The notes under the pieces are model-generated. The model saw only the letters and a list, made by a program, of their open reading frames with translations, was not told where the DNA came from and did no database searches. Positions 1 to 64,000 of a DNA stretch of 64,000 nucleotides are shown piece by piece. The stretch comes from Sulfurovum sp. XGS-02. Its GTDB lineage: Bacteria > Campylobacterota > Campylobacteria > Campylobacterales > Sulfurovaceae. Positions within the stretch are counted from its first letter, which is position 1. The number at the start of each line of letters is the position of its first letter. The position numbers were made by a program, and so were the translations under genes. The DNA is taken from assembly GCF_023213175.1 (NCBI RefSeq), contig NZ_CP093312.1, positions 434,001 through 498,000 of the forward strand, written 5' to 3'.

Positions 1-809
1 TCGAAAATATCACCAAGGAAAATGGTGGTAATATGGTTAATACATGTTTTGTCCAAACAAAACAAGGGTTTGTTGTCATAGACAGCGGCCCTACTTATGC
101 ATATGCCAAACAGGCATATACTCAGATGCAAAAGATCCAAAATCTCCCTGTAAAGTATGTGATTGATACACATGATCATGACGATCACTGGTTAGGTAAT
201 AGTTTTTATAAGAGCAAAGGCGCTTTGTTGATAGGTCCAAGGACGTATGAACAAAATGTAGTTATTGGTATGGAAACACGGATGCAGCGCAGTTTGGGCA
301 GTGAAATTTACGGTAAGACGGAGATCGTAAACCTTGATACTGTTGTAGATCACAACCTCACACTTAATGTCGGTGGAAAGATCTTTGAAATTCAGCAATT
401 GGTAGCAAAAGCACACACTCAGGGTGATCTGATCGTATACTTACCGGGTGAAAAAGTACTCTTTGCAGGAGATCTGGTGTTTAATGGGAGGTTGACTTCT
501 ATACGTGATGGTTCGATCATAGGTTCCATCAAGGCATTGGCAAAAATAGATGCACTGCATCCTCAGGTCATCATAGGCGGACACGGGTATCAAACTGATG
601 CCAATGCTACCAAGGCACTTAAGGCCTACCTTCTTGAAATGAAAGAAGAGGTACTCGATGCACTGGATAATGATATTTCTATGGAAGAGATCACCAAAAC
701 AGTAACCATGCCCAAGTATAAGAAGATGAAACTTTATGATGTATTGCATAGCCGTAATGTCTTTGAAGCGTACCGGGAACTTGAAATGTATGATGAGGAT
801 GAAGAATGA
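1..809 (+). CDS. MBL-fold metallo-hydrolase, 5' partial
   Basis: This is a zinc-dependent metallo-beta-lactamase-fold hydrolase, probably secreted or periplasmic like the rest of its operon. The sequence shows the MBL signature THDHDDHWLGN, a later GDLVFNG block and an IIGGHG block, which are the usual metal ligands of the family. The reading frame stays open to the left edge (first codon at position 3, reading ENITKENGGN before the first ATG at 33). Related proteins have this NGGN segment well inside the domain, so the true start and any signal peptide lie outside the window. The stop overlaps the next gene by ATGA, which argues for one operon with the cytochrome-thioredoxin and DsrE-like genes. 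Substrate unknown; related MBL proteins occur near Sox and sulfide-oxidation genes, which is context only. Confidence 0.85.
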   Translation, partial: ENITKENGGNMVNTCFVQTKQGFVVIDSGPTYAYAKQAYTQMQKIQNLPVKYVIDTHDHDDHWLGNSFYKSKGALLIGPRTYEQNVVIGMETRMQRSLGSEIYGKTEIVNLDTVVDHNLTLNVGGKIFEIQQLVAKAHTQGDLIVYLPGEKVLFAGDLVFNGRLTSIRDGSIIGSIKALAKIDALHPQVIIGGHGYQTDANATKALKAYLLEMKEEVLDALDNDISMEEITKTVTMPKYKKMKLYDVLHSRNVFEAYRELEMYDEDEE

Positions 810-1573
810 GAATAGCTTTAGCTATGTTGTTATATTTACATGCACTCTATGCGATGGAAGGGAAGGAAGTGTATGAAAAAAAATGTGCTTCTTGTCATCA
901 GGGCTATATCCCTATGTCTAAACTCAAAGAGAATTTTCAAGACTATAACAATACACTACTTAAGCTGACTGCTCCTACGTTAAACCAGCTCTCCTATAGA
1001 TTGAAAAAGAGTATAGGAGATCCTAAAGGTGACAATGAGATACATCGTATGGAAGTGGCAGCATTTATCAGTGAGTATGTGTTGCACCCGGATAGCCAAA
1101 AAAGTCTCTGTTTAGACGAAGTGATGCAGTCTTTTCAAACCATGCCAAGTCTTGAAGGAAAGATCAGCGAAGATGAACTTGAAGCAGTAAGTACGTATAT
1201 ATACGACTTTGATGAGAAGGTTATAAAAGAACATAGTGTACGCTATGAAGGGTTTGAAAAAGCTCTGAAAAAGGCAAAGAATGAGCATAAAATCATCATG
1301 CTTAAAGTCATGACGAAAGATTGTTACTTCTGTAAAAAAATGGAGAGAGAGGTGATGGTGGAAAATGAGGTTGTAGCGTTGGTAGAAAAAGATTTTATCC
1401 CTGTCTCGATCGATATTTCTACTACGGAGCTTCCTTTAGGACTAAAAACGGAATTGACACCCAGTTTTATTTTTATAGACGAAAATGCTAAAGTGTTAAT
1501 GAATATACCCGGAGCATGGAACAAAACGGATTTTCTTGAGATATTAAGAGAAGCCAAAAGAAAACAGAGGTAA
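806..1573 (+). CDS. periplasmic cytochrome c-thioredoxin fusion protein
   Basis: Two redox modules sit on one exported polypeptide of 255 residues. A signal peptide (about residues 1-16) is followed by a mono-haem cytochrome c motif CASCH at 27-31. The C-terminal half (about 145-250) is thioredoxin-like with the redox pair CYFC (Cys173 and Cys176) and the cis-Pro region LTPSFIF. The likely role is electron or thiol transfer in the periplasm, for example reducing a disulfide or persulfide carrier. The start overlaps the upstream stop (ATGA), and the DsrE-like gene follows after 10 bp. The thioredoxin half resembles thioredoxin-7/SoxW-like proteins. The fusion order is seen directly; the partner is not known. 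Confidence 0.8.
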   Translation: MRIALAMLLYLHALYAMEGKEVYEKKCASCHQGYIPMSKLKENFQDYNNTLLKLTAPTLNQLSYRLKKSIGDPKGDNEIHRMEVAAFISEYVLHPDSQKSLCLDEVMQSFQTMPSLEGKISEDELEAVSTYIYDFDEKVIKEHSVRYEGFEKALKKAKNEHKIIMLKVMTKDCYFCKKMEREVMVENEVVALVEKDFIPVSIDISTTELPLGLKTELTPSFIFIDENAKVLMNIPGAWNKTDFLEILREAKRKQR

Positions 1574-1583
1574 AGGAGAAATA

Positions 1584-2021
1584 ATGAAAAAAATATTGAT
1601 ATTATTCATATGTGTATTCAGTTTTACAACAGCAGAGACAGAGTTTGCCGAACCCAAACCAGCAATTGATAATCCTAGACAACTCGTATTTGGTATACCT
1701 AGCGGTGATCTCAAAGAGATAAACCGTATTTTAAGTACTGTCAATAATGTCATGAAGTTCTATAGACCGGAAAATACCGAAGTGGTGATCGTAGCCTATG
1801 GTCAGGGATTAAAGTCTTTACTGAAAAAAGGTGATGTCGAGGTACGAAAACGTATAGAAGCGCTCATGACCTATGATGTAGAGTTCATTGCGTGCGGAAA
1901 TACTATGAGAACACTGCATATCGATAAAAAAGATCTGCTTGATGATATAGGTTTCGCAACTGCAGGTATCGTTGAGATCATAGAGAGACAGCTTCGGGGC
2001 TATACCTATGCCCAACCATGA
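1584..2021 (+). CDS. DsrE-family protein, periplasmic
   Basis: A 145-residue protein with an N-terminal signal peptide (about 1-17) and a DsrE/DsrF-like domain: a hydrophobic strand with a GIPSG loop, a VVIVAYGQG segment, and a single conserved-looking cysteine in EFIACGNTM. Family members bind sulfur as cysteine persulfide or act in sulfur trafficking; here the export signal suggests periplasmic work. It follows the cytochrome-thioredoxin gene with an AAAGGAGA ribosome site and appears to end the operon. No second catalytic residue can be named from the sequence alone. Confidence 0.8.
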   Translation: MKKILILFICVFSFTTAETEFAEPKPAIDNPRQLVFGIPSGDLKEINRILSTVNNVMKFYRPENTEVVIVAYGQGLKSLLKKGDVEVRKRIEALMTYDVEFIACGNTMRTLHIDKKDLLDDIGFATAGIVEIIERQLRGYTYAQP

Positions 2022-2096
2022 TTTAGCTTGAAACTTTTACATATTATTTACAGAAGATTGTTATATTACGGTATAAAAATCTAAAGGAAATAAAAT

Positions 2097-3074
2097 ATGA
2101 AATTGTTAGTTAAAGGGATGCTTTGTGCATCATTGATCGTTACGGGTGTAATAGCCCAAGAAACTGTAAAGGGTGCAGCTCAAGCACCTGCTGCTGTTAA
2201 AAGTACAGCTGCAGATATAGAGATATTCACTTCAGAAAATGCAGATGGGAAAATCACTCCGGCAAGCATAGAACAGGCATTTAAAGACGCAGGTTTTGTT
2301 ATCTCAGCCAATAGGGATATGAATGGTCCTTTTGTGAAGCAGTTTAAAGAGTCAGGTTTTGATATCTATAATCTTTTTACATTGTACAAACCGGATACCG
2401 TTTTAGAACTGGTAAAAAAATATCCGAATGTGGGTCTTTTTGCTCCTATGAGTATGTCTATTTATACTAAAAAAGGTGAAAAAACGATCTCTGTCTCTTC
2501 TTTAACAGTAGAAGCGATGGCTAAGATCATGAAAACGCCAAGTGATGACAAAACCCTACATGACTTAAGAGCACTTGTCAAACAAACATTAAAAAAAGCA
2601 ATGCCAAACGGTTCATTTGAAACATTACCATATGTGCAAACAGATCCAAAGGGTGAACTTGTTACGAATTTCACTATGGAGATGGATCCAGATGAGTGGG
2701 AAGATCAGTTAGAAGAGTTCAAAATGGGCTTTGAAGGTGAGCTTGCACCTAACGGATTTGTTATTGCCGGGCATAACAATTTAGGTGATGATTTTGAAGA
2801 ATCTAACTATGAAGCATTTGATTTTTATGAAGTCTACTCTGTTTGTAAACTGCCGGTGATCTACACTATCGCTAAAACAAGACCGGAAGCAGGAGCCTAT
2901 GCACCGTGTTCACTCTACCTTAGCAAGAAGAAAGATGAAGAAGAGATGAAGCTAGGATTCCCTTCTGTCTACAATTGGATGAGTTCTATGGCCATAGAGG
3001 ATACAGAAGAGTTGGATGTGCTGGAAAAGGCACAGGCAGGCATGATCAAAATATTAACAGGGCTTACTGAGTAG
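2097..3074 (+). CDS. secreted protein with two DUF302-like repeats
   Basis: A 325-residue exported protein (signal peptide about 1-20, then an Ala/Pro-rich linker). Two halves share one pattern: GFVISANRDM then YPNVGLFAPMSMSIY (about 65-130) and GFVIAGHNNL then RPEAGAYAPCSLYL (about 220-285). This matches the layout of DUF302 domains, whose conserved block reads roughly GLLLPCNVVVY. Only the second repeat keeps the cysteine, in APCSLYL. The function of DUF302 is unknown; in sulfur-oxidising bacteria such proteins are often found with DsrE and MBL proteins, as here. It has its own AAAGGAAA ribosome site 75 bp after the DsrE-like gene. The family call is moderate; the internal duplication is visible. 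Confidence 0.6.
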   Translation: MKLLVKGMLCASLIVTGVIAQETVKGAAQAPAAVKSTAADIEIFTSENADGKITPASIEQAFKDAGFVISANRDMNGPFVKQFKESGFDIYNLFTLYKPDTVLELVKKYPNVGLFAPMSMSIYTKKGEKTISVSSLTVEAMAKIMKTPSDDKTLHDLRALVKQTLKKAMPNGSFETLPYVQTDPKGELVTNFTMEMDPDEWEDQLEEFKMGFEGELAPNGFVIAGHNNLGDDFEESNYEAFDFYEVYSVCKLPVIYTIAKTRPEAGAYAPCSLYLSKKKDEEEMKLGFPSVYNWMSSMAIEDTEELDVLEKAQAGMIKILTGLTE

Positions 3075-3185
3075 TCTGACCATTGATGCTGAGATGCAAC
3101 TAGTTTGATGAAATATAAATAGCAGATAGTGCTGATCAATTTTTTTTGATAAAAATGTTACATTTGCTACATTGAATTCAAAACG

Positions 3186-3229
3186 TAAAGTTTCTTTAAA
3201 TAAATAACCATTTTTTAAAGCAAACTTTA
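3186..3229. repeat. long AT-rich inverted repeat upstream of the oxidoreductase operon
   Basis: TAAAGTTT and CTTTAAA (3186-3200) pair with TTTAAAG and AAACTTTA (3214-3229), leaving one bulged base and a 13-base loop, so about 15 base pairs. It is not followed by a T tract, and it lies about 50 bp before the likely -10 of the next operon. An operator or an mRNA-end hairpin are both possible. Confidence 0.5.
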
Positions 3230-3280
3230 ATAGTATTAATCTAAGCATTTCCCTATGGTCTCATCGGATTAACGGGTACT

Positions 3281-3317
3281 TATAATTATTATAAGATAGC
3301 TAAATTTAAGGAGGAAG
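3281..3317 (+). promoter_or_regulatory. -10 element and ribosome binding site of the oxidoreductase operon
   Basis: A perfect TATAAT at 3281-3286 lies 33 bp before the start codon. A strong AAGGAGGA sits just before the ATG at 3319. No -35 hexamer is evident, as is common in Campylobacterota promoters. Confidence 0.55.
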
Positions 3318-3318
3318 C

Positions 3319-4068
3319 ATGAAATTAGGTTTCTTAGTTGACCTTAACCTATGTATGGGTTGTAAAGGTTGTGAGGTTGCTTGTAAAGTGGAAAATGAAG
3401 TTCCATTGAGTACTTGGCGTTTACGTGTAAAATATATTGATATCGGGACATTCCCGGATACTGCAAGATCTTTTACACCATTACGTTGTAACCATTGTGA
3501 AAACGCACCTTGTGAGCGTATCTGTCCGGTATCGGCATTACACTATTTAGAGAATGGTATTGTAAACGTTGACAGTGAGAGATGTATCGGTTGTGCTGGT
3601 TGTATGATGGCATGTCCTTATGGAGCGATCTATATGGACCCTGAAACAAATACAGCAGACAAATGTACTTACTGTGCGCACCGTATCGAGAGCGGTATGA
3701 TGCCAGCATGTGTGGTTGCATGTCCTGTTGAAGCCAATATCTTTGGTGACCTTGATGATGACCATAGTCATATTTCACTGTATATTATGGAACATCAAGG
3801 TGGTGTACAAGTACGTAAACCAGAAAAACATACGAATCCGACACACTTCTATGTGGGTGGCGGTAACCAAACATTGAATCCTCTTGCACATCAGAGAATT
3901 GAAGGGTACAACCTATTTAACAATGTGACACACCTTGAACATGTTGGTGATCCAAACCATGGCGTTATAGATAGATTCCTTGCTCCATTTGTTGGACATG
4001 AAAAGACAGATAATAACAGTTTCTTAGATTTCGACAACACAGCACATGAACAAGAGGGAGGTCACTAA
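3319..4068 (+). CDS. iron-sulfur subunit B of a membrane molybdopterin oxidoreductase (Psr/Sre/Srd-like)
   Basis: Electron-transfer subunit carrying four [4Fe-4S] clusters between the quinone-reactive membrane subunit and the catalytic subunit. Four cysteine groups are visible: CMGCKGCEVAC (Cys12, 15, 18, 22), CNHCENAPCERICP, CIGCAGCMMACP, and CTYCAHRIESGMMPACVVACP split over a longer loop, 16 cysteines in all. This is the DmsB/PsrB pattern. The C-terminal 90 residues, after the last cluster, are rich in His and Asn and unlike the core family; their role is unknown. The NrfD-like gene follows with only one base between stop and start. No signal peptide is present, so export with the Tat-bearing A subunit is expected. 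Confidence 0.9.
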   Translation: MKLGFLVDLNLCMGCKGCEVACKVENEVPLSTWRLRVKYIDIGTFPDTARSFTPLRCNHCENAPCERICPVSALHYLENGIVNVDSERCIGCAGCMMACPYGAIYMDPETNTADKCTYCAHRIESGMMPACVVACPVEANIFGDLDDDHSHISLYIMEHQGGVQVRKPEKHTNPTHFYVGGGNQTLNPLAHQRIEGYNLFNNVTHLEHVGDPNHGVIDRFLAPFVGHEKTDNNSFLDFDNTAHEQEGGH

Positions 4069-4069
4069 T

Positions 4070-5020
4070 ATGGTAGAAAGTTCAATTCACGCAACTCAAG
4101 CAGTTGTTACATTAGACGTCGCACTTCCAGGTATCATTTGGGGATGGATGATTACGCTTAATATGTGGGCAAAAAGTATTGGTACAGGTGTAATCTTCTT
4201 AGGTGCGTTCCTTCTTTATAGACATAAAAAAGAAGATATGCCAAACTTAAGATGGATCATGCCAGTGTTATCATTTGTATTTTTAAATATATTCTTACTC
4301 TTTACATTGACAGATCTTCACCAGCCGTACAGAATGGTAAATATTTTCTTACATCCACACTGGACATCAGCAATTACAGTTGGAGCATGGATGGCTTCAT
4401 TGTTCCTCTTGCTTATTACTGTGATGTTGGTCATCGGTGTTGCAGACGCATTCCCAGGTCTTGGTGGTAAGAAATGTAAACTTACAGCAATGGCTAGAAA
4501 TAACTCTGCTGTATATGAGAAGATCTTTCCATTTGTAGTATTTTTAGCTATTCCGGTGACACTTTATACTGCGATTATCATGGCAGAATCAAGTGCAAGA
4601 GAGTTATGGCAGGCACCTGCAGAAGTAATGCAAATGATGTGGGCAGCTCTTATGGCCGGTTCATCTGCACTTATTTTTGTATCAAACTCATGGACGAAAG
4701 AGGCTAGAAAAGATTTGGCTTTAATTCTTGCAATTGCTACATTCTTCTCTTTCATGATGTATATGGGTGAGTATTTCTTCTCATTCAAATCATCTGAAGC
4801 TGAAGCTACTCTTGCCTATGTACATGCTGGCGGTGAGTACAATATTGAGTTCTGGTTTGGTATGGTTCTAGGATTTATCATCCCGTTCTTTATCGCTATG
4901 GGCAATATGAAAAATGAGAATAAAACGCTGCTTAGATTTGCAGCTATATTGGCATTGGTTGGACTATACATGGCAAAAGATGTATGGCTTAAAATTCCAC
5001 AAATGCTTCCGTTGAGTTAA
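4070..5020 (+). CDS. NrfD/PsrC-type membrane anchor subunit C
   Basis: A polytopic membrane protein of the NrfD/PsrC family with about eight to nine hydrophobic helices, which exchanges electrons with the menaquinone pool for the B and A subunits. The start at 4070 is preferred over the upstream in-frame ATG at 4046, because GAGGGAGG lies eight bases before it and the upstream ATG is inside subunit B without a ribosome site. The protein is then 316 residues. It sits between the B and A genes, giving the order B-C-A. The substrate is set by subunit A. Confidence 0.88.
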   Translation: MVESSIHATQAVVTLDVALPGIIWGWMITLNMWAKSIGTGVIFLGAFLLYRHKKEDMPNLRWIMPVLSFVFLNIFLLFTLTDLHQPYRMVNIFLHPHWTSAITVGAWMASLFLLLITVMLVIGVADAFPGLGGKKCKLTAMARNNSAVYEKIFPFVVFLAIPVTLYTAIIMAESSARELWQAPAEVMQMMWAALMAGSSALIFVSNSWTKEARKDLALILAIATFFSFMMYMGEYFFSFKSSEAEATLAYVHAGGEYNIEFWFGMVLGFIIPFFIAMGNMKNENKTLLRFAAILALVGLYMAKDVWLKIPQMLPLS

Positions 5021-5030
5021 GGAGAGATAT

Positions 5031-8000
5031 ATGACAAAATCAATGAATAATGAAAATCCTGCTTTTATCGAAAGCAGAAGAAGTTTCCTTAAAGGTACAG
5101 CATACTCTGTAGCAGGTGCGACGCTTGCAGCAGGTGTATTTAAAACTGTAGCTGATACGCCGGCAATGGCAGAAACGAAGTTCACACCTACTCCAAAGAC
5201 ACTTTCATTCTATCCGCCGTTGGAAGAGTGGGATAGCTTTACTGAGTTAAGTGGTGATGACTGGAAAAGAGGTGGTACAGGAAGACATGGTGTTCAGAGC
5301 GAAGATAATCCTGATGGGATCAAAGCAACTGAGTATATGCTCGTTCCTACATCATGTTCAAACTGTGAAGCATCATGTGGTCTGACTGCATGGGTTGACC
5401 TTTCAACCTATAAGGCTGGTGGACAACTTGCAGTACGTAAATATATGGGTAACCCGCTTCACTCTGGATCTCGCGGTAGAAACTGTGCAAAAGGGTATGC
5501 AACACAGTCACAAATGTATGATCCGGATAGAATTCCTTTCCCACTTAAAAGAGCGCCAGGTTCTAAAAGAGGTGAAGGTAAATGGGTAAGAACAACTTGG
5601 GATGAAGCGATGAAAGAGATCGGGCAAAAAATGCACGATACACTTAAAACAGGTGATGAGATCTCTAAAAAATCGATCATGTATCACGTTGGACGTCCAA
5701 ATGAGAATGGTTTTGGTCACCGTGTACCGCACTCTATGGGAATCGATGGGTATGATTCTCATACAAACATCTGTTCTGCAGGTGCTAGACAAGGTACGAT
5801 CCAGTGGACAAATGATGACAGAAACTCTCCGGATTGGTCAAATGCGAAGTTGATTTTCCTTCAGTCTTCTCACGCAGCGGATGCAGGACACTACTTCCAA
5901 CAAGCAGCAGGTCGTATCGCTGAGGCACGTAAAAAAGGTGCAAAACTTGTTGTTATGGATCCACGTCTTTCAAACTCAGCTGGTATGGCAGACCTTTGGG
6001 TTCCATGTTGGCCAGGAACAGAGACAGCACTCTATCTCTATCTTGCAAACAGAATCTTAAATGAAAAAGGTATCAATGGAGAAGATCTAGTAAACCACAA
6101 TTTCGTGAAGAATTGGGTAAACTGGGACCACCTCATGAAAGATAGAGAGTATCTTAACCTACTTGTAGAAAAAGGATACATCAAGTCTGTACCTGCAGGT
6201 AACTCTTATGAAGAGTTCATCGAAATGATCTCAGAGATGTATAGCCCTTATACACTTGACTTTGTTGCTGAAGAGTGTCGTATCGAAAAGCGTATCGTAG
6301 AAAAACTTTACGATATGTTCATTGATGCAGGTGCAAGAGTTGCAACATATATCTGGAGAGCAGGACCGATAGGTCACAAAGGTGGATGGATGATCGCTAG
6401 ATCAGCATTCTTACCATTCGTTCTTCGTGGTGCTATGGCAGGGGATAAAGGTGGTGTTGGACTTCACCACTGGCATGTTATTTCTGTTAATGGTAAAGGA
6501 AATGCTGCAACTGTGGATGGTTCGGCGCCTGCAAAAGTTGACGTATGGAATGAGATCGCTTGGCCGCCTGAATATCCATTGAGTTCTTATGAAATGAGTC
6601 ATATCATGCCTCACCTTCTTATGGATGACGAGTGGAGAAACAAGTGGAACGCTAAAGGACTTCAGGTTCCTGAAAAACTGGCTGTTTGGATCCCTCGTAT
6701 GTATAACCCGGTTTGGATCAACCCGGATGGATTCAGATGGATCGAAGCGCTTAAAAGAGAAGATAAGATCGAAATGTCATTCAACCTTTCTCCGACTTGG
6801 TCTGAGACAAACTGGTACTGTGACTATATCTTGCCTGTAGGGCTTGCTGGTGAAAGACATGACCAGCACTCAGAAGCAACTGAACCGAAAAGATGGTTAA
6901 GTTTCCGTAACCCAGCACTTAGAGTTGCATTGGAAAAAATGGGTTGGAAGCCAAAAGATCCAACAAGAGCTACACTTGAAGCACACATTAAAGCAGGTCT
7001 TGGTGAAGTGTGGGAAGAGGTAGAGTTCTGGGCAAACATTATGACACATTATGTAGATCCGGATGGTTCATTGGGTATCAGAAAGCACTGGGCTTCAAAA
7101 GAAGACCCAAGCAGATGTGTGACGATCGCTGAGTGGTATCAAGCAGCGTTTGATAACTTGCCTAACCTTAGAAAAGCAGCAAAAGCAGCATACCCTGACT
7201 CTAAGTATCCAAACTATGAGATGATGAGAGACAGAGGTACATGGTTAGAAGAGGCTAATATCTATAAACCTCAAGAGAGACCACTGAAAAAAGTAGGTGA
7301 TACATATATTGCGCATGGTCATGAGTATCATGAAAGTGAAGTCACTAAAGATGAGTTCGGTGTACTTCTTGCAACAGGGCATGATGGTAAAGAGACTGCA
7401 ATTGGTGTAGAAGTAGACGGTGAACTGGTACAAGGTTTCCATACATTGACTAAAAAACTAGACTTCTACTGTGAGTGGTTCAAAGAGTGGAAATGGCCTG
7501 AGTACGCTATACCTATCTATCCGACAAATGCTGAAGATAGAAAGAAAATGACGCATGTTGTAACACAGGTTCACCATGACTTTATGCAAAAAGAGAATGA
7601 GTTTGCATTAAATACAGTCTTTAGATTACCGTACAACATTCACACACGTTCAGTGAACTCTAAGCACTTAATGGAGATCTCTCAAAACCATAACCCGGTA
7701 TGGATCTATACTGAAGATGCGAAGAGACTTGGTATCAAAAGAGGGGATGCAGTGAAGGTAACGATCCAGGATACTGTATCTGGTCTTGAGTCAGGGTACT
7801 TCATCGCTATGGCTGTACCGACAGAAGCTACAATGCCTGGTGTACTTGCATGTTCACACCACGCAGGTAGATGGAAACTTAAAAATGCAGTTGAGATCCC
7901 TGGATTTGAGCATAAGCTAGGTGTTATGGGTCTTGGTGCACCGCTGTATGAAATGACTATGGATGGTAAAGAAGGAACACTGAAACCAACTGAAGGTCTT

Positions 8001-8360
8001 GATGACGGTATGCAGGCACGTAAAGATACATGGCAGTTTAAAGAGTATAACAAAGACCTTGACAACATTTGGTGGGATGGTCTTTCTGGTTCATGGCAAA
8101 ATGCCGTAGCACCTTCACATCCAGATCCAATTGCGGGTAACCATGCATGGCACCAAAAAGTTGTGATGGAACTTGCAGGTAAAGATGATAAGATAGGTGA
8201 TATTTATGTGAACTATGAGAACAACATGAAAGTGTATCAAGCATGGAGAGACAAATTAACACGTCCTCTTGACAGTACAGATACACTTAGACGTCCTCAA
8301 CATATCAAACGTCCTTGTGTACCTTTGTCTGACAAAGCATACGCAGTAAAAATCAAGTAA
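5031..8360 (+). CDS. molybdopterin oxidoreductase catalytic subunit A, Tat-exported
   Basis: A large (1109 residues) catalytic subunit of the DMSO-reductase superfamily. It carries a twin-arginine signal (RRSFLKG, Arg16-Arg17), a [4Fe-4S] motif (Cys109, Cys112, Cys116, Cys152) and a probable molybdenum ligand Cys248 in the segment SHTNICSAGAR. Cys as ligand fits the polysulfide/thiosulfate/sulfur/tetrathionate/arsenate reductase branch rather than Ser (DMSO) or Asp (nitrate) enzymes. At 1109 residues it is far longer than PsrA or PhsA (about 750) and nearer TtrA, Sre and selenate-type Srd enzymes; the B-C-A gene order is also known for SrdBCA. A periplasmic sulfur, polysulfide or other chalcogen reductase is the best inference for this organism, but the substrate cannot be read from the sequence. 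TorD and a polyferredoxin follow. Confidence 0.88.
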   Translation: MTKSMNNENPAFIESRRSFLKGTAYSVAGATLAAGVFKTVADTPAMAETKFTPTPKTLSFYPPLEEWDSFTELSGDDWKRGGTGRHGVQSEDNPDGIKATEYMLVPTSCSNCEASCGLTAWVDLSTYKAGGQLAVRKYMGNPLHSGSRGRNCAKGYATQSQMYDPDRIPFPLKRAPGSKRGEGKWVRTTWDEAMKEIGQKMHDTLKTGDEISKKSIMYHVGRPNENGFGHRVPHSMGIDGYDSHTNICSAGARQGTIQWTNDDRNSPDWSNAKLIFLQSSHAADAGHYFQQAAGRIAEARKKGAKLVVMDPRLSNSAGMADLWVPCWPGTETALYLYLANRILNEKGINGEDLVNHNFVKNWVNWDHLMKDREYLNLLVEKGYIKSVPAGNSYEEFIEMISEMYSPYTLDFVAEECRIEKRIVEKLYDMFIDAGARVATYIWRAGPIGHKGGWMIARSAFLPFVLRGAMAGDKGGVGLHHWHVISVNGKGNAATVDGSAPAKVDVWNEIAWPPEYPLSSYEMSHIMPHLLMDDEWRNKWNAKGLQVPEKLAVWIPRMYNPVWINPDGFRWIEALKREDKIEMSFNLSPTWSETNWYCDYILPVGLAGERHDQHSEATEPKRWLSFRNPALRVALEKMGWKPKDPTRATLEAHIKAGLGEVWEEVEFWANIMTHYVDPDGSLGIRKHWASKEDPSRCVTIAEWYQAAFDNLPNLRKAAKAAYPDSKYPNYEMMRDRGTWLEEANIYKPQERPLKKVGDTYIAHGHEYHESEVTKDEFGVLLATGHDGKETAIGVEVDGELVQGFHTLTKKLDFYCEWFKEWKWPEYAIPIYPTNAEDRKKMTHVVTQVHHDFMQKENEFALNTVFRLPYNIHTRSVNSKHLMEISQNHNPVWIYTEDAKRLGIKRGDAVKVTIQDTVSGLESGYFIAMAVPTEATMPGVLACSHHAGRWKLKNAVEIPGFEHKLGVMGLGAPLYEMTMDGKEGTLKPTEGLDDGMQARKDTWQFKEYNKDLDNIWWDGLSGSWQNAVAPSHPDPIAGNHAWHQKVVMELAGKDDKIGDIYVNYENNMKVYQAWRDKLTRPLDSTDTLRRPQHIKRPCVPLSDKAYAVKIK

Positions 8361-8373
8361 GTTCACACTTACT

Positions 8374-8405
8374 GACATACTTCCAGGCATCTGCTTGGAA
8401 GTGTC
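8374..8405 (+). terminator. stem-loop after subunit A
   Basis: GACA, a bulged T, then ACTTCCA pair with TGGAAGT and TGTC around the short loop GGCATCTGCT, giving about 11 strong pairs. No T tract follows, so it may attenuate, process or protect the A-subunit mRNA end rather than fully terminate before torD. Confidence 0.5.
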
Positions 8406-8506
8406 TACATTATACGATTTCCCAGATAATTAATTCTCTTATCACTTATTTATCTTGAAAGTGGTATAGTGCCAAAATATTTAACATGAAAGCAGATATA
8501 TAAAAC

Positions 8507-9154
8507 ATGGATTTAATGAAACAAGAGATAGAAAACCGTATCGCAATTTATGCTTTGATCTCACGATTGATGCTGGTAGAGGTAGATGAAACATTTTTGG
8601 AAAACATTGAAAAAGATGAAAGACTTTTATCTTTTTTTCCTAACTACAGGGATTGGTCTAAACGCAAGGAACTCTCAAGAAAAGACCTGATCGATCAATA
8701 CTATAATGTCGACTTTACCAACCTCTTTTTAATGCACCTTGTACCGTATGAGAGTTTCTATACCAGAGATGATCAAATGATAGAAAGCGGTGGAGACAAC
8801 CCTGTTGTTGAACTTTACAATGAGTTGGATTTTCGTGTGGAACTGGATGCTGCAAGGGTAGTGAGTGCAGATCATATTGGTGTGGAATTGGAATTTATGT
8901 ATATGTTATGTGTTGCACTACAGAAGGCTTTGATCGCGGATGACAAAGACGGTATCTGTGAACTCCTTCAGGTACAACGAGCATTCTTAAAAGAACACCT
9001 TTTGGAGTGGGCACCGTTATTTCTTATCAATGCAAAACGTGAATCACGTACGCCGCTCTATCATGATGGTGCTGAACTGGCTTTAGAGTTCCTACTCAGT
9101 GATTTTGAATACGTGACAGAAAAATTAACAACATATTGTGGGGATGAAGCGTAG
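8507..9154 (+). CDS. TorD/DmsD-family molybdoenzyme chaperone
   Basis: A 215-residue all-helical cytoplasmic protein of the TorD family, which binds the Tat signal of the catalytic subunit and aids molybdopterin insertion before export. Visible family features are the VPYESFYT segment, the DHIGVELEFM block (the family's D-H-I-x-x-E-L-x-F motif) and the later FLKEHLLEWAPLF helix. Its client is almost certainly the Tat-bearing A subunit just upstream. The spacing of 146 bp and the hairpin between them suggest lower or separate expression. The ferredoxin gene follows after 3 bp. Confidence 0.88.
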   Translation: MDLMKQEIENRIAIYALISRLMLVEVDETFLENIEKDERLLSFFPNYRDWSKRKELSRKDLIDQYYNVDFTNLFLMHLVPYESFYTRDDQMIESGGDNPVVELYNELDFRVELDAARVVSADHIGVELEFMYMLCVALQKALIADDKDGICELLQVQRAFLKEHLLEWAPLFLINAKRESRTPLYHDGAELALEFLLSDFEYVTEKLTTYCGDEA

Positions 9155-9157
9155 TTT

Positions 9158-10270
9158 ATGGGGTTACATTTTGATGTGGGTGCGTGTGTAAGAGCGACAA
9201 GTAAATTTTCTCAGTGTACCAAGTGTGTGGATATCTGTCCGGACTCTATAAGCCTGGTAGACAATCTTCCTAGTTTCAGTGCGGCTACAGGTGTAGAAGC
9301 GGCTGCATGTGTGGGTATCTGTCCTACAGAAGCTTTTGCACTTTCGGATTTCTCTACGACAGAGTTCTTTTTTACTTTTTTAGAATCTAAAGTAAGACTC
9401 ATCTCGCCAAAGTTCAATGTTCCTTGTATCTCTGTATTGAGTGTAGAACATTTGATCTCGTTGGCTTTGGCAAGCGAGGAGACGATCACGATAGATATGA
9501 GTTCTTATGATGAGGATTCCTTACTGTTTGAGCATATTGAAGATCGCATAGATGAGGCAAATTTCGTCTTATCGAGTTTTTCTACAAAACAACTAGCAAC
9601 GAATCATGTCGAAGCAAAAGAATCAACAAAAGAGAGTGAGAGAGAAGATGAAGATGAAACTGTTTCAAGACGTTCTTTTTTAGGCAATGCTTCACTTGAA
9701 GGTGTGGTAAAACACAAAAAAGCATTTGATGATGCAGTAGATGAAGATGAATTGCAGCACTTTGAGATAGATGCTTCCGTCATAGCCAAGATCAAAGATA
9801 AAAATCTTCCAAATAAACGAAAGATACTCTTTACAACACTAAAACGTGCAGACGTTCCGGATGTGTTTGAGATACTTCCTGAAGAAGAGGTGAGTTTTAC
9901 CTCTCAAAAGTTCGTGGATGAGAATTGTACCAACTGTCAGATATGTTATCGTATCTGTCCTACAGGGGCACTTTCATCTGACAATCGGTTCTCACTGATA
10001 CACTTTGATGCAATGCTTTGCGTGAAGTGTCGCTTGTGCCATGACGTATGTGAACCTGATGCGATACAATTGCAAAGCGGATTTGAGATCAAAGAGTTCT
10101 TTGAACCTACACAAAGAACCCTTGCAACGTTTAATATCAAGCGCTGCAATGAGTGCGGTAACAACTTTACCTACACGGGAGGAGAACAGATGTGCCCGCG
10201 TTGTGCTGTGGAAGAAGAAGAAGCGATGTTTCTACATGAAAATGCCAAACGTATGAGAGGGGAGGAGTAG
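9158..10270 (+). CDS. polyferredoxin with degenerate N-terminal and complete C-terminal [4Fe-4S] sites
   Basis: A 370-residue soluble iron-sulfur protein. The N-terminal region has an incomplete double-ferredoxin pattern (CTKCVDICP at 20-28 and CVGICPTEAF at 51-60, with Cys10). A long acidic linker follows. The C-terminal region (about 257-310) has two full sites, CTNCQICYRICP and CVKCRLCHDVC, and the protein ends with a small zinc-ribbon-like motif (CNECG and CPRC). It sits three bases after torD and three before the next gene, so it belongs to the oxidoreductase operon. A role in electron delivery or enzyme maturation is inferred; the exact partner is unknown. Confidence 0.75.
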   Translation: MGLHFDVGACVRATSKFSQCTKCVDICPDSISLVDNLPSFSAATGVEAAACVGICPTEAFALSDFSTTEFFFTFLESKVRLISPKFNVPCISVLSVEHLISLALASEETITIDMSSYDEDSLLFEHIEDRIDEANFVLSSFSTKQLATNHVEAKESTKESEREDEDETVSRRSFLGNASLEGVVKHKKAFDDAVDEDELQHFEIDASVIAKIKDKNLPNKRKILFTTLKRADVPDVFEILPEEEVSFTSQKFVDENCTNCQICYRICPTGALSSDNRFSLIHFDAMLCVKCRLCHDVCEPDAIQLQSGFEIKEFFEPTQRTLATFNIKRCNECGNNFTYTGGEQMCPRCAVEEEEAMFLHENAKRMRGEE

Positions 10271-10272
10271 CT

Positions 10273-10749
10273 ATGCAGCCCCATGAAATCAAACCTGACA
10301 CAGGACTCTGTACGATCCTTGGATATAATGCACAAACAGGGTATATGAGAAAATACTTTAACAAGATCATGAAACGCAATGGTATCAATGCAACAGCCAT
10401 TGCCCTGAACATTAAAGATGAACATTTTGATTTTACCATGGCAAATGTAGGGGAGTCAAAAGTGACGCAAATGATGATAGAAAAAGAGTTTGGCGAAAAG
10501 GCTGTGCACTATTGTGAAAGTCTGAACGAATGTGCTCAGAGAGAAGGACGTGTAGACTTTGTTGAAGTGAAAGATGGAAAGGTGCAGGGCTTTTGTCTGG
10601 ATGATGAGGCCAAAGCACTTTATGAGAGACCGGAGTTCTTAGATGACCAGATCATTTTTGTAACAAAGATGATGCTTATAGCCCACAGATGGTTTGATGC
10701 CAAAATGAATGTGGATGATATTCCGCTACTAATAGGAGAGAAAGAATGA
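10273..10749 (+). CDS. hypothetical protein of the oxidoreductase operon, faintly AroE-like
   Basis: A 158-residue soluble protein that I do not firmly recognise. The N-terminal third (TILGYNAQTGYMRKYFN, then NATAIALNI, then FTMANVGESKVTQMM) is faintly like the substrate-binding domain of shikimate dehydrogenase (AroE), but no NADP domain follows. It overlaps the next gene by ATGA and follows the ferredoxin by two bases, so translation is coupled within the molybdoenzyme operon. An accessory or assembly role is inferred from position only. Confidence 0.65.
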   Translation: MQPHEIKPDTGLCTILGYNAQTGYMRKYFNKIMKRNGINATAIALNIKDEHFDFTMANVGESKVTQMMIEKEFGEKAVHYCESLNECAQREGRVDFVEVKDGKVQGFCLDDEAKALYERPEFLDDQIIFVTKMMLIAHRWFDAKMNVDDIPLLIGEKE

Positions 10750-11219
10750 GAGACATAAACGACCTAAGAAAAGAGTTTGAAAACTTTAATGAGAAAAATT
10801 TCAATGGTAATCCGGCCTTTGGTCCTGATGGACAATGCGCTGCAGAAGAAGAGGTAGATCTTAAAGATTATCCTTCTTATACGGAAGCACTCTATGCGAA
10901 GCTTATCGCTCCGCATGTAAGCGGTATTTATATCTCAAGATGGGACATTAAAGATATCGCACTTGAAGCAGGTGATTCTATGGCCATCCATCCACGTAAA
11001 CGTATGTTTGAGTTACTCATGAAGTTTGCAACGAGCAGAGAGAATATGCAGGCTGTACTTGATGCACTTGAAGCACACATGGAAGACAAAATCGCGATCT
11101 ATACAGAGTGTATGACAAAGTTTCCTAACTCTGCAGAAGTCTTTCAGCCGAAGATAGACAAGGCCAGAAAAACGATGAAGCTTTTTCCTCAGATCATTGA
11201 AGAGTATTTCCCTGAATAA
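10746..11219 (+). CDS. hypothetical protein, last gene of the oxidoreductase operon
   Basis: A 157-residue acidic soluble protein with no motif I recognise. It is predicted mostly helical, with an IHPRKRMFELLMKFA segment in the middle and a helical C terminus. The start overlaps the previous stop (ATGA). The tight coupling in an operon of catalytic, chaperone and ferredoxin genes makes an accessory role likely; a TorD-like helical chaperone-type fold is possible but not shown by any motif. Confidence 0.65.
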   Translation: MRDINDLRKEFENFNEKNFNGNPAFGPDGQCAAEEEVDLKDYPSYTEALYAKLIAPHVSGIYISRWDIKDIALEAGDSMAIHPRKRMFELLMKFATSRENMQAVLDALEAHMEDKIAIYTECMTKFPNSAEVFQPKIDKARKTMKLFPQIIEEYFPE

Positions 11220-11280
11220 CTAGAGTGGCCCTTATCATACTTTCAGTATAATAGATTATCTTGAAATCGTAAGGTAAACC

Positions 11281-12555
11281 ATGTCTGAAATCAAAAAAGA
11301 AGAAGTACTCGCATACCATAAGCAAGGGAAGATAGGTATAGAGCTTACGAAACCCTGTGACACACAACATGAACTCTCACTTGCCTACACCCCCGGTGTA
11401 GCGATACCCTGTCTTGAAATAGCAAAGGATCAAAATCTCTCTTTTGAATATACCAATCGCTCTAATCTGGTTGCAGTGATCTCTGACGGTTCGGCTGTAC
11501 TAGGACTGGGGAACATCGGACCTCTTGCATCCAAACCTGTCATGGAAGGGAAATCAGTACTGTTTAAAAAGTTTGCGGATGTAGATGCTTTTGATATAGA
11601 ACTGGATGTGCACAGTGTAGATGAGATCATCACTGCATGTAAAGCAATTTCGCCTACTTTCGGTGGGATCAACCTTGAAGATATCAAAGCCCCTCAATGT
11701 TTTGAGATAGAAAAAAAGTTACAAGAAACACTGGATATCCCTGTGTTTCATGATGACCAGCATGGAACGGCTATCATTACGACTGCTGGATTGATGAATG
11801 TACTCGAACTGACAGGTAAAAAAGTCGATGAGATCAAAATAGTCGTCAACGGTGCAGGTGCTGCGGGTATCTCATGTGCAAAAATGTATAAGCGTCTGGG
11901 TGTCAAAAATATCGTGATGTGTGATAGTAAAGGGGTGCTTACCACAGAGAGAACAGACATGAATGTCTATAAAGCACCTTTTGCTATAGAAACAGATGCC
12001 AAGACACTCGATGATGCGATAGAGAATGCTGATATGTTTTTAGGTTTGAGTGTTGCAGGCGCATTGAGCAAGCAGATGGTAGCCAAAATGGCACCTGAGC
12101 CTATTATCTTTGCTTTAGCAAATCCGGTGCCTGAAATTTTACCTTCTGAAGTGAAAGAAGTACGTGATGATGCGATCATCGGAACAGGACGTTCTGACTA
12201 TCCAAATCAGATCAACAATGTATTGGGGTTCCCTTTTATCTTCAGAGGTGCATTGGACATGCATGCAAAGAAGATCACAGAAGGTATGAAAATGGCAGCG
12301 GCTAAAGCACTTGCGGCTTTAGCGAAAGAGCCTGTACCTGACTATGTCAAGGCCGCCTATAAGAATGATACGATAGCCTATGGAAAAGAGCATATTATTC
12401 CTTTACCTTTTAACAAAGAAGCCTTGGTCTGGGTTGCTTCAGCTGTAGCAAAAACCGCCTTTGAAGAGGGAGTTGCACGGGTAGAACATTATGATCATGA
12501 GAGCTATAAAGAGCAATTACGATGTATTATTTATGGTTGTCCTGAGAACAAGTGA
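11281..12555 (+). CDS. malic enzyme (NAD(P)-dependent)
   Basis: Malate to pyruvate plus CO2, or the reverse carboxylation in an autotroph. At 424 residues it is the short bacterial form without the phosphotransacetylase domain of MaeB. Diagnostic segments are YTPGVAIPC, VISDGSAVLGLGNIGP, FHDDQHGTAI, the Rossmann loop VNGAGAAGI and FALANPVPEI. The AGGTAAAC before the ATG is a modest ribosome site. In a cell using the reductive TCA cycle it links C4 acids to pyruvate. It is followed after three bases by a membrane protein of unrelated function. Confidence 0.93.
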   Translation: MSEIKKEEVLAYHKQGKIGIELTKPCDTQHELSLAYTPGVAIPCLEIAKDQNLSFEYTNRSNLVAVISDGSAVLGLGNIGPLASKPVMEGKSVLFKKFADVDAFDIELDVHSVDEIITACKAISPTFGGINLEDIKAPQCFEIEKKLQETLDIPVFHDDQHGTAIITTAGLMNVLELTGKKVDEIKIVVNGAGAAGISCAKMYKRLGVKNIVMCDSKGVLTTERTDMNVYKAPFAIETDAKTLDDAIENADMFLGLSVAGALSKQMVAKMAPEPIIFALANPVPEILPSEVKEVRDDAIIGTGRSDYPNQINNVLGFPFIFRGALDMHAKKITEGMKMAAAKALAALAKEPVPDYVKAAYKNDTIAYGKEHIIPLPFNKEALVWVASAVAKTAFEEGVARVEHYDHESYKEQLRCIIYGCPENK

Positions 12556-12558
12556 TCC

Positions 12559-13980
12559 ATGCATATAAAAACCTATGTAAATCTTTATGAACTATTGGCA
12601 TTAGATCCTGCTACACGGGAAGAGAACCGTGCATTTGGTTTGACCCATGTGATGTTAAAAAACAAACCCATTGAACAACTTTTAGCATGGGTTGAGAAGC
12701 ATCAATCCCGTCTGAAAAAACCGCTTTTATCCGACACTTTTTCCTCTTATCTCTACAGGGTCACGTTTGTACTTGTATTGATCGCATTTGCCTTGGGACT
12801 ATTGTCCGGTGTGGCTCTGCTCTCTTACAGTGGAGATGAACCGGTCAATGTCATCTATTTTATGGCTGTCACTGTGTTTCTCCCGATCTTTACTATGCTG
12901 CTTACATTTTTTGCGATGTTTAGGACCAGGAGTGCTGAGAATGTTCTGATACACCTTTCGCCTGCTTTTTGGATGGAAAAGATAATGGGGGTTTTGCCCG
13001 GCAGAGCAGAAGAGCAGATCAAAGGGGTGAAGATAAACCCTTTACTTGCAAACTGGATCATCATTAAACGTTCACAGATCATTGTGTTGTTTTTTTCACT
13101 TGGGCTGCTCTTGGCACTTTTGGGTGTGATCGTGACTAAAGATATCGCCTTTGCATGGAGTACAACCCTGCATATCTCTCCTGAGGAATTTCAACGTTTT
13201 TTACATACGATAGCATTTCCATGGAGAGAATTTGCCGCGTCTGCCGTGCCGTCACTTGAACTCATAGAGCAAAGTCAATATTTCAGACTGGGTACTACGC
13301 TGGATGAAGAGATGATCGCACATGCATCCGATCTTGGAGAGTGGTGGAAGTTTTTGGCTCTTTCTACCCTGTGGTATGCCATTTTCTTACGTTTTTGTAT
13401 ATTCATCCTCGCTTCTTTTGGATTGAGAAGTGCCATCAAGAAATCGCTTTTCACGTTACATGGGACGGCACAACTCCTTAGAGAGATCAATGAACCTATC
13501 ATCTCTACACATGCAGATAGAAATGAAAAGGTAGTGCTATCAGGAGATGGAAAGTATGGCCGGATCGTCAACACATTGGATGCCTCTTATGATGGGATAC
13601 AAGGATGGGCCATACCGCATGATGCACTTTTGGTATTGGCTGAAAGTAGGAAGATCATTGCACCGGTACAATGTGAAGTCGGGGGTAGAAACACGCTTGA
13701 GGAAGATACGGAGATCATTTTTAAAAGTCATGGTGAAATACTTTTGTTTGTAAAGGCATGGGAGCCTCCGACAATGGATTTTGTAGATTATCTTAGTGAA
13801 TTGACCCGCAGAGTTGATAAAGTGATAGTAGCACCCGTAGGCACGGCAGAAAATCATTATGAGGCATCCCCTAAAGCGCTGGATGTCTGGGAAAACAAAC
13901 TTTCTATGCTTAGCGACAGGAAAGTGTGGTTAAAAAGATCCGGTACTGAAGCACCGGGCAAGGAGGCACACAATGCCTAG
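12559..13980 (+). CDS. DUF2868 membrane protein
   Basis: A 473-residue membrane protein with two pairs of transmembrane helices (about 65-120 and 170-195, with further ones near 260-300) and a cytosolic C-terminal domain. It matches the general layout of DUF2868 proteins, which in Proteobacteria sit directly before a DUF3482 GTPase, exactly as here (8-bp overlap). The biochemical role is unknown; a GTPase-linked membrane process is inferred from the pairing. Confidence 0.75.
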   Translation: MHIKTYVNLYELLALDPATREENRAFGLTHVMLKNKPIEQLLAWVEKHQSRLKKPLLSDTFSSYLYRVTFVLVLIAFALGLLSGVALLSYSGDEPVNVIYFMAVTVFLPIFTMLLTFFAMFRTRSAENVLIHLSPAFWMEKIMGVLPGRAEEQIKGVKINPLLANWIIIKRSQIIVLFFSLGLLLALLGVIVTKDIAFAWSTTLHISPEEFQRFLHTIAFPWREFAASAVPSLELIEQSQYFRLGTTLDEEMIAHASDLGEWWKFLALSTLWYAIFLRFCIFILASFGLRSAIKKSLFTLHGTAQLLREINEPIISTHADRNEKVVLSGDGKYGRIVNTLDASYDGIQGWAIPHDALLVLAESRKIIAPVQCEVGGRNTLEEDTEIIFKSHGEILLFVKAWEPPTMDFVDYLSELTRRVDKVIVAPVGTAENHYEASPKALDVWENKLSMLSDRKVWLKRSGTEAPGKEAHNA

Positions 13981-15388
13981 TCGTAGAGAGATCGATGTGT
14001 CCCACCCGACATTTGCAGTGGTGGGGCATCCGAACAAAGGGAAAAGTGCCATTGTCTCATCTTTAGCACTGGATGACTCTGTACAGATATCTGATATACC
14101 CGGGACCACCATAGAGAAACGCTCTTTCCCTTTAACGGTGGATGGAAAGATTTTATATGAACTGTATGACACACCTGGTTTTCAAAGGGCACGGAAGGTA
14201 CTCGCTTGGCTGGAAAAACATGATGTCCCTGCAAATAAAAAACATGAAGTGGTAGAGGCATTTATTGATACGCATAAAGAGGATGAACGTTTTCATGATG
14301 AAATAGAACTTCTTGAACCTATCATGGAAGGGGCAGGTATCATTTATGTGGTAGACGGTTCCCAACCTTATGGAGAAGAGTACGAAACCGAGATGGAGAT
14401 ACTTCGCTGGACAGGGCAGCCCTCTATGGCACTGATCAACCATATTGATGAAACAGATTACAGTGAAGAGTGGAAGCGGGCACTGGAACATTATTTCAAG
14501 ATGGTACGTACCTTTAATCCGATGCAGTCCGACTTTGGGCAGCATACCAGTATACTGGAGAGTATGGCCCAGATGAAAGAAGAGTGGATAGCCCCGCTCA
14601 AAGCATCGATCAAACTTTTTAAACAGTATCAGGAACAGATGCTTGAGCGCAGTGCGGCACACATTGCGAGATTGGTGTATGATGCTGTCAGTGCTGTGGA
14701 GATACTCTCTTTTGATACCCATGCGGCGAGTGATGAAGAGAGAGAAACAATTGAAACACGCTATAAAGACCGGTTACGTGATCTAGAAGTTGCAGCACAA
14801 AAGGACATAGAAGAGATCTGGAACCATGATCACCTTCAAAAAAAAGAGAAAGTCCTAACGTTTGAAGGGATGGATCTTTTTTCGGAAGAGACAGCTTCTG
14901 TGTTTGGATTGACACGTAAAGAACTACTTATGACAGGCGTCACCTCAGGTGCAGTCACGGGTGCGGGTATCGACCTACTGTTTGCAGGGCATACACTTCT
15001 TTTAGGTGGAGCCATAGGGGCATTGGTAGGTGGAACAGGTGCCTATTTCGGTTTCAACGAGCTTTCAGAGATAAAAGTCCTGGGGAAAACAATGGGTCGG
15101 CGCTATTTGGAGATGGGACCCATGGAGAATAGAAATTTTCCTTATATCTTACTGGGGCGTGCCATCTATCATACGATGAAGGTCGCACAAACTTCCCATG
15201 CCAAAAGAGAAGTGTTCGATATGGAAATGGATCAGACATTTAAAGAGAAATGGCTGGATGATACATCAAGAAAGTCCTTAGAAAAATACCATAAAAAATT
15301 TCGTTCAGGCGCTGCTCTTCAGCCAGGAGAACTCAAAGCGTATGAACTACTCATTCATCAACTATTAAAGCGTTTGATCGATGCCTGA
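13973..15388 (+). CDS. DUF3482-type GTPase
   Basis: An Era/TrmE-like small GTPase domain with P-loop GHPNKGKS (18-25), switch region SDIPGTTIE, DTPGF (G3) and INHIDETD as a probable NKxD-type G4 variant, followed by a long helical DUF3482-like tail containing a hydrophobic Gly-rich hairpin (TSGAVTGAGIDLLFAGHTLL) that could insert in membrane. It starts 8 bp inside the DUF2868 gene and overlaps the peptidase gene by 8 bp, so the three are translationally coupled. It probably works at the inner membrane with DUF2868. Confidence 0.85.
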   Translation: MPSRREIDVSHPTFAVVGHPNKGKSAIVSSLALDDSVQISDIPGTTIEKRSFPLTVDGKILYELYDTPGFQRARKVLAWLEKHDVPANKKHEVVEAFIDTHKEDERFHDEIELLEPIMEGAGIIYVVDGSQPYGEEYETEMEILRWTGQPSMALINHIDETDYSEEWKRALEHYFKMVRTFNPMQSDFGQHTSILESMAQMKEEWIAPLKASIKLFKQYQEQMLERSAAHIARLVYDAVSAVEILSFDTHAASDEERETIETRYKDRLRDLEVAAQKDIEEIWNHDHLQKKEKVLTFEGMDLFSEETASVFGLTRKELLMTGVTSGAVTGAGIDLLFAGHTLLLGGAIGALVGGTGAYFGFNELSEIKVLGKTMGRRYLEMGPMENRNFPYILLGRAIYHTMKVAQTSHAKREVFDMEMDQTFKEKWLDDTSRKSLEKYHKKFRSGAALQPGELKAYELLIHQLLKRLIDA

Positions 15389-16067
15389 AAAGGATCCTTT
15401 TCAACATTTACTTCAAGATCGCGATGAGGAAGAGCCGTCAGGATCCTCTTTGCACTCCAATACAGTGGCAAAGAGGGTCACATTAGGTATCTTTGTCGTA
15501 TTTCTTCTGCTTTTCCCTCATTATGCACCATGGGAACCGGGTTATGAGCAGAGTGACTCTTGGGTACAGAGAATATTTACCCTTTATTTTTTTGTAGCAA
15601 ATCAGACTTTGGGTATCGTGCATGAAGCAGGACATGGTGTCTGCTATATCTTACCTTGTCCAGAGTTTTTGACTATGGCCAATGGAACGCTCTTCCAGTT
15701 ACTTTTTCCGGGATTGATCTCCTATTATTACTATCGAAGAGGCAAGCTCTTTGCTGCGCTGATCGCACTCTTTTTTGTGGGCTTCTCTCTCCAATACACT
15801 GCATGGTATCTCTCTACTGCCCACGAAGGACGTATACTCCCGGCACATAAATCCTTTTTAGGTGTCGATGCGATCCATGACTTTAACTATATGCTCAGTG
15901 CTATGGGGCTTTTGGCATATGAGTCTCTGATCGCAGGTTTCACAAGATTCATTGCCTATCTTATCATGCTTGCAGCGGTCATAGGAATGTTTTTTGAAGC
16001 GTTTCAAAATACGCATAAGAAAGGTGTAAAGAGGGGACGGCGTAGAGAAAAAAAGACTTTTAAATAA
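15381..16067 (+). CDS. membrane metallopeptidase-like protein (M50 type)
   Basis: A 228-residue membrane protein with four to five hydrophobic helices and a zinc-peptidase motif HEAGH (81-85) at the start of a membrane helix (LGIVHEAGHGVCYIL), as in site-2-like M50 proteins. The later FLGVDAIHDFNYML may supply an acidic ligand. It is coupled to the GTPase by overlap, and its 3' end converges on pgpA with an 8-bp overlap. The basic tail (KRGRRREKK) faces the cytosol. Substrate unknown. Confidence 0.7.
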   Translation: MPEKDPFQHLLQDRDEEEPSGSSLHSNTVAKRVTLGIFVVFLLLFPHYAPWEPGYEQSDSWVQRIFTLYFFVANQTLGIVHEAGHGVCYILPCPEFLTMANGTLFQLLFPGLISYYYYRRGKLFAALIALFFVGFSLQYTAWYLSTAHEGRILPAHKSFLGVDAIHDFNYMLSAMGLLAYESLIAGFTRFIAYLIMLAAVIGMFFEAFQNTHKKGVKRGRRREKKTFK

Positions 16068-16551
16068 GTCTCTCGATCGCCATCAGTATCGCAGCACTTA
16101 AAAATCCACCGGCGATCCCGGCCAAGACATCATCGAGCATCACGCCAAGTCCGCCTTTAAGTTCTCTGTCTATCCAGCCTATGGTTGAGGGTTTCCAGAT
16201 GTCAAAAAGACGGAATGCCGTAAAACTGAATATGAGTGCCAGGAGTTCGGCATAAGGGTAGTTCATGGTAACAGCGGTTGAATAGGCGATCATCAGGCTA
16301 AGCCACATACCTGCTGTTTCATCTATGACGATCTGCTGATGGTCATGGATCCCTGTAGCCTGTTCATATTTATTCACTTCAAAGATACCTATAACGGTAA
16401 TGGCAAGCGTCAGCATAAAAAGTGTTTCTGTACCAAAGTAGTGAATCAGAGCCACGCCTACAGGAAGTGAAGCCAAGGAACCTACGGTACCGGGTGCTTT
16501 GGGGCTAAGTCCGGCACCAAAGAAGGTGAGAAAAAGTTTTTGTATTGTCAT
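16060..16551 (-). CDS. pgpA: phosphatidylglycerophosphatase A
   Basis: Dephosphorylates phosphatidylglycerol phosphate at the inner membrane. The 163-residue protein shows the PgpA hallmarks GLSPKAPGTVGSLASLP near the N terminus, QQIVIDETAGMW, and FRLFDIWKP followed by a GVMLDDVLAGI block. It is the last gene of the minus-strand cluster ispDF, response regulator, Sat-like, pgpA, an order also known from Campylobacter jejuni (Cj1607-Cj1610). Gap to the Sat-like gene is 13 bp. Confidence 0.92.
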   Translation of the reverse strand: MTIQKLFLTFFGAGLSPKAPGTVGSLASLPVGVALIHYFGTETLFMLTLAITVIGIFEVNKYEQATGIHDHQQIVIDETAGMWLSLMIAYSTAVTMNYPYAELLALIFSFTAFRLFDIWKPSTIGWIDRELKGGLGVMLDDVLAGIAGGFLSAAILMAIERLI

Positions 16552-16564
16552 AAGATTCCTTCTT

Positions 16565-17755
16565 TTACGTCAGTGATGATGTTTGGTAGAGTTCAATGAG
16601 TTTCAGATAGAACTGTTCTTCACTCTGTTGTTCCAAGAGACCCGAACCCGGCATCAAAGAGTAATGCATCTCTTGAAGGTTTTCAAATCTATCGGGTAAA
16701 AGTGCTGCGAGTATATTTGCAGAGACCTCTTTTCTTACTAGGATAGAAGGGGGAATAAGCCCCGCCTGTATGAGTTTCATAATAGAGGCTGAGTCATAGT
16801 GTACATGGTGGTGTTGTCCATGGGGACAGGTCCGTGTGCTGACAAGTGTTTTACATGTATCACAATAGACAAGCTCATCGATGGTTTTGATCTCAATATT
16901 GATATCCTGGCATCGATCAAAGACAGAACTTAGACGGTTTTTATCATAATATAACCCCAGTCCACCATGGTTTTTACCTATGACCAGCTGGTTACATCCA
17001 TAATTTTTTGCTAAAAGCGCATCCAAAATGAGTTCATTATAACCCGCAAAGATATAGGTGTTCTCAAATGGAATAATAAGGACCTTGTTGCGTGGTAAAA
17101 AGTTATCGACAAAAGTCGTGAGTGCATTATGGCGTATGTCATAACGAAGCCCTTCAGAAGTAAAAGGTTTTCGCAAAAAGATCACAAGAAGATCGGAATT
17201 GGTGATGGCTTCACGTATCATTCTTTCGTGTGCACGGTTCAAAGGGTTCGCTGCAAGCATCATCGATGAGATATGTTTGGCCCCTGTCTTTGTAATCATG
17301 TTTCTGATGCGCTTCATATTGTCTTGTATCAGTGGATAAGTGACAGTATACTCCCCGGATACAGCGATTTTACCTAGTCTCGATATGGTGTTTCTCACGC
17401 CCGGGTGTGTCGTGTCCGAAGTTCCATAGATATTCTGTAGACGCTGCGCAGGGTCTACCTCAAATGTCTCTTCCACTATCAGTTCACCCACGATATTCCC
17501 ATCATTGATGAGTGAAACAATGTCATTTTTTTGTAGCGTCTGCAAGGTTTGATGATTTTTTTTACCCTGAGGTGCAAGTATAAAAGAGAAAGGAAAAGGT
17601 ACGCCTTTGTACATTTTGGTCTCATCCACATTTTGGGCCTCTTCTTTATTCATCAGCTTCTCTACAGGAGAGATAAGCCCTGCCTTTACCAAGGCTAGGG
17701 TAGAAAGGGCCTCAGTATCTATATAGAGTGATTTATTTCTTTTTGAATAGGCCAT
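16565..17755 (-). CDS. Sat-like (ATP sulfurylase-fold) protein with degenerate active site
   Basis: This has the overall plan of bacterial sulfate adenylyltransferase (396 residues): N-terminal PUA-like domain, catalytic domain, zinc-binding cysteines (Cys298, Cys301, Cys310 with His312 or His315) and C-terminal segment. The catalytic QTRNPxHRAHE motif reads LAANPLNRAHE (167-177), so the Gln, Thr, Arg and first His are gone, and the GRDHAG loop reads GKNHGG (260-265). Classical sulfate activation is therefore doubtful. It overlaps the response regulator's 3' end by 23 bp and has an AAAGGAAG ribosome site. The C. jejuni counterpart sits in the same place. Real function unknown; redox or regulatory adaptation is speculation. 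Confidence 0.8.
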   Translation of the reverse strand: MAYSKRNKSLYIDTEALSTLALVKAGLISPVEKLMNKEEAQNVDETKMYKGVPFPFSFILAPQGKKNHQTLQTLQKNDIVSLINDGNIVGELIVEETFEVDPAQRLQNIYGTSDTTHPGVRNTISRLGKIAVSGEYTVTYPLIQDNMKRIRNMITKTGAKHISSMMLAANPLNRAHERMIREAITNSDLLVIFLRKPFTSEGLRYDIRHNALTTFVDNFLPRNKVLIIPFENTYIFAGYNELILDALLAKNYGCNQLVIGKNHGGLGLYYDKNRLSSVFDRCQDINIEIKTIDELVYCDTCKTLVSTRTCPHGQHHHVHYDSASIMKLIQAGLIPPSILVRKEVSANILAALLPDRFENLQEMHYSLMPGSGLLEQQSEEQFYLKLIELYQTSSLT

Positions 17756-18614
17756 ATTTCTTCCTTTTCTCCCATAAACTTTTTCTTGAAATCCCTAACT
17801 TTTTAGAGAGTTCTGTATCTGGAAATTTGTATTGAAAACTGTTTACAATGAATTTGACATAGTCATCAATGGTCAAGATCTCATTTTGGTCATAGAGTTT
17901 AGAATCCGTATTGAGGGTAATGGTCTCAAAATCCGACTCCAATTCCGTGGTACTGCATAAAATGAAATCATACTCCTTAATCATATCCAGCAGCGCCTCT
18001 TTGTCTGTTTTCTTGAGTTGATGGATCTCGGTAATATAAAGCAGGGCAGAAGGACTGCTTTGTTGTATTTTTTCTTTCCAGTTCTTATCGCTTAAAGGGA
18101 CAAAAGTAAGCAGCGTATTGGTTTCTTTTGCATGTTCAAAAACGACCTTGTCTACCAGTCTTTGATAGTTTGTCTCTATCACAAGCGGCGTAGTGATCTC
18201 TGAGATATCAAAGTCAGTTTCTATATCATGCAGAAGGTTTTGCATATACTCTTGGTAGAGAGAGGTCTGTTTCTTGAGGGACTGGTACTCTTTATAATGC
18301 TCTATCTTACGCATCAGGTCTTCTAACATAAATGGTTTAACGATGTAGTCTTTTGCCCCCAGCTTCAGTGGTTCTCCCACCGTATCATTATTGATATAGT
18401 TCACCATCAAAATAATGATCTTGTCCTTAAACTGTTTGATCAGCGGTGATGTGTTCTGTCCCGGTAAATTCGTCGAAAGCAGATAGGCATCACCCTGACT
18501 GTCCATAGCCTCTTTAATGGAACTATATATTTCAGTCTCATAGCCATTTTCGTTGAGTTTAGAGGCGATACTTTGCGCCAAATAGAGTTCATTTTCTACA
18601 ATGATTATTTTCAT
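17733..18614 (-). CDS. atypical orphan response regulator, HP1021/Cj1608 type
   Basis: A 293-residue regulator with an N-terminal receiver domain and a short C-terminal helix-turn-helix (ELSKKLGISRKSLWEKRKKYG). The receiver's phospho-acceptor Asp is replaced by Ser47 (LLSTNLPG), as reported for Helicobacter HP1021, while the Lys of the KPF motif is kept, so it should work without phosphorylation. HP1021 proteins of Helicobacter, Campylobacter and Arcobacter bind oriC and control redox and metabolic genes. The start at 18614 is chosen because its ATG overlaps the ispDF stop as ATGA and puts Ser at 47; an in-frame ATG four codons upstream is less likely. Confidence 0.88.
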   Translation of the reverse strand: MKIIIVENELYLAQSIASKLNENGYETEIYSSIKEAMDSQGDAYLLSTNLPGQNTSPLIKQFKDKIIILMVNYINNDTVGEPLKLGAKDYIVKPFMLEDLMRKIEHYKEYQSLKKQTSLYQEYMQNLLHDIETDFDISEITTPLVIETNYQRLVDKVVFEHAKETNTLLTFVPLSDKNWKEKIQQSSPSALLYITEIHQLKKTDKEALLDMIKEYDFILCSTTELESDFETITLNTDSKLYDQNEILTIDDYVKFIVNSFQYKFPDTELSKKLGISRKSLWEKRKKYGLFKKK

Positions 18615-19732
18615 GTGTTTTTCCAATTCAAATAAGTTAAGTTTGCTACGGCATGCACTGTCACACCTTCTTTTCGTCCTACAAAACCAAGTTTTTCCGC
18701 TGTGGTAGCTTTGATATTGACAAAGTTTTTTCTAACACCGAGTATGGAAGCAAGTGTTGTTCTCATCTCTTCCTTATATGGTAAAAGTTTGGGTGCTTCA
18801 GCCATGATAGTAAGATCTACATTGCCTATGCTATATCCAAAAGAGGTTATCTTTTTTACGGTGTCATGAAGCAAGACTTTAGAGTCTGCTCCGGCATAGG
18901 CCTCATCCGTATCCGGGTAAAGTTCACCGATATCACCCATGCCCGCAGCACCCAGTAGTGCATCTATCAGTGCATGGATGGCAACATCACCGTCACTGTG
19001 CGCCTTAAATCCATAGTCAACATCTATCTTTACACCGCATAAGAACATCTCTTTGTTTTTTTCAAAAGGATGTATGTCGATGCCAAAGCCGGTAAGTGTT
19101 TTGGTTGAAGGTGCCTGAATACACGAGAGTTTTTTCAGATCTTCAAGAGTTGTCAGTTTATGTGCATCTACTGAGCCCTCCACAAAATGTACCTTTTCTC
19201 CAAGAGAGGCGATCGCAGAACTGTCATCTGTGAATATCGTTTCAGTTTCGAGTGCTTTTTTGAGCATTTTTGTAACAGAGAGTTGAGGGGTTTGAATGAT
19301 CTTTACCTTCTCCCTGTCTATGGGTGTACTATCGAGATAGAGTGTATCGGCTACAGGGAGTACAGGTACGATGCAGGCACCTTCCCCTTTCGCTTCCATG
19401 ATGCGGACTATCATATCTGAAGGCACACAGCATCTGGCGATATCACTGACAAGTACATACTCTGAAGTTACCTTCTGAAGCGCATTGTTAAGTGATGCCT
19501 GCCTGCTGTCTCCCCCTTCTATATATGTAAAGGAAGCAAAATTTTTCATAAGACGTATCTCCTCTTGTGTCGATACGATGATGATCTGATCAAAAACGGC
19601 ACTCTTTTCAAAGTGTTCGGCGACATGCAACCATAAGGGTGTATCCCCAGTATAGAGCCACTGTTTTTTCATCTTCATTTTAAATCGTGAGGAGCTTCCT
19701 GCACCTAAAAGTATCAAAGTAGTGTTTGACAA
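18611..19732 (-). CDS. ispDF: bifunctional IspD-IspF isoprenoid enzyme
   Basis: Fused 2-C-methyl-erythritol 4-phosphate cytidylyltransferase (IspD, residues about 1-205) and 2,4-cyclodiphosphate synthase (IspF, about 215-373) of the MEP pathway. IspD shows LILLGAGSSSRF and the later VLVSDIARC; IspF shows GFGIDIHPF, the metal site HSDGDVAIHALIDALLGA, and IKATTAEKLG. The TTG at 19732 is preferred as start: a TAGGA ribosome site lies just before it and the protein then begins immediately before the nucleotide-binding strand, with 373 residues, close to the C. jejuni fusion. An ATG at 19795 would add 21 unrelated residues. Confidence 0.92.
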   Translation of the reverse strand: MSNTTLILLGAGSSSRFKMKMKKQWLYTGDTPLWLHVAEHFEKSAVFDQIIIVSTQEEIRLMKNFASFTYIEGGDSRQASLNNALQKVTSEYVLVSDIARCCVPSDMIVRIMEAKGEGACIVPVLPVADTLYLDSTPIDREKVKIIQTPQLSVTKMLKKALETETIFTDDSSAIASLGEKVHFVEGSVDAHKLTTLEDLKKLSCIQAPSTKTLTGFGIDIHPFEKNKEMFLCGVKIDVDYGFKAHSDGDVAIHALIDALLGAAGMGDIGELYPDTDEAYAGADSKVLLHDTVKKITSFGYSIGNVDLTIMAEAPKLLPYKEEMRTTLASILGVRKNFVNIKATTAEKLGFVGRKEGVTVHAVANLTYLNWKNT

Positions 19733-19945
19733 GTTTATTCCTAAATATCTATACCAAAGTATAGTGTGTATCAAATTGTAACGAATTATACTCATAGAAC
19801 CCTTTTAGAACCCTTTAGTCAACATTATCGGACAAATTTACTCTTAATTACGATATTAGTCGATTTTTTCAATCTAATTTAAGATTCAAGTGGTATAACT
19901 CGTATATCAGTCACGAAATAAAAAATTAAGTTAGGAACAAAGAAC

Positions 19946-21127
19946 ATGACACAAGAAAATGTATTAGAAGCGTTGAAGAACGTAACATATCCGGGCTTCA
20001 CGAAAGATATCGTAACATTCGGTTTTGTCAAAGATATCCTTATTGATGGAGATACTATAGGTTTGACAATAGATATTACATCATCGGCAGATGAGGTAAA
20101 AGCACAACTGAGACTTGACGCAACCAATGAACTCAATAAACTCGGGTTTAAAGATGTGAACATCAATATCACTGCACCAGAGGCACCAAAACAAATGTCT
20201 AACTCAGTCAGTGGTAAGAACATCGCACCGCATATCAAGAACTTTGTAATGGTAAGTTCAGGTAAAGGTGGTGTTGGTAAATCTACAACTTCTGTAAACA
20301 TTGCAGTTGCTATGGCAATGCAAGGTAAAAAAGTAGGTCTTCTTGATGCGGATATTTATGGACCGAACATTCCTCGTATGATGGGTGTTGAAGATCAAAA
20401 ACCAGAAATCCAGGGGAACAAAGCGGTGCCATTAAAAGCCTATGGTGTTGAGATCATGTCTATGGGTTCATTGATGGAGCCAGGAACATCTCTTATCTGG
20501 AGAGGTTCTATGATCATGAAGGCGATCGAGCAGTTCTTGAGAGATATTCTTTGGTCTGAACTGGATGTACTTGTGATCGATATGCCTCCAGGAACCGGTG
20601 ATGCACAGCTTTCACTTGCACAAGCTGTACCTATCACTGCAGGTATCACAGTAACGACACCACAAGAGGTATCTCTTGATGACAGTAGACGTTCATTGGA
20701 TATGTTCCAAAAACTACATATCCCAACTGCGGGTATCATTGAGAATATGAGTGGATTCATCTGTCCTTCATGTGATGCTGAGTCTGATATCTTTGGTATG
20801 GGTACAACAGAACCGGTTGCTAAAGAGTACGATACAAATGTGATTGCTCGTATCCCGATTGAACCAGCGATCAGAGTAGGTGGAGATACTGGTATGCCAG
20901 TAACATACCATAAACCAGATTCTGAAACGGCTAAGCGTTATCAGGAAGCTGCATCGAACCTTCTTGCATTTATCGATAAAGTTAATGCTGAAGGTTTAGC
21001 AGATAACTCTGGTGTACAGCCTACCACACCTCCAGGTGTAAGTGCTTGTAGTACAGGTGCTGGAGCTGCTTCTGCACCGGCAAAATCAGAAGGTGAAAGC
21101 TGCGGAACAGGCTGCGGCTGCCACTAA
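19946..21127 (+). CDS. mrp: Mrp/NBP35-family iron-sulfur carrier ATPase
   Basis: A 393-residue protein with an N-terminal MIP18-like domain (1-80), a deviant Walker A SSGKGGVGKST (104-114), DADIYGPNIPR, VIDMPPGTGDAQL and the CxxC of GFICPSCDAE that carries the bridging [4Fe-4S] cluster. It assembles or delivers Fe-S clusters to apoproteins. The C-terminal tail after about 350 is Ala/Gly/Ser-rich and ends CGTGCGCH, adding possible metal ligands. It is transcribed away from ispDF and followed by a strong hairpin. Confidence 0.92.
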   Translation: MTQENVLEALKNVTYPGFTKDIVTFGFVKDILIDGDTIGLTIDITSSADEVKAQLRLDATNELNKLGFKDVNINITAPEAPKQMSNSVSGKNIAPHIKNFVMVSSGKGGVGKSTTSVNIAVAMAMQGKKVGLLDADIYGPNIPRMMGVEDQKPEIQGNKAVPLKAYGVEIMSMGSLMEPGTSLIWRGSMIMKAIEQFLRDILWSELDVLVIDMPPGTGDAQLSLAQAVPITAGITVTTPQEVSLDDSRRSLDMFQKLHIPTAGIIENMSGFICPSCDAESDIFGMGTTEPVAKEYDTNVIARIPIEPAIRVGGDTGMPVTYHKPDSETAKRYQEAASNLLAFIDKVNAEGLADNSGVQPTTPPGVSACSTGAGAASAPAKSEGESCGTGCGCH

Positions 21128-21149
21128 ATCTTCACTTTTATGACCTCTT

Positions 21150-21178
21150 TGACCGAACTGCTTTGTTGCGTTCGGTCA
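21150..21178 (+). terminator. stem-loop after mrp
   Basis: TGACCGAAC (21150-21158) and GTTCGGTCA (21170-21178) form nine perfect pairs with an 11-base loop, 23 bp after the mrp stop. The following bases are AT-rich but lack a full T run. Confidence 0.6.
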
Positions 21179-21258
21179 TAAATATTCAACTATACTCTCT
21201 CAATTCACTTATACAATTCAATCTAATCTATATTAAATACCATTTTAAATAATCTACT

Positions 21259-21296
21259 TGCAACTTAGTCGCATTTAATAAAGTTTCCGTTATACT
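21259..21296 (+). promoter_or_regulatory. possible operator and -10 of the Fur-family gene
   Basis: TGCAAC-TTA-GTCGCA (21259-21273) is a near-perfect inverted repeat, and TATACT at 21291-21296 could be a -10. That would place the start of transcription at or next to the ATG at 21303, which has no ribosome site in front. Autoregulation by the Fur-family protein is possible. Confidence 0.35.
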
Positions 21297-21302
21297 CCCA
21301 CC

Positions 21303-21671
21303 ATGAAAATAGAAGAACTGATCAAAGATAAAAATATCAAGCTTACCACAGCAAGGGTAAAGCTTTTAGAGATATTAAAAGAAGCGGACAGACCTTTATG
21401 TTATGAAGAGATCAAAAATGATATCTCTATGGATAAAGCGACTTTCTATAGAAATATTTCCAAGTTTGAGGAAGAGGGCATATTGAATGCTTTTGAATCC
21501 AATGATAAAAAAAGATACTTTGAGGTCAGATTGAGTCCACATGCACATTTTGTTTGTGTAAAGTGTAATAGTGTAGAGTGTATTAAAAATATTGATATCA
21601 CATTGCCAAATTATGAAATTAATAATGTAATTATCAACGGTACATGTCCATCATGTTTGGCGTCAGTGTAA
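21303..21671 (+). CDS. Fur-family metal-responsive repressor (Zur-like by context)
   Basis: A 122-residue Fur/Zur/PerR-family regulator: winged-helix domain (LTTARVKLLEIL, then MDKATFYRNISKFEEEGIL) and a dimerisation domain with two structural zinc pairs (CVKC and CPSC) and the metal-ligand segment HAHFVC. The family blocks transcription when metal-loaded. The downstream genes encode a periplasmic metal-binding protein, permease and His-rich outer-membrane protein, which favours Zur, but ligand specificity cannot be read directly. No ribosome site is seen before the ATG. Confidence 0.85.
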   Translation: MKIEELIKDKNIKLTTARVKLLEILKEADRPLCYEEIKNDISMDKATFYRNISKFEEEGILNAFESNDKKRYFEVRLSPHAHFVCVKCNSVECIKNIDITLPNYEINNVIINGTCPSCLASV

Positions 21672-21727
21672 TCAGTAAATAGTTTAACACTTTATTGAAT
21701 TTAATCATACGAAAGGAGACAATTTTT

Positions 21728-22081
21728 ATGAAACTAAAACACTCTGTAAAGTTACTGCTTATTGCTCTTTTTGTATGGGCATCTCAGAGTACAACAATTC
21801 ACTTTCAGCATCATGAACTGGAGGAGATCTCAGAATGTAACGTTTGTGACACATCCCAGAAGATCAAGCTTTATCAACACAATCGACATGTGGTTGTGAG
21901 TAATGAGAACCTTGCTGTAAACATAAGAAGAGAAGTGGAAAAAGTTCTTGTTAATTCAAGCTTTGACTATACAGATGTACCACAATGTAAGCCGATTGAT
22001 ATTGTAAAAAAATCACAATATACCGACAGTTCTATAGTATTAGGGTTTAATGCTACTGCACCCCCGGTATCTTTTTCATAA
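21728..22081 (+). CDS. small exported His/Cys-containing protein of the metal cluster
   Basis: A 117-residue protein with a signal peptide (about 1-20), a His-rich start of the mature part (TTIHFQHHELEE) followed by CNVC, which together could bind zinc. The start at 21728 is set by AAAGGAGA ten bases upstream; the in-frame ATG at 21695 would prepend 11 residues before the signal. Not recognised as a named family. Position between the Fur-family gene and the metal-uptake genes suggests a periplasmic metal-handling role. Confidence 0.65.
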   Translation: MKLKHSVKLLLIALFVWASQSTTIHFQHHELEEISECNVCDTSQKIKLYQHNRHVVVSNENLAVNIRREVEKVLVNSSFDYTDVPQCKPIDIVKKSQYTDSSIVLGFNATAPPVSFS

Positions 22082-22147
22082 TCAAAAAATAATTCAACCA
22101 AAACCATTTTTAAAAACAAAATATTAATAATTAAAGGATCATAGACT

Positions 22148-23431
22148 ATGAAAAAAATAGTATTAACAAGTATGCTTTGTGCAGGTTTATCTTACGGTGA
22201 TATAGCACAACTTTTAGATGAAGACAAAAGAACGTTTGACAATTCAAAATATATTCCGGATATCTCGCTTATTACGGACGTATCTTATGTAAACCGTAGT
22301 ATCAAAGACGACGAGCTCTCTCATCTTGGACTTCCCGGTATTGCACATGGCCTCTATACAGAGCATGCACACGGTGGCAGTAACGAGGCTACCTATAATG
22401 CAAACCAGGGGTTTAACTTTAACTACGCGGAGCTTATACTCTCAAGCAGCGTGGATCCGTTTTTCAGTATGGATGGTACGTTCCACTTCAGTCAAGAAGG
22501 TGTTGAAGTAGAGGAGGCTTATTTTACCTCGACCGCATTGGGACATGGACTGAGATTAAGAGGCGGTAAACTTCTCTCAAATTTCGGATATATCAATGCA
22601 CAACACCATCACTATTGGGATTTTGGAGATATGCCACTCGTCTATGAATCATTTTTGGGAACGCACGGAATAAATGAATTGGGTGCCCAGTTGCAATGGA
22701 CAGCACCAACGGAGTTTTACCTCATGGCAGGGCTTGAAGTACTTCAGGGTGAAAATGAACAGATGTTTGGAAACGAGTCTGTTAGTCTTGAAGAGTTTAC
22801 AGGTGTTGAAGAGGACCGTATAGAAGGTACAGATGCACCGTCTCTTTATGTAGGTTATCTTAAATCTTCGTTTGATTTTGGTGATACGACGATCTTCGGT
22901 GGACTCTCTTATGCACAAGGAGATACACTTTTAAATCATAGTGAAGATGAAGAAAACCCTCATGTATTTAAAGGTGATGCAAAGCTTTATGGTGCTGACT
23001 TGGTCGTATTGCATGCATTGGATTCGTACAGATCTTTTAAGTGGCAAACCGAGTGGTTAAGCAGAGAGCTTGATGGTGTCATATATGGGGATCTTACAAC
23101 GCCTGAAAATTATAGCAGTATGAATAAAAAACAGAGCGGCCTCTATTCTCAGTTGATCTATACGCATGATAAAAATTGGAGAATGGGTGTGAGATATGAT
23201 ACAATTTATCAAAATGACATTACAAAAGATGGTGTTGATACAAATGAAGTTGATGATTTCAACAAGTATTCTGCCATGATCGAATACCATACGAGTGAAT
23301 TTGCACGTTTTAGACTTCAATATAATTATAATAAGGCAATGTATAATGAAGCTGATGAAAGAGAAAATCTCCATACGATCATGTTACAGGCAAATATTGC
23401 AATCGGTGCGCACGCGGCACATGCATTTTAA
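22148..23431 (+). CDS. outer-membrane beta-barrel protein with His-rich loops, probable metal-uptake porin
   Basis: A 427-residue protein with signal peptide (1-18), alternating hydrophobic strands typical of a beta barrel, and a terminal Phe (HAAHAF) as expected for outer-membrane insertion. His-rich stretches stand out: GIAHGLYTEHAHGG near 70 and NAQHHHYWDFGD near 155, plus HAAHAF at the end. It is not a TonB receptor (no plug domain). The binding-protein gene begins one base after its stop, so a zinc-responsive uptake porin is the best reading; family assignment is by architecture only. Confidence 0.7.
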   Translation: MKKIVLTSMLCAGLSYGDIAQLLDEDKRTFDNSKYIPDISLITDVSYVNRSIKDDELSHLGLPGIAHGLYTEHAHGGSNEATYNANQGFNFNYAELILSSSVDPFFSMDGTFHFSQEGVEVEEAYFTSTALGHGLRLRGGKLLSNFGYINAQHHHYWDFGDMPLVYESFLGTHGINELGAQLQWTAPTEFYLMAGLEVLQGENEQMFGNESVSLEEFTGVEEDRIEGTDAPSLYVGYLKSSFDFGDTTIFGGLSYAQGDTLLNHSEDEENPHVFKGDAKLYGADLVVLHALDSYRSFKWQTEWLSRELDGVIYGDLTTPENYSSMNKKQSGLYSQLIYTHDKNWRMGVRYDTIYQNDITKDGVDTNEVDDFNKYSAMIEYHTSEFARFRLQYNYNKAMYNEADERENLHTIMLQANIAIGAHAAHAF

Positions 23432-23432
23432 G

Positions 23433-24311
23433 ATGAAAAAGTTATTTGTTTTACTGGCGCTTCTTCCCTTATCATTGTTCGCACAGCTCAATATTGCGGT
23501 GAGTTATCCCTTTATTGGTGCATTGACCAAAACGATAGGAGGAGAAGATGTTAAGGTAACGGTTTTGGCAAAAGGAAAGTGGGACCCCCACTTTATCATT
23601 CCTCGTCCTTCGCTCATCAGTAAAATGAGAAATGCAGACGCGATGATCATGAACGGCGGACAGCTTGAGATTGGTTGGCTCCCGCCGATCATCAATCGTG
23701 CCGGCAATCCCAAAACAATGCCCAATACGAAAACATTTTTAAATCTTTCGCACCATATTAAGCTTATCAACAAGCCAAAAAGTGTGGACAGAAAACATGG
23801 AGATATTCACCCTGACGGGAATCCCCATTTTCATATCAGTCCTAAAAATATCTTGATACTGGCAAAGACCATAGAGAAGTTTCTTGGCAGCATAGATGCA
23901 AAAAACAGTGGTATTTACAAGAAAAACTATCAGGATTTCTCCAAGGTCTGGCAGCAGAAAATGGCTCTTTGGAAGAAGAAAATGAAAGACAAAAAAGGGT
24001 TGAAGGTCATTCAGTTTCATGATAATCTTGCCTATTTTAACAAAGAGTATGGTCTTGTGAACATAGGAACGATCGAACCGCTTCCGGGGATCCCTCCCTC
24101 TTCAAAACATACGATCGAGATCATTGAACTGATCAAAAAAGAACAGCCGTGCTGTATCTTGCATGATGTCTATCACTCAACAAAAACAGCTGATTTTATC
24201 AGTCAAAAAACCGGTATCAAGATCATTCTTATGCCACATGACATAGAAGCACTTGAAAATATCGATAACCTGAGTGCCCTGTTTGACTACCTGACAAGTG
24301 CCATAAAATGA
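23433..24311 (+). CDS. znuA: ZnuA-type metal-binding lipoprotein/periplasmic protein
   Basis: Substrate-binding protein of a cluster-A-I metal ABC transporter. The start at 23433 gives a clean signal peptide (MKKLFVLLALLPLSLFA); the longer in-frame start at 23295 runs backwards into the porin gene. Metal ligands expected in the family are visible: His in WDPHF, a short His-containing loop (RKHGDIHPDGNPHFH), the QFHDNLAYF block and the LMPHDI Asp region. The His loop points to zinc rather than manganese. It overlaps the permease gene by ATGA. Confidence 0.85.
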   Translation: MKKLFVLLALLPLSLFAQLNIAVSYPFIGALTKTIGGEDVKVTVLAKGKWDPHFIIPRPSLISKMRNADAMIMNGGQLEIGWLPPIINRAGNPKTMPNTKTFLNLSHHIKLINKPKSVDRKHGDIHPDGNPHFHISPKNILILAKTIEKFLGSIDAKNSGIYKKNYQDFSKVWQQKMALWKKKMKDKKGLKVIQFHDNLAYFNKEYGLVNIGTIEPLPGIPPSSKHTIEIIELIKKEQPCCILHDVYHSTKTADFISQKTGIKIILMPHDIEALENIDNLSALFDYLTSAIK

Positions 24312-25057
24312 TAGATATTTTACTTATTCCGATTGTTTTGGTTATTGTACTTGTGATGCTTCATGCCTATTTTGGTATAGAGATCTTAAAGCGAGGGATC
24401 ATCTTTACAGACCTTGCTATTGCCCAGTTCGCAGCGCTTGGTTCATCGATCAGTCTGGGGTACTTTCATGAAGAATACTTTTACCCTTTGACCCTCAGTT
24501 TTGCTTTGCTGTGTGCTTTTTTGATCGCTTTTGCTTCGACGAGAAAGCTTCATTTGGAAGCCTTTATAGGGATTCTTTATATTTTGGGTGCCAGCGGGAT
24601 CATGATGGTGCTTTCACACTCCTCTGAAGGTATGGAGCATTTCAAATCGCTTCTTGCAAGCGATATACTTTTTACACCTCTGAATGATGTGTTACAAAGT
24701 GTGATTATTTATGCCTTCATCGCCATGGCACTCTACTTTGTCTATCCGAGACTCAAAGGCTTTTTCAGGGAACTCTTTTTCTTTTCACTTCTTGCAATCA
24801 CAGTGACCTCTTCGGTTTCCCTAGCAGGTGTTTTTGTTGTCTTTGTACTTCTGATCGCACCGCCTTTTGTTTCTCTTTCTCTCAATGTGAAAAAGCCTTT
24901 ACTTGTAAGCTTTATTTTTGGATGGTTCTTTAGTATCGGTGCGATCGTGATCTCTTATTTCTATGATCTACCGACAGGGTACAGCATTGTCTTTATGGGT
25001 GCGCTTCTCACTGTGGTTATCGTGATGATGGCTTCCAAAAGCGAACAAAAAAAATGA
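24308..25057 (+). CDS. znuB: ZnuB-type metal ABC permease
   Basis: A 249-residue inner-membrane permease of the ZnuB/MntB family with about seven to eight hydrophobic helices; LKRGIIFTDLAIAQFAALG matches the family's conserved coupling region. It probably moves zinc delivered by the upstream binding protein. No ATPase (ZnuC) gene lies in this cluster, so the ATP-binding partner must be elsewhere. A terminator overlaps its stop codon. Confidence 0.88.
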   Translation: MIDILLIPIVLVIVLVMLHAYFGIEILKRGIIFTDLAIAQFAALGSSISLGYFHEEYFYPLTLSFALLCAFLIAFASTRKLHLEAFIGILYILGASGIMMVLSHSSEGMEHFKSLLASDILFTPLNDVLQSVIIYAFIAMALYFVYPRLKGFFRELFFFSLLAITVTSSVSLAGVFVVFVLLIAPPFVSLSLNVKKPLLVSFIFGWFFSIGAIVISYFYDLPTGYSIVFMGALLTVVIVMMASKSEQKK

Positions 25058-25074
25058 TCTGTTTGATCATTTTT
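25050..25074 (+). terminator. intrinsic terminator of the metal cluster
   Basis: AAAAATGATC pairs with GATCATTTTT around a five-base loop, with the T run inside the 3' arm. The stem includes the znuB stop codon. Confidence 0.75.
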
Positions 25075-25131
25075 TGAGTGATTGCACATTAATTTCGCTA
25101 CAATACAAAAAATAAACATACGGGAAAGACA

Positions 25132-25389
25132 ATGACATCAGCAGAAAAACTCAAAAACCTATTAGAACTTGAGATCATTCCAGATTTGGAAGTAGCCATT
25201 GATGAACTTTTTGCAGCCATAGATAAAGCAAAATCTGCTTCAAAAGAACAAAAAGAGGACCTCGAAGAGATGAGGGAGATGCGTACAGAGTGTTTTGCTA
25301 TCATTGAAGAGCTTGGACGCAATGAGCTTGAAGAAGAAGAGATAGAAGAGCTCCTGGCAGAACTAGTCGATATGAAGACGGAAGAATAG
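25132..25389 (+). CDS. small acidic coiled-coil protein
   Basis: An 85-residue, Glu-rich, almost fully helical protein with heptad-like leucines (ELEEEEIEELLAELVDM). It has no signal peptide and one cysteine. It is set apart by the terminator upstream, has a GGGAAAG ribosome site, and TACAAT about 30 bp before it could be a -10. The antisense frame is also open but Ser-rich and lacks a ribosome site, so the plus strand is chosen. Function unknown. Confidence 0.6.
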   Translation: MTSAEKLKNLLELEIIPDLEVAIDELFAAIDKAKSASKEQKEDLEEMREMRTECFAIIEELGRNELEEEEIEELLAELVDMKTEE

Positions 25390-25462
25390 GCAGTCATTAC
25401 CTTTTTCAAAAGGAATGGAGCCCAGTTTTTAGCCAGAAAGTGAAAAAAATATCATTCGACTA

Positions 25463-25490
25463 TTGACATTTTAATATTAATTGATATAAT
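25463..25490 (+). promoter_or_regulatory. sigma-70 promoter of the outer-membrane protein gene
   Basis: TTGACA (25463-25468) and TATAAT (25485-25490) with a 16-bp spacer, 42 bp before the start codon. Confidence 0.75.
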
Positions 25491-25531
25491 ACTGCCACTT
25501 TTTCAAGAATTTAAAATATAAGGAAGAAAAA

Positions 25532-26089
25532 ATGAAAAAAGTTTCACTATCAATCGTTGCCCTGTTGGCAATGAATACATTCGCATTTGCAGGTGGAGAT
25601 TTCACTACTCCGGTAGAACCGCAAGTCACTATACCAGAAGTTGATGAATCAACCGGGTCTTTTTATGTAGGTGCAGGGTATACATATATAAATTTAGATG
25701 CTTCAGGGAACTTTGGTGAGCATGATGGTGATGCAACACTTTTACTGGCAGGTTACAACTTCAACCCATATATCGGTGTAGAGGCTAGATATGCCGGTTT
25801 AACTGATTGTCTTGAAAATGCTGCTATTTATGCGAAGCCGATGTATCCGTTCGGTGATATAAAAGTATACGCACTGCTTGGATACGGAGAAACTACATTT
25901 GATAAGGGGCCTTCATTTTCAGAAAGTGGCTTCCAATGGGGTCTAGGTGCAAACTATGCAGTGACTGAAAATATTGGCGTATTTGCAGACTATACAACAC
26001 TGTATGATGATACAGGATTTGACAATGTTGCCGTGCAAGAAGATGTGACTGTAGATGCTATCAACGTAGGTGTAACGTATACTTTCTAA
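25532..26089 (+). CDS. outer-membrane beta-barrel protein (OmpA-type eight-strand)
   Basis: A 185-residue protein with signal peptide (1-20), a short Pro-rich linker, and an eight-stranded barrel typical of OmpA/OmpW-like small porins: FYVGAGYTYINLDASG at the start, GYGETTFDKG in the middle and a terminal aromatic residue in NVGVTYTF. Two cysteine-poor loops are acidic. A strong promoter precedes it and a hairpin follows. No peptidoglycan-binding domain is present, so it is only the barrel. Confidence 0.8.
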   Translation: MKKVSLSIVALLAMNTFAFAGGDFTTPVEPQVTIPEVDESTGSFYVGAGYTYINLDASGNFGEHDGDATLLLAGYNFNPYIGVEARYAGLTDCLENAAIYAKPMYPFGDIKVYALLGYGETTFDKGPSFSESGFQWGLGANYAVTENIGVFADYTTLYDDTGFDNVAVQEDVTVDAINVGVTYTF

Positions 26090-26092
26090 GCA

Positions 26093-26132
26093 AACCGGTG
26101 GCTGGTTAGATCTTTTCTGACCGCCAAAGGTT
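26093..26132 (+). terminator. stem-loop after the outer-membrane protein gene
   Basis: AACC/GGTT, GGC/GCC and GGTTAGA/TCTGACC (with G-T pairing and a bulged T) stack into one hairpin directly after the stop codon. The next bases are not T-rich, so it may act as an mRNA-end stabiliser as much as a terminator. Confidence 0.5.
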
Positions 26133-26280
26133 GAATTCTAAAACTATTTTTAATTTTCTATATATAAAGAAATCTTTCTCCTAAACATTTATCTTAATCC
26201 TTTATATAGATCTTTTTCTCATCATTTTATACATTTAATTAAGCCTATTTTTAGCCTCTTTAAACTATAGTACGGTTTCA

Positions 26281-26383
26281 ACCTCTCGGGGGGCTTTGAT
26301 CATTTATGGAACACATATCTGATACATAGCTGAGATAGCAAATGCTTGACCCGTCGAACTTGAACTGGACAATACCAGCGTAA

Positions 26384-26393
<10 letters not shown>
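26281..26393 (+). ncRNA. TPP riboswitch aptamer upstream of thiC
   Basis: Thi-box core elements are present in order: CTCTCGGGGGGC, GCTGAGATAGC, TTGACCCGT, GAACTTGAACTGGACAATA, CCAGCGTAAGGAAGAG. This is the thiamine pyrophosphate aptamer, with P1 formed by CTCTC at the 5' end and GAAGAG at the 3' end. A TATAGT about 12 bp before the aptamer is a plausible -10. It should lower thiC-thiO-thiS-thiG expression when TPP is high. Confidence 0.95.
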
Positions 26394-28389
<1,996 letters not shown>

Positions 28390-28393
28390 AAAC

Positions 28394-29422
28394 ATGAATA
28401 TAGGTATTGCAGGTGCTGGTTTAGTAGGTAGAGTGCTGGCACTTAACCTACTACAACGTGGCCACAAAGTAACTCTTTTTGATGAAGACACGGCTTATGG
28501 CGATAAGGCAGCAGGGATCACTGCTGCAGGTATGCTCGCTGTCTTTGCGGAATTAGAAAGTGCAGAGTCTGTTATTTTTGATCATGGAAATCGCTCTATT
28601 GCGCTTTGGCCTGGTCTGTTGGAACAGGTCGGCATTGCAGATGCGTATCAGCAGGAGGGCAGTATCATCACTGCACACCCTCAAGATTATAATGAACTGG
28701 ATCACTTTATCGATACATTACAGTCCAAGGTAGAAGCAGCATCAGAGATAAAACTTCTGGACAGACAAACATTGACAGAGCTTGAACCGGATCTGGATCA
28801 GCATGCCAAAGCGTTCTTTATACCACATGAAGGACAGGTGGATGCACAGCGTTTTATGAAAGCATCAAGTGATTATCTACTTGCACATTCAGACGTTACG
28901 TGGCAGGAAGAGACTAAAGTGACTCATATCTCAGACGGTACGATTACAGTAGCTAATGAGAGTAAAACATTTGATTGGGTATTTGATTCGAGAGGACTTG
29001 GTGCTCAAGATGACATCAGTGATCTACGTGGTGTACGCGGAGAAGTATTTTGGCTAGATGCGCCTGAAGTAAACATAAGTAGACCTACTCGTATGCTGCA
29101 CCCGCGCTATAAAATCTATATTGTCCCACGGCCGAATAACAGATATGTTATCGGTGCGACTGAGATAGAGAGTGAAGATAAAAGTCCAATGTCTGTACGT
29201 TCAAGCCTGGAGCTGCTCTCGGCAGTTTACAGTATGCATTCTGGATTTGCAGAGGCACGTATCGTTAACATGCTTACAAATTGTCGTCCGGCACTCAGAG
29301 ATAATTTGCCAAAGATCGAACATGGGACAAAGATGACACGTATTAATGGATTATATCGACATGGTTATCTATTGGCACCTGCAGTCGTGGAAGAAGCGTT
29401 AAATGGAGGGTTAAACAGATGA
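28394..29422 (+). CDS. thiO: ThiO-type FAD-dependent glycine oxidase
   Basis: A 342-residue FAD oxidoreductase of the DAO family with the dinucleotide loop GIAGAGLVGRVLALNL at the very N terminus, GITAAGMLAVF, and the C-terminal LYRHGYLLAPAV block. ThiO supplies dehydroglycine for thiazole synthesis, the oxygen-dependent alternative to ThiH. Placement between thiC and thiS-thiG supports the role. The stop overlaps thiS by ATGA. Confidence 0.88.
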   Translation: MNIGIAGAGLVGRVLALNLLQRGHKVTLFDEDTAYGDKAAGITAAGMLAVFAELESAESVIFDHGNRSIALWPGLLEQVGIADAYQQEGSIITAHPQDYNELDHFIDTLQSKVEAASEIKLLDRQTLTELEPDLDQHAKAFFIPHEGQVDAQRFMKASSDYLLAHSDVTWQEETKVTHISDGTITVANESKTFDWVFDSRGLGAQDDISDLRGVRGEVFWLDAPEVNISRPTRMLHPRYKIYIVPRPNNRYVIGATEIESEDKSPMSVRSSLELLSAVYSMHSGFAEARIVNMLTNCRPALRDNLPKIEHGTKMTRINGLYRHGYLLAPAVVEEALNGGLNR

Positions 29423-29622
29423 TAAAAGTATCAGTGAACGGTGAAGTAAAAGAGCTTGAAAACAATTTAAATGTAAGTCAGATGATAGAAGCACTTGAAT
29501 ATAAAGTCAAAGGTTTTGCTGTCGCTGTCAATACTACGTTTGTTCCCATTGCCAAGTATGATGAGACAATTATAAAAGAGGGAGACACCATAGATATTTT
29601 GGCTCCCGTACAAGGTGGATAA
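29419..29622 (+). CDS. thiS: sulfur carrier protein ThiS
   Basis: A 67-residue beta-grasp protein ending in the diagnostic Gly-Gly (APVQGG), which is adenylated and thiocarboxylated to donate sulfur to ThiG. It overlaps thiO by ATGA and is followed at once by thiG. No ThiF-type activating enzyme lies in this window. Confidence 0.93.
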
Positions 29623-29623
29623 A

Positions 29624-30433
29624 ATGACCAAACAGTTAGAAACCAACAACACATGGCAGATAGGCGGAAAAACCTTAAGCAGTAGACTGCTCATAGGTTC
29701 TGCACTCTATCCGAGTCCGGCAAATATGGAAGATGCTATTAGAATCTCAGGTGCCCAGATAGTCACCGTATCTTTGAGACGTCAAGCAGCCGGCGAGGGA
29801 AGAGGTAACCCATTTTGGGATATTATCAAATCTTTAGGCATAGAAGTTTTGCCCAATACAGCTGGTTCACATTCTGCTAAAGAAGCCATCACTACAGCAC
29901 AGATGGCGAGAGAAGTCTTTGGTACAAATTGGGTAAAACTCGAAGTGATAGGTGACCAGTACAATCTGCAGCCAGACCCATTTGAAACAGTAAAAGCTGC
30001 TGAAGTGCTTATAAAAGACGGATTTGAAGTATTCCCTTATACTACAGATGACCTGGTCGTTGCAAAACGTTTGGCAGATGTGGGATGTAAGATCATTATG
30101 CCGTGGGGCTCCATGATAGGTTCAGGCAAAGGATTGATGAACCCTGATAATCTTATCGCGATTCGTAAGCAGTTTCCGGATCTACAGTTGGTTGTTGATG
30201 CAGGTATAGGTAAACCTTCTCATGCAGCACAGGCAATGGAACTTGGTTATGACGGAGTACTGTTGAATTCAGCCATAGCCTTGGCACAGGATCCGGTAAA
30301 AATGGCAGATGCTTTTAGATTGGCTGTTGAGGCCGGACGTTTGGGGTATGAAGCAGGTGTGATGAAAGAGCGTGAATTCGCTTCACCTTCCACACCTACT
30401 GTCGGTACACCTTTTTGGCATCAGTTTAATTAA
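29624..30433 (+). CDS. thiG: thiazole synthase
   Basis: Forms the thiazole ring from deoxyxylulose phosphate, dehydroglycine and ThiS thiocarboxylate. TIM-barrel protein with WVKLEVIGD (the Schiff-base lysine), [24 protein letters not shown] and [11 protein letters not shown] blocks. The ATG at 29624 is preferred because AAGGTGG stands five bases before it; an overlapping GTG at 29615 is in frame but lies in that ribosome site. It ends the biosynthetic operon. Confidence 0.95.
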
Positions 30434-30496
30434 TATAACTCTTTTCTACGCTGATTTAAGCATTATAATAGCTTATTTTTAGTATAAGTAGTCATC

Positions 30497-30596
30497 AATC
30501 TCTCGGGGTGCTGGATCTTTTAAGATCTAAGCTGAGATAGCTGAAAAGCTTGACCCGTTGAACTTGAACTGGATAATACCAGCGTAGGGAAGAGAA
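30497..30596 (+). ncRNA. TPP riboswitch aptamer upstream of the thiamine-uptake operon
   Basis: A second complete Thi-box: CTCTCGGGGTGC, a GATCTTTTAAGATC side hairpin, GCTGAGATAGC, TTGACCCGT, GAACTTGAACTGGATAATA and CCAGCGTAGGGAAGAG. It is close to the thiC aptamer in the core but differs in the variable stem. TATAAT at 30464-30469 and TATAAG at 30483-30488 are -10 candidates. Confidence 0.95.
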
Positions 30597-30677
30597 TCGT
30601 ATATAATCTACTTCGATACATTATGTATCACTTTTATCTACTTTTCCTCCCTTTTTTCATATACATATTTTAAGGGG
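30587..30677 (+). promoter_or_regulatory. uptake-operon riboswitch expression platform
   Basis: GGAAGAG inside 30587-30594 can pair with CTTTTCC at 30641-30647 (one G-T pair) or stay in P1. The neighbouring CCCTT (30649-30653) can pair with AAGGG (30672-30676), the ribosome site of the TonB receptor. The competing-helix layout matches the thiC leader although the sequences differ. Confidence 0.55.
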
Positions 30678-30683
30678 AATACA

Positions 30684-32744
30684 ATGAAAACAAAACTTTT
30701 AACTGGTTCTATGATGGCAGCTTATGCATTATTGAACACACCTGCACTTGCAGAAGAGGTAACACTTGATCCAATTGTTGTTAGTGCTGATTTTAGGGAG
30801 AAGACACTTTCTCAAACAACCAATAGTGTTACGATTATAGGAGAAGAAGAAATTTATGATAAAGCTTCACAATCATTTATTGAAGCCCTATCTGAAATAC
30901 CGAATGTCAACTTTAGTACAGGTGCATCTAAAGCAAAATATATTCAAATCAGAGGAATCGGTGAGAGAAGTCAATATGAAACACCGATAAACCCATCTGT
31001 AGGTCTTATCATAGATGGTATTGATTTTTCCTATGCAACATTGGGTGCAACACTTTTTGATGTTAATCAGGTAGAGGTACTTAAAGGTCCTCAAGGAACA
31101 ACATTCGGTGCAAATGGTCTTGCAGGTGTGGTTAGTTTACAAAGTAATGAACCTACAAAAGAGACTGAAGGACATATTGAAGCAACAGTTGGAAACTACA
31201 ATACCAAAGCAGTCGGAGCAGCTATTGGTGGGACACTGGTAGATGATGTACTTTTGGGAAGATTTTCCATTTATAAAAATACCAGTGACGGTTATATGGA
31301 AAACAGCTACTTAAATCGTGATGATACTCAAAATATAGATGAATTGACAGCAAAAGCTCAACTTCGCTGGATGGCATCAGATAATCATACGATTGATCTT
31401 AATGTAATGCATGTGAATATAGACAACGGTTATGATGCATGGACATTAGACAACAGTTGGGATTCTCATTCTGATCAGCCTGGGCAAGATACACAGAAAA
31501 CCAATGCATTTGCCCTTAAGTCAACGTATGAGCTTGATACAATGAGACTGATCTCAAAAATAAGTCATTCATCATCTGACATGACATACAGTTATGATGA
31601 GGACTGGAGTTATGTAGGTGAGTTTGATGCGAGCTTATGGCCATATATGGGATTTGATGAGTATAATCGAGACCAGAAATTAACAGATATAGATATACGT
31701 TTGGTTTCAGATGAAGATGGACGTATCTTCGGTGGTAAAACAGATTGGACAATAGGTGCATACGCGAAAAAATTTGAAGAAGATCTAGACAGATACCATC
31801 CAACCGATTATGGGGCAGAAGAGAATTTTGACAGTAGTTATGAATCAAGAAATATAGCACTGTATACACAGTTAGATACACATATAGATGAGAAACTGAC
31901 TTTTGTAACAGGATTAAGAGTCGAAGATTGGAACGCTGAGTATAGTGACTCTCATAATGTAAATATAGATAATGATGAAGTGATGGTCGGTGGAAAAATT
32001 GGATTGAATTATGCTTATGATCAAAGCACACTTCTTTTTGCAAATATATCTAGAGGGTATAAGCCAGGTGGGGTAAATCCAGGTTCAACACTTAGTGTAG
32101 AAGATAAAACATTTGCCACTGAGACACTATGGAACTTTGAGACTGGAGTGAACTCTTCTCATTTTGATAACACACTAAAAAGCAGATTGAATCTATTTTA
32201 TGGAAAGCGTAATGACATGCAGGTAAAACTGTATGATTTAGCGGGACACAGTTTCACGGATTATCTTTCAAATGCTGCCAAAGGAAGTTATTATGGGTTG
32301 GAATCTCAACTAGATTATTATCCAAATGATGATCTTCACCTCTATTCAAGTATAGGATTATTGAAAGCTGAGTTTGATGAATATAGCCCAGAATTAGAAG
32401 GAAGAGCACCAGCTCAGTCACCTAAGTATCAGTATAATATTGGATTTGACTATGTATTGGCCGAGGCTTGGATATTTAAAACCAATGTAGAGGGAAGAGG
32501 AAGCTATTATTTTTCTAATACACATGATCAAAAATCAGAAGCATATGCATTATTGAATTCTAGTTTAGAGTATACTAATGGTAGTTTTTCTGCGACAATT
32601 TGGGTGAGGAACCTTACAGATGAAGAGTATGCAGTAAGAGGGTTCTTTTTCCCAAATAACCCAGGCAATGGTTACATTGATGAACTTTATACTCAAAAAG
32701 GTTCACCAAGAACATTTGGTTTAACTGTTGCGTATGATTTTTAA
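30684..32744 (+). CDS. TonB-dependent receptor, probable thiamine or precursor transporter
   Basis: A 686-residue outer-membrane receptor: signal peptide (1-23), TonB-box-like DPIVVSA, plug domain (SFIEALSEIPNVNFSTG, IQIRGIGERSQYE, VEVLKGPQGTTFGANGLAG) and a 22-strand-type barrel ending in VAYDF. The family imports scarce ligands using proton-motive force. The TPP riboswitch in front and the ThiBPQ genes behind make thiamine (or a related pyrimidine or thiazole) the likely ligand; this is inference from regulation and context. Next gene after 13 bp. Confidence 0.93.
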   Translation: MKTKLLTGSMMAAYALLNTPALAEEVTLDPIVVSADFREKTLSQTTNSVTIIGEEEIYDKASQSFIEALSEIPNVNFSTGASKAKYIQIRGIGERSQYETPINPSVGLIIDGIDFSYATLGATLFDVNQVEVLKGPQGTTFGANGLAGVVSLQSNEPTKETEGHIEATVGNYNTKAVGAAIGGTLVDDVLLGRFSIYKNTSDGYMENSYLNRDDTQNIDELTAKAQLRWMASDNHTIDLNVMHVNIDNGYDAWTLDNSWDSHSDQPGQDTQKTNAFALKSTYELDTMRLISKISHSSSDMTYSYDEDWSYVGEFDASLWPYMGFDEYNRDQKLTDIDIRLVSDEDGRIFGGKTDWTIGAYAKKFEEDLDRYHPTDYGAEENFDSSYESRNIALYTQLDTHIDEKLTFVTGLRVEDWNAEYSDSHNVNIDNDEVMVGGKIGLNYAYDQSTLLFANISRGYKPGGVNPGSTLSVEDKTFATETLWNFETGVNSSHFDNTLKSRLNLFYGKRNDMQVKLYDLAGHSFTDYLSNAAKGSYYGLESQLDYYPNDDLHLYSSIGLLKAEFDEYSPELEGRAPAQSPKYQYNIGFDYVLAEAWIFKTNVEGRGSYYFSNTHDQKSEAYALLNSSLEYTNGSFSATIWVRNLTDEEYAVRGFFFPNNPGNGYIDELYTQKGSPRTFGLTVAYDF

Positions 32745-32757
32745 TCAGGATTGATAG

Positions 32758-33018
32758 ATGGAAATCTCCGTAGACATCAGTATGTACCCGCTTCAAAAAG
32801 AGTTTGAAGCACCTATTTTAGCTTTCATCGCTGAACTTGAAAAAGAGCAGAGTGTTGAGGTTGTTCGTAACGAACTCAGCACTCAGGTGCATGGTGACTA
32901 TAAGGTAATCATGGCACTCTTGGAAAAAGAGATGTTTTCGGTTTTTACAGAGATCCCGGATTCTATTTTTGTCATAAAGTTTGTGGGTAATAATAGACAG
33001 GGGATATATGGGGTATAA
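32758..33018 (+). CDS. YkoF/MTH1187-like thiamine-binding protein
   Basis: An 86-residue ferredoxin-fold protein matching the thiamine-binding family: VDISMYPLQKEFEAPILAFI at the N terminus, the middle LSTQVHGDYKVIMALL and the C-terminal FVIKFVG strand. Family members bind thiamine or hydroxymethylpyrimidine in the cytosol. No signal peptide. Located between the TonB receptor and thiB in a TPP-controlled operon, it may be a cytosolic sensor or carrier for imported thiamine. Confidence 0.8.
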   Translation: MEISVDISMYPLQKEFEAPILAFIAELEKEQSVEVVRNELSTQVHGDYKVIMALLEKEMFSVFTEIPDSIFVIKFVGNNRQGIYGV

Positions 33019-33024
33019 TCCTTT

Positions 33025-34017
33025 ATGATTAAAATACTATACGCACTCCTGCTCATTACCGTCATTGCACTCAGTAATGAAAAACCCACACTCACTATCT
33101 ATACCTATGATGCGTTTGCTGTCTCCTGGGGCCCAGGACCTAAGATAAAAGAAGCTTTCGAAAAAGAATATGACTGTAATGTAAAGTTTGTAGGGATGTC
33201 CAGCTCCATAGGTGCATTGAGAAAAATTCAACTTGAAGGTAAAAATACCAAGGCAGACATTATACTTGGACTAGATACCAACATTGCACAAGCTGCCAAT
33301 AAAACGGGACTCTTTGCCAAACATGATATGAATACCTCCAATTTAGATTTGCCTGTCCCCTATACAGATGAGAATTTTGTACCGTTTGACTACAGTTATG
33401 TGGCTTTTGTCTATGATTCAGATAAGCTGAAAGATCCTCCAACGTCATTTGAAGCACTCGCTTCTATGCCTGAAGATTTTAAGATCATCATTCAGGACCC
33501 CCGTTCATCCACACCTGGGCTCAGTTTACTTTTATGGGTCAAGGAGATTTATAAAGAGAAAGCAGGAGAGTATTGGAAGAAACTTTCTCCTCATATATTG
33601 ACGATTACTAAAGGTTGGTCAGAGTCTTATGGTCTGTTTTTGAAAGGTGAGGCAGATATGGTTTTATCTTATACGACTTCCCCTGCTTATCACATGATAG
33701 AAGAGAACAGAACAAACTTTAAAAGTGCACGTTTCGATGAGGGACATTATGGACAGATAGAAGTGGCGGCTATGCTCAAATCTTCCAAACATAAAGATCT
33801 AGCGAAACAGTTTTTACGTTTTATGTATAGTGAAACATTCGCAGAGATCATTCCTACAGCAAACTGGGCCTATCCTGTGGTAAAAACAAAACAAGGGTTG
33901 CCTAAAGTATTTGAGACACTGACACAGCCATCCAAAATGATCTTACTGGATGGTAAAACAGTTGAATTACACAGAAAAGCGATCATTAATGAATGGCTTC
34001 AATCATTGGAACGATAA
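33025..34017 (+). CDS. thiB: thiamine ABC transporter substrate-binding protein
   Basis: A 330-residue periplasmic binding protein with signal peptide (about 1-17), TLTIYTYDAF, KADIILGLDTN, and the TKGWSESYGLF and YTTSPAYH segments seen in ThiB/TbpA proteins. It passes thiamine to ThiP-ThiQ. Six bases after the YkoF-like gene; its 3' end is next to or inside the thiP start. Confidence 0.9.
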   Translation: MIKILYALLLITVIALSNEKPTLTIYTYDAFAVSWGPGPKIKEAFEKEYDCNVKFVGMSSSIGALRKIQLEGKNTKADIILGLDTNIAQAANKTGLFAKHDMNTSNLDLPVPYTDENFVPFDYSYVAFVYDSDKLKDPPTSFEALASMPEDFKIIIQDPRSSTPGLSLLLWVKEIYKEKAGEYWKKLSPHILTITKGWSESYGLFLKGEADMVLSYTTSPAYHMIEENRTNFKSARFDEGHYGQIEVAAMLKSSKHKDLAKQFLRFMYSETFAEIIPTANWAYPVVKTKQGLPKVFETLTQPSKMILLDGKTVELHRKAIINEWLQSLER

Positions 34018-34019
34018 AG

Positions 34020-35651
34020 ATGTTGCAAGATGTAAAGCGATTGAAACATTCATTATTGCCTGGAGGGTTCATCTCTCTTTTATTACTGGGGTTTGCTTTC
34101 TTACTATTTTTCATATTTTTTCTCTCGCAAGAGGATACTAGTGTAATAGAGCTTGACAGTAGAGTCTTTTCTCTGTTACAGTTCACACTTTACCAGGCTT
34201 TTTTATCTACACTTTTATCACTATTGGTAGGGCTCTCTTTAGCCTGGAGTCTGGCTCACCAGTCAAATTTTAAAGGGCGTTCCCTCCTGGTGGCACTCTT
34301 CTCCTCTTCCTTGGTCTTGCCGACGCTGATTGTTGTCTTTGGACTGATAGCTGTACTTGGACGTAACGGATGGGTCAATCAACTGAGTCTCTATCTATTT
34401 GATCAATCTTTTGGCGCTTATCTGTATGGATTAACGGGTATCCTGGTAGCACATGTTTATTTGAATGCTTCTTTTGCTTCACGATCTTTGCTGCATGTTT
34501 TTGAATCGATTCCCAAAGAGAAGTATAAACTTGCAAAAAGTTTGAACTTTACAACATTTCAACGGTTTATCTATGTAGAGTGGCCGGCTATACGAACGAC
34601 ACTCTTAAGCATTGCATCGACCATATTCCTTTTATGCTTTACCTCATTTGCCATTGTACTTGTACTTGGTGGTTCACCTGCCTATAACACTTTGGAAGTG
34701 GCGATCTATGAGGCAGTGAAACTTGAATTTGATATTACTATGGCATTAAAACTGGCATTGATACAACTTGCAGTGACTACGTTTCTGGTACTCTTTTCAT
34801 CGAACTTCAGAACCAATATTGGCAATGTAAGAACAGGTACACTACACATACCATGGTCTGAGTCCAAACATGTCAAACGATTTCAGGTAGCCATTATCAC
34901 TCTGTTCTCCCTGTTTTTTACCTTACCCCTGTTGGCTATCATCGTTGATGGGTTGGGTGCAGAATTTAAAAGGATTCTCGCAGAACCTCTTTTTATCAAA
35001 TCATTTTTTACCAGTATGGGGCTCGCAACAGTGTCAAGTATATTGACCGTACTCTTTGCCCTCTTTTTAAGTGATACAAAAAGAAATTTTACCTTGAAAC
35101 ACCGTTTACCTTATAACACTTTCTCAAAAGTCCTGAACACGATCGTTTCCTTCTCTGGAAATCTCTACCTAGCCATTCCGTCATTGATCATGGGGCTGGG
35201 ATTTTTCCTTTTATCACAAACCTATGAAGCCCCTATAGCTGTCTGGTCAACCCTGGCACTTCTTACTGCAAATGTATTGATGTCATTGCCTTTTGCCTTG
35301 GCCGTTTTAGCACCGGTGATGCAAAAGACAGGCCAAAGATATGACAAGCTTGTCTTTTCGTTAAACTTGACTCCATTGCAAAGGTGGGTCTATTGTGAAT
35401 ATCCCTATTTGAAGTCATCTATCGGCTATGTTTTTGCCTTGTCTTTTTGTTTTTCATTAGGGGATTTAGGTATCATTGCATTGTTTGGATCCGATGATTT
35501 TTTAACCTTACCCTGGTATTTGTATCAGCTTATGGGTTCTTACCGTACCAGTGATGCTGCCGGGGTTGCTTTGATACTCTTGGCTATCACACTGTGTGTA
35601 TTTGTTTTGTTACCAAGACTATTTAGGAGAAGCGTTGCTAAAGATAACTGA
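34020..35651 (+). CDS. thiP: thiamine ABC transporter permease
   Basis: A double-length permease (about 543 residues) with two copies of the binding-protein-dependent inner-membrane domain, as usual for ThiP; the EAA-type coupling loops are near KEKYKLAKSLNFT and later QRYDKLVFSLNLT. I place the start at 34020 (MLQDVKRLKHSLLPGG), three bases after the thiB stop, since homologues reach the LLPG motif quickly. An in-frame ATG at 33993 overlapping thiB cannot be excluded; neither has a strong ribosome site. Confidence 0.9.
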   Translation: MLQDVKRLKHSLLPGGFISLLLLGFAFLLFFIFFLSQEDTSVIELDSRVFSLLQFTLYQAFLSTLLSLLVGLSLAWSLAHQSNFKGRSLLVALFSSSLVLPTLIVVFGLIAVLGRNGWVNQLSLYLFDQSFGAYLYGLTGILVAHVYLNASFASRSLLHVFESIPKEKYKLAKSLNFTTFQRFIYVEWPAIRTTLLSIASTIFLLCFTSFAIVLVLGGSPAYNTLEVAIYEAVKLEFDITMALKLALIQLAVTTFLVLFSSNFRTNIGNVRTGTLHIPWSESKHVKRFQVAIITLFSLFFTLPLLAIIVDGLGAEFKRILAEPLFIKSFFTSMGLATVSSILTVLFALFLSDTKRNFTLKHRLPYNTFSKVLNTIVSFSGNLYLAIPSLIMGLGFFLLSQTYEAPIAVWSTLALLTANVLMSLPFALAVLAPVMQKTGQRYDKLVFSLNLTPLQRWVYCEYPYLKSSIGYVFALSFCFSLGDLGIIALFGSDDFLTLPWYLYQLMGSYRTSDAAGVALILLAITLCVFVLLPRLFRRSVAKDN

Positions 35652-36276
35652 TGTAAAATTCCAGTATAAAAATGCTGATGATATTTATACGTATTCCATG
35701 TCTGTGAAGCCCAAAGAGATTGTAGCGATACTGGGTCAAAGCGGGAGTGGGAAATCCACATTGCTTGACCTTTTGGCAGGATTCTTGCCTGCAAAAAGCG
35801 GTAGCATCATGCTGGATGAAAATGAGTTGATCGATCAGACTGTTGAAGCAAGGCCTATCAGCATCTTATTTCAAAATCATAACCTCTTTGAACACTTAAC
35901 GGTACAAAAAAATATACTTTTAGGTATCAGCAAAACACTTAAAAGCACGCATGAAGAGTTAGAAAAAGTAAAAACAATACTCAAAGAAGTGGGGCTTGAA
36001 AAATATGAGCATACCCTTGTCTCATCACTTTCAGGCGGGCAACAACAGCGTGTTGCGCTTGCACGGGTGCTGTTAAGAGATGCACCTATACTACTTCTGG
36101 ATGAACCCTTTACCGGCTTGGATGCCCATACAAGAACAGAGATGCTTGATCTGGTCAAAAAGATCACAGATGAAAACCATTTACACACCATCATGATCAC
36201 ACATGAGATAGAAGATTGTGAACGTATTGCCAATAGGGTGTATAAAATAGAGAATCAAAAGCTTGTGGAACAATGA
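35635..36276 (+). CDS. thiQ: thiamine ABC transporter ATPase
   Basis: Walker A GQSGSGKST, Q-loop SILFQNHNLF, signature LSGGQQQR and Walker B ILLLDEPFTGLD are all present. The start is taken as TTG at 35635, with AGGAG five bases before it, so the protein begins LLKITDVKFQY like other ThiQ proteins and has 213 residues. The upstream ATG at 35596 would add 13 residues encoded within thiP. It overlaps thiP by 17 bp and the kinase gene by ATGA. Confidence 0.9.
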   Translation: MLKITDVKFQYKNADDIYTYSMSVKPKEIVAILGQSGSGKSTLLDLLAGFLPAKSGSIMLDENELIDQTVEARPISILFQNHNLFEHLTVQKNILLGISKTLKSTHEELEKVKTILKEVGLEKYEHTLVSSLSGGQQQRVALARVLLRDAPILLLDEPFTGLDAHTRTEMLDLVKKITDENHLHTIMITHEIEDCERIANRVYKIENQKLVEQ

Positions 36277-37019
36277 TAGATCAACTGAAACAATACACAC
36301 TTTTTGAAAACAGAACGATAGACTCATTTGAACTGATGGAGATGCAGGGCTACTGTAACGAAAACTATCTGATCCACAGCGAAGAAAAAAAATATATTTT
36401 ACGCAAGTTCATCCGGACAGATGTAGACAGAAAATTTGAATTTGCAGTACAAACATTGGCATTTGAAAAAGGTGTAGCATCAGAGCCTTTGCTTCTGGAT
36501 GAAGAGAATGTATTGGCAATATCAGCATATGTAGAGGGTATACATAAAGAGAGTTTAGAGAAAAACGATCTACATCAGTTCGCAGAAGTCTTGAAAAAGG
36601 TCCATACGTTAAAAATAGACAGCGACCCTCTGGTGCTAGAACCACTGTTCGAGACAAAATCAAAAGCAGTGCAGGAGGCTTTCGTAACTTTAGGGAATTT
36701 CCCATCTGAATATGTATTGTGCCACAATGACCTCAATCCCCGTAATGTACTCTTTTCAGAAACGATCCAGTTGATCGACTGGGAAGATGCAGCGATCAAT
36801 GATAGGTATTTTGATCTGGCATCGGTATGTGTTGAATTTAACCTGGATCAAGAAAGTGAAGCCTATTTTTTGAGACGTTACTTCACCGAAGAAGATGAAA
36901 TCAATGATCAAAAGCTGAAAGCGTATAAGATCATTTACAAAGCTTTATGTACACAATGGTTTGAGAATCTAGAGAGTCAAAAATCAATTCAGCAGACGCC
37001 TCCTCCGCAGGGTGATTGA
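36273..37019 (+). CDS. aminoglycoside/choline-kinase-fold phosphotransferase, candidate thiamine kinase
   Basis: A 248-residue kinase-fold protein with the catalytic loop HNDLNPRN (151-158) and the metal-binding IDWED (168-172), as in APH, LicA and ThiK enzymes. It is the last gene of the TPP-regulated uptake operon and overlaps thiQ by ATGA. Phosphorylation of imported thiamine (ThiK-like) or of a precursor is the natural inference; the fold alone does not give the substrate. Its 3' end overlaps the hemerythrin gene by 31 bp, tail to tail. Confidence 0.8.
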   Translation: MIDQLKQYTLFENRTIDSFELMEMQGYCNENYLIHSEEKKYILRKFIRTDVDRKFEFAVQTLAFEKGVASEPLLLDEENVLAISAYVEGIHKESLEKNDLHQFAEVLKKVHTLKIDSDPLVLEPLFETKSKAVQEAFVTLGNFPSEYVLCHNDLNPRNVLFSETIQLIDWEDAAINDRYFDLASVCVEFNLDQESEAYFLRRYFTEEDEINDQKLKAYKIIYKALCTQWFENLESQKSIQQTPPPQGD

Positions 37020-37429
37020 CCTGTCGCAAAAAATCGGGCAGTCACGGTATCCATCGTTGAGATATGGTTGTGTAGCCATGCAGGTAACGTCTCTATAAAA
37101 TAGATTTTAAGTGCCTTGATATCTCTATGCTGCTTCCAGTGAGAAAACAGATCACGCATCTCTTGAAGTGCCCTGTCATGTTCCCCTTTATGTGCAAGGT
37201 AAGGAGGAAAATGCATCTCCTGCATCTTTATCTCTTCATTTTGAAAATGGTTTACTGTATGATCTATCCATTGAGTATAGAGTTCATCTATAGCGGCAGC
37301 ACTTTTTTCACTTCCGTCATAGGCAAGTATCTGTTCAAAAATAGAGTTGATGATATCAACATCTTCTTTATGGACCTCATTCATAAAGTCCATTTCTACC
37401 TGTGGTATCTCATCATACTCTATAAGCAT
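36989..37429 (-). CDS. bacteriohemerythrin
   Basis: A 146-residue single-domain hemerythrin binding a di-iron centre for oxygen. Ligand motifs occur in order: EVHKEDVDIIN, HTVNHFQNEE, HKGEHDRAL and HNHISTMD. It ends in an unusual short tail (CGGGVC). It lies ten bases after glmS on the same strand and may be cotranscribed with glnD-glmS. Oxygen storage or sensing in a microaerophile is the family-based inference. Confidence 0.9.
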   Translation of the reverse strand: MLIEYDEIPQVEMDFMNEVHKEDVDIINSIFEQILAYDGSEKSAAAIDELYTQWIDHTVNHFQNEEIKMQEMHFPPYLAHKGEHDRALQEMRDLFSHWKQHRDIKALKIYFIETLPAWLHNHISTMDTVTARFFATGQSPCGGGVC

Positions 37430-37439
37430 AGGTTTTTCT

Positions 37440-39248
37440 TTACTCTACAGTCACAGATTTAGCCAGGTTTCTAGGCATATCTACATCATTGCCAAGCCTT
37501 ACAGAAATTTCAAGTGCAAGCAGTTGTGTCACCACCATCATCTCAAAAAACTCTAACATCGGATGCGCATCATAGGTCGTTTGTATGAAGTCATCCGCGA
37601 GGTCAAAAGGTTCTGGAGAGATAGCACAGATCGTCGCATCTCTGGCACTGAGCTCTTCTACATTGGATTTGATCTTGTCATAGTGCATCGTCTTTGGCAT
37701 CAGTGCAATGGTGAAAAGTTCACTGTCCGCAAGGGCAATTGGCCCGTGTTTCATCTCGCCGGCAGGATACCCTTCTGCATGCATATAGCTTATCTCTTTA
37801 AGTTTTAATGCACCTTCTAGCGCAAGAGGATAGAATATATCCCTGCCTATGAAGAAGAATCCGTGTCCATGCAGATAACGCTTGGAGAGTCGAGTGAGTT
37901 TGGCATGCAGGGTATCAGTGACGATCAATGCTTTTGGGGTCTGCAGCATCGCAGTAATCTCACTTGTGAGTATCTCTTTTGAAACCGTACTTTTTTCTTG
38001 ACCCACATAAAGAGCCAGCATCCAAAGTACCATGGTCTGTGTTGCAAACGCTTTGGTACTTGCAACCCCTTTTTCTATACCGGCTCTTGTGAGGATGGCA
38101 GCATCACTTTCACGAACAATAGAAGAGTTGTCCACGTTACAGACACTCAGACTCTTCAGCCCAGCACGCTTTGCCATTTTGAGGGCTTCGAGTGTATCGG
38201 CGGTCTCACCACTTTGAGAGATGGTAATGAAGAGTGTATCTTTTGTCAGTAGAGGCTCTTTGTATCTAAACTCAGAGGCGATCTCTACATCACATTTTAC
38301 TTTGGCGATACGTTCAAAGAGATAGGCTGAAGCCAGAGCAGAGTGGTAACTGGTGCCGCAAGCGCAGATCTTGATCGCTGAGATCCCTTCGAAGAATTTT
38401 TCATCGAGTTCATCAAAAGCAATGCTCTCATCAAGCACACGCCCCATCATCGTTTCACTCATCACACGGCTCTGTTCATAGATCTCTTTTTCCATGAAGA
38501 ACCTGTATCCGTCTTTTTGGGCAAGTATCTTATCCGCGCTCAGTGCCTGTGTAGTGAAACTCGTGCTTCCATCTTTGTTAAAGAGATGCACCGTACCATC
38601 CTGGACATAGCCATACTCACCATCTTCAAGATAATAAACCTCTTTTGCCTTACCTATCACAGGGGTGTCAGAAGAAGCAAAATAAACTTCCTCATCATCA
38701 AACCCTATCAGCATAGGAGAACCGTTCTTGGCAAAGAAAATAGTATCAGGGGCTGCTTTTGTGATAAGGAGTGTGGCATACGCACCTTCCAGCCTTTTGA
38801 TCGTTTTTTCAAAGGCACTAAAAGCTTCATTGCTTGCATTATAATATTTTTCAAAGAGATGTACGATCGTTTCTGTATCGGTTTGACTAAGAAATTTTAC
38901 ACCTTCACTCTGCAGCTCATTTTTAAGCTCTTGATAATTTTCGATGATCCCATTATGTACCACATAAGAGTATGCACCTAAGTGTGGATGTGCATTGAGT
39001 TCCGTTGGCTTACCATGGGTAGCCCATCGGGTATGACCTATAGAGATACCAAAACCCTCGCTTTCATACTTTTTGGTTTTTTCACGTAAATTGTCCAATT
39101 TACCTATGGCTTTATACTCAGAAAGTTTATCCCCTTCAATAACAGCGATACCTGCAGAGTCATATCCTCTGTATTCAAGCTCCTGTAAGCCTTCAAGCAA
39201 GATCTCTTTTTTCTCTTTTGGTCCTATATATCCAACAATTCCACACAT
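37440..39248 (-). CDS. glmS: glucosamine-fructose-6-phosphate aminotransferase
   Basis: First enzyme of UDP-GlcNAc synthesis. The 602-residue protein has the N-terminal Cys nucleophile (MCGIVGYIG), the glutaminase HTRWATHG loop, two SIS sugar-isomerase domains (CGTSYHSA and ISQSGETADT) and the invariant C terminus DMPRNLAKSVTVE. It begins one base after the glnD stop. No glmS ribozyme was seen, as expected outside Gram-positives. Confidence 0.97.
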   Translation of the reverse strand: MCGIVGYIGPKEKKEILLEGLQELEYRGYDSAGIAVIEGDKLSEYKAIGKLDNLREKTKKYESEGFGISIGHTRWATHGKPTELNAHPHLGAYSYVVHNGIIENYQELKNELQSEGVKFLSQTDTETIVHLFEKYYNASNEAFSAFEKTIKRLEGAYATLLITKAAPDTIFFAKNGSPMLIGFDDEEVYFASSDTPVIGKAKEVYYLEDGEYGYVQDGTVHLFNKDGSTSFTTQALSADKILAQKDGYRFFMEKEIYEQSRVMSETMMGRVLDESIAFDELDEKFFEGISAIKICACGTSYHSALASAYLFERIAKVKCDVEIASEFRYKEPLLTKDTLFITISQSGETADTLEALKMAKRAGLKSLSVCNVDNSSIVRESDAAILTRAGIEKGVASTKAFATQTMVLWMLALYVGQEKSTVSKEILTSEITAMLQTPKALIVTDTLHAKLTRLSKRYLHGHGFFFIGRDIFYPLALEGALKLKEISYMHAEGYPAGEMKHGPIALADSELFTIALMPKTMHYDKIKSNVEELSARDATICAISPEPFDLADDFIQTTYDAHPMLEFFEMMVVTQLLALEISVRLGNDVDMPRNLAKSVTVE

Positions 39249-39249
39249 C

Positions 39250-41721
39250 TTATCTATTTCCTGTAAGTTTATCTATTATCGTATCGACATTATGACAAAA
39301 CTTTCCATTCTTTTCGATGAGGAACATGTCTCTTACCCGGCTTTTGAGTGTATGAATTTTGGCAGTAGCTATGTCAATACCCATCTCATCAAAGATGTTG
39401 ATAATATAGGCAAGCAAACCTTTTTGGTCTTTACAGTTCAGGTACATGACTGCATAGGATTTAGAGTGTTCGCAATCGATCTGAAGTTCACCTTTTTCTA
39501 TCACAGGTACACTCAGGGTACTCTTTTTTGTCTCATCAAATGAGTCATGAAGGATCTCTTTCACATGCGGCATATCTTCAGCATCCACTTTGGTAGAAAA
39601 ATCTATTTTAAAATATTTAAGATCATCAAAAAGTTTACATATATCCATATGCACCACACCCAATGTGGAGAGTTTCCCTAAGAGATAAGAGATATTAAAT
39701 GGTTTTCTGCGAGTCACTTCAATGGTTAGGTAGTTTATATTGCTTATTTTGAAGGTATAATCTTCGGTTTGAAAAGCATTTTGGGTGATAGAAACAATTT
39801 TTTGAGGACTGTAACGTAAAAAGAGCAGATCTGAAGGGATCTGTAATACTTTTTTCTGCTGTATTGGGGTAAATGTTTTAAATGCTGCATTCCGTTTGAG
39901 TGTCTGTTCTTTTTTAAGTCTTTTGGCTGCTTCGTCCAGCATGCTCTTATTGCCTAAGATCTCAAGTGATTGCTCGTAAAGTATCCTGATCAGTCTTGCA
40001 TTAAATGAATTATAGATGTCTTTCCCCACACCGTTCATATCTGCATAGGTCAGGATATAGATGAGATCCAAAAGTTTTTTGGTTTGAAAGTGCGAGGCGA
40101 AATGTACCACTGTTTTTTCATTGTAAATATCTTCACGCTGGGCTACTTTGCTCATCAAGGTATGATATAAAATGAGTATTTCACCCATGACGATATGTTC
40201 AGGGTCTAAGTGCAGCTTCTCTGCAAACACTTTAAAGAGAGATGCACCTACAGCGTGATGGTCACGCTCCCGACCTTTTCCTGCATCATGTAAGAAAGTG
40301 ACAATTTTAAGCATGACCTTCTCTTCATCACTCAGTGTATCAAAAAGTTTTTTGATAAAAGGATCCTCTATATGTTCTAAGTGGTACATACAACGTATCG
40401 AGTGCATATCCACTGCAAATTGGTGGTATCCGTCAAATTGGGGAAGATCGATCGCTTTTTTAATCGGCGGAATGGTATAGCTCAGGAGTCTTGCATAAGA
40501 GAGCACCTTGAGAATAGAGTGACTGTATGGCTGATGGAATATACTCTTGATCGTCTGATAGAGTGCTTCATCAGGACGTTCAGGTTTTTCTGAACTGATC
40601 AACTTTTGTATAAAAGTAGGGTGGGCATAAAAAGGTTTTTTTGCATGTGCAGAGAGCTGCTGAAGCAGTGCATTGAAGTTCTGTTTTCCTTTTTTTGGAT
40701 AAAGATAGTTTTTTTCAGGATTGTCAGTCATGTACTCCTGGGTCAGAATATTGATCCAGATCGTACTGTAGAGTCTGATGATCTTTAAACTTTCAGTCAC
40801 TTTTTTGGCACATTTCATTTGACCTTTTGACCCCTCTTTATAACCGAGTAGCTGGGCTATCTCCGGGATAAGCTCAAGGCGTAACTGATCTTCTTTTTTT
40901 TGTGCGATCAAATGTAAAGCAGAACGTACACGGAAAAGAAATTCCAATGCGATCCGGAAGGTACGATACTCTTTTTCATCTACCACATTCTCAGGAAGAT
41001 TTTTGATATTATCCACATTATAGAGTATCTTCCCTATCCAGAAAACAAGGTTTGCATCACGAAAACCACCTGACCCGTCTTTAAGGTTTGGCTCCATGGT
41101 AAGAGGAAATCTACGGTGTTGCAGTTCACGTTCTTCCAGTTTAAGTTGTATGAACTCTTTGATATTATCATGACGAATGTGAGCGATGGCATTTTGTGTC
41201 TCTGTCCAGATGAAAATGGAACCTTCGATCATACGTGATTCGATCAGTGCGGTTTTGATCGTAATATCGGTTTTAGATACTTCATAGAGTTCATCGATCG
41301 TGTGTACCCTATGTCCCAGTTTTAAGCCTGTATCCCAAAGTATATAGAGTATTTTTTCGATGATCTCTTTTACATTGTACGCAGGAATATCCTTATAGAC
41401 GAGCATGAGGTCTATATCGGAGTGTACACAGAGCTGTTCTCTCCCGTAACTACCCAGTGCGACAAGCCCCAGAGGAATGGAGTTTTTCATTGGAAGATAA
41501 TCACCGAACATATCTCTGGTAGCCACCTTGTAGATGATCTTTAAGATACTGTCTATTTTTTTCGTATGCTTGACAAGAAAGTCTTTACCCCCTGAAGTTG
41601 CAAAGGTCTCTTCAAGTGTCTCAAAGTAGCTTTTTATATCCTTCTTAAGCACTTTGGCGATCTCGAAATCTGCTGCTTTATTATAAAGTAATTCCTCTAT
41701 TTGGGTTTCAAGCGTATTCAA
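39250..41721 (-). CDS. glnD: PII uridylyltransferase/uridylyl-removing enzyme
   Basis: Nitrogen sensor that modifies PII according to glutamine. The 823-residue protein has the nucleotidyltransferase motif GSYGREQLCVHSDIDLM, the HD-hydrolase motif HDAGKGRERDHHAVGA and two C-terminal ACT domains (the last reading CKDQKGLLAYIINIFDEMGIDI). The start codon is TTG with GGAGAG just before it. It diverges from mqnE across only 46 bp, so the two promoters share a short region. Confidence 0.95.
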   Translation of the reverse strand: MNTLETQIEELLYNKAADFEIAKVLKKDIKSYFETLEETFATSGGKDFLVKHTKKIDSILKIIYKVATRDMFGDYLPMKNSIPLGLVALGSYGREQLCVHSDIDLMLVYKDIPAYNVKEIIEKILYILWDTGLKLGHRVHTIDELYEVSKTDITIKTALIESRMIEGSIFIWTETQNAIAHIRHDNIKEFIQLKLEERELQHRRFPLTMEPNLKDGSGGFRDANLVFWIGKILYNVDNIKNLPENVVDEKEYRTFRIALEFLFRVRSALHLIAQKKEDQLRLELIPEIAQLLGYKEGSKGQMKCAKKVTESLKIIRLYSTIWINILTQEYMTDNPEKNYLYPKKGKQNFNALLQQLSAHAKKPFYAHPTFIQKLISSEKPERPDEALYQTIKSIFHQPYSHSILKVLSYARLLSYTIPPIKKAIDLPQFDGYHQFAVDMHSIRCMYHLEHIEDPFIKKLFDTLSDEEKVMLKIVTFLHDAGKGRERDHHAVGASLFKVFAEKLHLDPEHIVMGEILILYHTLMSKVAQREDIYNEKTVVHFASHFQTKKLLDLIYILTYADMNGVGKDIYNSFNARLIRILYEQSLEILGNKSMLDEAAKRLKKEQTLKRNAAFKTFTPIQQKKVLQIPSDLLFLRYSPQKIVSITQNAFQTEDYTFKISNINYLTIEVTRRKPFNISYLLGKLSTLGVVHMDICKLFDDLKYFKIDFSTKVDAEDMPHVKEILHDSFDETKKSTLSVPVIEKGELQIDCEHSKSYAVMYLNCKDQKGLLAYIINIFDEMGIDIATAKIHTLKSRVRDMFLIEKNGKFCHNVDTIIDKLTGNR

Positions 41722-41747
41722 TTATTCTCTCCATAATGTTATATTGG

Positions 41748-41753
41748 TATAAT
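41748..41753 (+). promoter_or_regulatory. -10 element of mqnE
   Basis: TGGTATAAT gives an extended -10 fifteen bases before the mqnE ATG, so the leader would be very short. The complementary strand of the same 46-bp gap must also hold the glnD promoter. Confidence 0.55.
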
Positions 41754-41767
41754 ACCCAAAAATAACT

Positions 41768-42844
41768 ATGGATGTTCTCAGAATGGATTTGATACAAAAG
41801 GTACGCAACAAAGAGAGACTCACTCAAGAAGAGGGTGAAGCACTCTATGACTTAGATCTCTATACGCTCGGTGAACTTGCCGATGAAATTCGTAGAGAGA
41901 AATACGGCAACAAAAGCTACTTTAATATAAACCGGCACATAAACCCTACCAATGTCTGTGCAGATATCTGTAAATTCTGTGCCTACTCTGCAAGCAGAAA
42001 AAATCCCAACCAATATACCATGACCCATGAAGAGATCCTGGATATTGTAAAAAAATCTGTCCAAAACGGTGCAAAAGAGATGCATATCGTCTCGGCACAC
42101 AATCCCAATGACGGTGTAGAATGGTATATGGGAGCATTCAGAAAGATCAAAGAAGCATTTCCCGACCTGCATGTGAAGGCGATGACAGCAGCAGAAGTAG
42201 ATTTTCTGACAAGAGAGTACGGACACAGCTACGATGAAGTGTTGGATATGATGATCGAAAACGGTGTAGATTCTATGCCAGGAGGCGGGGCTGAGATCTT
42301 TGATGAAAAGGTACGTGAATACCTATGTAAAGGAAAAGTCACTTCAGATCAGTGGATAGAGATACACCAAAAATGGCATGAGAGAGGAAGAGAGAGCAAT
42401 GCTACCATGCTTTTTGGACATGTAGAGACACGTGCCCACCGTATAGACCATATGATAAGACTACGTGACCTGCAAGATAAAACAGGCGGATTCAATGCTT
42501 TTATCCCCTTAGTCTATCAAAGAGACAACAACTTCCTCAAAGTGACAGATTTTCCTACAGGACAGGAGATACTCAAAACCTATGCCATCAGCCGTATTAT
42601 GCTGGATAACATTCCTCATATCAAAGCATACTGGGTCACGGCATCGGTCAATCTTGCACTGATCGCTCAGGAGTTCGGCTGTGATGATCTGGATGGTACG
42701 ATAGAAAAGGAGTCCATTCAATCTGCCGCAGGTGCGAAGAGCAGTCAGGGGATGGACCTGAATGATTTTGTAGCCTTGATCAAAAACTCCGGTTTCCAAC
42801 CCATAGAGCGTGACAGTCTTTATCATGAGCTCAAAGCCTATTAG
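41768..42844 (+). CDS. mqnE: aminofutalosine synthase
   Basis: Radical-SAM enzyme of the futalosine route to menaquinone. The cluster motif is in NVCADICKFCAYS (CxxxCxxC), preceded by NRHINPTN, with later EMHIVSAHNP and GVDSMPGGGAEIF, which match MqnE rather than MqnC. Length 358 residues is normal. A second in-frame ATG five codons in is an alternative start. The next gene begins one base after the stop. Confidence 0.92.
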   Translation: MDVLRMDLIQKVRNKERLTQEEGEALYDLDLYTLGELADEIRREKYGNKSYFNINRHINPTNVCADICKFCAYSASRKNPNQYTMTHEEILDIVKKSVQNGAKEMHIVSAHNPNDGVEWYMGAFRKIKEAFPDLHVKAMTAAEVDFLTREYGHSYDEVLDMMIENGVDSMPGGGAEIFDEKVREYLCKGKVTSDQWIEIHQKWHERGRESNATMLFGHVETRAHRIDHMIRLRDLQDKTGGFNAFIPLVYQRDNNFLKVTDFPTGQEILKTYAISRIMLDNIPHIKAYWVTASVNLALIAQEFGCDDLDGTIEKESIQSAAGAKSSQGMDLNDFVALIKNSGFQPIERDSLYHELKAY

Positions 42845-42845
42845 T

Positions 42846-43298
42846 ATGGAAAAGCGCTATTATCCCTATGAAGATTTTGTAGCTGATACAAGATCTTTGG
42901 CTCAAAAGATCGACTGGAAGTTTGATACGATCATCGCGATCGCCAGAGGAGGGCTCTCCCTAGGCCATCTGCTTGGAGAATCTTACGATATCCGAGAAGT
43001 CTTCAGTATCAATACGATCGGGTATGAAGATACCATCAAATTGGACCAAGTGAAAGTCTTTAATATCCCGGAGTTATCAGAGGCTAAAAATGTACTCATT
43101 GTGGATGATATCGTAGACAGCGGTGACACATTGATAGAAGTGTTGAATGTGTTGCATAAAGCGTATCCGACTGTGAACTTTAGAACAGCTTCACTTTTTT
43201 ATAAGAAAACTGCTAAAATAGCCCCAGATTGGTATGTACAAGAAGCAGATAGATGGATCGAGTTCTTTTGGTCTGTCGATTTAAATAGGAAAAAATAA
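42846..43298 (+). CDS. purine phosphoribosyltransferase (Gpt-like)
   Basis: A 150-residue type I phosphoribosyltransferase with the PRPP loop VLIVDDIVDSGDTL and the N-terminal IIAIARGGLSLGHLL, ending in WIEFFW, typical of Gpt/xanthine-guanine enzymes of Campylobacterota. It salvages purine bases to nucleotides. I use ATG 42846, right after the mqnE stop; in-frame starts at 42810 (GTG) and 42825 (ATG) would overlap mqnE. trpG/pabA follows at once. Confidence 0.85.
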   Translation: MEKRYYPYEDFVADTRSLAQKIDWKFDTIIAIARGGLSLGHLLGESYDIREVFSINTIGYEDTIKLDQVKVFNIPELSEAKNVLIVDDIVDSGDTLIEVLNVLHKAYPTVNFRTASLFYKKTAKIAPDWYVQEADRWIEFFWSVDLNRKK

Positions 43299-43868
43299 AT
43301 GGTATTAATGATAGACAACTATGACAGCTTTACCTACAATGTAGTGCAGTACTGTAGAGAGCTTGGAGCAGACCTAAAGGTCATACGTAATGATGAGATG
43401 ACGATAGATGAGATCAAAGCATTACATCCTGACAAAATCATTCTTTCACCAGGGCCTTCCACCCCTGATGATGCAGGAGTGACTCTGGATGTGATCAGGG
43501 AATTTGCAGACACTACGCCTATTTTTGGTATCTGTTTAGGTCATCAGAGCATTGCACAGGCATTTGGCGGAGATGTGATCAGAGCCAAAAATATGATGCA
43601 TGGAAAAACTTCTCAGATCATCGTGGATGCCGAAACACCTATTTTTAAAGACCTTCCACATGAATTCAGGGCCACACGTTATCACTCTTTAACGGTGAAA
43701 AAAGAGACACTGCCAGAGAGTGTCATCGCTACGTCACACAGTCAAGATGATGGTGAGATCATGTCGTTGCAGATCAAAGACAAACCTATTTATGGTGTGC
43801 AGTTCCATCCTGAGTCTATTATGAGTGAATATGGGCATGAAATGTTAGATAATTTTTTAAAACTCTAA
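43299..43868 (+). CDS. class I glutamine amidotransferase, TrpG/PabA type
   Basis: Glutaminase subunit of anthranilate or aminodeoxychorismate synthase. The 189-residue protein shows IDNYDSFTYNVVQY, the oxyanion and nucleophile loop GICLGHQSIAQAFGG and the catalytic His-Glu in FHPESIMSE. Not in a trp operon here, so a PabA role (folate) or dual use is possible. AGGAAAA precedes the ATG. Confidence 0.92.
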   Translation: MVLMIDNYDSFTYNVVQYCRELGADLKVIRNDEMTIDEIKALHPDKIILSPGPSTPDDAGVTLDVIREFADTTPIFGICLGHQSIAQAFGGDVIRAKNMMHGKTSQIIVDAETPIFKDLPHEFRATRYHSLTVKKETLPESVIATSHSQDDGEIMSLQIKDKPIYGVQFHPESIMSEYGHEMLDNFLKL

Positions 43869-43877
43869 GATACTAAA

Positions 43878-44975
43878 ATGAAAAAACAGCATTTCTTTTT
43901 AGCATTCTTTTTTTATGCTATCGCTGTTTTTTACCTTGCTGCCACTACACCCATCAGTCCGCACGAGGCAAAGATACTCTATACTTCAGATGATATTGTA
44001 GGTACTTTGATGAGGTGGGGTGAAAGTCTTAATATAGGATTTTTAGGGCTAAGGGTTTTCTTTCTCTTTTTTGGATTTCTGACTATTGGGCTTTACTATG
44101 AACTGAGTCGACGTCATTTTCAAAAAGGTAAAGATGTCTATCTCTCGACACTCATCTTTATGCTGTTACCCGGTATCCTCACCGCAACCACCTTGGTGAA
44201 TGTCGCTATTATTGTATTGCCGCTTGTGTTACTTTTTGTATTACTTTATGAAAAGGGACATACTCTTTTACTCCCTCCGATCATGCTTGCGCTTTTTTTC
44301 ATTCATGAAGCTTCCATCATTTTCTTTATTGCCGTTCTATTTTATGCAGTGATGCACAAAGAGAAACCATTGGTTATTTTTTCTCTCAGCTTTCTCTTGG
44401 CCTTTCTCTATTTGGCTAAAGGCATTGAGGTAGGAGGAAGACCCTCAGGACACTTTGTGGAGATATTCGGATTGTATGCTACGGTTTTTTCACCTTTGCT
44501 GTTTCTCTATTTTTTCTTTGCGATGTATAGAATTTTGCTGAGAGGTGAAAAAACACTTATCTGGTACATCTCATTTGTTGCATTGGCTTTCTCTTTACTC
44601 CTGTCCATTAGGCAGCGTGTCTATATCACTGATTTCGCACCCTATGTGATGATCGCTATCGTGCTTATGCTGGATGTATTTAATCACTCTATAGGCGTAC
44701 GTCTGCCAGAGTTTCAGAAACGGTACAGACAGGGTTTTATCGTGGTGATGTCGTTTCTTGCCCTCAGTGTTCTCTTCATTGTAGGACATAAGGTGCTCTA
44801 TTTGGTTTTGGAAGATCCCAAACATCATTTTGCAGATCGTATCTACAGACCGTACCTGTTGGCAGAGAAGTTAAAGTCTCAGGGTATCAAGTGTTACGAT
44901 GGGGCACATGGAAGAGAACGTTATCAGTTAAGATATTATGGCATACGATCCTGTACGCAAACAACTACTCAATAG
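43878..44975 (+). CDS. polytopic membrane protein, GT39/ArnT-like
   Basis: A 365-residue integral membrane protein with about nine to ten helices and an early periplasmic loop holding an acidic residue in TTPISPHEAKILYTSDD. This layout resembles GT-C glycosyltransferases (ArnT/PMT group), which use a lipid-linked sugar and an acidic residue in the first loop. A C-terminal soluble piece contains YDGAHGRERYQLRYYG. The family link is by pattern only. It is separated from aclB by 120 bp. Confidence 0.6.
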   Translation: MKKQHFFLAFFFYAIAVFYLAATTPISPHEAKILYTSDDIVGTLMRWGESLNIGFLGLRVFFLFFGFLTIGLYYELSRRHFQKGKDVYLSTLIFMLLPGILTATTLVNVAIIVLPLVLLFVLLYEKGHTLLLPPIMLALFFIHEASIIFFIAVLFYAVMHKEKPLVIFSLSFLLAFLYLAKGIEVGGRPSGHFVEIFGLYATVFSPLLFLYFFFAMYRILLRGEKTLIWYISFVALAFSLLLSIRQRVYITDFAPYVMIAIVLMLDVFNHSIGVRLPEFQKRYRQGFIVVMSFLALSVLFIVGHKVLYLVLEDPKHHFADRIYRPYLLAEKLKSQGIKCYDGAHGRERYQLRYYGIRSCTQTTTQ

Positions 44976-45095
44976 CCCTAAGAACTGTTTCTATACTACA
45001 CAATATTTTTTTTATACTTATAGTTTATATTACTTTTACGAAAGTTAAATTTATCTAATGGTAGACTACCAAGAACTAAACTAAAGGAGAACTCG

Positions 45096-46433
45096 ATGGC
45101 TCAAAAGGCGATTAGAGAGTATGACGCAAAGTCAATTCTAGCAAAACATTGGGATAAGTATTTCCCAGATTTTACTTATGCATACCAAACTGTAATGGTT
45201 CAAAACGGATCTGAACTAGCAGAAGCTGCAAAAGAGAACACATGGTTAAATGAAAAAGCGTTGGTTGCAAAACCAGATATGCTTTTCGGTAAAAGAGGAA
45301 AAAATGATCTGGTACTTTTCAAAGATGCTAAGCCAGGTGATGTTTCATTAGCAAAAGCGATCAGCTGGATCGATGAAAAATCAAGTAAAGAGCAATCAGT
45401 ATACTTTTCATTTGACGGTGACACACCAACAGGTGAACCATCAGTTGATATGTTGACTCACTTCGTAGTTGAGCCGTTTACTCCACATGCACAAGAAGAA
45501 GAGTATTATATCTCTGCTACATGTGTAGGTGATGATGATATGCTTTATATGTCTGCTGAAGGTGGAATGGAAGTTGAAGAGGGTTGGGAAGAGAAAGTAA
45601 CTGAAGTTGCTTTCAAGATCACTGATACTGAAGAAGAGATCGCTGAAAGAATCAGAGCAAACGTACCTGCGGATGTTGCAGACAAAGACAAAGCGGCATT
45701 TGCTGAATTTGCTATCGGTTTCTTTAAAGCATACAGAGAGTTGAACTTCGCATACCTTGAGATCAACCCGTTCGTAATGCAAGGTAACAAGATCGAGCTT
45801 CTTGATATGGTTGCAAAACTAGATGACACTGCCGGATTCATGATGGTAGACCAGTGGGGTGATGTTGAGTACCCGACTGCATTCGGTATGGAAGAGAAAT
45901 CTCCGGAAGTATTGGCTGTTGAAGAAGCAGATGCTAAAACAGGTGCATCACTTAAATTGACACTTTTAAAACCAGAAGCTAGAATCTGGACAATGGTTGC
46001 CGGTGGTGGTGCTTCAGTTGTTTATGCTGATACGATCGCTGACCTTGCAGGTATTGATGACCTTGCAAACTACGGTGAGTACTCAGGTGGACCGACAACA
46101 GGTGAGACGAAGTTCTATGCAGAAACACTTCTTGATCTTATGACAAGAGAAAAAGATGCACAGGGTAGAGATAAGATCCTTATCATCGGTGGTGCGATCG
46201 CTAACTTTACAGATGTTGCTAAAACATTTACAGGTATCATCCAGGCATTTGAAGAGTATGCAGACAAGATGAAAGAAATCGGTATCAAGATCTATGTGAG
46301 ACGTGGTGGACCAAACTACGAAAAAGGTCTTAAAGATATTAAAGAAGCAGCAGATAGACTTGGTCTATGGATCGATGTATACGGACCGGAGACACACGTA
46401 ACTGATATCGTTAGAATGGCAGTAGAGGCATAA
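45096..46433 (+). CDS. aclB: ATP-citrate lyase, small (ATP-grasp, citrate-binding) subunit
   Basis: Works with AclA to cleave citrate with ATP and CoA to acetyl-CoA and oxaloacetate, the key step of the reductive TCA cycle. The 445-residue subunit resembles the N-terminal part of animal ACL: SucC-like ATP-grasp region (LNFAYLEINPFVMQGNKIELLD) and a citrate-binding region (VAGGGASVVYADTI, YGEYSGGPTTGETKFYAETLL). AAAGGAGA precedes the ATG. The large subunit follows after nine bases. Confidence 0.95.
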   Translation: MAQKAIREYDAKSILAKHWDKYFPDFTYAYQTVMVQNGSELAEAAKENTWLNEKALVAKPDMLFGKRGKNDLVLFKDAKPGDVSLAKAISWIDEKSSKEQSVYFSFDGDTPTGEPSVDMLTHFVVEPFTPHAQEEEYYISATCVGDDDMLYMSAEGGMEVEEGWEEKVTEVAFKITDTEEEIAERIRANVPADVADKDKAAFAEFAIGFFKAYRELNFAYLEINPFVMQGNKIELLDMVAKLDDTAGFMMVDQWGDVEYPTAFGMEEKSPEVLAVEEADAKTGASLKLTLLKPEARIWTMVAGGGASVVYADTIADLAGIDDLANYGEYSGGPTTGETKFYAETLLDLMTREKDAQGRDKILIIGGAIANFTDVAKTFTGIIQAFEEYADKMKEIGIKIYVRRGGPNYEKGLKDIKEAADRLGLWIDVYGPETHVTDIVRMAVEA

Positions 46434-46442
46434 GGAGAGAAG

Positions 46443-48245
46443 ATGGCACAATTATTTACTAGAGATACACAGGCTATTTTTTGGAACAACAACAAAACAG
46501 CGATCCAAAGAATGTTAGACTATGATTACACAATTAAAAGAGAAAAACCTTCAGTAGCAGCGATCGTTGCTCCAACTGCATCTGGAAAATTTGAGAAATT
46601 CTTCTATGGTGCAGACGAGGTGATGATCCCTACATTTAAAACGACAGCAGAAGCAAAAGCTGCTCAGCCTCAAGCTGACGTTCTTTTGAACTTTGCATCA
46701 TTCAGAACAGCTTATGATGTAACAATGGAAGCATTGAACATCGGTGGATTCAAAACGATCATGATCACTGCAGAAGGTATCCCTGAGAGACTTGCACGTG
46801 GTATGAACCAAGCTGCACGTGATGCGGGTGTTGTTGTTATCGGGCCTGCTACAGTTGGTGGTATCGCTCCTGGTGCATTCAAGATCGCTAACGTTGGTGG
46901 TACGATCGAGAACATTGTAAACTCTAAACTACATAGAGCAGGTTCATGTGGTCTTGTAACAAGATCAGGTGGTCTTTTCAACGAGCTTTCTAACATCATT
47001 GCTATCAATGCTGACGGTATTGCAGAAGGTGTTGCGATCGGTGGAGACAGATTCGTTGGTTCTGTATTTATCGATAACCTTCTTAGAATGGAAGAGAACC
47101 CGGATGTGAAGTATATGATCCTTCTTGGTGAAGTAGGTGGTACTGAAGAGTACAAAGTGATCGATGCGGTTAAATCTGGTAAGATCACAAAGCCGATCAT
47201 TGCATGGTGTATCGGTACGATCGCTAAATACTATGATTCAGGTGTTCAATTCGGTCACGCAGGTGCATCTGCGAATGCTGAACGTGAAACAGCTGAAGCG
47301 AAAAACAAAGCGATGGCTGAAGCAGGTATTCATGTACCGGCAACATTCAATGACCTTCCTGCGAAGATCAGAGAAGTATTTGAATCTCTTAATATCCCAG
47401 CGATCCCTGAGCCAGAGATCAATGTAGTACCTAAAGTAAGAAGAAGCAAGCAGTTCATCTGTACGATCTCTGATGACAGAGGTGATGAAGCGACTTACGC
47501 TGGATTCCCAATCTCTTCAGTGGCTACACCTGATACAGGTAAAGGAATCGGTGATGTTGTATCACTTCTATGGTTCAAAAAACAGTATCCGAAATGGGCG
47601 ACTGACTTCATCGAGACTGTAATGAAAACAGTTGCGGATCACGGACCGGCAGTATCTGGTGCACACAATGCAAAAGTAACAGCAAGAGCAGGTAAATCAG
47701 TGGTTGAATCATTGGTAACTGGTCTTCTTACGATCGGACCGAGATTCGGTGGTGCGATTGATGGTGCAGCGCAGTACTTCAAACATGCAGATGACAACAA
47801 CATGACACCTAAAGAGTTCTTGAATTATATGAAAGGTGAGGGTGTGCCAATTCCGGGAATCGGTCACAGAATCAAATCTCTTAAAAACCCTGACCTGAGA
47901 GTGAAAGGTTTGATGGATTATGCAGCGGAGCATTTCCCTGCAACACCACTTCTTGACTATGCAAGAACGGTTGAAGCATTGACAACATCTAAAAAAGAGA
48001 ACCTTATCCTTAACGTGGATGGTACGATCGGTATCCTTATGGTTGATATGTGGAGAGCACTTGGTTACTCTGAAGAAGAGATCAATGAGTTTATCGCTTC
48101 AGGTACGCTCAATGCATTCTTTATCGTAGGTAGATCTATCGGATTCATCGGTCACATCCTTGATGAGAAGAGACTTGCTATGCCTATGTATAGACACCCA
48201 ATGGATGACATCCTTTACGATGTCCAAATGGCAGAAAAGCTCTAA
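46443..48245 (+). CDS. aclA: ATP-citrate lyase, large subunit
   Basis: The 600-residue subunit has a SucD-like half (GPATVGGIAPGAFKIANVGGT; the phosphorylated His in QFGHAGASA) and a citrate-synthase-like C-terminal half (GAIDGAAQYF, IPGIGHRIKSLKNPD, IGFIGHILDEKRL). Together with AclB this marks autotrophic CO2 fixation by the reductive TCA cycle, as in Sulfurovum, Sulfurimonas and Chlorobium. A strong hairpin follows the stop. Confidence 0.97.
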   Translation: MAQLFTRDTQAIFWNNNKTAIQRMLDYDYTIKREKPSVAAIVAPTASGKFEKFFYGADEVMIPTFKTTAEAKAAQPQADVLLNFASFRTAYDVTMEALNIGGFKTIMITAEGIPERLARGMNQAARDAGVVVIGPATVGGIAPGAFKIANVGGTIENIVNSKLHRAGSCGLVTRSGGLFNELSNIIAINADGIAEGVAIGGDRFVGSVFIDNLLRMEENPDVKYMILLGEVGGTEEYKVIDAVKSGKITKPIIAWCIGTIAKYYDSGVQFGHAGASANAERETAEAKNKAMAEAGIHVPATFNDLPAKIREVFESLNIPAIPEPEINVVPKVRRSKQFICTISDDRGDEATYAGFPISSVATPDTGKGIGDVVSLLWFKKQYPKWATDFIETVMKTVADHGPAVSGAHNAKVTARAGKSVVESLVTGLLTIGPRFGGAIDGAAQYFKHADDNNMTPKEFLNYMKGEGVPIPGIGHRIKSLKNPDLRVKGLMDYAAEHFPATPLLDYARTVEALTTSKKENLILNVDGTIGILMVDMWRALGYSEEEINEFIASGTLNAFFIVGRSIGFIGHILDEKRLAMPMYRHPMDDILYDVQMAEKL

Positions 48246-48261
48246 TTTCTTTTCAGCACCA

Positions 48262-48290
48262 GGCACAACTTCACCGTTGTGCCATTTTCT
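48262..48290 (+). terminator. terminator of aclBA
   Basis: GGCACAAC and GTTGTGCC form eight perfect pairs around a six-base loop, followed by ATTTTCT. Confidence 0.75.
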
Positions 48291-48473
48291 ACATTTTATT
48301 TACTCCCAAACATTCACTTTCTAACATATATTCACATTTCATACAAGAAATCTACCTGCTTTTTAACACGACACATCGCACTAATATAAGTACAACAAAA
48401 TTAATAAAATAATATAGATAGTTCTCTATATTTTTTTAGGAAAATAAAAGAAATTTTAAGCCATTTTTGCATA

Positions 48474-48569
48474 TATAATGTAAGTAAAATGTGATAAAAA
48501 AATTTTTTTTAACAAATTTCAAATAAAACGCAAAAAACCCTTGACAAGGAATTAAATTTTGTCTATAAT
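48474..48569 (+). promoter_or_regulatory. rRNA operon promoter region
   Basis: The main promoter has consensus TTGACA (48541-48546), a 17-bp spacer and consensus TATAAT (48564-48569), followed by a C/G-rich discriminator (TCCCG), a feature of growth-rate and stringently controlled rRNA promoters. A second TATAAT at 48474-48479 could be an upstream weaker promoter. The stretch 48291-48473 is AT-rich and otherwise shows nothing I can name. Confidence 0.85.
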
Positions 48570-48626
48570 TCCCGTCCACAAACACAGAGACCTAGGCTGA
48601 GTTAGCCCAGAGAGTGAGAGTGAATG

Positions 48627-48642
48627 ATCTTTGACAACCAAA
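48627..48642 (+). repeat. 16S processing stem, 5' arm
   Basis: ATCTTTGACAACCAAA here is exactly complementary to TTTGGTTGTCAAAGAT at 50362-50377 on the far side of the 16S gene, with further partial pairing outward. This is the expected RNase III site that releases pre-16S RNA. Confidence 0.85.
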
Positions 48643-48769
48643 TAATAAGTAAACAAATCAACGTCTATTTGAGTTTTAATTTTACCAATTTTTAAAAAAT
48701 TGGGATAAAGATTAAACTTAATTAGAGATAGTTAAGTGATTCTTTGACAATGGTTCAAACCATTTCATT

Positions 48770-50275
<1,506 letters not shown>

Positions 50276-50361
50276 CAGAGTATAGATGATATTTCCTCAC
50301 AGAATATCATCACAAACACAAATAAGACTTGGTTTGTTTTATGTTCGATCATAACTTACTG

Positions 50362-50377
50362 TTTGGTTGTCAAAGAT
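50362..50377 (+). repeat. 16S processing stem, 3' arm
   Basis: Partner of the arm at 48627-48642 (16 perfect pairs). It lies between the end of 16S and the tRNA-Ala gene. Confidence 0.85.
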
Positions 50378-50403
50378 TATTAGGATCTTTGACGTAACAA
50401 CCT

Positions 50404-50479
50404 GGGGAATTAGCTCAGCTGGGAGAGCGCCTGCTTTGCACGCAGGAGGTCATCGGTTCGATCCCGTTATTCTCCACCA
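50404..50479 (+). tRNA. tRNA-Ala (anticodon TGC)
   Basis: A 76-base cloverleaf with encoded CCA. The anticodon loop reads CTTTGCACG around TGC, the T loop contains GGTTCGATCC, and the acceptor stem has the G3-U70 pair that identifies alanine tRNA. It is the only tRNA in the 16S-23S spacer; no tRNA-Ile was found. Confidence 0.97.
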
Positions 50480-50787
50480 TTTCTGAAAAGAGATGATGGA
50501 TTGGAAAACTTAATAGAAGTATTCATGAGAATGTTTCTATTAGGTTTTACACCTAAAAGTTATTTAACTTATTATTGTTAAGAGTCTAACGTAATGTTGC
50601 ATGATATGGATTTATTCATATTATAAACAAATTACAATTTAACAGAAAATTATCAGAAATGATAACTTTCATGTGCAAACTTCAAGAAATTGAAACTCAT
50701 AAATATACATTATTAAACGAGTAACCATAAACAGAGAGATCTGTGAATGACTTATTTGCATTTAATAAGGTAGTACCTTAGAATTAA
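50480..50787 (+). other. tRNA-Ala to 23S spacer
   Basis: AT-rich transcribed spacer of about 300 bases. It holds the 5' arm of the 23S processing stem (50756-50777) near its end. Nothing else recognisable; no second tRNA. Confidence 0.7.
50756..50777 (+). repeat. 23S processing stem, 5' arm
   Basis: These 22 bases pair with 53675-53696 after the 23S gene, with a single G-U pair (core AATAAGGTAGTACC against GGTACTACCTTATT). Expected RNase III site for pre-23S RNA. Confidence 0.85.
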
Positions 50788-53662
<2,875 letters not shown>

Positions 53663-53674
53663 ATTCTTCAAATA

Positions 53675-53696
53675 GGTACTACCTTATTAAGTGCAA
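53675..53696 (+). repeat. 23S processing stem, 3' arm
   Basis: Pairs with 50756-50777 over 22 bases, with one G-U pair. Confidence 0.85.
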
Positions 53697-53810
53697 GCTT
53701 AATAATGAGTATGCAATTGTAATCAACTTACCTAGGCTCTTAACAATACTAAGTTACTCAAAGCTTACGAGCTGAGAGAAACATGAACACATCGGTGTTT
53801 ATCTTTCTCT

Positions 53811-53927
53811 TAGTGGTGGGGCTAGAGGGAGGGTCATACCCAGCTCCATTCCGAACCTGGAAGTCAAGCCTCCCATCGCCGATAATACTGCAGGCTACGC
53901 TTGTGGAAATGTAGGTCGCTGCCACTT
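53811..53927 (+). rRNA. rrf: 5S ribosomal RNA
   Basis: Core segments GGTCATACCCAGCTCCATTCC and CCGAACCTGGAAGTCAAGCC are typical 5S; the terminal stem is AGTGG (53812-53816) with CCACT (53922-53926). Just upstream, AGAGAAA and TTTCTCT (53775-53811) form a hairpin that probably marks the processing site. Length about 117. Confidence 0.93.
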
Positions 53928-54116
53928 TGAGTTTATAACACCCTTCATTTTTTAACAATCAATCAATTAACTCTTTACAATTTTAATTTATCACAAAGCC
54001 TTTTATTTATTTACTTTTAACAATCTCATTAATCTTTTACATCTATTTACATTTTTTTAGTTTTTTTACAACGCTTAGACCCCTATATAACGAATCATAG
54101 CTACTTTATTCACACG
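53928..54116. other. AT-rich gap after the rRNA operon
   Basis: About 190 bases without an ORF or clear structure. T-runs occur (TTTTTTAG, TTTTTTTAC) and could help end rRNA transcription, but no strong hairpin was seen. Beyond 54116 the small-RNA units begin. Confidence 0.5.
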
Positions 54117-54160
54117 ATTAACCCTTTATTTACGCCCCATTAACTCCCATACCTTATAAT
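54117..54160 (+). promoter_or_regulatory. promoter of small RNA copy 1 with three 11-bp-phased boxes
   Basis: Three direct repeats start exactly 11 bp apart: ATTAACCC (54117), ATTTACGC (54128) and ATTAACTC (54139). The -10 TATAAT begins at 54155, 16 bp after the start of the last box, and no -35 hexamer is seen. Direct repeats with 11-bp period just upstream of a -10 are the usual operator form for OmpR/PhoB-type response regulators; the B. subtilis PhoP box (TTAACA-like) is similar in word and period. The regulator is not identified. Confidence 0.65.
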
Positions 54161-54166
54161 ACTTCT

Positions 54167-54310
54167 AGAAAGGTAACCATCTCCCTTTCCAAGAGATTAG
54201 TTTTACTCCTTGTCCAATATTTGTAATAACTTCCTTGTTCTCTTGGTCCCCGGTTATCTTTTTATAGAAGAGCCTATCCCTCCCGATATAACTCCCTTTC
54301 TTAGGCTCTT
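54167..54310 (+). ncRNA. candidate structured small RNA, copy 1
   Basis: Predicted from a -10 element and pairing. P1: AAAGGTAACC (54169-54178) with GGTTATCTTT (54252-54261). P2: CCAAGAGA (54189-54196) with TCTCTTGG (54239-54246). 3' hairpin: AAGAGCCTA (54268-54276) with TAGGCTCTT (54302-54310) around a 25-base C-rich loop containing TCCCTCCC and CTCCC. Single-stranded CTCCC also occurs between P1 and P2. The C-rich loops look like anti-Shine-Dalgarno sequences. No T run follows the last hairpin directly. About 65 percent of positions look shared with copy 2; this was judged by eye. Confidence 0.65.
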
Positions 54311-54427
54311 CGCAAATCATCTTTGTACTTTCTGCCTATATTACTTTTTTCTGTGCTTTTCACATTTTATTTTATATGCGTTGTCTCTTAAGTCTATATT
54401 ATAGAAAATAGTACATTTAAATATTGG

Positions 54428-54471
54428 ATTAACACTCTATTAACACGCCATTAACACACACTTTCTATAAT
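54428..54471 (+). promoter_or_regulatory. promoter of small RNA copy 2 with three 11-bp-phased boxes
   Basis: ATTAACAC occurs three times at 54428, 54439 and 54450, exactly 11 bp apart, and the -10 TATAAT starts at 54466, again 16 bp after the start of the last box. Box number, period and distance to the -10 are identical to copy 1 even though the spacers differ. Confidence 0.7.
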
Positions 54472-54476
54472 CATAT

Positions 54477-54616
54477 AGAAAGGTAACCGTCTCCTTTTTT
54501 CCAAGTGACGTGTTTTACTGCTTGTAAACTTCCTTATTTCTTGGAACTGGTTATCTTTTACTGAAGAGCCTTCACTCCTCCCTTCCAACTCCCTTTTTTA
54601 GGCTCTTCTGTTTTTT
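54477..54616 (+). ncRNA. candidate structured small RNA, copy 2
   Basis: Same architecture as copy 1. P1: AAAGGTAACC (54479-54488) with GGTTATCTTT (54549-54558). P2: TTCCAAG (54499-54505) with CTTGGAA (54540-54546), a different sequence from copy 1 but still paired, so pairing is conserved through changes in both arms. Terminator: GAAGAGCC with GGCTCTTC (54563-54608) followed by TTTTTT at 54611-54616, with a loop containing CTCCTCCC (54575-54582) that matches the 16S anti-Shine-Dalgarno core CCTCC. The RNA ends about 75 bp before argH and is separate from it. Confidence 0.7.
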
Positions 54617-54690
54617 CTATAACTGTCAATCCTTCTTAAACGTACTTTACGATAAAATACTTTTAATTAACTACATTTCAGGAAACAATC

Positions 54691-56079
54691 ATGTCTAAAA
54701 AAATTGCATCTGCAAGAATCTCTGAAAAGAGTTCACAACTCCTACAAGATCTCAACAACTCACTACCATTTGACAAAGTGCTGTATAAAGAAGATATAGA
54801 GGGTTCACGTGCCCACGCCTATATGCTGTGTGAGCAGGGTATCATCTCTAAAGAGGATTATGAGAAGATAGAAGGCGGACTCTATGAGATACTGGGTGAG
54901 ATAGAGTCTGGTGACTTTAAACTGGACGGTGATGATGAAGATATCCATATGGCGATAGAGGGAAGACTGACTGAAAAAGTAGGGGATGCAGGCAAACGTC
55001 TACACACAGCGCGCAGCCGTAATGACCAAGTGGCACTTGATTTCAGACTCTATGTACAGAACAACACAAAAGCCATTGCTGATCTACTTTTAGAGAACAT
55101 CACTACGCTTGTAAAAGTTGCAGAAGAGAATGCTGAGACGATGCTTCCTGGTATGACGCACCTGCAGCATGCTCAGCCTATAAACTTCGGTTACCATATG
55201 ATGGCCTATGCAAGTATGTTTAAACGTGATTATGAGCGTTTTATGAGCTCATATGAGCGTAATAACTACTCCCCTATAGGTTGTGCTGCATTGGCCGGTA
55301 CACCACACCCGATCAACAGACAGACCACGTCAGATAAACTGGGTTTCAATGCACCGACTCTGAACTGTCTTGATACGGTAAGTGACAGAGACTTTGCACT
55401 GGAGATACTCTTTAACATAAGCACGATGATGATGCATATGAGCCGCTTGAGTGAAGAGCTCATCTTGTGGTCTGCGAGTGAGTTTAAATGGGTGACACTC
55501 AGTGATAGACATGCGACAGGTTCTTCCATCATGCCACAAAAGAAAAACCCTGATATCCCTGAACTTCTCAGAGGAAAAACAGGACGTGTAAACGGTAACC
55601 TCGTAGCACTTCTTACTGTGATGAAAGGGTTGCCACTGGCCTACAACAAAGATATGCAAGAGGACAAAGAGGGTGTATTTGACTCTGTAAGAACAGCGAT
55701 ACTCTCACTACAGGTTCTCGAAGAGATGATAGCAGAGATGACCGTCAACAAAGAGGCTATGGAAGCTGCATGTATGATAGGCCACCTCTCGGCAACAGAT
55801 CTTGCAGACTACCTCGTAAAAGAGCAAGGACTCCCGTTCCGTGATGCCTACCACATCACAGGTAACGCGGTGAACCTGGCAGAAGAAAAAGGACTGGACA
55901 TCTCAGAACTAAGCTTGGAAGATCTGCAAAGTGTAGACGCACGCATAGGTGAAGGTGTAATAGCACTACTTGATAACCGTGCCTCCATGAATGCTCGTCA
56001 GTCAGAGGGTGGTACAGCAACTGTGAGGACTTTGGAGCAGGTAGAGAGTATGAAAAGTTGGTTAGAAGGACAAAAATAA
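54691..56079 (+). CDS. argH: argininosuccinate lyase
   Basis: Last step of arginine synthesis, splitting argininosuccinate to arginine and fumarate. The 462-residue protein carries [33 protein letters not shown] and the signature loop [23 protein letters not shown] precedes the ATG. A terminator overlaps its stop. It stands alone, without other arg genes nearby. Confidence 0.97.
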
Positions 56080-56100
56080 GTCTCTTATTTTTTTTTAAAA
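56072..56100 (+). terminator. argH intrinsic terminator
   Basis: AAAAATAAG pairs with CTTATTTTT across TCT and runs on into T residues; the stem includes the argH stop codon. Confidence 0.8.
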
Positions 56101-56129
56101 CTTTTCATAGTACAATGTAATTACTTATT

Positions 56130-56209
56130 AATGTTAAAAGCTAAACTTGTTGTGAAGCAAGGACAGAAAGTCATGGGTCTTTATGGTAAAGATCGCCAGA
56201 CCGCACATT
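56130..56209 (+). ncRNA. c-di-GMP-I (GEMM) riboswitch
   Basis: Closing stem P1 is AATGT (56130-56134) with ACATT (56205-56209). AGCTAAAC leads into hairpin CUUGUU-GUGA-AGCAAG (56146-56161), six pairs with a GNRA tetraloop, which GEMM aptamers use to dock. Then come GACAGAAAGTC, the typical ATGGGTCT, and GGTCT (56176-56180) paired with AGACC (56198-56202), with GGTAAAGATCGCC as probable tetraloop receptor side. The core word GCAAAG of many members reads AGAAAG here, so it is a slightly unusual member. An L,D-transpeptidase starts 85 bp downstream. Confidence 0.75.
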
Positions 56210-56260
56210 TTCTTATATACAGATGGATAGTTCTACCTTCTTTACTCCTCAGTTTTTGAC

Positions 56261-56294
56261 AATGATATGATTTAAACCCAATCAAAGGATCATT
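56261..56294 (+). promoter_or_regulatory. possible ribosome-site hairpin of the c-di-GMP leader
   Basis: AATGAT (56261-56266) can pair with ATCATT (56289-56294), placing most of the ribosome site AAAGGA (56284-56289) in the loop directly before the GTG start. Whether the aptamer controls this helix is not evident. Confidence 0.3.
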
Positions 56295-56804
56295 GTGAAG
56301 AAATATCTATTTTTTTATATCATCACCTCACTTTTACTTTTAGCAAATACTTCATCTTCATCGAAATTCAAGGGTCTCAAAGCAGATCTGGTTACAGTGG
56401 TAAAATCAAAAAGAAAGATGTACCTTTCATGTAAAGGCAAGATCTTAAAAAAATATGACATCGCTTTAGGTGGCAACCCTGTAGGGCATAAGAGAGTAAG
56501 AGGTGACCAAAAGACGCCTGAGGGAAAATATAAACTTGATTATTTCAAACCCAACAGTTCTTTTTATAAAGCTTTGCATATCTCGTACCCCAATAGAAGA
56601 GATCATCAAAATGCAAGGAGATTGGGTAAAAGTCCCGGAGGATCGATCATGATCCACGGACAACCCAATAACAGAGAAATCAAAAAGTCATTTTTCCAAC
56701 GCTATAATGACTGGACTGCAGGGTGTATCGCATTAGAAAATGATGAGATGGATGAAGTCTTACGTCTTGTGAATGTGGGAACCCCGATCCACATTAAACC
56801 TTGA
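56295..56804 (+). CDS. YkuD-type L,D-transpeptidase
   Basis: A 169-residue exported protein (signal peptide about 1-19) with the YkuD catalytic region: His121 in MIHGQPNN and the nucleophile Cys144 in NDWTAGCIAL. Such enzymes cross-link or trim peptidoglycan and in Helicobacter and Campylobacter relatives (Csd6/Pgp2) shape the cell. The start is GTG at 56295 with AAAGGA five bases before. The leader carries a c-di-GMP riboswitch, linking wall remodelling to the motile-sessile switch. Confidence 0.9.
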   Translation: MKKYLFFYIITSLLLLANTSSSSKFKGLKADLVTVVKSKRKMYLSCKGKILKKYDIALGGNPVGHKRVRGDQKTPEGKYKLDYFKPNSSFYKALHISYPNRRDHQNARRLGKSPGGSIMIHGQPNNREIKKSFFQRYNDWTAGCIALENDEMDEVLRLVNVGTPIHIKP

Positions 56805-56824
56805 GTTTCCCATCCTCTTCTTGG

Positions 56825-58264
56825 CTAAGACGAGCAGGAGAGGCAAAGGTTTTTATGCTCCTCCGGTGTTTCCTCTGCAAAACGTTCGAACTCAGGCAGT
56901 TCATCGAATGGATGGGCTGCGATATGGAGCAGTGTTTCTACCATAGAAAAATCCCCTTTTAGCGCAAGGTCTATCGCTTCTTGGAGCATATAGTTTTTCA
57001 GGACATATTTCGGGTTGGTCTTTAGCATTACTTGTTGACGCTCGTTCTGTGTTCTTGTCTCTTTAGCCAAACGTTTATCATAGAGAGTAAGCCAGCTGTC
57101 AAGGGGGACTGGATTCATGGCGAGTTCAAAGATGGGCATCCTGTCACCGTCATAACGGCTGAGTGTTCGGAAAAATAGGGTATAGTCCACGTAGGCCTCC
57201 TGCAGTGTACCTACCAGTTCTGTGATGAGTTCCACATCTTCATCCAGCTTCATTACTAACCCTAGTTTTTCACGCATCACATCGATATAGGCATCAGGGT
57301 AGAGGAAGTTGCCAAAATCATCGAGCTTTTTCTGCATTCTGTTCTTATCGATCAAAGGGGTGAGGGCCTTTGAGAGCATAGTGAGGTTCCAGTAGGAGAC
57401 ATTGGGTTGGTCACCGTAGCTGTAGCGGCCCGCCTTGTCGGTCTTGTTGCAGACAAAACCATAGTCAAAATCATCCAGCATCGCATAAGGCCCATAGTCG
57501 ATGGTGAGACCTGCAATGGACATGTTGTCTGTATTCATGACGCCATGATTAAAACCTATCCCCTGCCACTGAGCGATAAGCTTTGCCATACGCTCAACGA
57601 CCTCACAAAAGAATTTGTAATAACGGTCTTCATCATCCTGCAAGTGAGGGTAGGATTCGGCGATGACATAGTCGGCAAGGGATCTGAGCTTGTCGTACTC
57701 TTTAAAGTAGTAAAAGTATTCAAAGGTACCAAAACGCACCCAGCTTGGTGACATGCGCATCACAATGGCCCCGCGTTCTATCTGGTTGCGTAAGATCTTC
57801 GTTTGTGACCCGATGATGCCAAGAGCCCTTGTGGTAGGAATGCCAAGATGGTGCATCGCTTCGCTCATCAGGTATTCACGTATAGAAGAGGGGATGGCTG
57901 CCCGGCCGTCTGAGGTGCGGGAGTAGAGTGTCTCTCCGCTCCCTTTGGTCTGGAGGTGCCAGCCGTTGATGCTTCCCAGATTGATAGCCCTGCCATCTCC
58001 CAGACGCGGTGCGTAATTACCGAACTGATGCCCTGCATAGCACATGGAAAAAGGGCGTGCCCCTTTGGGAAGGTAGGTACCGTTGAGCAGTGCTACAAAA
58101 CGGGGATCCTCTTTGGCACTGTCATCAAGGCCTATAAGTTCTGCCGCTTTTGGGTTGAAACTGATCAGGTAGGGATCATCCAACGGTGTGGGTTCGGTCA
58201 TGTCGTAAAATTCACTATCGAGCGAAAGATACGGGGTTTCAAAATTAAGGTTATCAAGTGTCAT
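56825..58264 (-). CDS. selO: SelO family protein adenylyltransferase
   Basis: A 479-residue pseudokinase-fold enzyme that transfers AMP to protein hydroxyls. SelO blocks visible: FSMCYAGHQFGNYAPRLGDG, LQTKGSGETLYSRTSDGRA, GFNHGVMNTDNMSIAGLTIDYGP. The protein ends CLSCSS; the Cys third from the end sits where animal SelO has selenocysteine. Family members protect against oxidative stress by AMPylating redox proteins. It converges on the L,D-transpeptidase gene with 20 bp between the ends. Confidence 0.95.
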   Translation of the reverse strand: MTLDNLNFETPYLSLDSEFYDMTEPTPLDDPYLISFNPKAAELIGLDDSAKEDPRFVALLNGTYLPKGARPFSMCYAGHQFGNYAPRLGDGRAINLGSINGWHLQTKGSGETLYSRTSDGRAAIPSSIREYLMSEAMHHLGIPTTRALGIIGSQTKILRNQIERGAIVMRMSPSWVRFGTFEYFYYFKEYDKLRSLADYVIAESYPHLQDDEDRYYKFFCEVVERMAKLIAQWQGIGFNHGVMNTDNMSIAGLTIDYGPYAMLDDFDYGFVCNKTDKAGRYSYGDQPNVSYWNLTMLSKALTPLIDKNRMQKKLDDFGNFLYPDAYIDVMREKLGLVMKLDEDVELITELVGTLQEAYVDYTLFFRTLSRYDGDRMPIFELAMNPVPLDSWLTLYDKRLAKETRTQNERQQVMLKTNPKYVLKNYMLQEAIDLALKGDFSMVETLLHIAAHPFDELPEFERFAEETPEEHKNLCLSCSS

Positions 58265-58306
58265 ACAGAGGTTTTACATTGCTTATCCTTAAGATCAGAT
58301 AAGATT

Positions 58307-58771
58307 TTACCAGGATGTATAGGGCTCCTCCACCAAATTGGCATTAAAATACCGCACATCCTCCGTCACCTCTTCACTGACCCACTCGGGTAGAGAAAAA
58401 TCCTCCGCTTCACTCTCCAGTTCTATTTCGGCAAGGGTGAGCCCTTGATTGGACCCTTCAAAGATATCGACCTCCCATGTATGGCCCTCATACTCTACAA
58501 GGTAGCGTGTTTTTTCTACAAGTGAGGCATGGCAGAGGTTTGTGAGCATCTCCTGGGCATCACTCAGCGGGATGGGGTACTCGAACTCTAACCGTGTGGC
58601 ACCCTGGCTTTTACCCTTGATGGTAAGAAAGGCTTCTTTGTCACGGATTCGTATACGCACGGTGGTATGATCTACGGTCTGGATGTAACCCTGTTTGATG
58701 ATGTAGCCGTTTCTCAGTGCGGGCAGTTTGGTTTCGTCTATGAGGAATTTTCGTTCTATTTCTACACCCAT
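58307..58771 (-). CDS. CYTH-domain protein (triphosphate tunnel metalloenzyme)
   Basis: A 154-residue single-domain CYTH protein with the N-terminal ExExK motif in MGVEIERKFLI, basic tunnel residues in RIRIRDKEAFLTIKG, and acidic metal ligands in WEVDIFEG and LAEIELESE. Related short CYTH proteins hydrolyse inorganic tripolyphosphate. It is upstream of selO on the same strand with 42 bp between. Confidence 0.88.
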   Translation of the reverse strand: MGVEIERKFLIDETKLPALRNGYIIKQGYIQTVDHTTVRIRIRDKEAFLTIKGKSQGATRLEFEYPIPLSDAQEMLTNLCHASLVEKTRYLVEYEGHTWEVDIFEGSNQGLTLAEIELESEAEDFSLPEWVSEEVTEDVRYFNANLVEEPYTSW

Positions 58772-58840
58772 GATATGCCTTTTGCAGTTAAATATAAGTC
58801 ATATAGTGTACACTATCACAAATAAATCTTAGGAATGAAC

Positions 58841-59302
58841 ATGAACGTATCAGTAGAGTATCTTGGCGATAAAAAATTCAAAGCGAACACTATAAAGTCC
58901 TCTTTCACTTTGGACTGTAAAGAGATCACACCTGTGGAGTATTTTGCAACAGGGATCATAGGATGTACGGGGATAGACCTTGTAATGATGGCTGAGAAAG
59001 ACGGTTTTGAGGTGACGAACTACTCTGTCAAGGCAGAGATAGAGAGAACGGAATCCGTACCGATGAAATTTGCATCTATGCATATCATTTACACGTTTGA
59101 CGGAGCGTTCGATGCGACAAAAGCAAAGCGCTATATAGGCGCATCATTGGAGAGTTACTGTACTACGGTGAACTCTATCCGTGATTCGGTGAAGGTGAGC
59201 TATACGATCATCCAAAACGGTGAGAAGATAGCCGACAAGGAAGAACTTGTCTCTATGAGCGTGCCGCTTGAAGACGGTTTCGGAGGGGCTTGCTGCTCGT
59301 AG
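58841..59302 (+). CDS. OsmC/Ohr family protein
   Basis: A 153-residue protein with the two family cysteines, in GIIGCTGIDLVMM and LESYCTTVNSI, which form a thiol peroxidase site in OsmC/Ohr or a redox site in YhfA-like members. The start at 58841 is preferred: AGGA at 58831-58834 is six bases before it but abuts the in-frame ATG at 58835. The C terminus ends GGACCS with an additional Cys pair. It may reduce organic hydroperoxides. Confidence 0.85.
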   Translation: MNVSVEYLGDKKFKANTIKSSFTLDCKEITPVEYFATGIIGCTGIDLVMMAEKDGFEVTNYSVKAEIERTESVPMKFASMHIIYTFDGAFDATKAKRYIGASLESYCTTVNSIRDSVKVSYTIIQNGEKIADKEELVSMSVPLEDGFGGACCS

Positions 59303-59305
59303 GGG

Positions 59306-59512
59306 TTAAAGCTCGTCGATCTTCTCGATGAGCGATGGGATACGCTTGGCTTTGAGCTTTTTCCCATCTACTTTTGCTACAGGCTGTTTCTTGCACCGTT
59401 TGCACATATCGATACAGGACTTCACTGTGACCGTATCATCAGGAAATGCCTTGATGAGTCTCTTCTGAAGCTTATCGACTTTCGAGAATTTTTTACATAT
59501 TTGTATCTTCAT
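59306..59512 (-). CDS. small cysteine-containing protein, DUF1450/thioredoxin-like
   Basis: A 68-residue basic protein with Cys-rich core CIDMCKRCKKQPVAKVDG, resembling the short thioredoxin-like DUF1450 pattern (C-x-x-x-C-x-x-C, then small-residue and V-D/N-G). It ends in a helix (IPSLIEKIDEL). The gene converges on osmC with three bases between stop codons. Function unknown; the family call is tentative. Confidence 0.6.
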   Translation of the reverse strand: MKIQICKKFSKVDKLQKRLIKAFPDDTVTVKSCIDMCKRCKKQPVAKVDGKKLKAKRIPSLIEKIDEL

Positions 59513-59602
59513 AACCTACTATAGCATATTTTTTCAGCTTCAGATACTTTTTACTCTTAGGGGAGTATCATAATAGTATCTTATAAAGTAAAAGGACGTA
59601 AG

Positions 59603-59806
59603 ATGAATCCTGTAGAACAAGATATTGAAAGAAGAAAAAATGAGATCGTTGTAGAAGTGATTGCACTTTTTAATGCCAATATGAAGTTTACCGATTGGGA
59701 TGTACCTGAAGCGGATAATGCTCTTGCAGCAAAACTGATCATAGAGACCATGCAAGAGGCGCTTGATGGGTTGAAAGCAAAATTGGACGCAGGTGAGTTC
59801 AAATAG
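59603..59806 (+). CDS. small hypothetical protein, helical
   Basis: A 67-residue acidic protein with two probable helices (EQDIERRKNEIVVEVIALFNAN and AAKLIIETMQEALDGLKAKL) around a short FTDWDVPEADN link. No cysteines, no signal. AGGACG-like bases stand nine before the ATG. The antisense frame is also open but lacks a ribosome site. Not recognised. Confidence 0.55.
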   Translation: MNPVEQDIERRKNEIVVEVIALFNANMKFTDWDVPEADNALAAKLIIETMQEALDGLKAKLDAGEFK

Positions 59807-59842
59807 TACCCATTCTCTCCTTGTCAGCGAGGAGAGAAGATC

Positions 59843-60049
59843 TTAGATAAGGCCAAGTTCTGCAAGTAGTGCTTTGATCGTAGGTGAAAGTTCACTGAGC
59901 TCCTTGAGGAAAGTCCCTGAAGCCATATCTTCTCTGTACCACTCTTCGATACGTTTCATGGAGTCACTTTTCTCTTCTTCCGTCAATGTTTGAGATTTAT
60001 CAATAGTGTCTTTGATCTTTTCTAAATGTTTTAAATTAGTATCGCTCAT
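59843..60049 (-). CDS. small hypothetical protein, helical
   Basis: A 68-residue charged protein (SDSMKRIEEWYREDMASG, then LSPTIKALLAELGLI) with an AAAAGGATAG ribosome site before its ATG. No signal or cysteines. Not recognised; likely conserved in close relatives, which would need a search. Confidence 0.55.
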   Translation of the reverse strand: MSDTNLKHLEKIKDTIDKSQTLTEEEKSDSMKRIEEWYREDMASGTFLKELSELSPTIKALLAELGLI

Positions 60050-60102
60050 TTTCTATCCTTTTAAAAGATGTCGTAGGATTATTATAGAATGATAATACTT
60101 TC

Positions 60103-60121
60103 AAACATATATTATATGTTT
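60103..60121. repeat. palindrome upstream of the ABC-F gene
   Basis: AAACATAT-ATT-ATATGTTT, eight perfect pairs across a three-base centre, in the gap between two divergent genes. TATAAT at 60172-60177 is the probable -10 of the ABC-F gene. A dimeric regulator site is possible. Confidence 0.4.
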
Positions 60122-60211
60122 ACTTAGAATAGCACATATATGATGAGAAGACGAGCTAAAACACTTTTCGATATAATTGCAACCCAAATTACCCCATACA
60201 TGGATATATAA

Positions 60212-62047
60212 ATGATACAACTTACAAACCTCTCTAAAAGCTTTGGGGGACAAACCCTTTTTAAAGATATCAACCTCAAGCTTTCACCGGGACAGAGAAT
60301 CGGACTTGTCGGACGTAACGGGTCTGGTAAATCGACGCTTTTCAAGATTATTCTGGGTGAAGAGGGTTATGATTCGGGGGATGTGAGTATCCCGAAGAAC
60401 TATATGATAGGCACACTTCGCCAGCATTTGGAGTTTACGGAAAAGACAGTACGTGAAGAGTGTGCACTGGTACTTCCTGAAGATGAACAGTGGAACTTTT
60501 ACAAGATAGAAAAGCTGCTCTTTGGACTGGGGTTTACCGCAGAAGATCTGGAGAAAGACCCTATGAGTTTTTCCGGAGGGTACCAGATACGTATCAATCT
60601 TGTAAAACTTTTGGCAACAGAACCCAATATGCTGTTGCTCGATGAGCCTACCAACTACCTTGACCTGCCTTCTTTGCGATGGTTGAAAGGATTTATCAGG
60701 GAGTTTGAGGGTGAAGTGATACTCATCACGCACGACCGTGACTTCATGGACGCTGTGACGACCCATACGATGGGCATACAGCGTAAAGGACTTCGTCTGG
60801 TACAGGGTGACACGCATAAATACTACGCGACACTTGAGATGGAAGATGAAACCTATGAGAAAACGAAGGCAAATCAAGATAAAAAGCGTAAAGAGCTTGA
60901 AGAGTTCGTCGCACGTAACAAAGCCAGAGCCTCTACCGCCGCACTCGCACAGTCAAAGCAAAAAGAACTCGACAAAATGGATGAGATGGAAGATCTGCAG
61001 AATGATGCGACGTTATCCTTTGATTTCAAATATAAAGAGACACCTGCAAAAATTGTTTTACGTGCGGAAGATCTGGGTTTTGGATACAACCCGGATGAAC
61101 CGCTGTTTCAAGGTGTAACTTTTGCTCTGGAGAAGGGAAAACGTCTGGCGATTATCGGTAAGAACGGTAAGGGTAAGTCAACACTGCTGAACTACATTGC
61201 AGGAGAACTGCCGCTCCAGCAGGGAAAGCTTGATTTTCATCCTGCTACCACGTTTGCGCACTTTGGACAGACAAACATCGAAAGACTCAATGTCACATCA
61301 ACGATCATTGATGAGATCGCTTCGGTCAATAAAGACATAGGGATACCCGAATCACGCAGTATCGCGGGGCGTATGATGTTCTCGGGTGACCTTGCCGATA
61401 AAAAGATAGAGGTACTCTCGGGAGGAGAACGCAGCCGTGTCATGCTCGGAAAGATCATCGCAACACCCGCTAACCTTCTTTTCCTGGATGAACCTACCAA
61501 CCACCTGGATATGCAGTCTATCGATGCGCTGGCAGATGCCATAGATGCGTTTGAAGGTTCTCTCATCATGGTCACGCACTCAGAGATGCTTTTACGAAGA
61601 TTGGCTGATGCGCTGATCATCTTTCATAAAGGTGGGGCAGAGTATTTTGAAGGTACCTATGATGAGTTTTTGGAAAAGATAGGCTGGGAAGAGGAAGAAG
61701 GGGCAGCCCCTAAAAAGAAAAAACCCAAGATCAACCATAAAGAGCGTAAGAAATTGCGTAAAGCTGTGACTCAGGAGCGTAATGAACTGCGTAAGCCTTA
61801 TACCAAAGAGATCAAGTTTTGTGAAGAGAAGATCGAAGCGCTTGAAGAGGAGCTTGAGGTTAAAAATGCAGCACTTGAAAAAGCATCAAACTCAGGAGAT
61901 AACGATGCCATCATGGAACTTTCACGGGAAGTGGGTCTGGTACAGCAGGAGGTGGATGCACTCTTTGAGCGTTTGGAGATCGCTACGGAAAAAGATGAGG
62001 AGATCGTGGCGGAGTATGAGCTCAAGCTTGAAGAGATTGATGCTTAG
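60212..62047 (+). CDS. ABC-F ATPase (Uup/EttA-like)
   Basis: Two ABC ATPase domains on one 611-residue soluble chain: Walker A GRNGSGKST and GKNGKGKST, signatures FSGGYQIR and LSGGERSR, both with LLLDEPTN- or LFLDEPTN-type Walker B, and an arm/linker between rich in Lys and Glu. The C-terminal 90 residues are a basic/acidic coiled coil as in Uup. ABC-F proteins act on the ribosome E-site or in stalling rescue. No membrane domain. Antisense frames within it are shadows. Confidence 0.95.
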   Translation: MIQLTNLSKSFGGQTLFKDINLKLSPGQRIGLVGRNGSGKSTLFKIILGEEGYDSGDVSIPKNYMIGTLRQHLEFTEKTVREECALVLPEDEQWNFYKIEKLLFGLGFTAEDLEKDPMSFSGGYQIRINLVKLLATEPNMLLLDEPTNYLDLPSLRWLKGFIREFEGEVILITHDRDFMDAVTTHTMGIQRKGLRLVQGDTHKYYATLEMEDETYEKTKANQDKKRKELEEFVARNKARASTAALAQSKQKELDKMDEMEDLQNDATLSFDFKYKETPAKIVLRAEDLGFGYNPDEPLFQGVTFALEKGKRLAIIGKNGKGKSTLLNYIAGELPLQQGKLDFHPATTFAHFGQTNIERLNVTSTIIDEIASVNKDIGIPESRSIAGRMMFSGDLADKKIEVLSGGERSRVMLGKIIATPANLLFLDEPTNHLDMQSIDALADAIDAFEGSLIMVTHSEMLLRRLADALIIFHKGGAEYFEGTYDEFLEKIGWEEEEGAAPKKKKPKINHKERKKLRKAVTQERNELRKPYTKEIKFCEEKIEALEEELEVKNAALEKASNSGDNDAIMELSREVGLVQQEVDALFERLEIATEKDEEIVAEYELKLEEIDA

Positions 62048-62162
62048 CATCTGATTTTAATTGATTTGTTAGATTTCCTTAACAATCGAACTGTGGTGAT
62101 ATTACCCTCTTCATTTTTTTAGAAAAAACGAAGCGATTTGAGAATAGTGACGACTTTTGCTC

Positions 62163-62178
62163 ACTTTTCTAGAAAAGT
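62163..62178. repeat. perfect 16-bp palindrome near the HIT gene 3' end
   Basis: ACTTTTCTAGAAAAGT is its own reverse complement. A related imperfect hairpin (CTTC, A, six T, TAG, six A, C, GAAG) lies about 40 bp upstream in the same gap. Located between the 3' ends of the ABC-F and HIT genes, so a bidirectional terminator pair is likely. Confidence 0.5.
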
Positions 62179-62254
62179 AAGAAGAGAGACAAGTTCACAA
62201 GTAAAATATTGAGGGAGTTTTTTAGCCCAAGGAAATAAATTCCCCAAAAGAGTT

Positions 62255-62608
62255 TTATAAACTCTTATGCGGGTCTTCGTGGCTGTGATCCCAGGTAAGT
62301 TTTCCTCCGCCCAAGAGGTGGAAATGTAAGTGAAATACCTCTTGTCCTCCGTCTGGACCGTTATTGGTGATGAGTCTGTAACCGGACTCATCTATACCTA
62401 CTTTGGTAGCTACTTCTTGTGCAAATTCTGTGAGTCCTGCCATCGTCTCGGGTGTCACATCCTGAAAACAGTCGACATGTGTTTTAGGGATGATGAGAAT
62501 ATGGATAGGTGCTTTAGGGTAGAGGTCATGAAATGCTAAAAAATGTTCACTCTCATGGACAGTGTTGTTGGGGATTTCTTTGTTTACGATTTTGCAGAAT
62601 ATGCACAT
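62255..62608 (-). CDS. HIT-family (HINT-like) nucleotide hydrolase
   Basis: A 117-residue histidine-triad protein: the catalytic HLHFHLLGG (HxHxH), the N-terminal zinc pair in MCIFCKI, and GHxxI-type ILIIPKTHV. It hydrolyses nucleoside phosphoramidates or similar AMP conjugates. Full length; convergent to the ABC-F gene. Confidence 0.95.
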   Translation of the reverse strand: MCIFCKIVNKEIPNNTVHESEHFLAFHDLYPKAPIHILIIPKTHVDCFQDVTPETMAGLTEFAQEVATKVGIDESGYRLITNNGPDGGQEVFHLHFHLLGGGKLTWDHSHEDPHKSL

Positions 62609-62811
62609 GCCGTGGTCCTTTGATCGGTTGATTTATTTTCTTTTTTTATTATCATATCAACTTGCGGATATTCATGTCAAGCACGAATATGACGTGGGTA
62701 TGGTCAAGTTTAATATAGGCAAAGTATAGCACAGATAAGTAGTAATAAATCCCATTGTTAGTAATTTTTCGATAAAATCACAACAATACACAGAAGTCAT
62801 ATAGAGGTTAA

Positions 62812-63804
62812 ATGGAAAATTTAGAAGAGAAGATCATTCAGGCCGATTCGCTTGAAGCATTAGAAAAAGTACGTGTTGAACTTTTCGGGAAGAAGGGTGT
62901 TTTGGCAGCAGAGTTTGCCAAGATGAAAGATGTACCCGGTCCGGAGAAAAAAGCATTTGCAGAGGGTTTGAACAAAAGTAAGGCCGCACTGCAAGCGAGT
63001 TTTGATGCACGTTACGCAGTGTTGAAGTCTGAAGAGATAGAAAAAGTACTTAAAAGTGAAGCGATCGATGTTTCACTCTATGGCACATTGGCACAAAAAG
63101 GTGCACTGCATCCGGTGATGGAGACGATGGACAAGATCATTGACTATTTTGTGGCGTTGAATTTTGCTGTGGAAAGCGGGCCTATGGTAGAGGATGACTT
63201 CCACAACTTTGAAGCCTTGAACCTGCCTAAATACCACCCTGCGCGTGATATGCAGGATACATTCTATTTTAAGGATGGGGGACTTTTACGTACACATACC
63301 TCTCCTGTACAGATACGTACGATGATGGAGATCAAACCTCCTATCCGTATGATCGCTCCGGGAACAGTGTTCAGACGTGATTATGACCTGACACATACAC
63401 CGATGTTCCACCAGGTGGAGGGTCTTGTGGTAGATGATAAAGGCAAAGTGAGTTTTGCAAACCTCAAGTCTATATTGACAGATTTCCTACAGTATATGTT
63501 TGGAGATGTTGAAGTGCGTTTCAGACCGAGTTTCTTCCCGTTCACTGAACCGTCTGCCGAAGTGGACATCTCTTGTATCTTCTGTGCAGGTGAAGGATGC
63601 AGGGTCTGTTCACATACAGGCTGGCTGGAAGTACTTGGATGCGGGATCGTCGATCCGAATGTCTTTAAGGCAGTAGGATACGAAGATGTGAGCGGCTATG
63701 CCTTTGGTTTGGGTGTAGAGCGTTTTGCAATGCTGATGCATAAAATACCTGATTTGAGATCTTTATTTGAAGGTGATATTCGTTTGTTGGAGCAGTTTAG
63801 ATGA
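62812..63804 (+). CDS. pheS: phenylalanyl-tRNA synthetase alpha subunit
   Basis: Class II synthetase catalytic subunit, 330 residues, with motif 2 [20 protein letters not shown], the [14 protein letters not shown] block, a cysteine set [12 protein letters not shown] near 265 and motif 3 [19 protein letters not shown] precedes the ATG. Its stop overlaps the pheT start as ATGA. Confidence 0.98.
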
Positions 63805-64000
63805 TAGTAACAAGAAGTTGGTTAAGTGAATTTATAGACCTTAGCAGTGTCTCTAATGAAAAGCTGTATGAAACGTTTAATGCCATAGGACTTGAAGTTG
63901 ACAGTCTGACACAGATAGAGATAGCTGAAAAAGTAGTCGTAGGAGAGATACTGTCTTGCGAAAAACACCCTGATGCAGATAAACTCAATGTATGTAAAAT
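63801..64000 (+). CDS. pheT: phenylalanyl-tRNA synthetase beta subunit, 5' partial fragment
   Basis: The frame opens with ATG at 63801, overlapping the pheS stop, and stays open to the window end. The translation begins [14 protein letters not shown] and reaches [11 protein letters not shown], the N-terminal domain and tRNA-binding (EMAP-like) domain start of PheT. The rest lies beyond the right edge. Confidence 0.93.

Follow-up and report, generated by a model that had tools for sequence, protein, structure and literature searches.

The leader of a YkuD-domain gene in the window (the whole stretch of 64,000 nucleotides that was analysed) carries a true c-di-GMP-I riboswitch, an RNA of an already known kind. 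Its aptamer occupies a conserved place before the YkuD gene, and a strand in the linker between aptamer and gene is complementary to the aptamer itself. Taken as a whole, the leader probably acts as a class-I c-di-GMP riboswitch through which translation of a peptidoglycan enzyme of the YkuD family is controlled.

The aptamer was detected as an RF01051 (c-di-GMP-I) match at 56130-56208 of the forward strand, with a score of 51.0 bits and an E value of 5.1e-7 for the 64 kb window searched; the gathering score of the family is 35 bits, and the same search of 14 control genomes gave no RF01051 match. This Infernal-type comparison bears out the original prediction of a GEMM-I aptamer before an enzyme gene, and the closing stem, the GNRA-tetraloop hairpin and the core that it named were all found in the leader. 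Membership of RF01051 is evident from the score, from the pocket bases and from the position in a gene leader near a promoter and a ribosome-binding site. Positions below follow Vc2 numbering, mapped onto the window aptamer with the help of the positions named in PMC3764141. The parts of the aptamer are as follows.

56130..56209, forward strand: c-di-GMP-I (GEMM-I) riboswitch aptamer, RF01051, 51.0 bits
56130-56134 (AAUGU) and 56205-56209 (ACAUU), forward strand: P1, the closing stem
56140, forward strand: equivalent of G20, the selectivity position, occupied by G in riboswitches for c-di-GMP and by A in those for cGAMP (PMC6456294)
56141..56142, forward strand: C21 and U22, paired with G46 and A45 (56166 and 56165), the swapped pairs underlying AGAAAG
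56141-56166, forward strand: P2, including a GUGA tetraloop at 56152-56155 that is closed by a 6-bp stem
56169-56202, forward strand: P3, whose 5' strand includes AUGGGUCU at 56173-56180

The window aptamer shares with RF01051 the three-helix architecture, a GNRA loop and the equivalents of G20, A47 and C92. All of the pocket equivalents (G20, A47, A48, A49 and C92, as listed in PMC3764141) and the C44-G83 contact are retained. It departs from the typical member in having C21:G46 and U22:A45 for G:C and C:G, in its GUGA loop, in the absence of an 11-nt-type receptor from P3, and at pair A49:U90, which is A-C in the window aptamer and in most of its orthologues. The one serious rival, the model of a variant family, RF03167 (c-di-GMP-I-GGC), scored 57.6 bits on a 251-base stretch, which exceeds the RF01051 score but is below the RF03167 threshold of 59 bits. 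The A-rich J1/2 and the short P3 are features in common with this variant; the subthreshold score and the A at position 47, where the model consensus is G, led us to reject the window aptamer as a GGC variant. The unconstrained minimum-energy fold of the leader does not contain the aptamer and is no better than shuffled sequence (z -0.68), and single-sequence folding is thus a poor witness for this leader.

The window YkuD protein has nine orthologues in the host genus, with 68-95% identity. When the window is included, the aptamer core is intact in eight of the ten leaders, cut by a contig end in one (L212, the 3' part of which is intact) and decayed in one. The association of riboswitch and YkuD gene, first proposed from a single leader, is upheld by this comparison. 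The decayed leader (L217, in genome G127) has naturally lost the riboswitch core while the rest of the leader still aligns, and represents a ready natural control. A scan with the same pattern detected no GEMM-I core in any of 20 more distant YkuD loci (L220-L239, at most 63% identity), and none of the 21 riboswitch elements of the host genome lies near its two other YkuD genes (near 71-72 kb). The gene is flanked upstream by argH, which ends at 56079, and downstream by selO on the opposite strand. Alignment of the orthologous leaders revealed one further element before the aptamer.

56111..56116, forward strand: -10-like box TACAAT

A TATAAT/TACAAT-like box is found about 13 bases 5' of the aptamer in all nine leaders that reach that far, and transcription would be expected to start at about 56122-56125, just before the aptamer. 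Such a box is present in the 24 bases preceding the aptamer in 13 of the 21 host elements, where upstream blocks give an expectation of 2.0 and shuffles of the same bases one of 6.8. A strict sigma-70 scan of the window leader returned no promoter.

56295..56804, forward strand: YkuD-domain protein of 169 aa with a GTG start (PF03734)

The PF03734 match (E 5.4e-19, 69.7 bits against 23.4) places the encoded protein in the YkuD family. It has a signal-like helix at the N terminus and an intact HG...TAGC catalytic motif, of which the active-site His and Cys are present in all ten orthologues, and it therefore looks like an active YkuD enzyme. The closest solved chains by sequence are 8ikr (a YkuD-domain protein), Pgp2 of Campylobacter (6xj6 and 6xj7), and 4xzz, the Helicobacter secreted protein Csd6. 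Pgp2 and Csd6 have L,D-carboxypeptidase activity and determine cell shape; DpaA releases a lipoprotein from the cell wall. The only NCBIfam match was to the DpaA/YafK model, with 49.7 bits for a cut-off of 365. Pgp2, 4xzz and DpaA/YafK share the YkuD domain and are among the best sequence matches of the window protein, but their chains are of 287-339 residues compared with 169. The earlier designation of the gene product as an L,D-transpeptidase reflects no more than the name of the domain; the solved relatives Pgp2 and 4xzz are carboxypeptidases, so that transpeptidase activity is putative.

Three elements between the aptamer and the coding region are relevant to the mode of control.

56251..56265, forward strand: anti-aptamer strand, able to form 14 pairs with 56128-56142, the 5' strand of the aptamer, across P1 and J1/2 (the ligand junction)
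56284..56289, forward strand: Shine-Dalgarno sequence AAAGGA, kept in 10 aligned orthologues
56259-56266 and 56289-56296, forward strand: hairpin adjoining the Shine-Dalgarno sequence and covering the start codon, in the constrained fold with the aptamer enforced

The anti-aptamer helix of the window has an energy of -11.2 kcal/mol, which is equalled by none of 500 linker shuffles. With 500 dinucleotide shuffles of the linker for each of the eight intact orthologues, the helix was equalled by 0, 18, 0, 0, 38, 0, 14 and 47 shuffles, i.e., by fewer than 10% in all eight. The register of the anti-aptamer strand differs between two groups of orthologues, and the targeted strand is identical. No anti-aptamer strand was seen in the shuffle comparison at the other 20 host elements (the lowest result was 21 of 300 shuffles), so the platform appears to be particular to the YkuD leader, and one common to all 21 elements was discarded as a candidate.

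Control is likely to be translational rather than transcriptional. In the proposed mechanism, transcription would begin immediately before the aptamer. Without c-di-GMP, the linker strand would pair with the aptamer 5' strand, the pocket would be broken, and the Shine-Dalgarno sequence and start codon would be more open. With c-di-GMP bound, the aptamer 5' strand would be locked by P1 and the junction, and the freed linker strand (about 56251-56265) would fold onto the Shine-Dalgarno and start region and lower translation. When the aptamer is enforced in folding, the linker strand is released and the adjoining strand closes the start-codon hairpin in the window leader and its sister; in some of the other orthologues this adjoining strand pairs with the Shine-Dalgarno sequence. 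Averaged over the eight orthologues, which are related and not independent, enforcing the aptamer reduced accessibility of the Shine-Dalgarno and start region by 0.095, 0.123 and 0.055 for RNAs ending at +0, +9 and +30, a mean drop matched by 0, 1 and 1, respectively, of 25 shuffled-linker sets. For RNAs ending at +9 there was a drop in seven of the eight orthologues, two of them by 0.02 or less, and a rise of 0.18 in L218; at +0 only four of the eight showed a drop. Folding weakly favors an OFF switch, with c-di-GMP lowering translation, and we consider this direction somewhat the more probable.

It is possible, although doubtful, that the output is the opposite, with c-di-GMP raising YkuD expression through a linker that stays accessible to ribosomes. 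In longer RNA, enforcing the aptamer leaves the Shine-Dalgarno sequence more open in four of the eight orthologues, among them the window (0.45 to 0.70) and its sister. The class includes both ON and OFF switches (PMC9262584), and expression of a transpeptidase operon in Geobacter drops upon deletion of the cGAMP cyclase (PMC6456294). Against this stands the mean behavior of the eight orthologues, in which the Shine-Dalgarno and start region closes upon aptamer formation. Control at the transcript level, through Rho-dependent termination or RNA decay rather than masking of the Shine-Dalgarno sequence, is unlikely. The linker does contain pyrimidine-rich tracts, and anti-Shine-Dalgarno pairing is at chance level in most orthologues, a plain anti-Shine-Dalgarno hairpin having been rejected as the conserved element because it lies within the shuffle range in seven of eight. 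However, the complementarity of the linker is aimed at the aptamer and ends near the Shine-Dalgarno sequence, and no intrinsic terminator was found in the leader, which also disposes of an intrinsic-terminator platform.

The original prediction suggested that the core AGAAAG, in place of the frequent GCAAAG, could shift specificity toward cGAMP. AGAAAG corresponds to 56165-56170, and 56165-56166 are the paired A45 and G46 rather than free pocket bases. It differs from GCAAAG at positions 45 and 46, and the partner positions 22 and 21 have changed as well; from the sequence, the AGAAAG core is best described as a compensated pair swap and not a specificity mutation. All 21 elements of the host genome possess G20, C21:G46 and A47, with the 22:45 pair being C22:G45 in 13 and U22:A45 in eight. 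A pattern scan of 30 loci in the host family (L030-L059) found 36 cores, all with G20 and A47, of which 35 have C21:G46 and one has G21:C46. In named genomes, scanned with a pattern in which positions 21 and 46 could each be G or C, 106 elements among the 122 matches listed are G21:C46, 16 are C21:G46 and none is mixed, and among these matches 21:46 is therefore a covarying pair with one common and one rarer form. The 16 C:G elements among the matches listed also mean that the swap at 21:46 is no novelty. In PMC3764141, positions 21 and 46 are absent from the highly conserved positions while C22 and G45 are included, and it is these latter two that become U-A in the window aptamer. As a separate observation, a motif-based search for the 11-nt-type tetraloop receptor found it in none of the 16 C21:G46 elements and in 50 of the 106 G21:C46 elements among the matches listed, and GAAA loops accompany this receptor among the matches listed (122 elements, L090-L209).

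With G20, A47 and C92 in place, the ligand predicted for the window riboswitch is very probably c-di-GMP. That the ligand is instead cGAMP or another cyclic dinucleotide is highly improbable. The window leader resembles the Geobacter cGAMP riboswitches (GEMM-Ib) in its scaffold, in the occurrence of tandem copies and in the C:G first pair of P2, which is present in the solved one. P2 of the Geobacter cGAMP aptamer begins at the same place with C15-G40, preceded by A14 (PMC6274999), and C15 is among the ligand contacts (PMC7288161); together these facts made the cGAMP idea worth testing in the Desulfuromonadia. In a sample of 244 genomes of this class, to which a Geoalkalibacter genome belongs, with a tally over 150 elements that are among the matches listed and are related rather than independent, the 106 elements with G20 comprised 81 with C21:G46 and 25 with G21:C46, and the 44 with A20 comprised seven with C21:G46 and 37 with G21:C46. 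Among these matches, then, the orientation of 21:46 is no mark of cGAMP recognition and, if anything, the reverse holds. Position 20 is A in Geobacter GEMM-Ib but G in the window and in all 21 host elements, and an A20G change in the cGAMP riboswitch Gmet_0970 confers c-di-GMP selectivity (PMC6456294). The higher score of the window leader with the variant model RF03167 than with RF01051 could be taken to favor another ligand, but the consensus G at 47 of that model is A in the window aptamer. The compensated swap, the presence of G20 and A47, and the Desulfuromonadia tally all speak against a shift to cGAMP. It is scarcely credible that the aptamer is decaying and has lost ligand binding: despite the A-C mismatch at 49:90, an RF01051 score below those of 17 of the 20 other host elements and the visibly lost core of the G127 orthologue, the aptamer is by eye the most conserved part of the leader in the eight intact orthologues, most of which keep the mismatch.

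The host genome (2.19 Mb, one contig) encodes 21 RF01051 matches, all above threshold. The same 21 elements match RF03167, four of them reaching its threshold, and all 21 have A at position 47 rather than the G of that family. Four tandem pairs among the 21 reduce the number of loci to approximately 17, the first open reading frames behind which, assigned mechanically as the nearest, are the following.

Two DUF4382 proteins, three other lipoprotein-like proteins and three PAS proteins
A subtilase, a sensor kinase, an ABC exporter and an outer-membrane barrel
Threonine synthase (start 249 bases away), a GGDEF-EAL protein and the window YkuD protein
Two proteins without a Pfam family

There are 18 GGDEF and 13 EAL matches in the host genome, and c-di-GMP is thus very likely both made and degraded in the host. 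The riboswitch before the GGDEF-EAL gene (L028, near 2038.8 kb) represents a possible feedback on signal turnover. At another locus (L017, near 1254.0 kb on the reverse strand), what appears to be a decayed second tandem aptamer lies about 68-142 bases 3' of the aptamer; its alignment to the L015 aptamer scores 44, the maximum in 200 shuffles being 35. The L017 gene is lipoprotein-like, and tandem copies are frequent among such leaders. Riboswitch matches were found in 106 of 175 genomes of the host family, in 72 of 78 genomes of the host genus among the matches listed, and in 25 of 298 genomes sampled across the phylum; these searches used stricter filters and may undercount, the phylum search giving 14 instead of 21 for the host genome.

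The c-di-GMP-I riboswitches, their tandem use and their dense use in a single genome are already known. G. sulfurreducens has 17 GEMM-I riboswitches, some in tandem, and a lipoprotein-transpeptidase operon is so controlled (PMC6456294); tandem enrichment of c-di-GMP-I riboswitches is described in PMC12452182. A Campylobacter study reports the TPP riboswitch alone among 5' UTRs (PMC3847290), and in the openly licensed PMC literature we found no description of a c-di-GMP riboswitch for the host group. The window also contains two TPP riboswitches, one at 26277-26403 (72.7 bits), followed by a thiC-like gene at 26500, and one at 30494-30607 (78.9 bits), followed by a TonB-receptor-like gene at 30684, both gene names coming from the sequence reading.

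In a GEMM-I aptamer, reversal of the 21:46 pair does not on its own indicate a cGAMP sensor, because it is position 20 that carries the ligand signal. Through the YkuD leader, a peptidoglycan enzyme from the branch of Pgp2, Csd6 and DpaA would be linked to c-di-GMP by a direct RNA switch. The presence of 21 riboswitches in a small genome is an unusually heavy use of this RNA, in a group for which searches of the openly licensed PMC literature found no described c-di-GMP riboswitch. We regard the chances as evenly balanced that this Campylobacterota lineage has a global c-di-GMP regulon run largely by RNA, with as many as 21 GEMM-I riboswitches in a genome of some 2.2 Mb, through which the messenger sets wall remodeling, and perhaps cell shape, on settling. 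If so, the regulon would extend to surface lipoproteins, PAS proteins, a secreted protease, an exporter, a GGDEF-EAL enzyme and a short Pgp2/Csd6-like wall enzyme.
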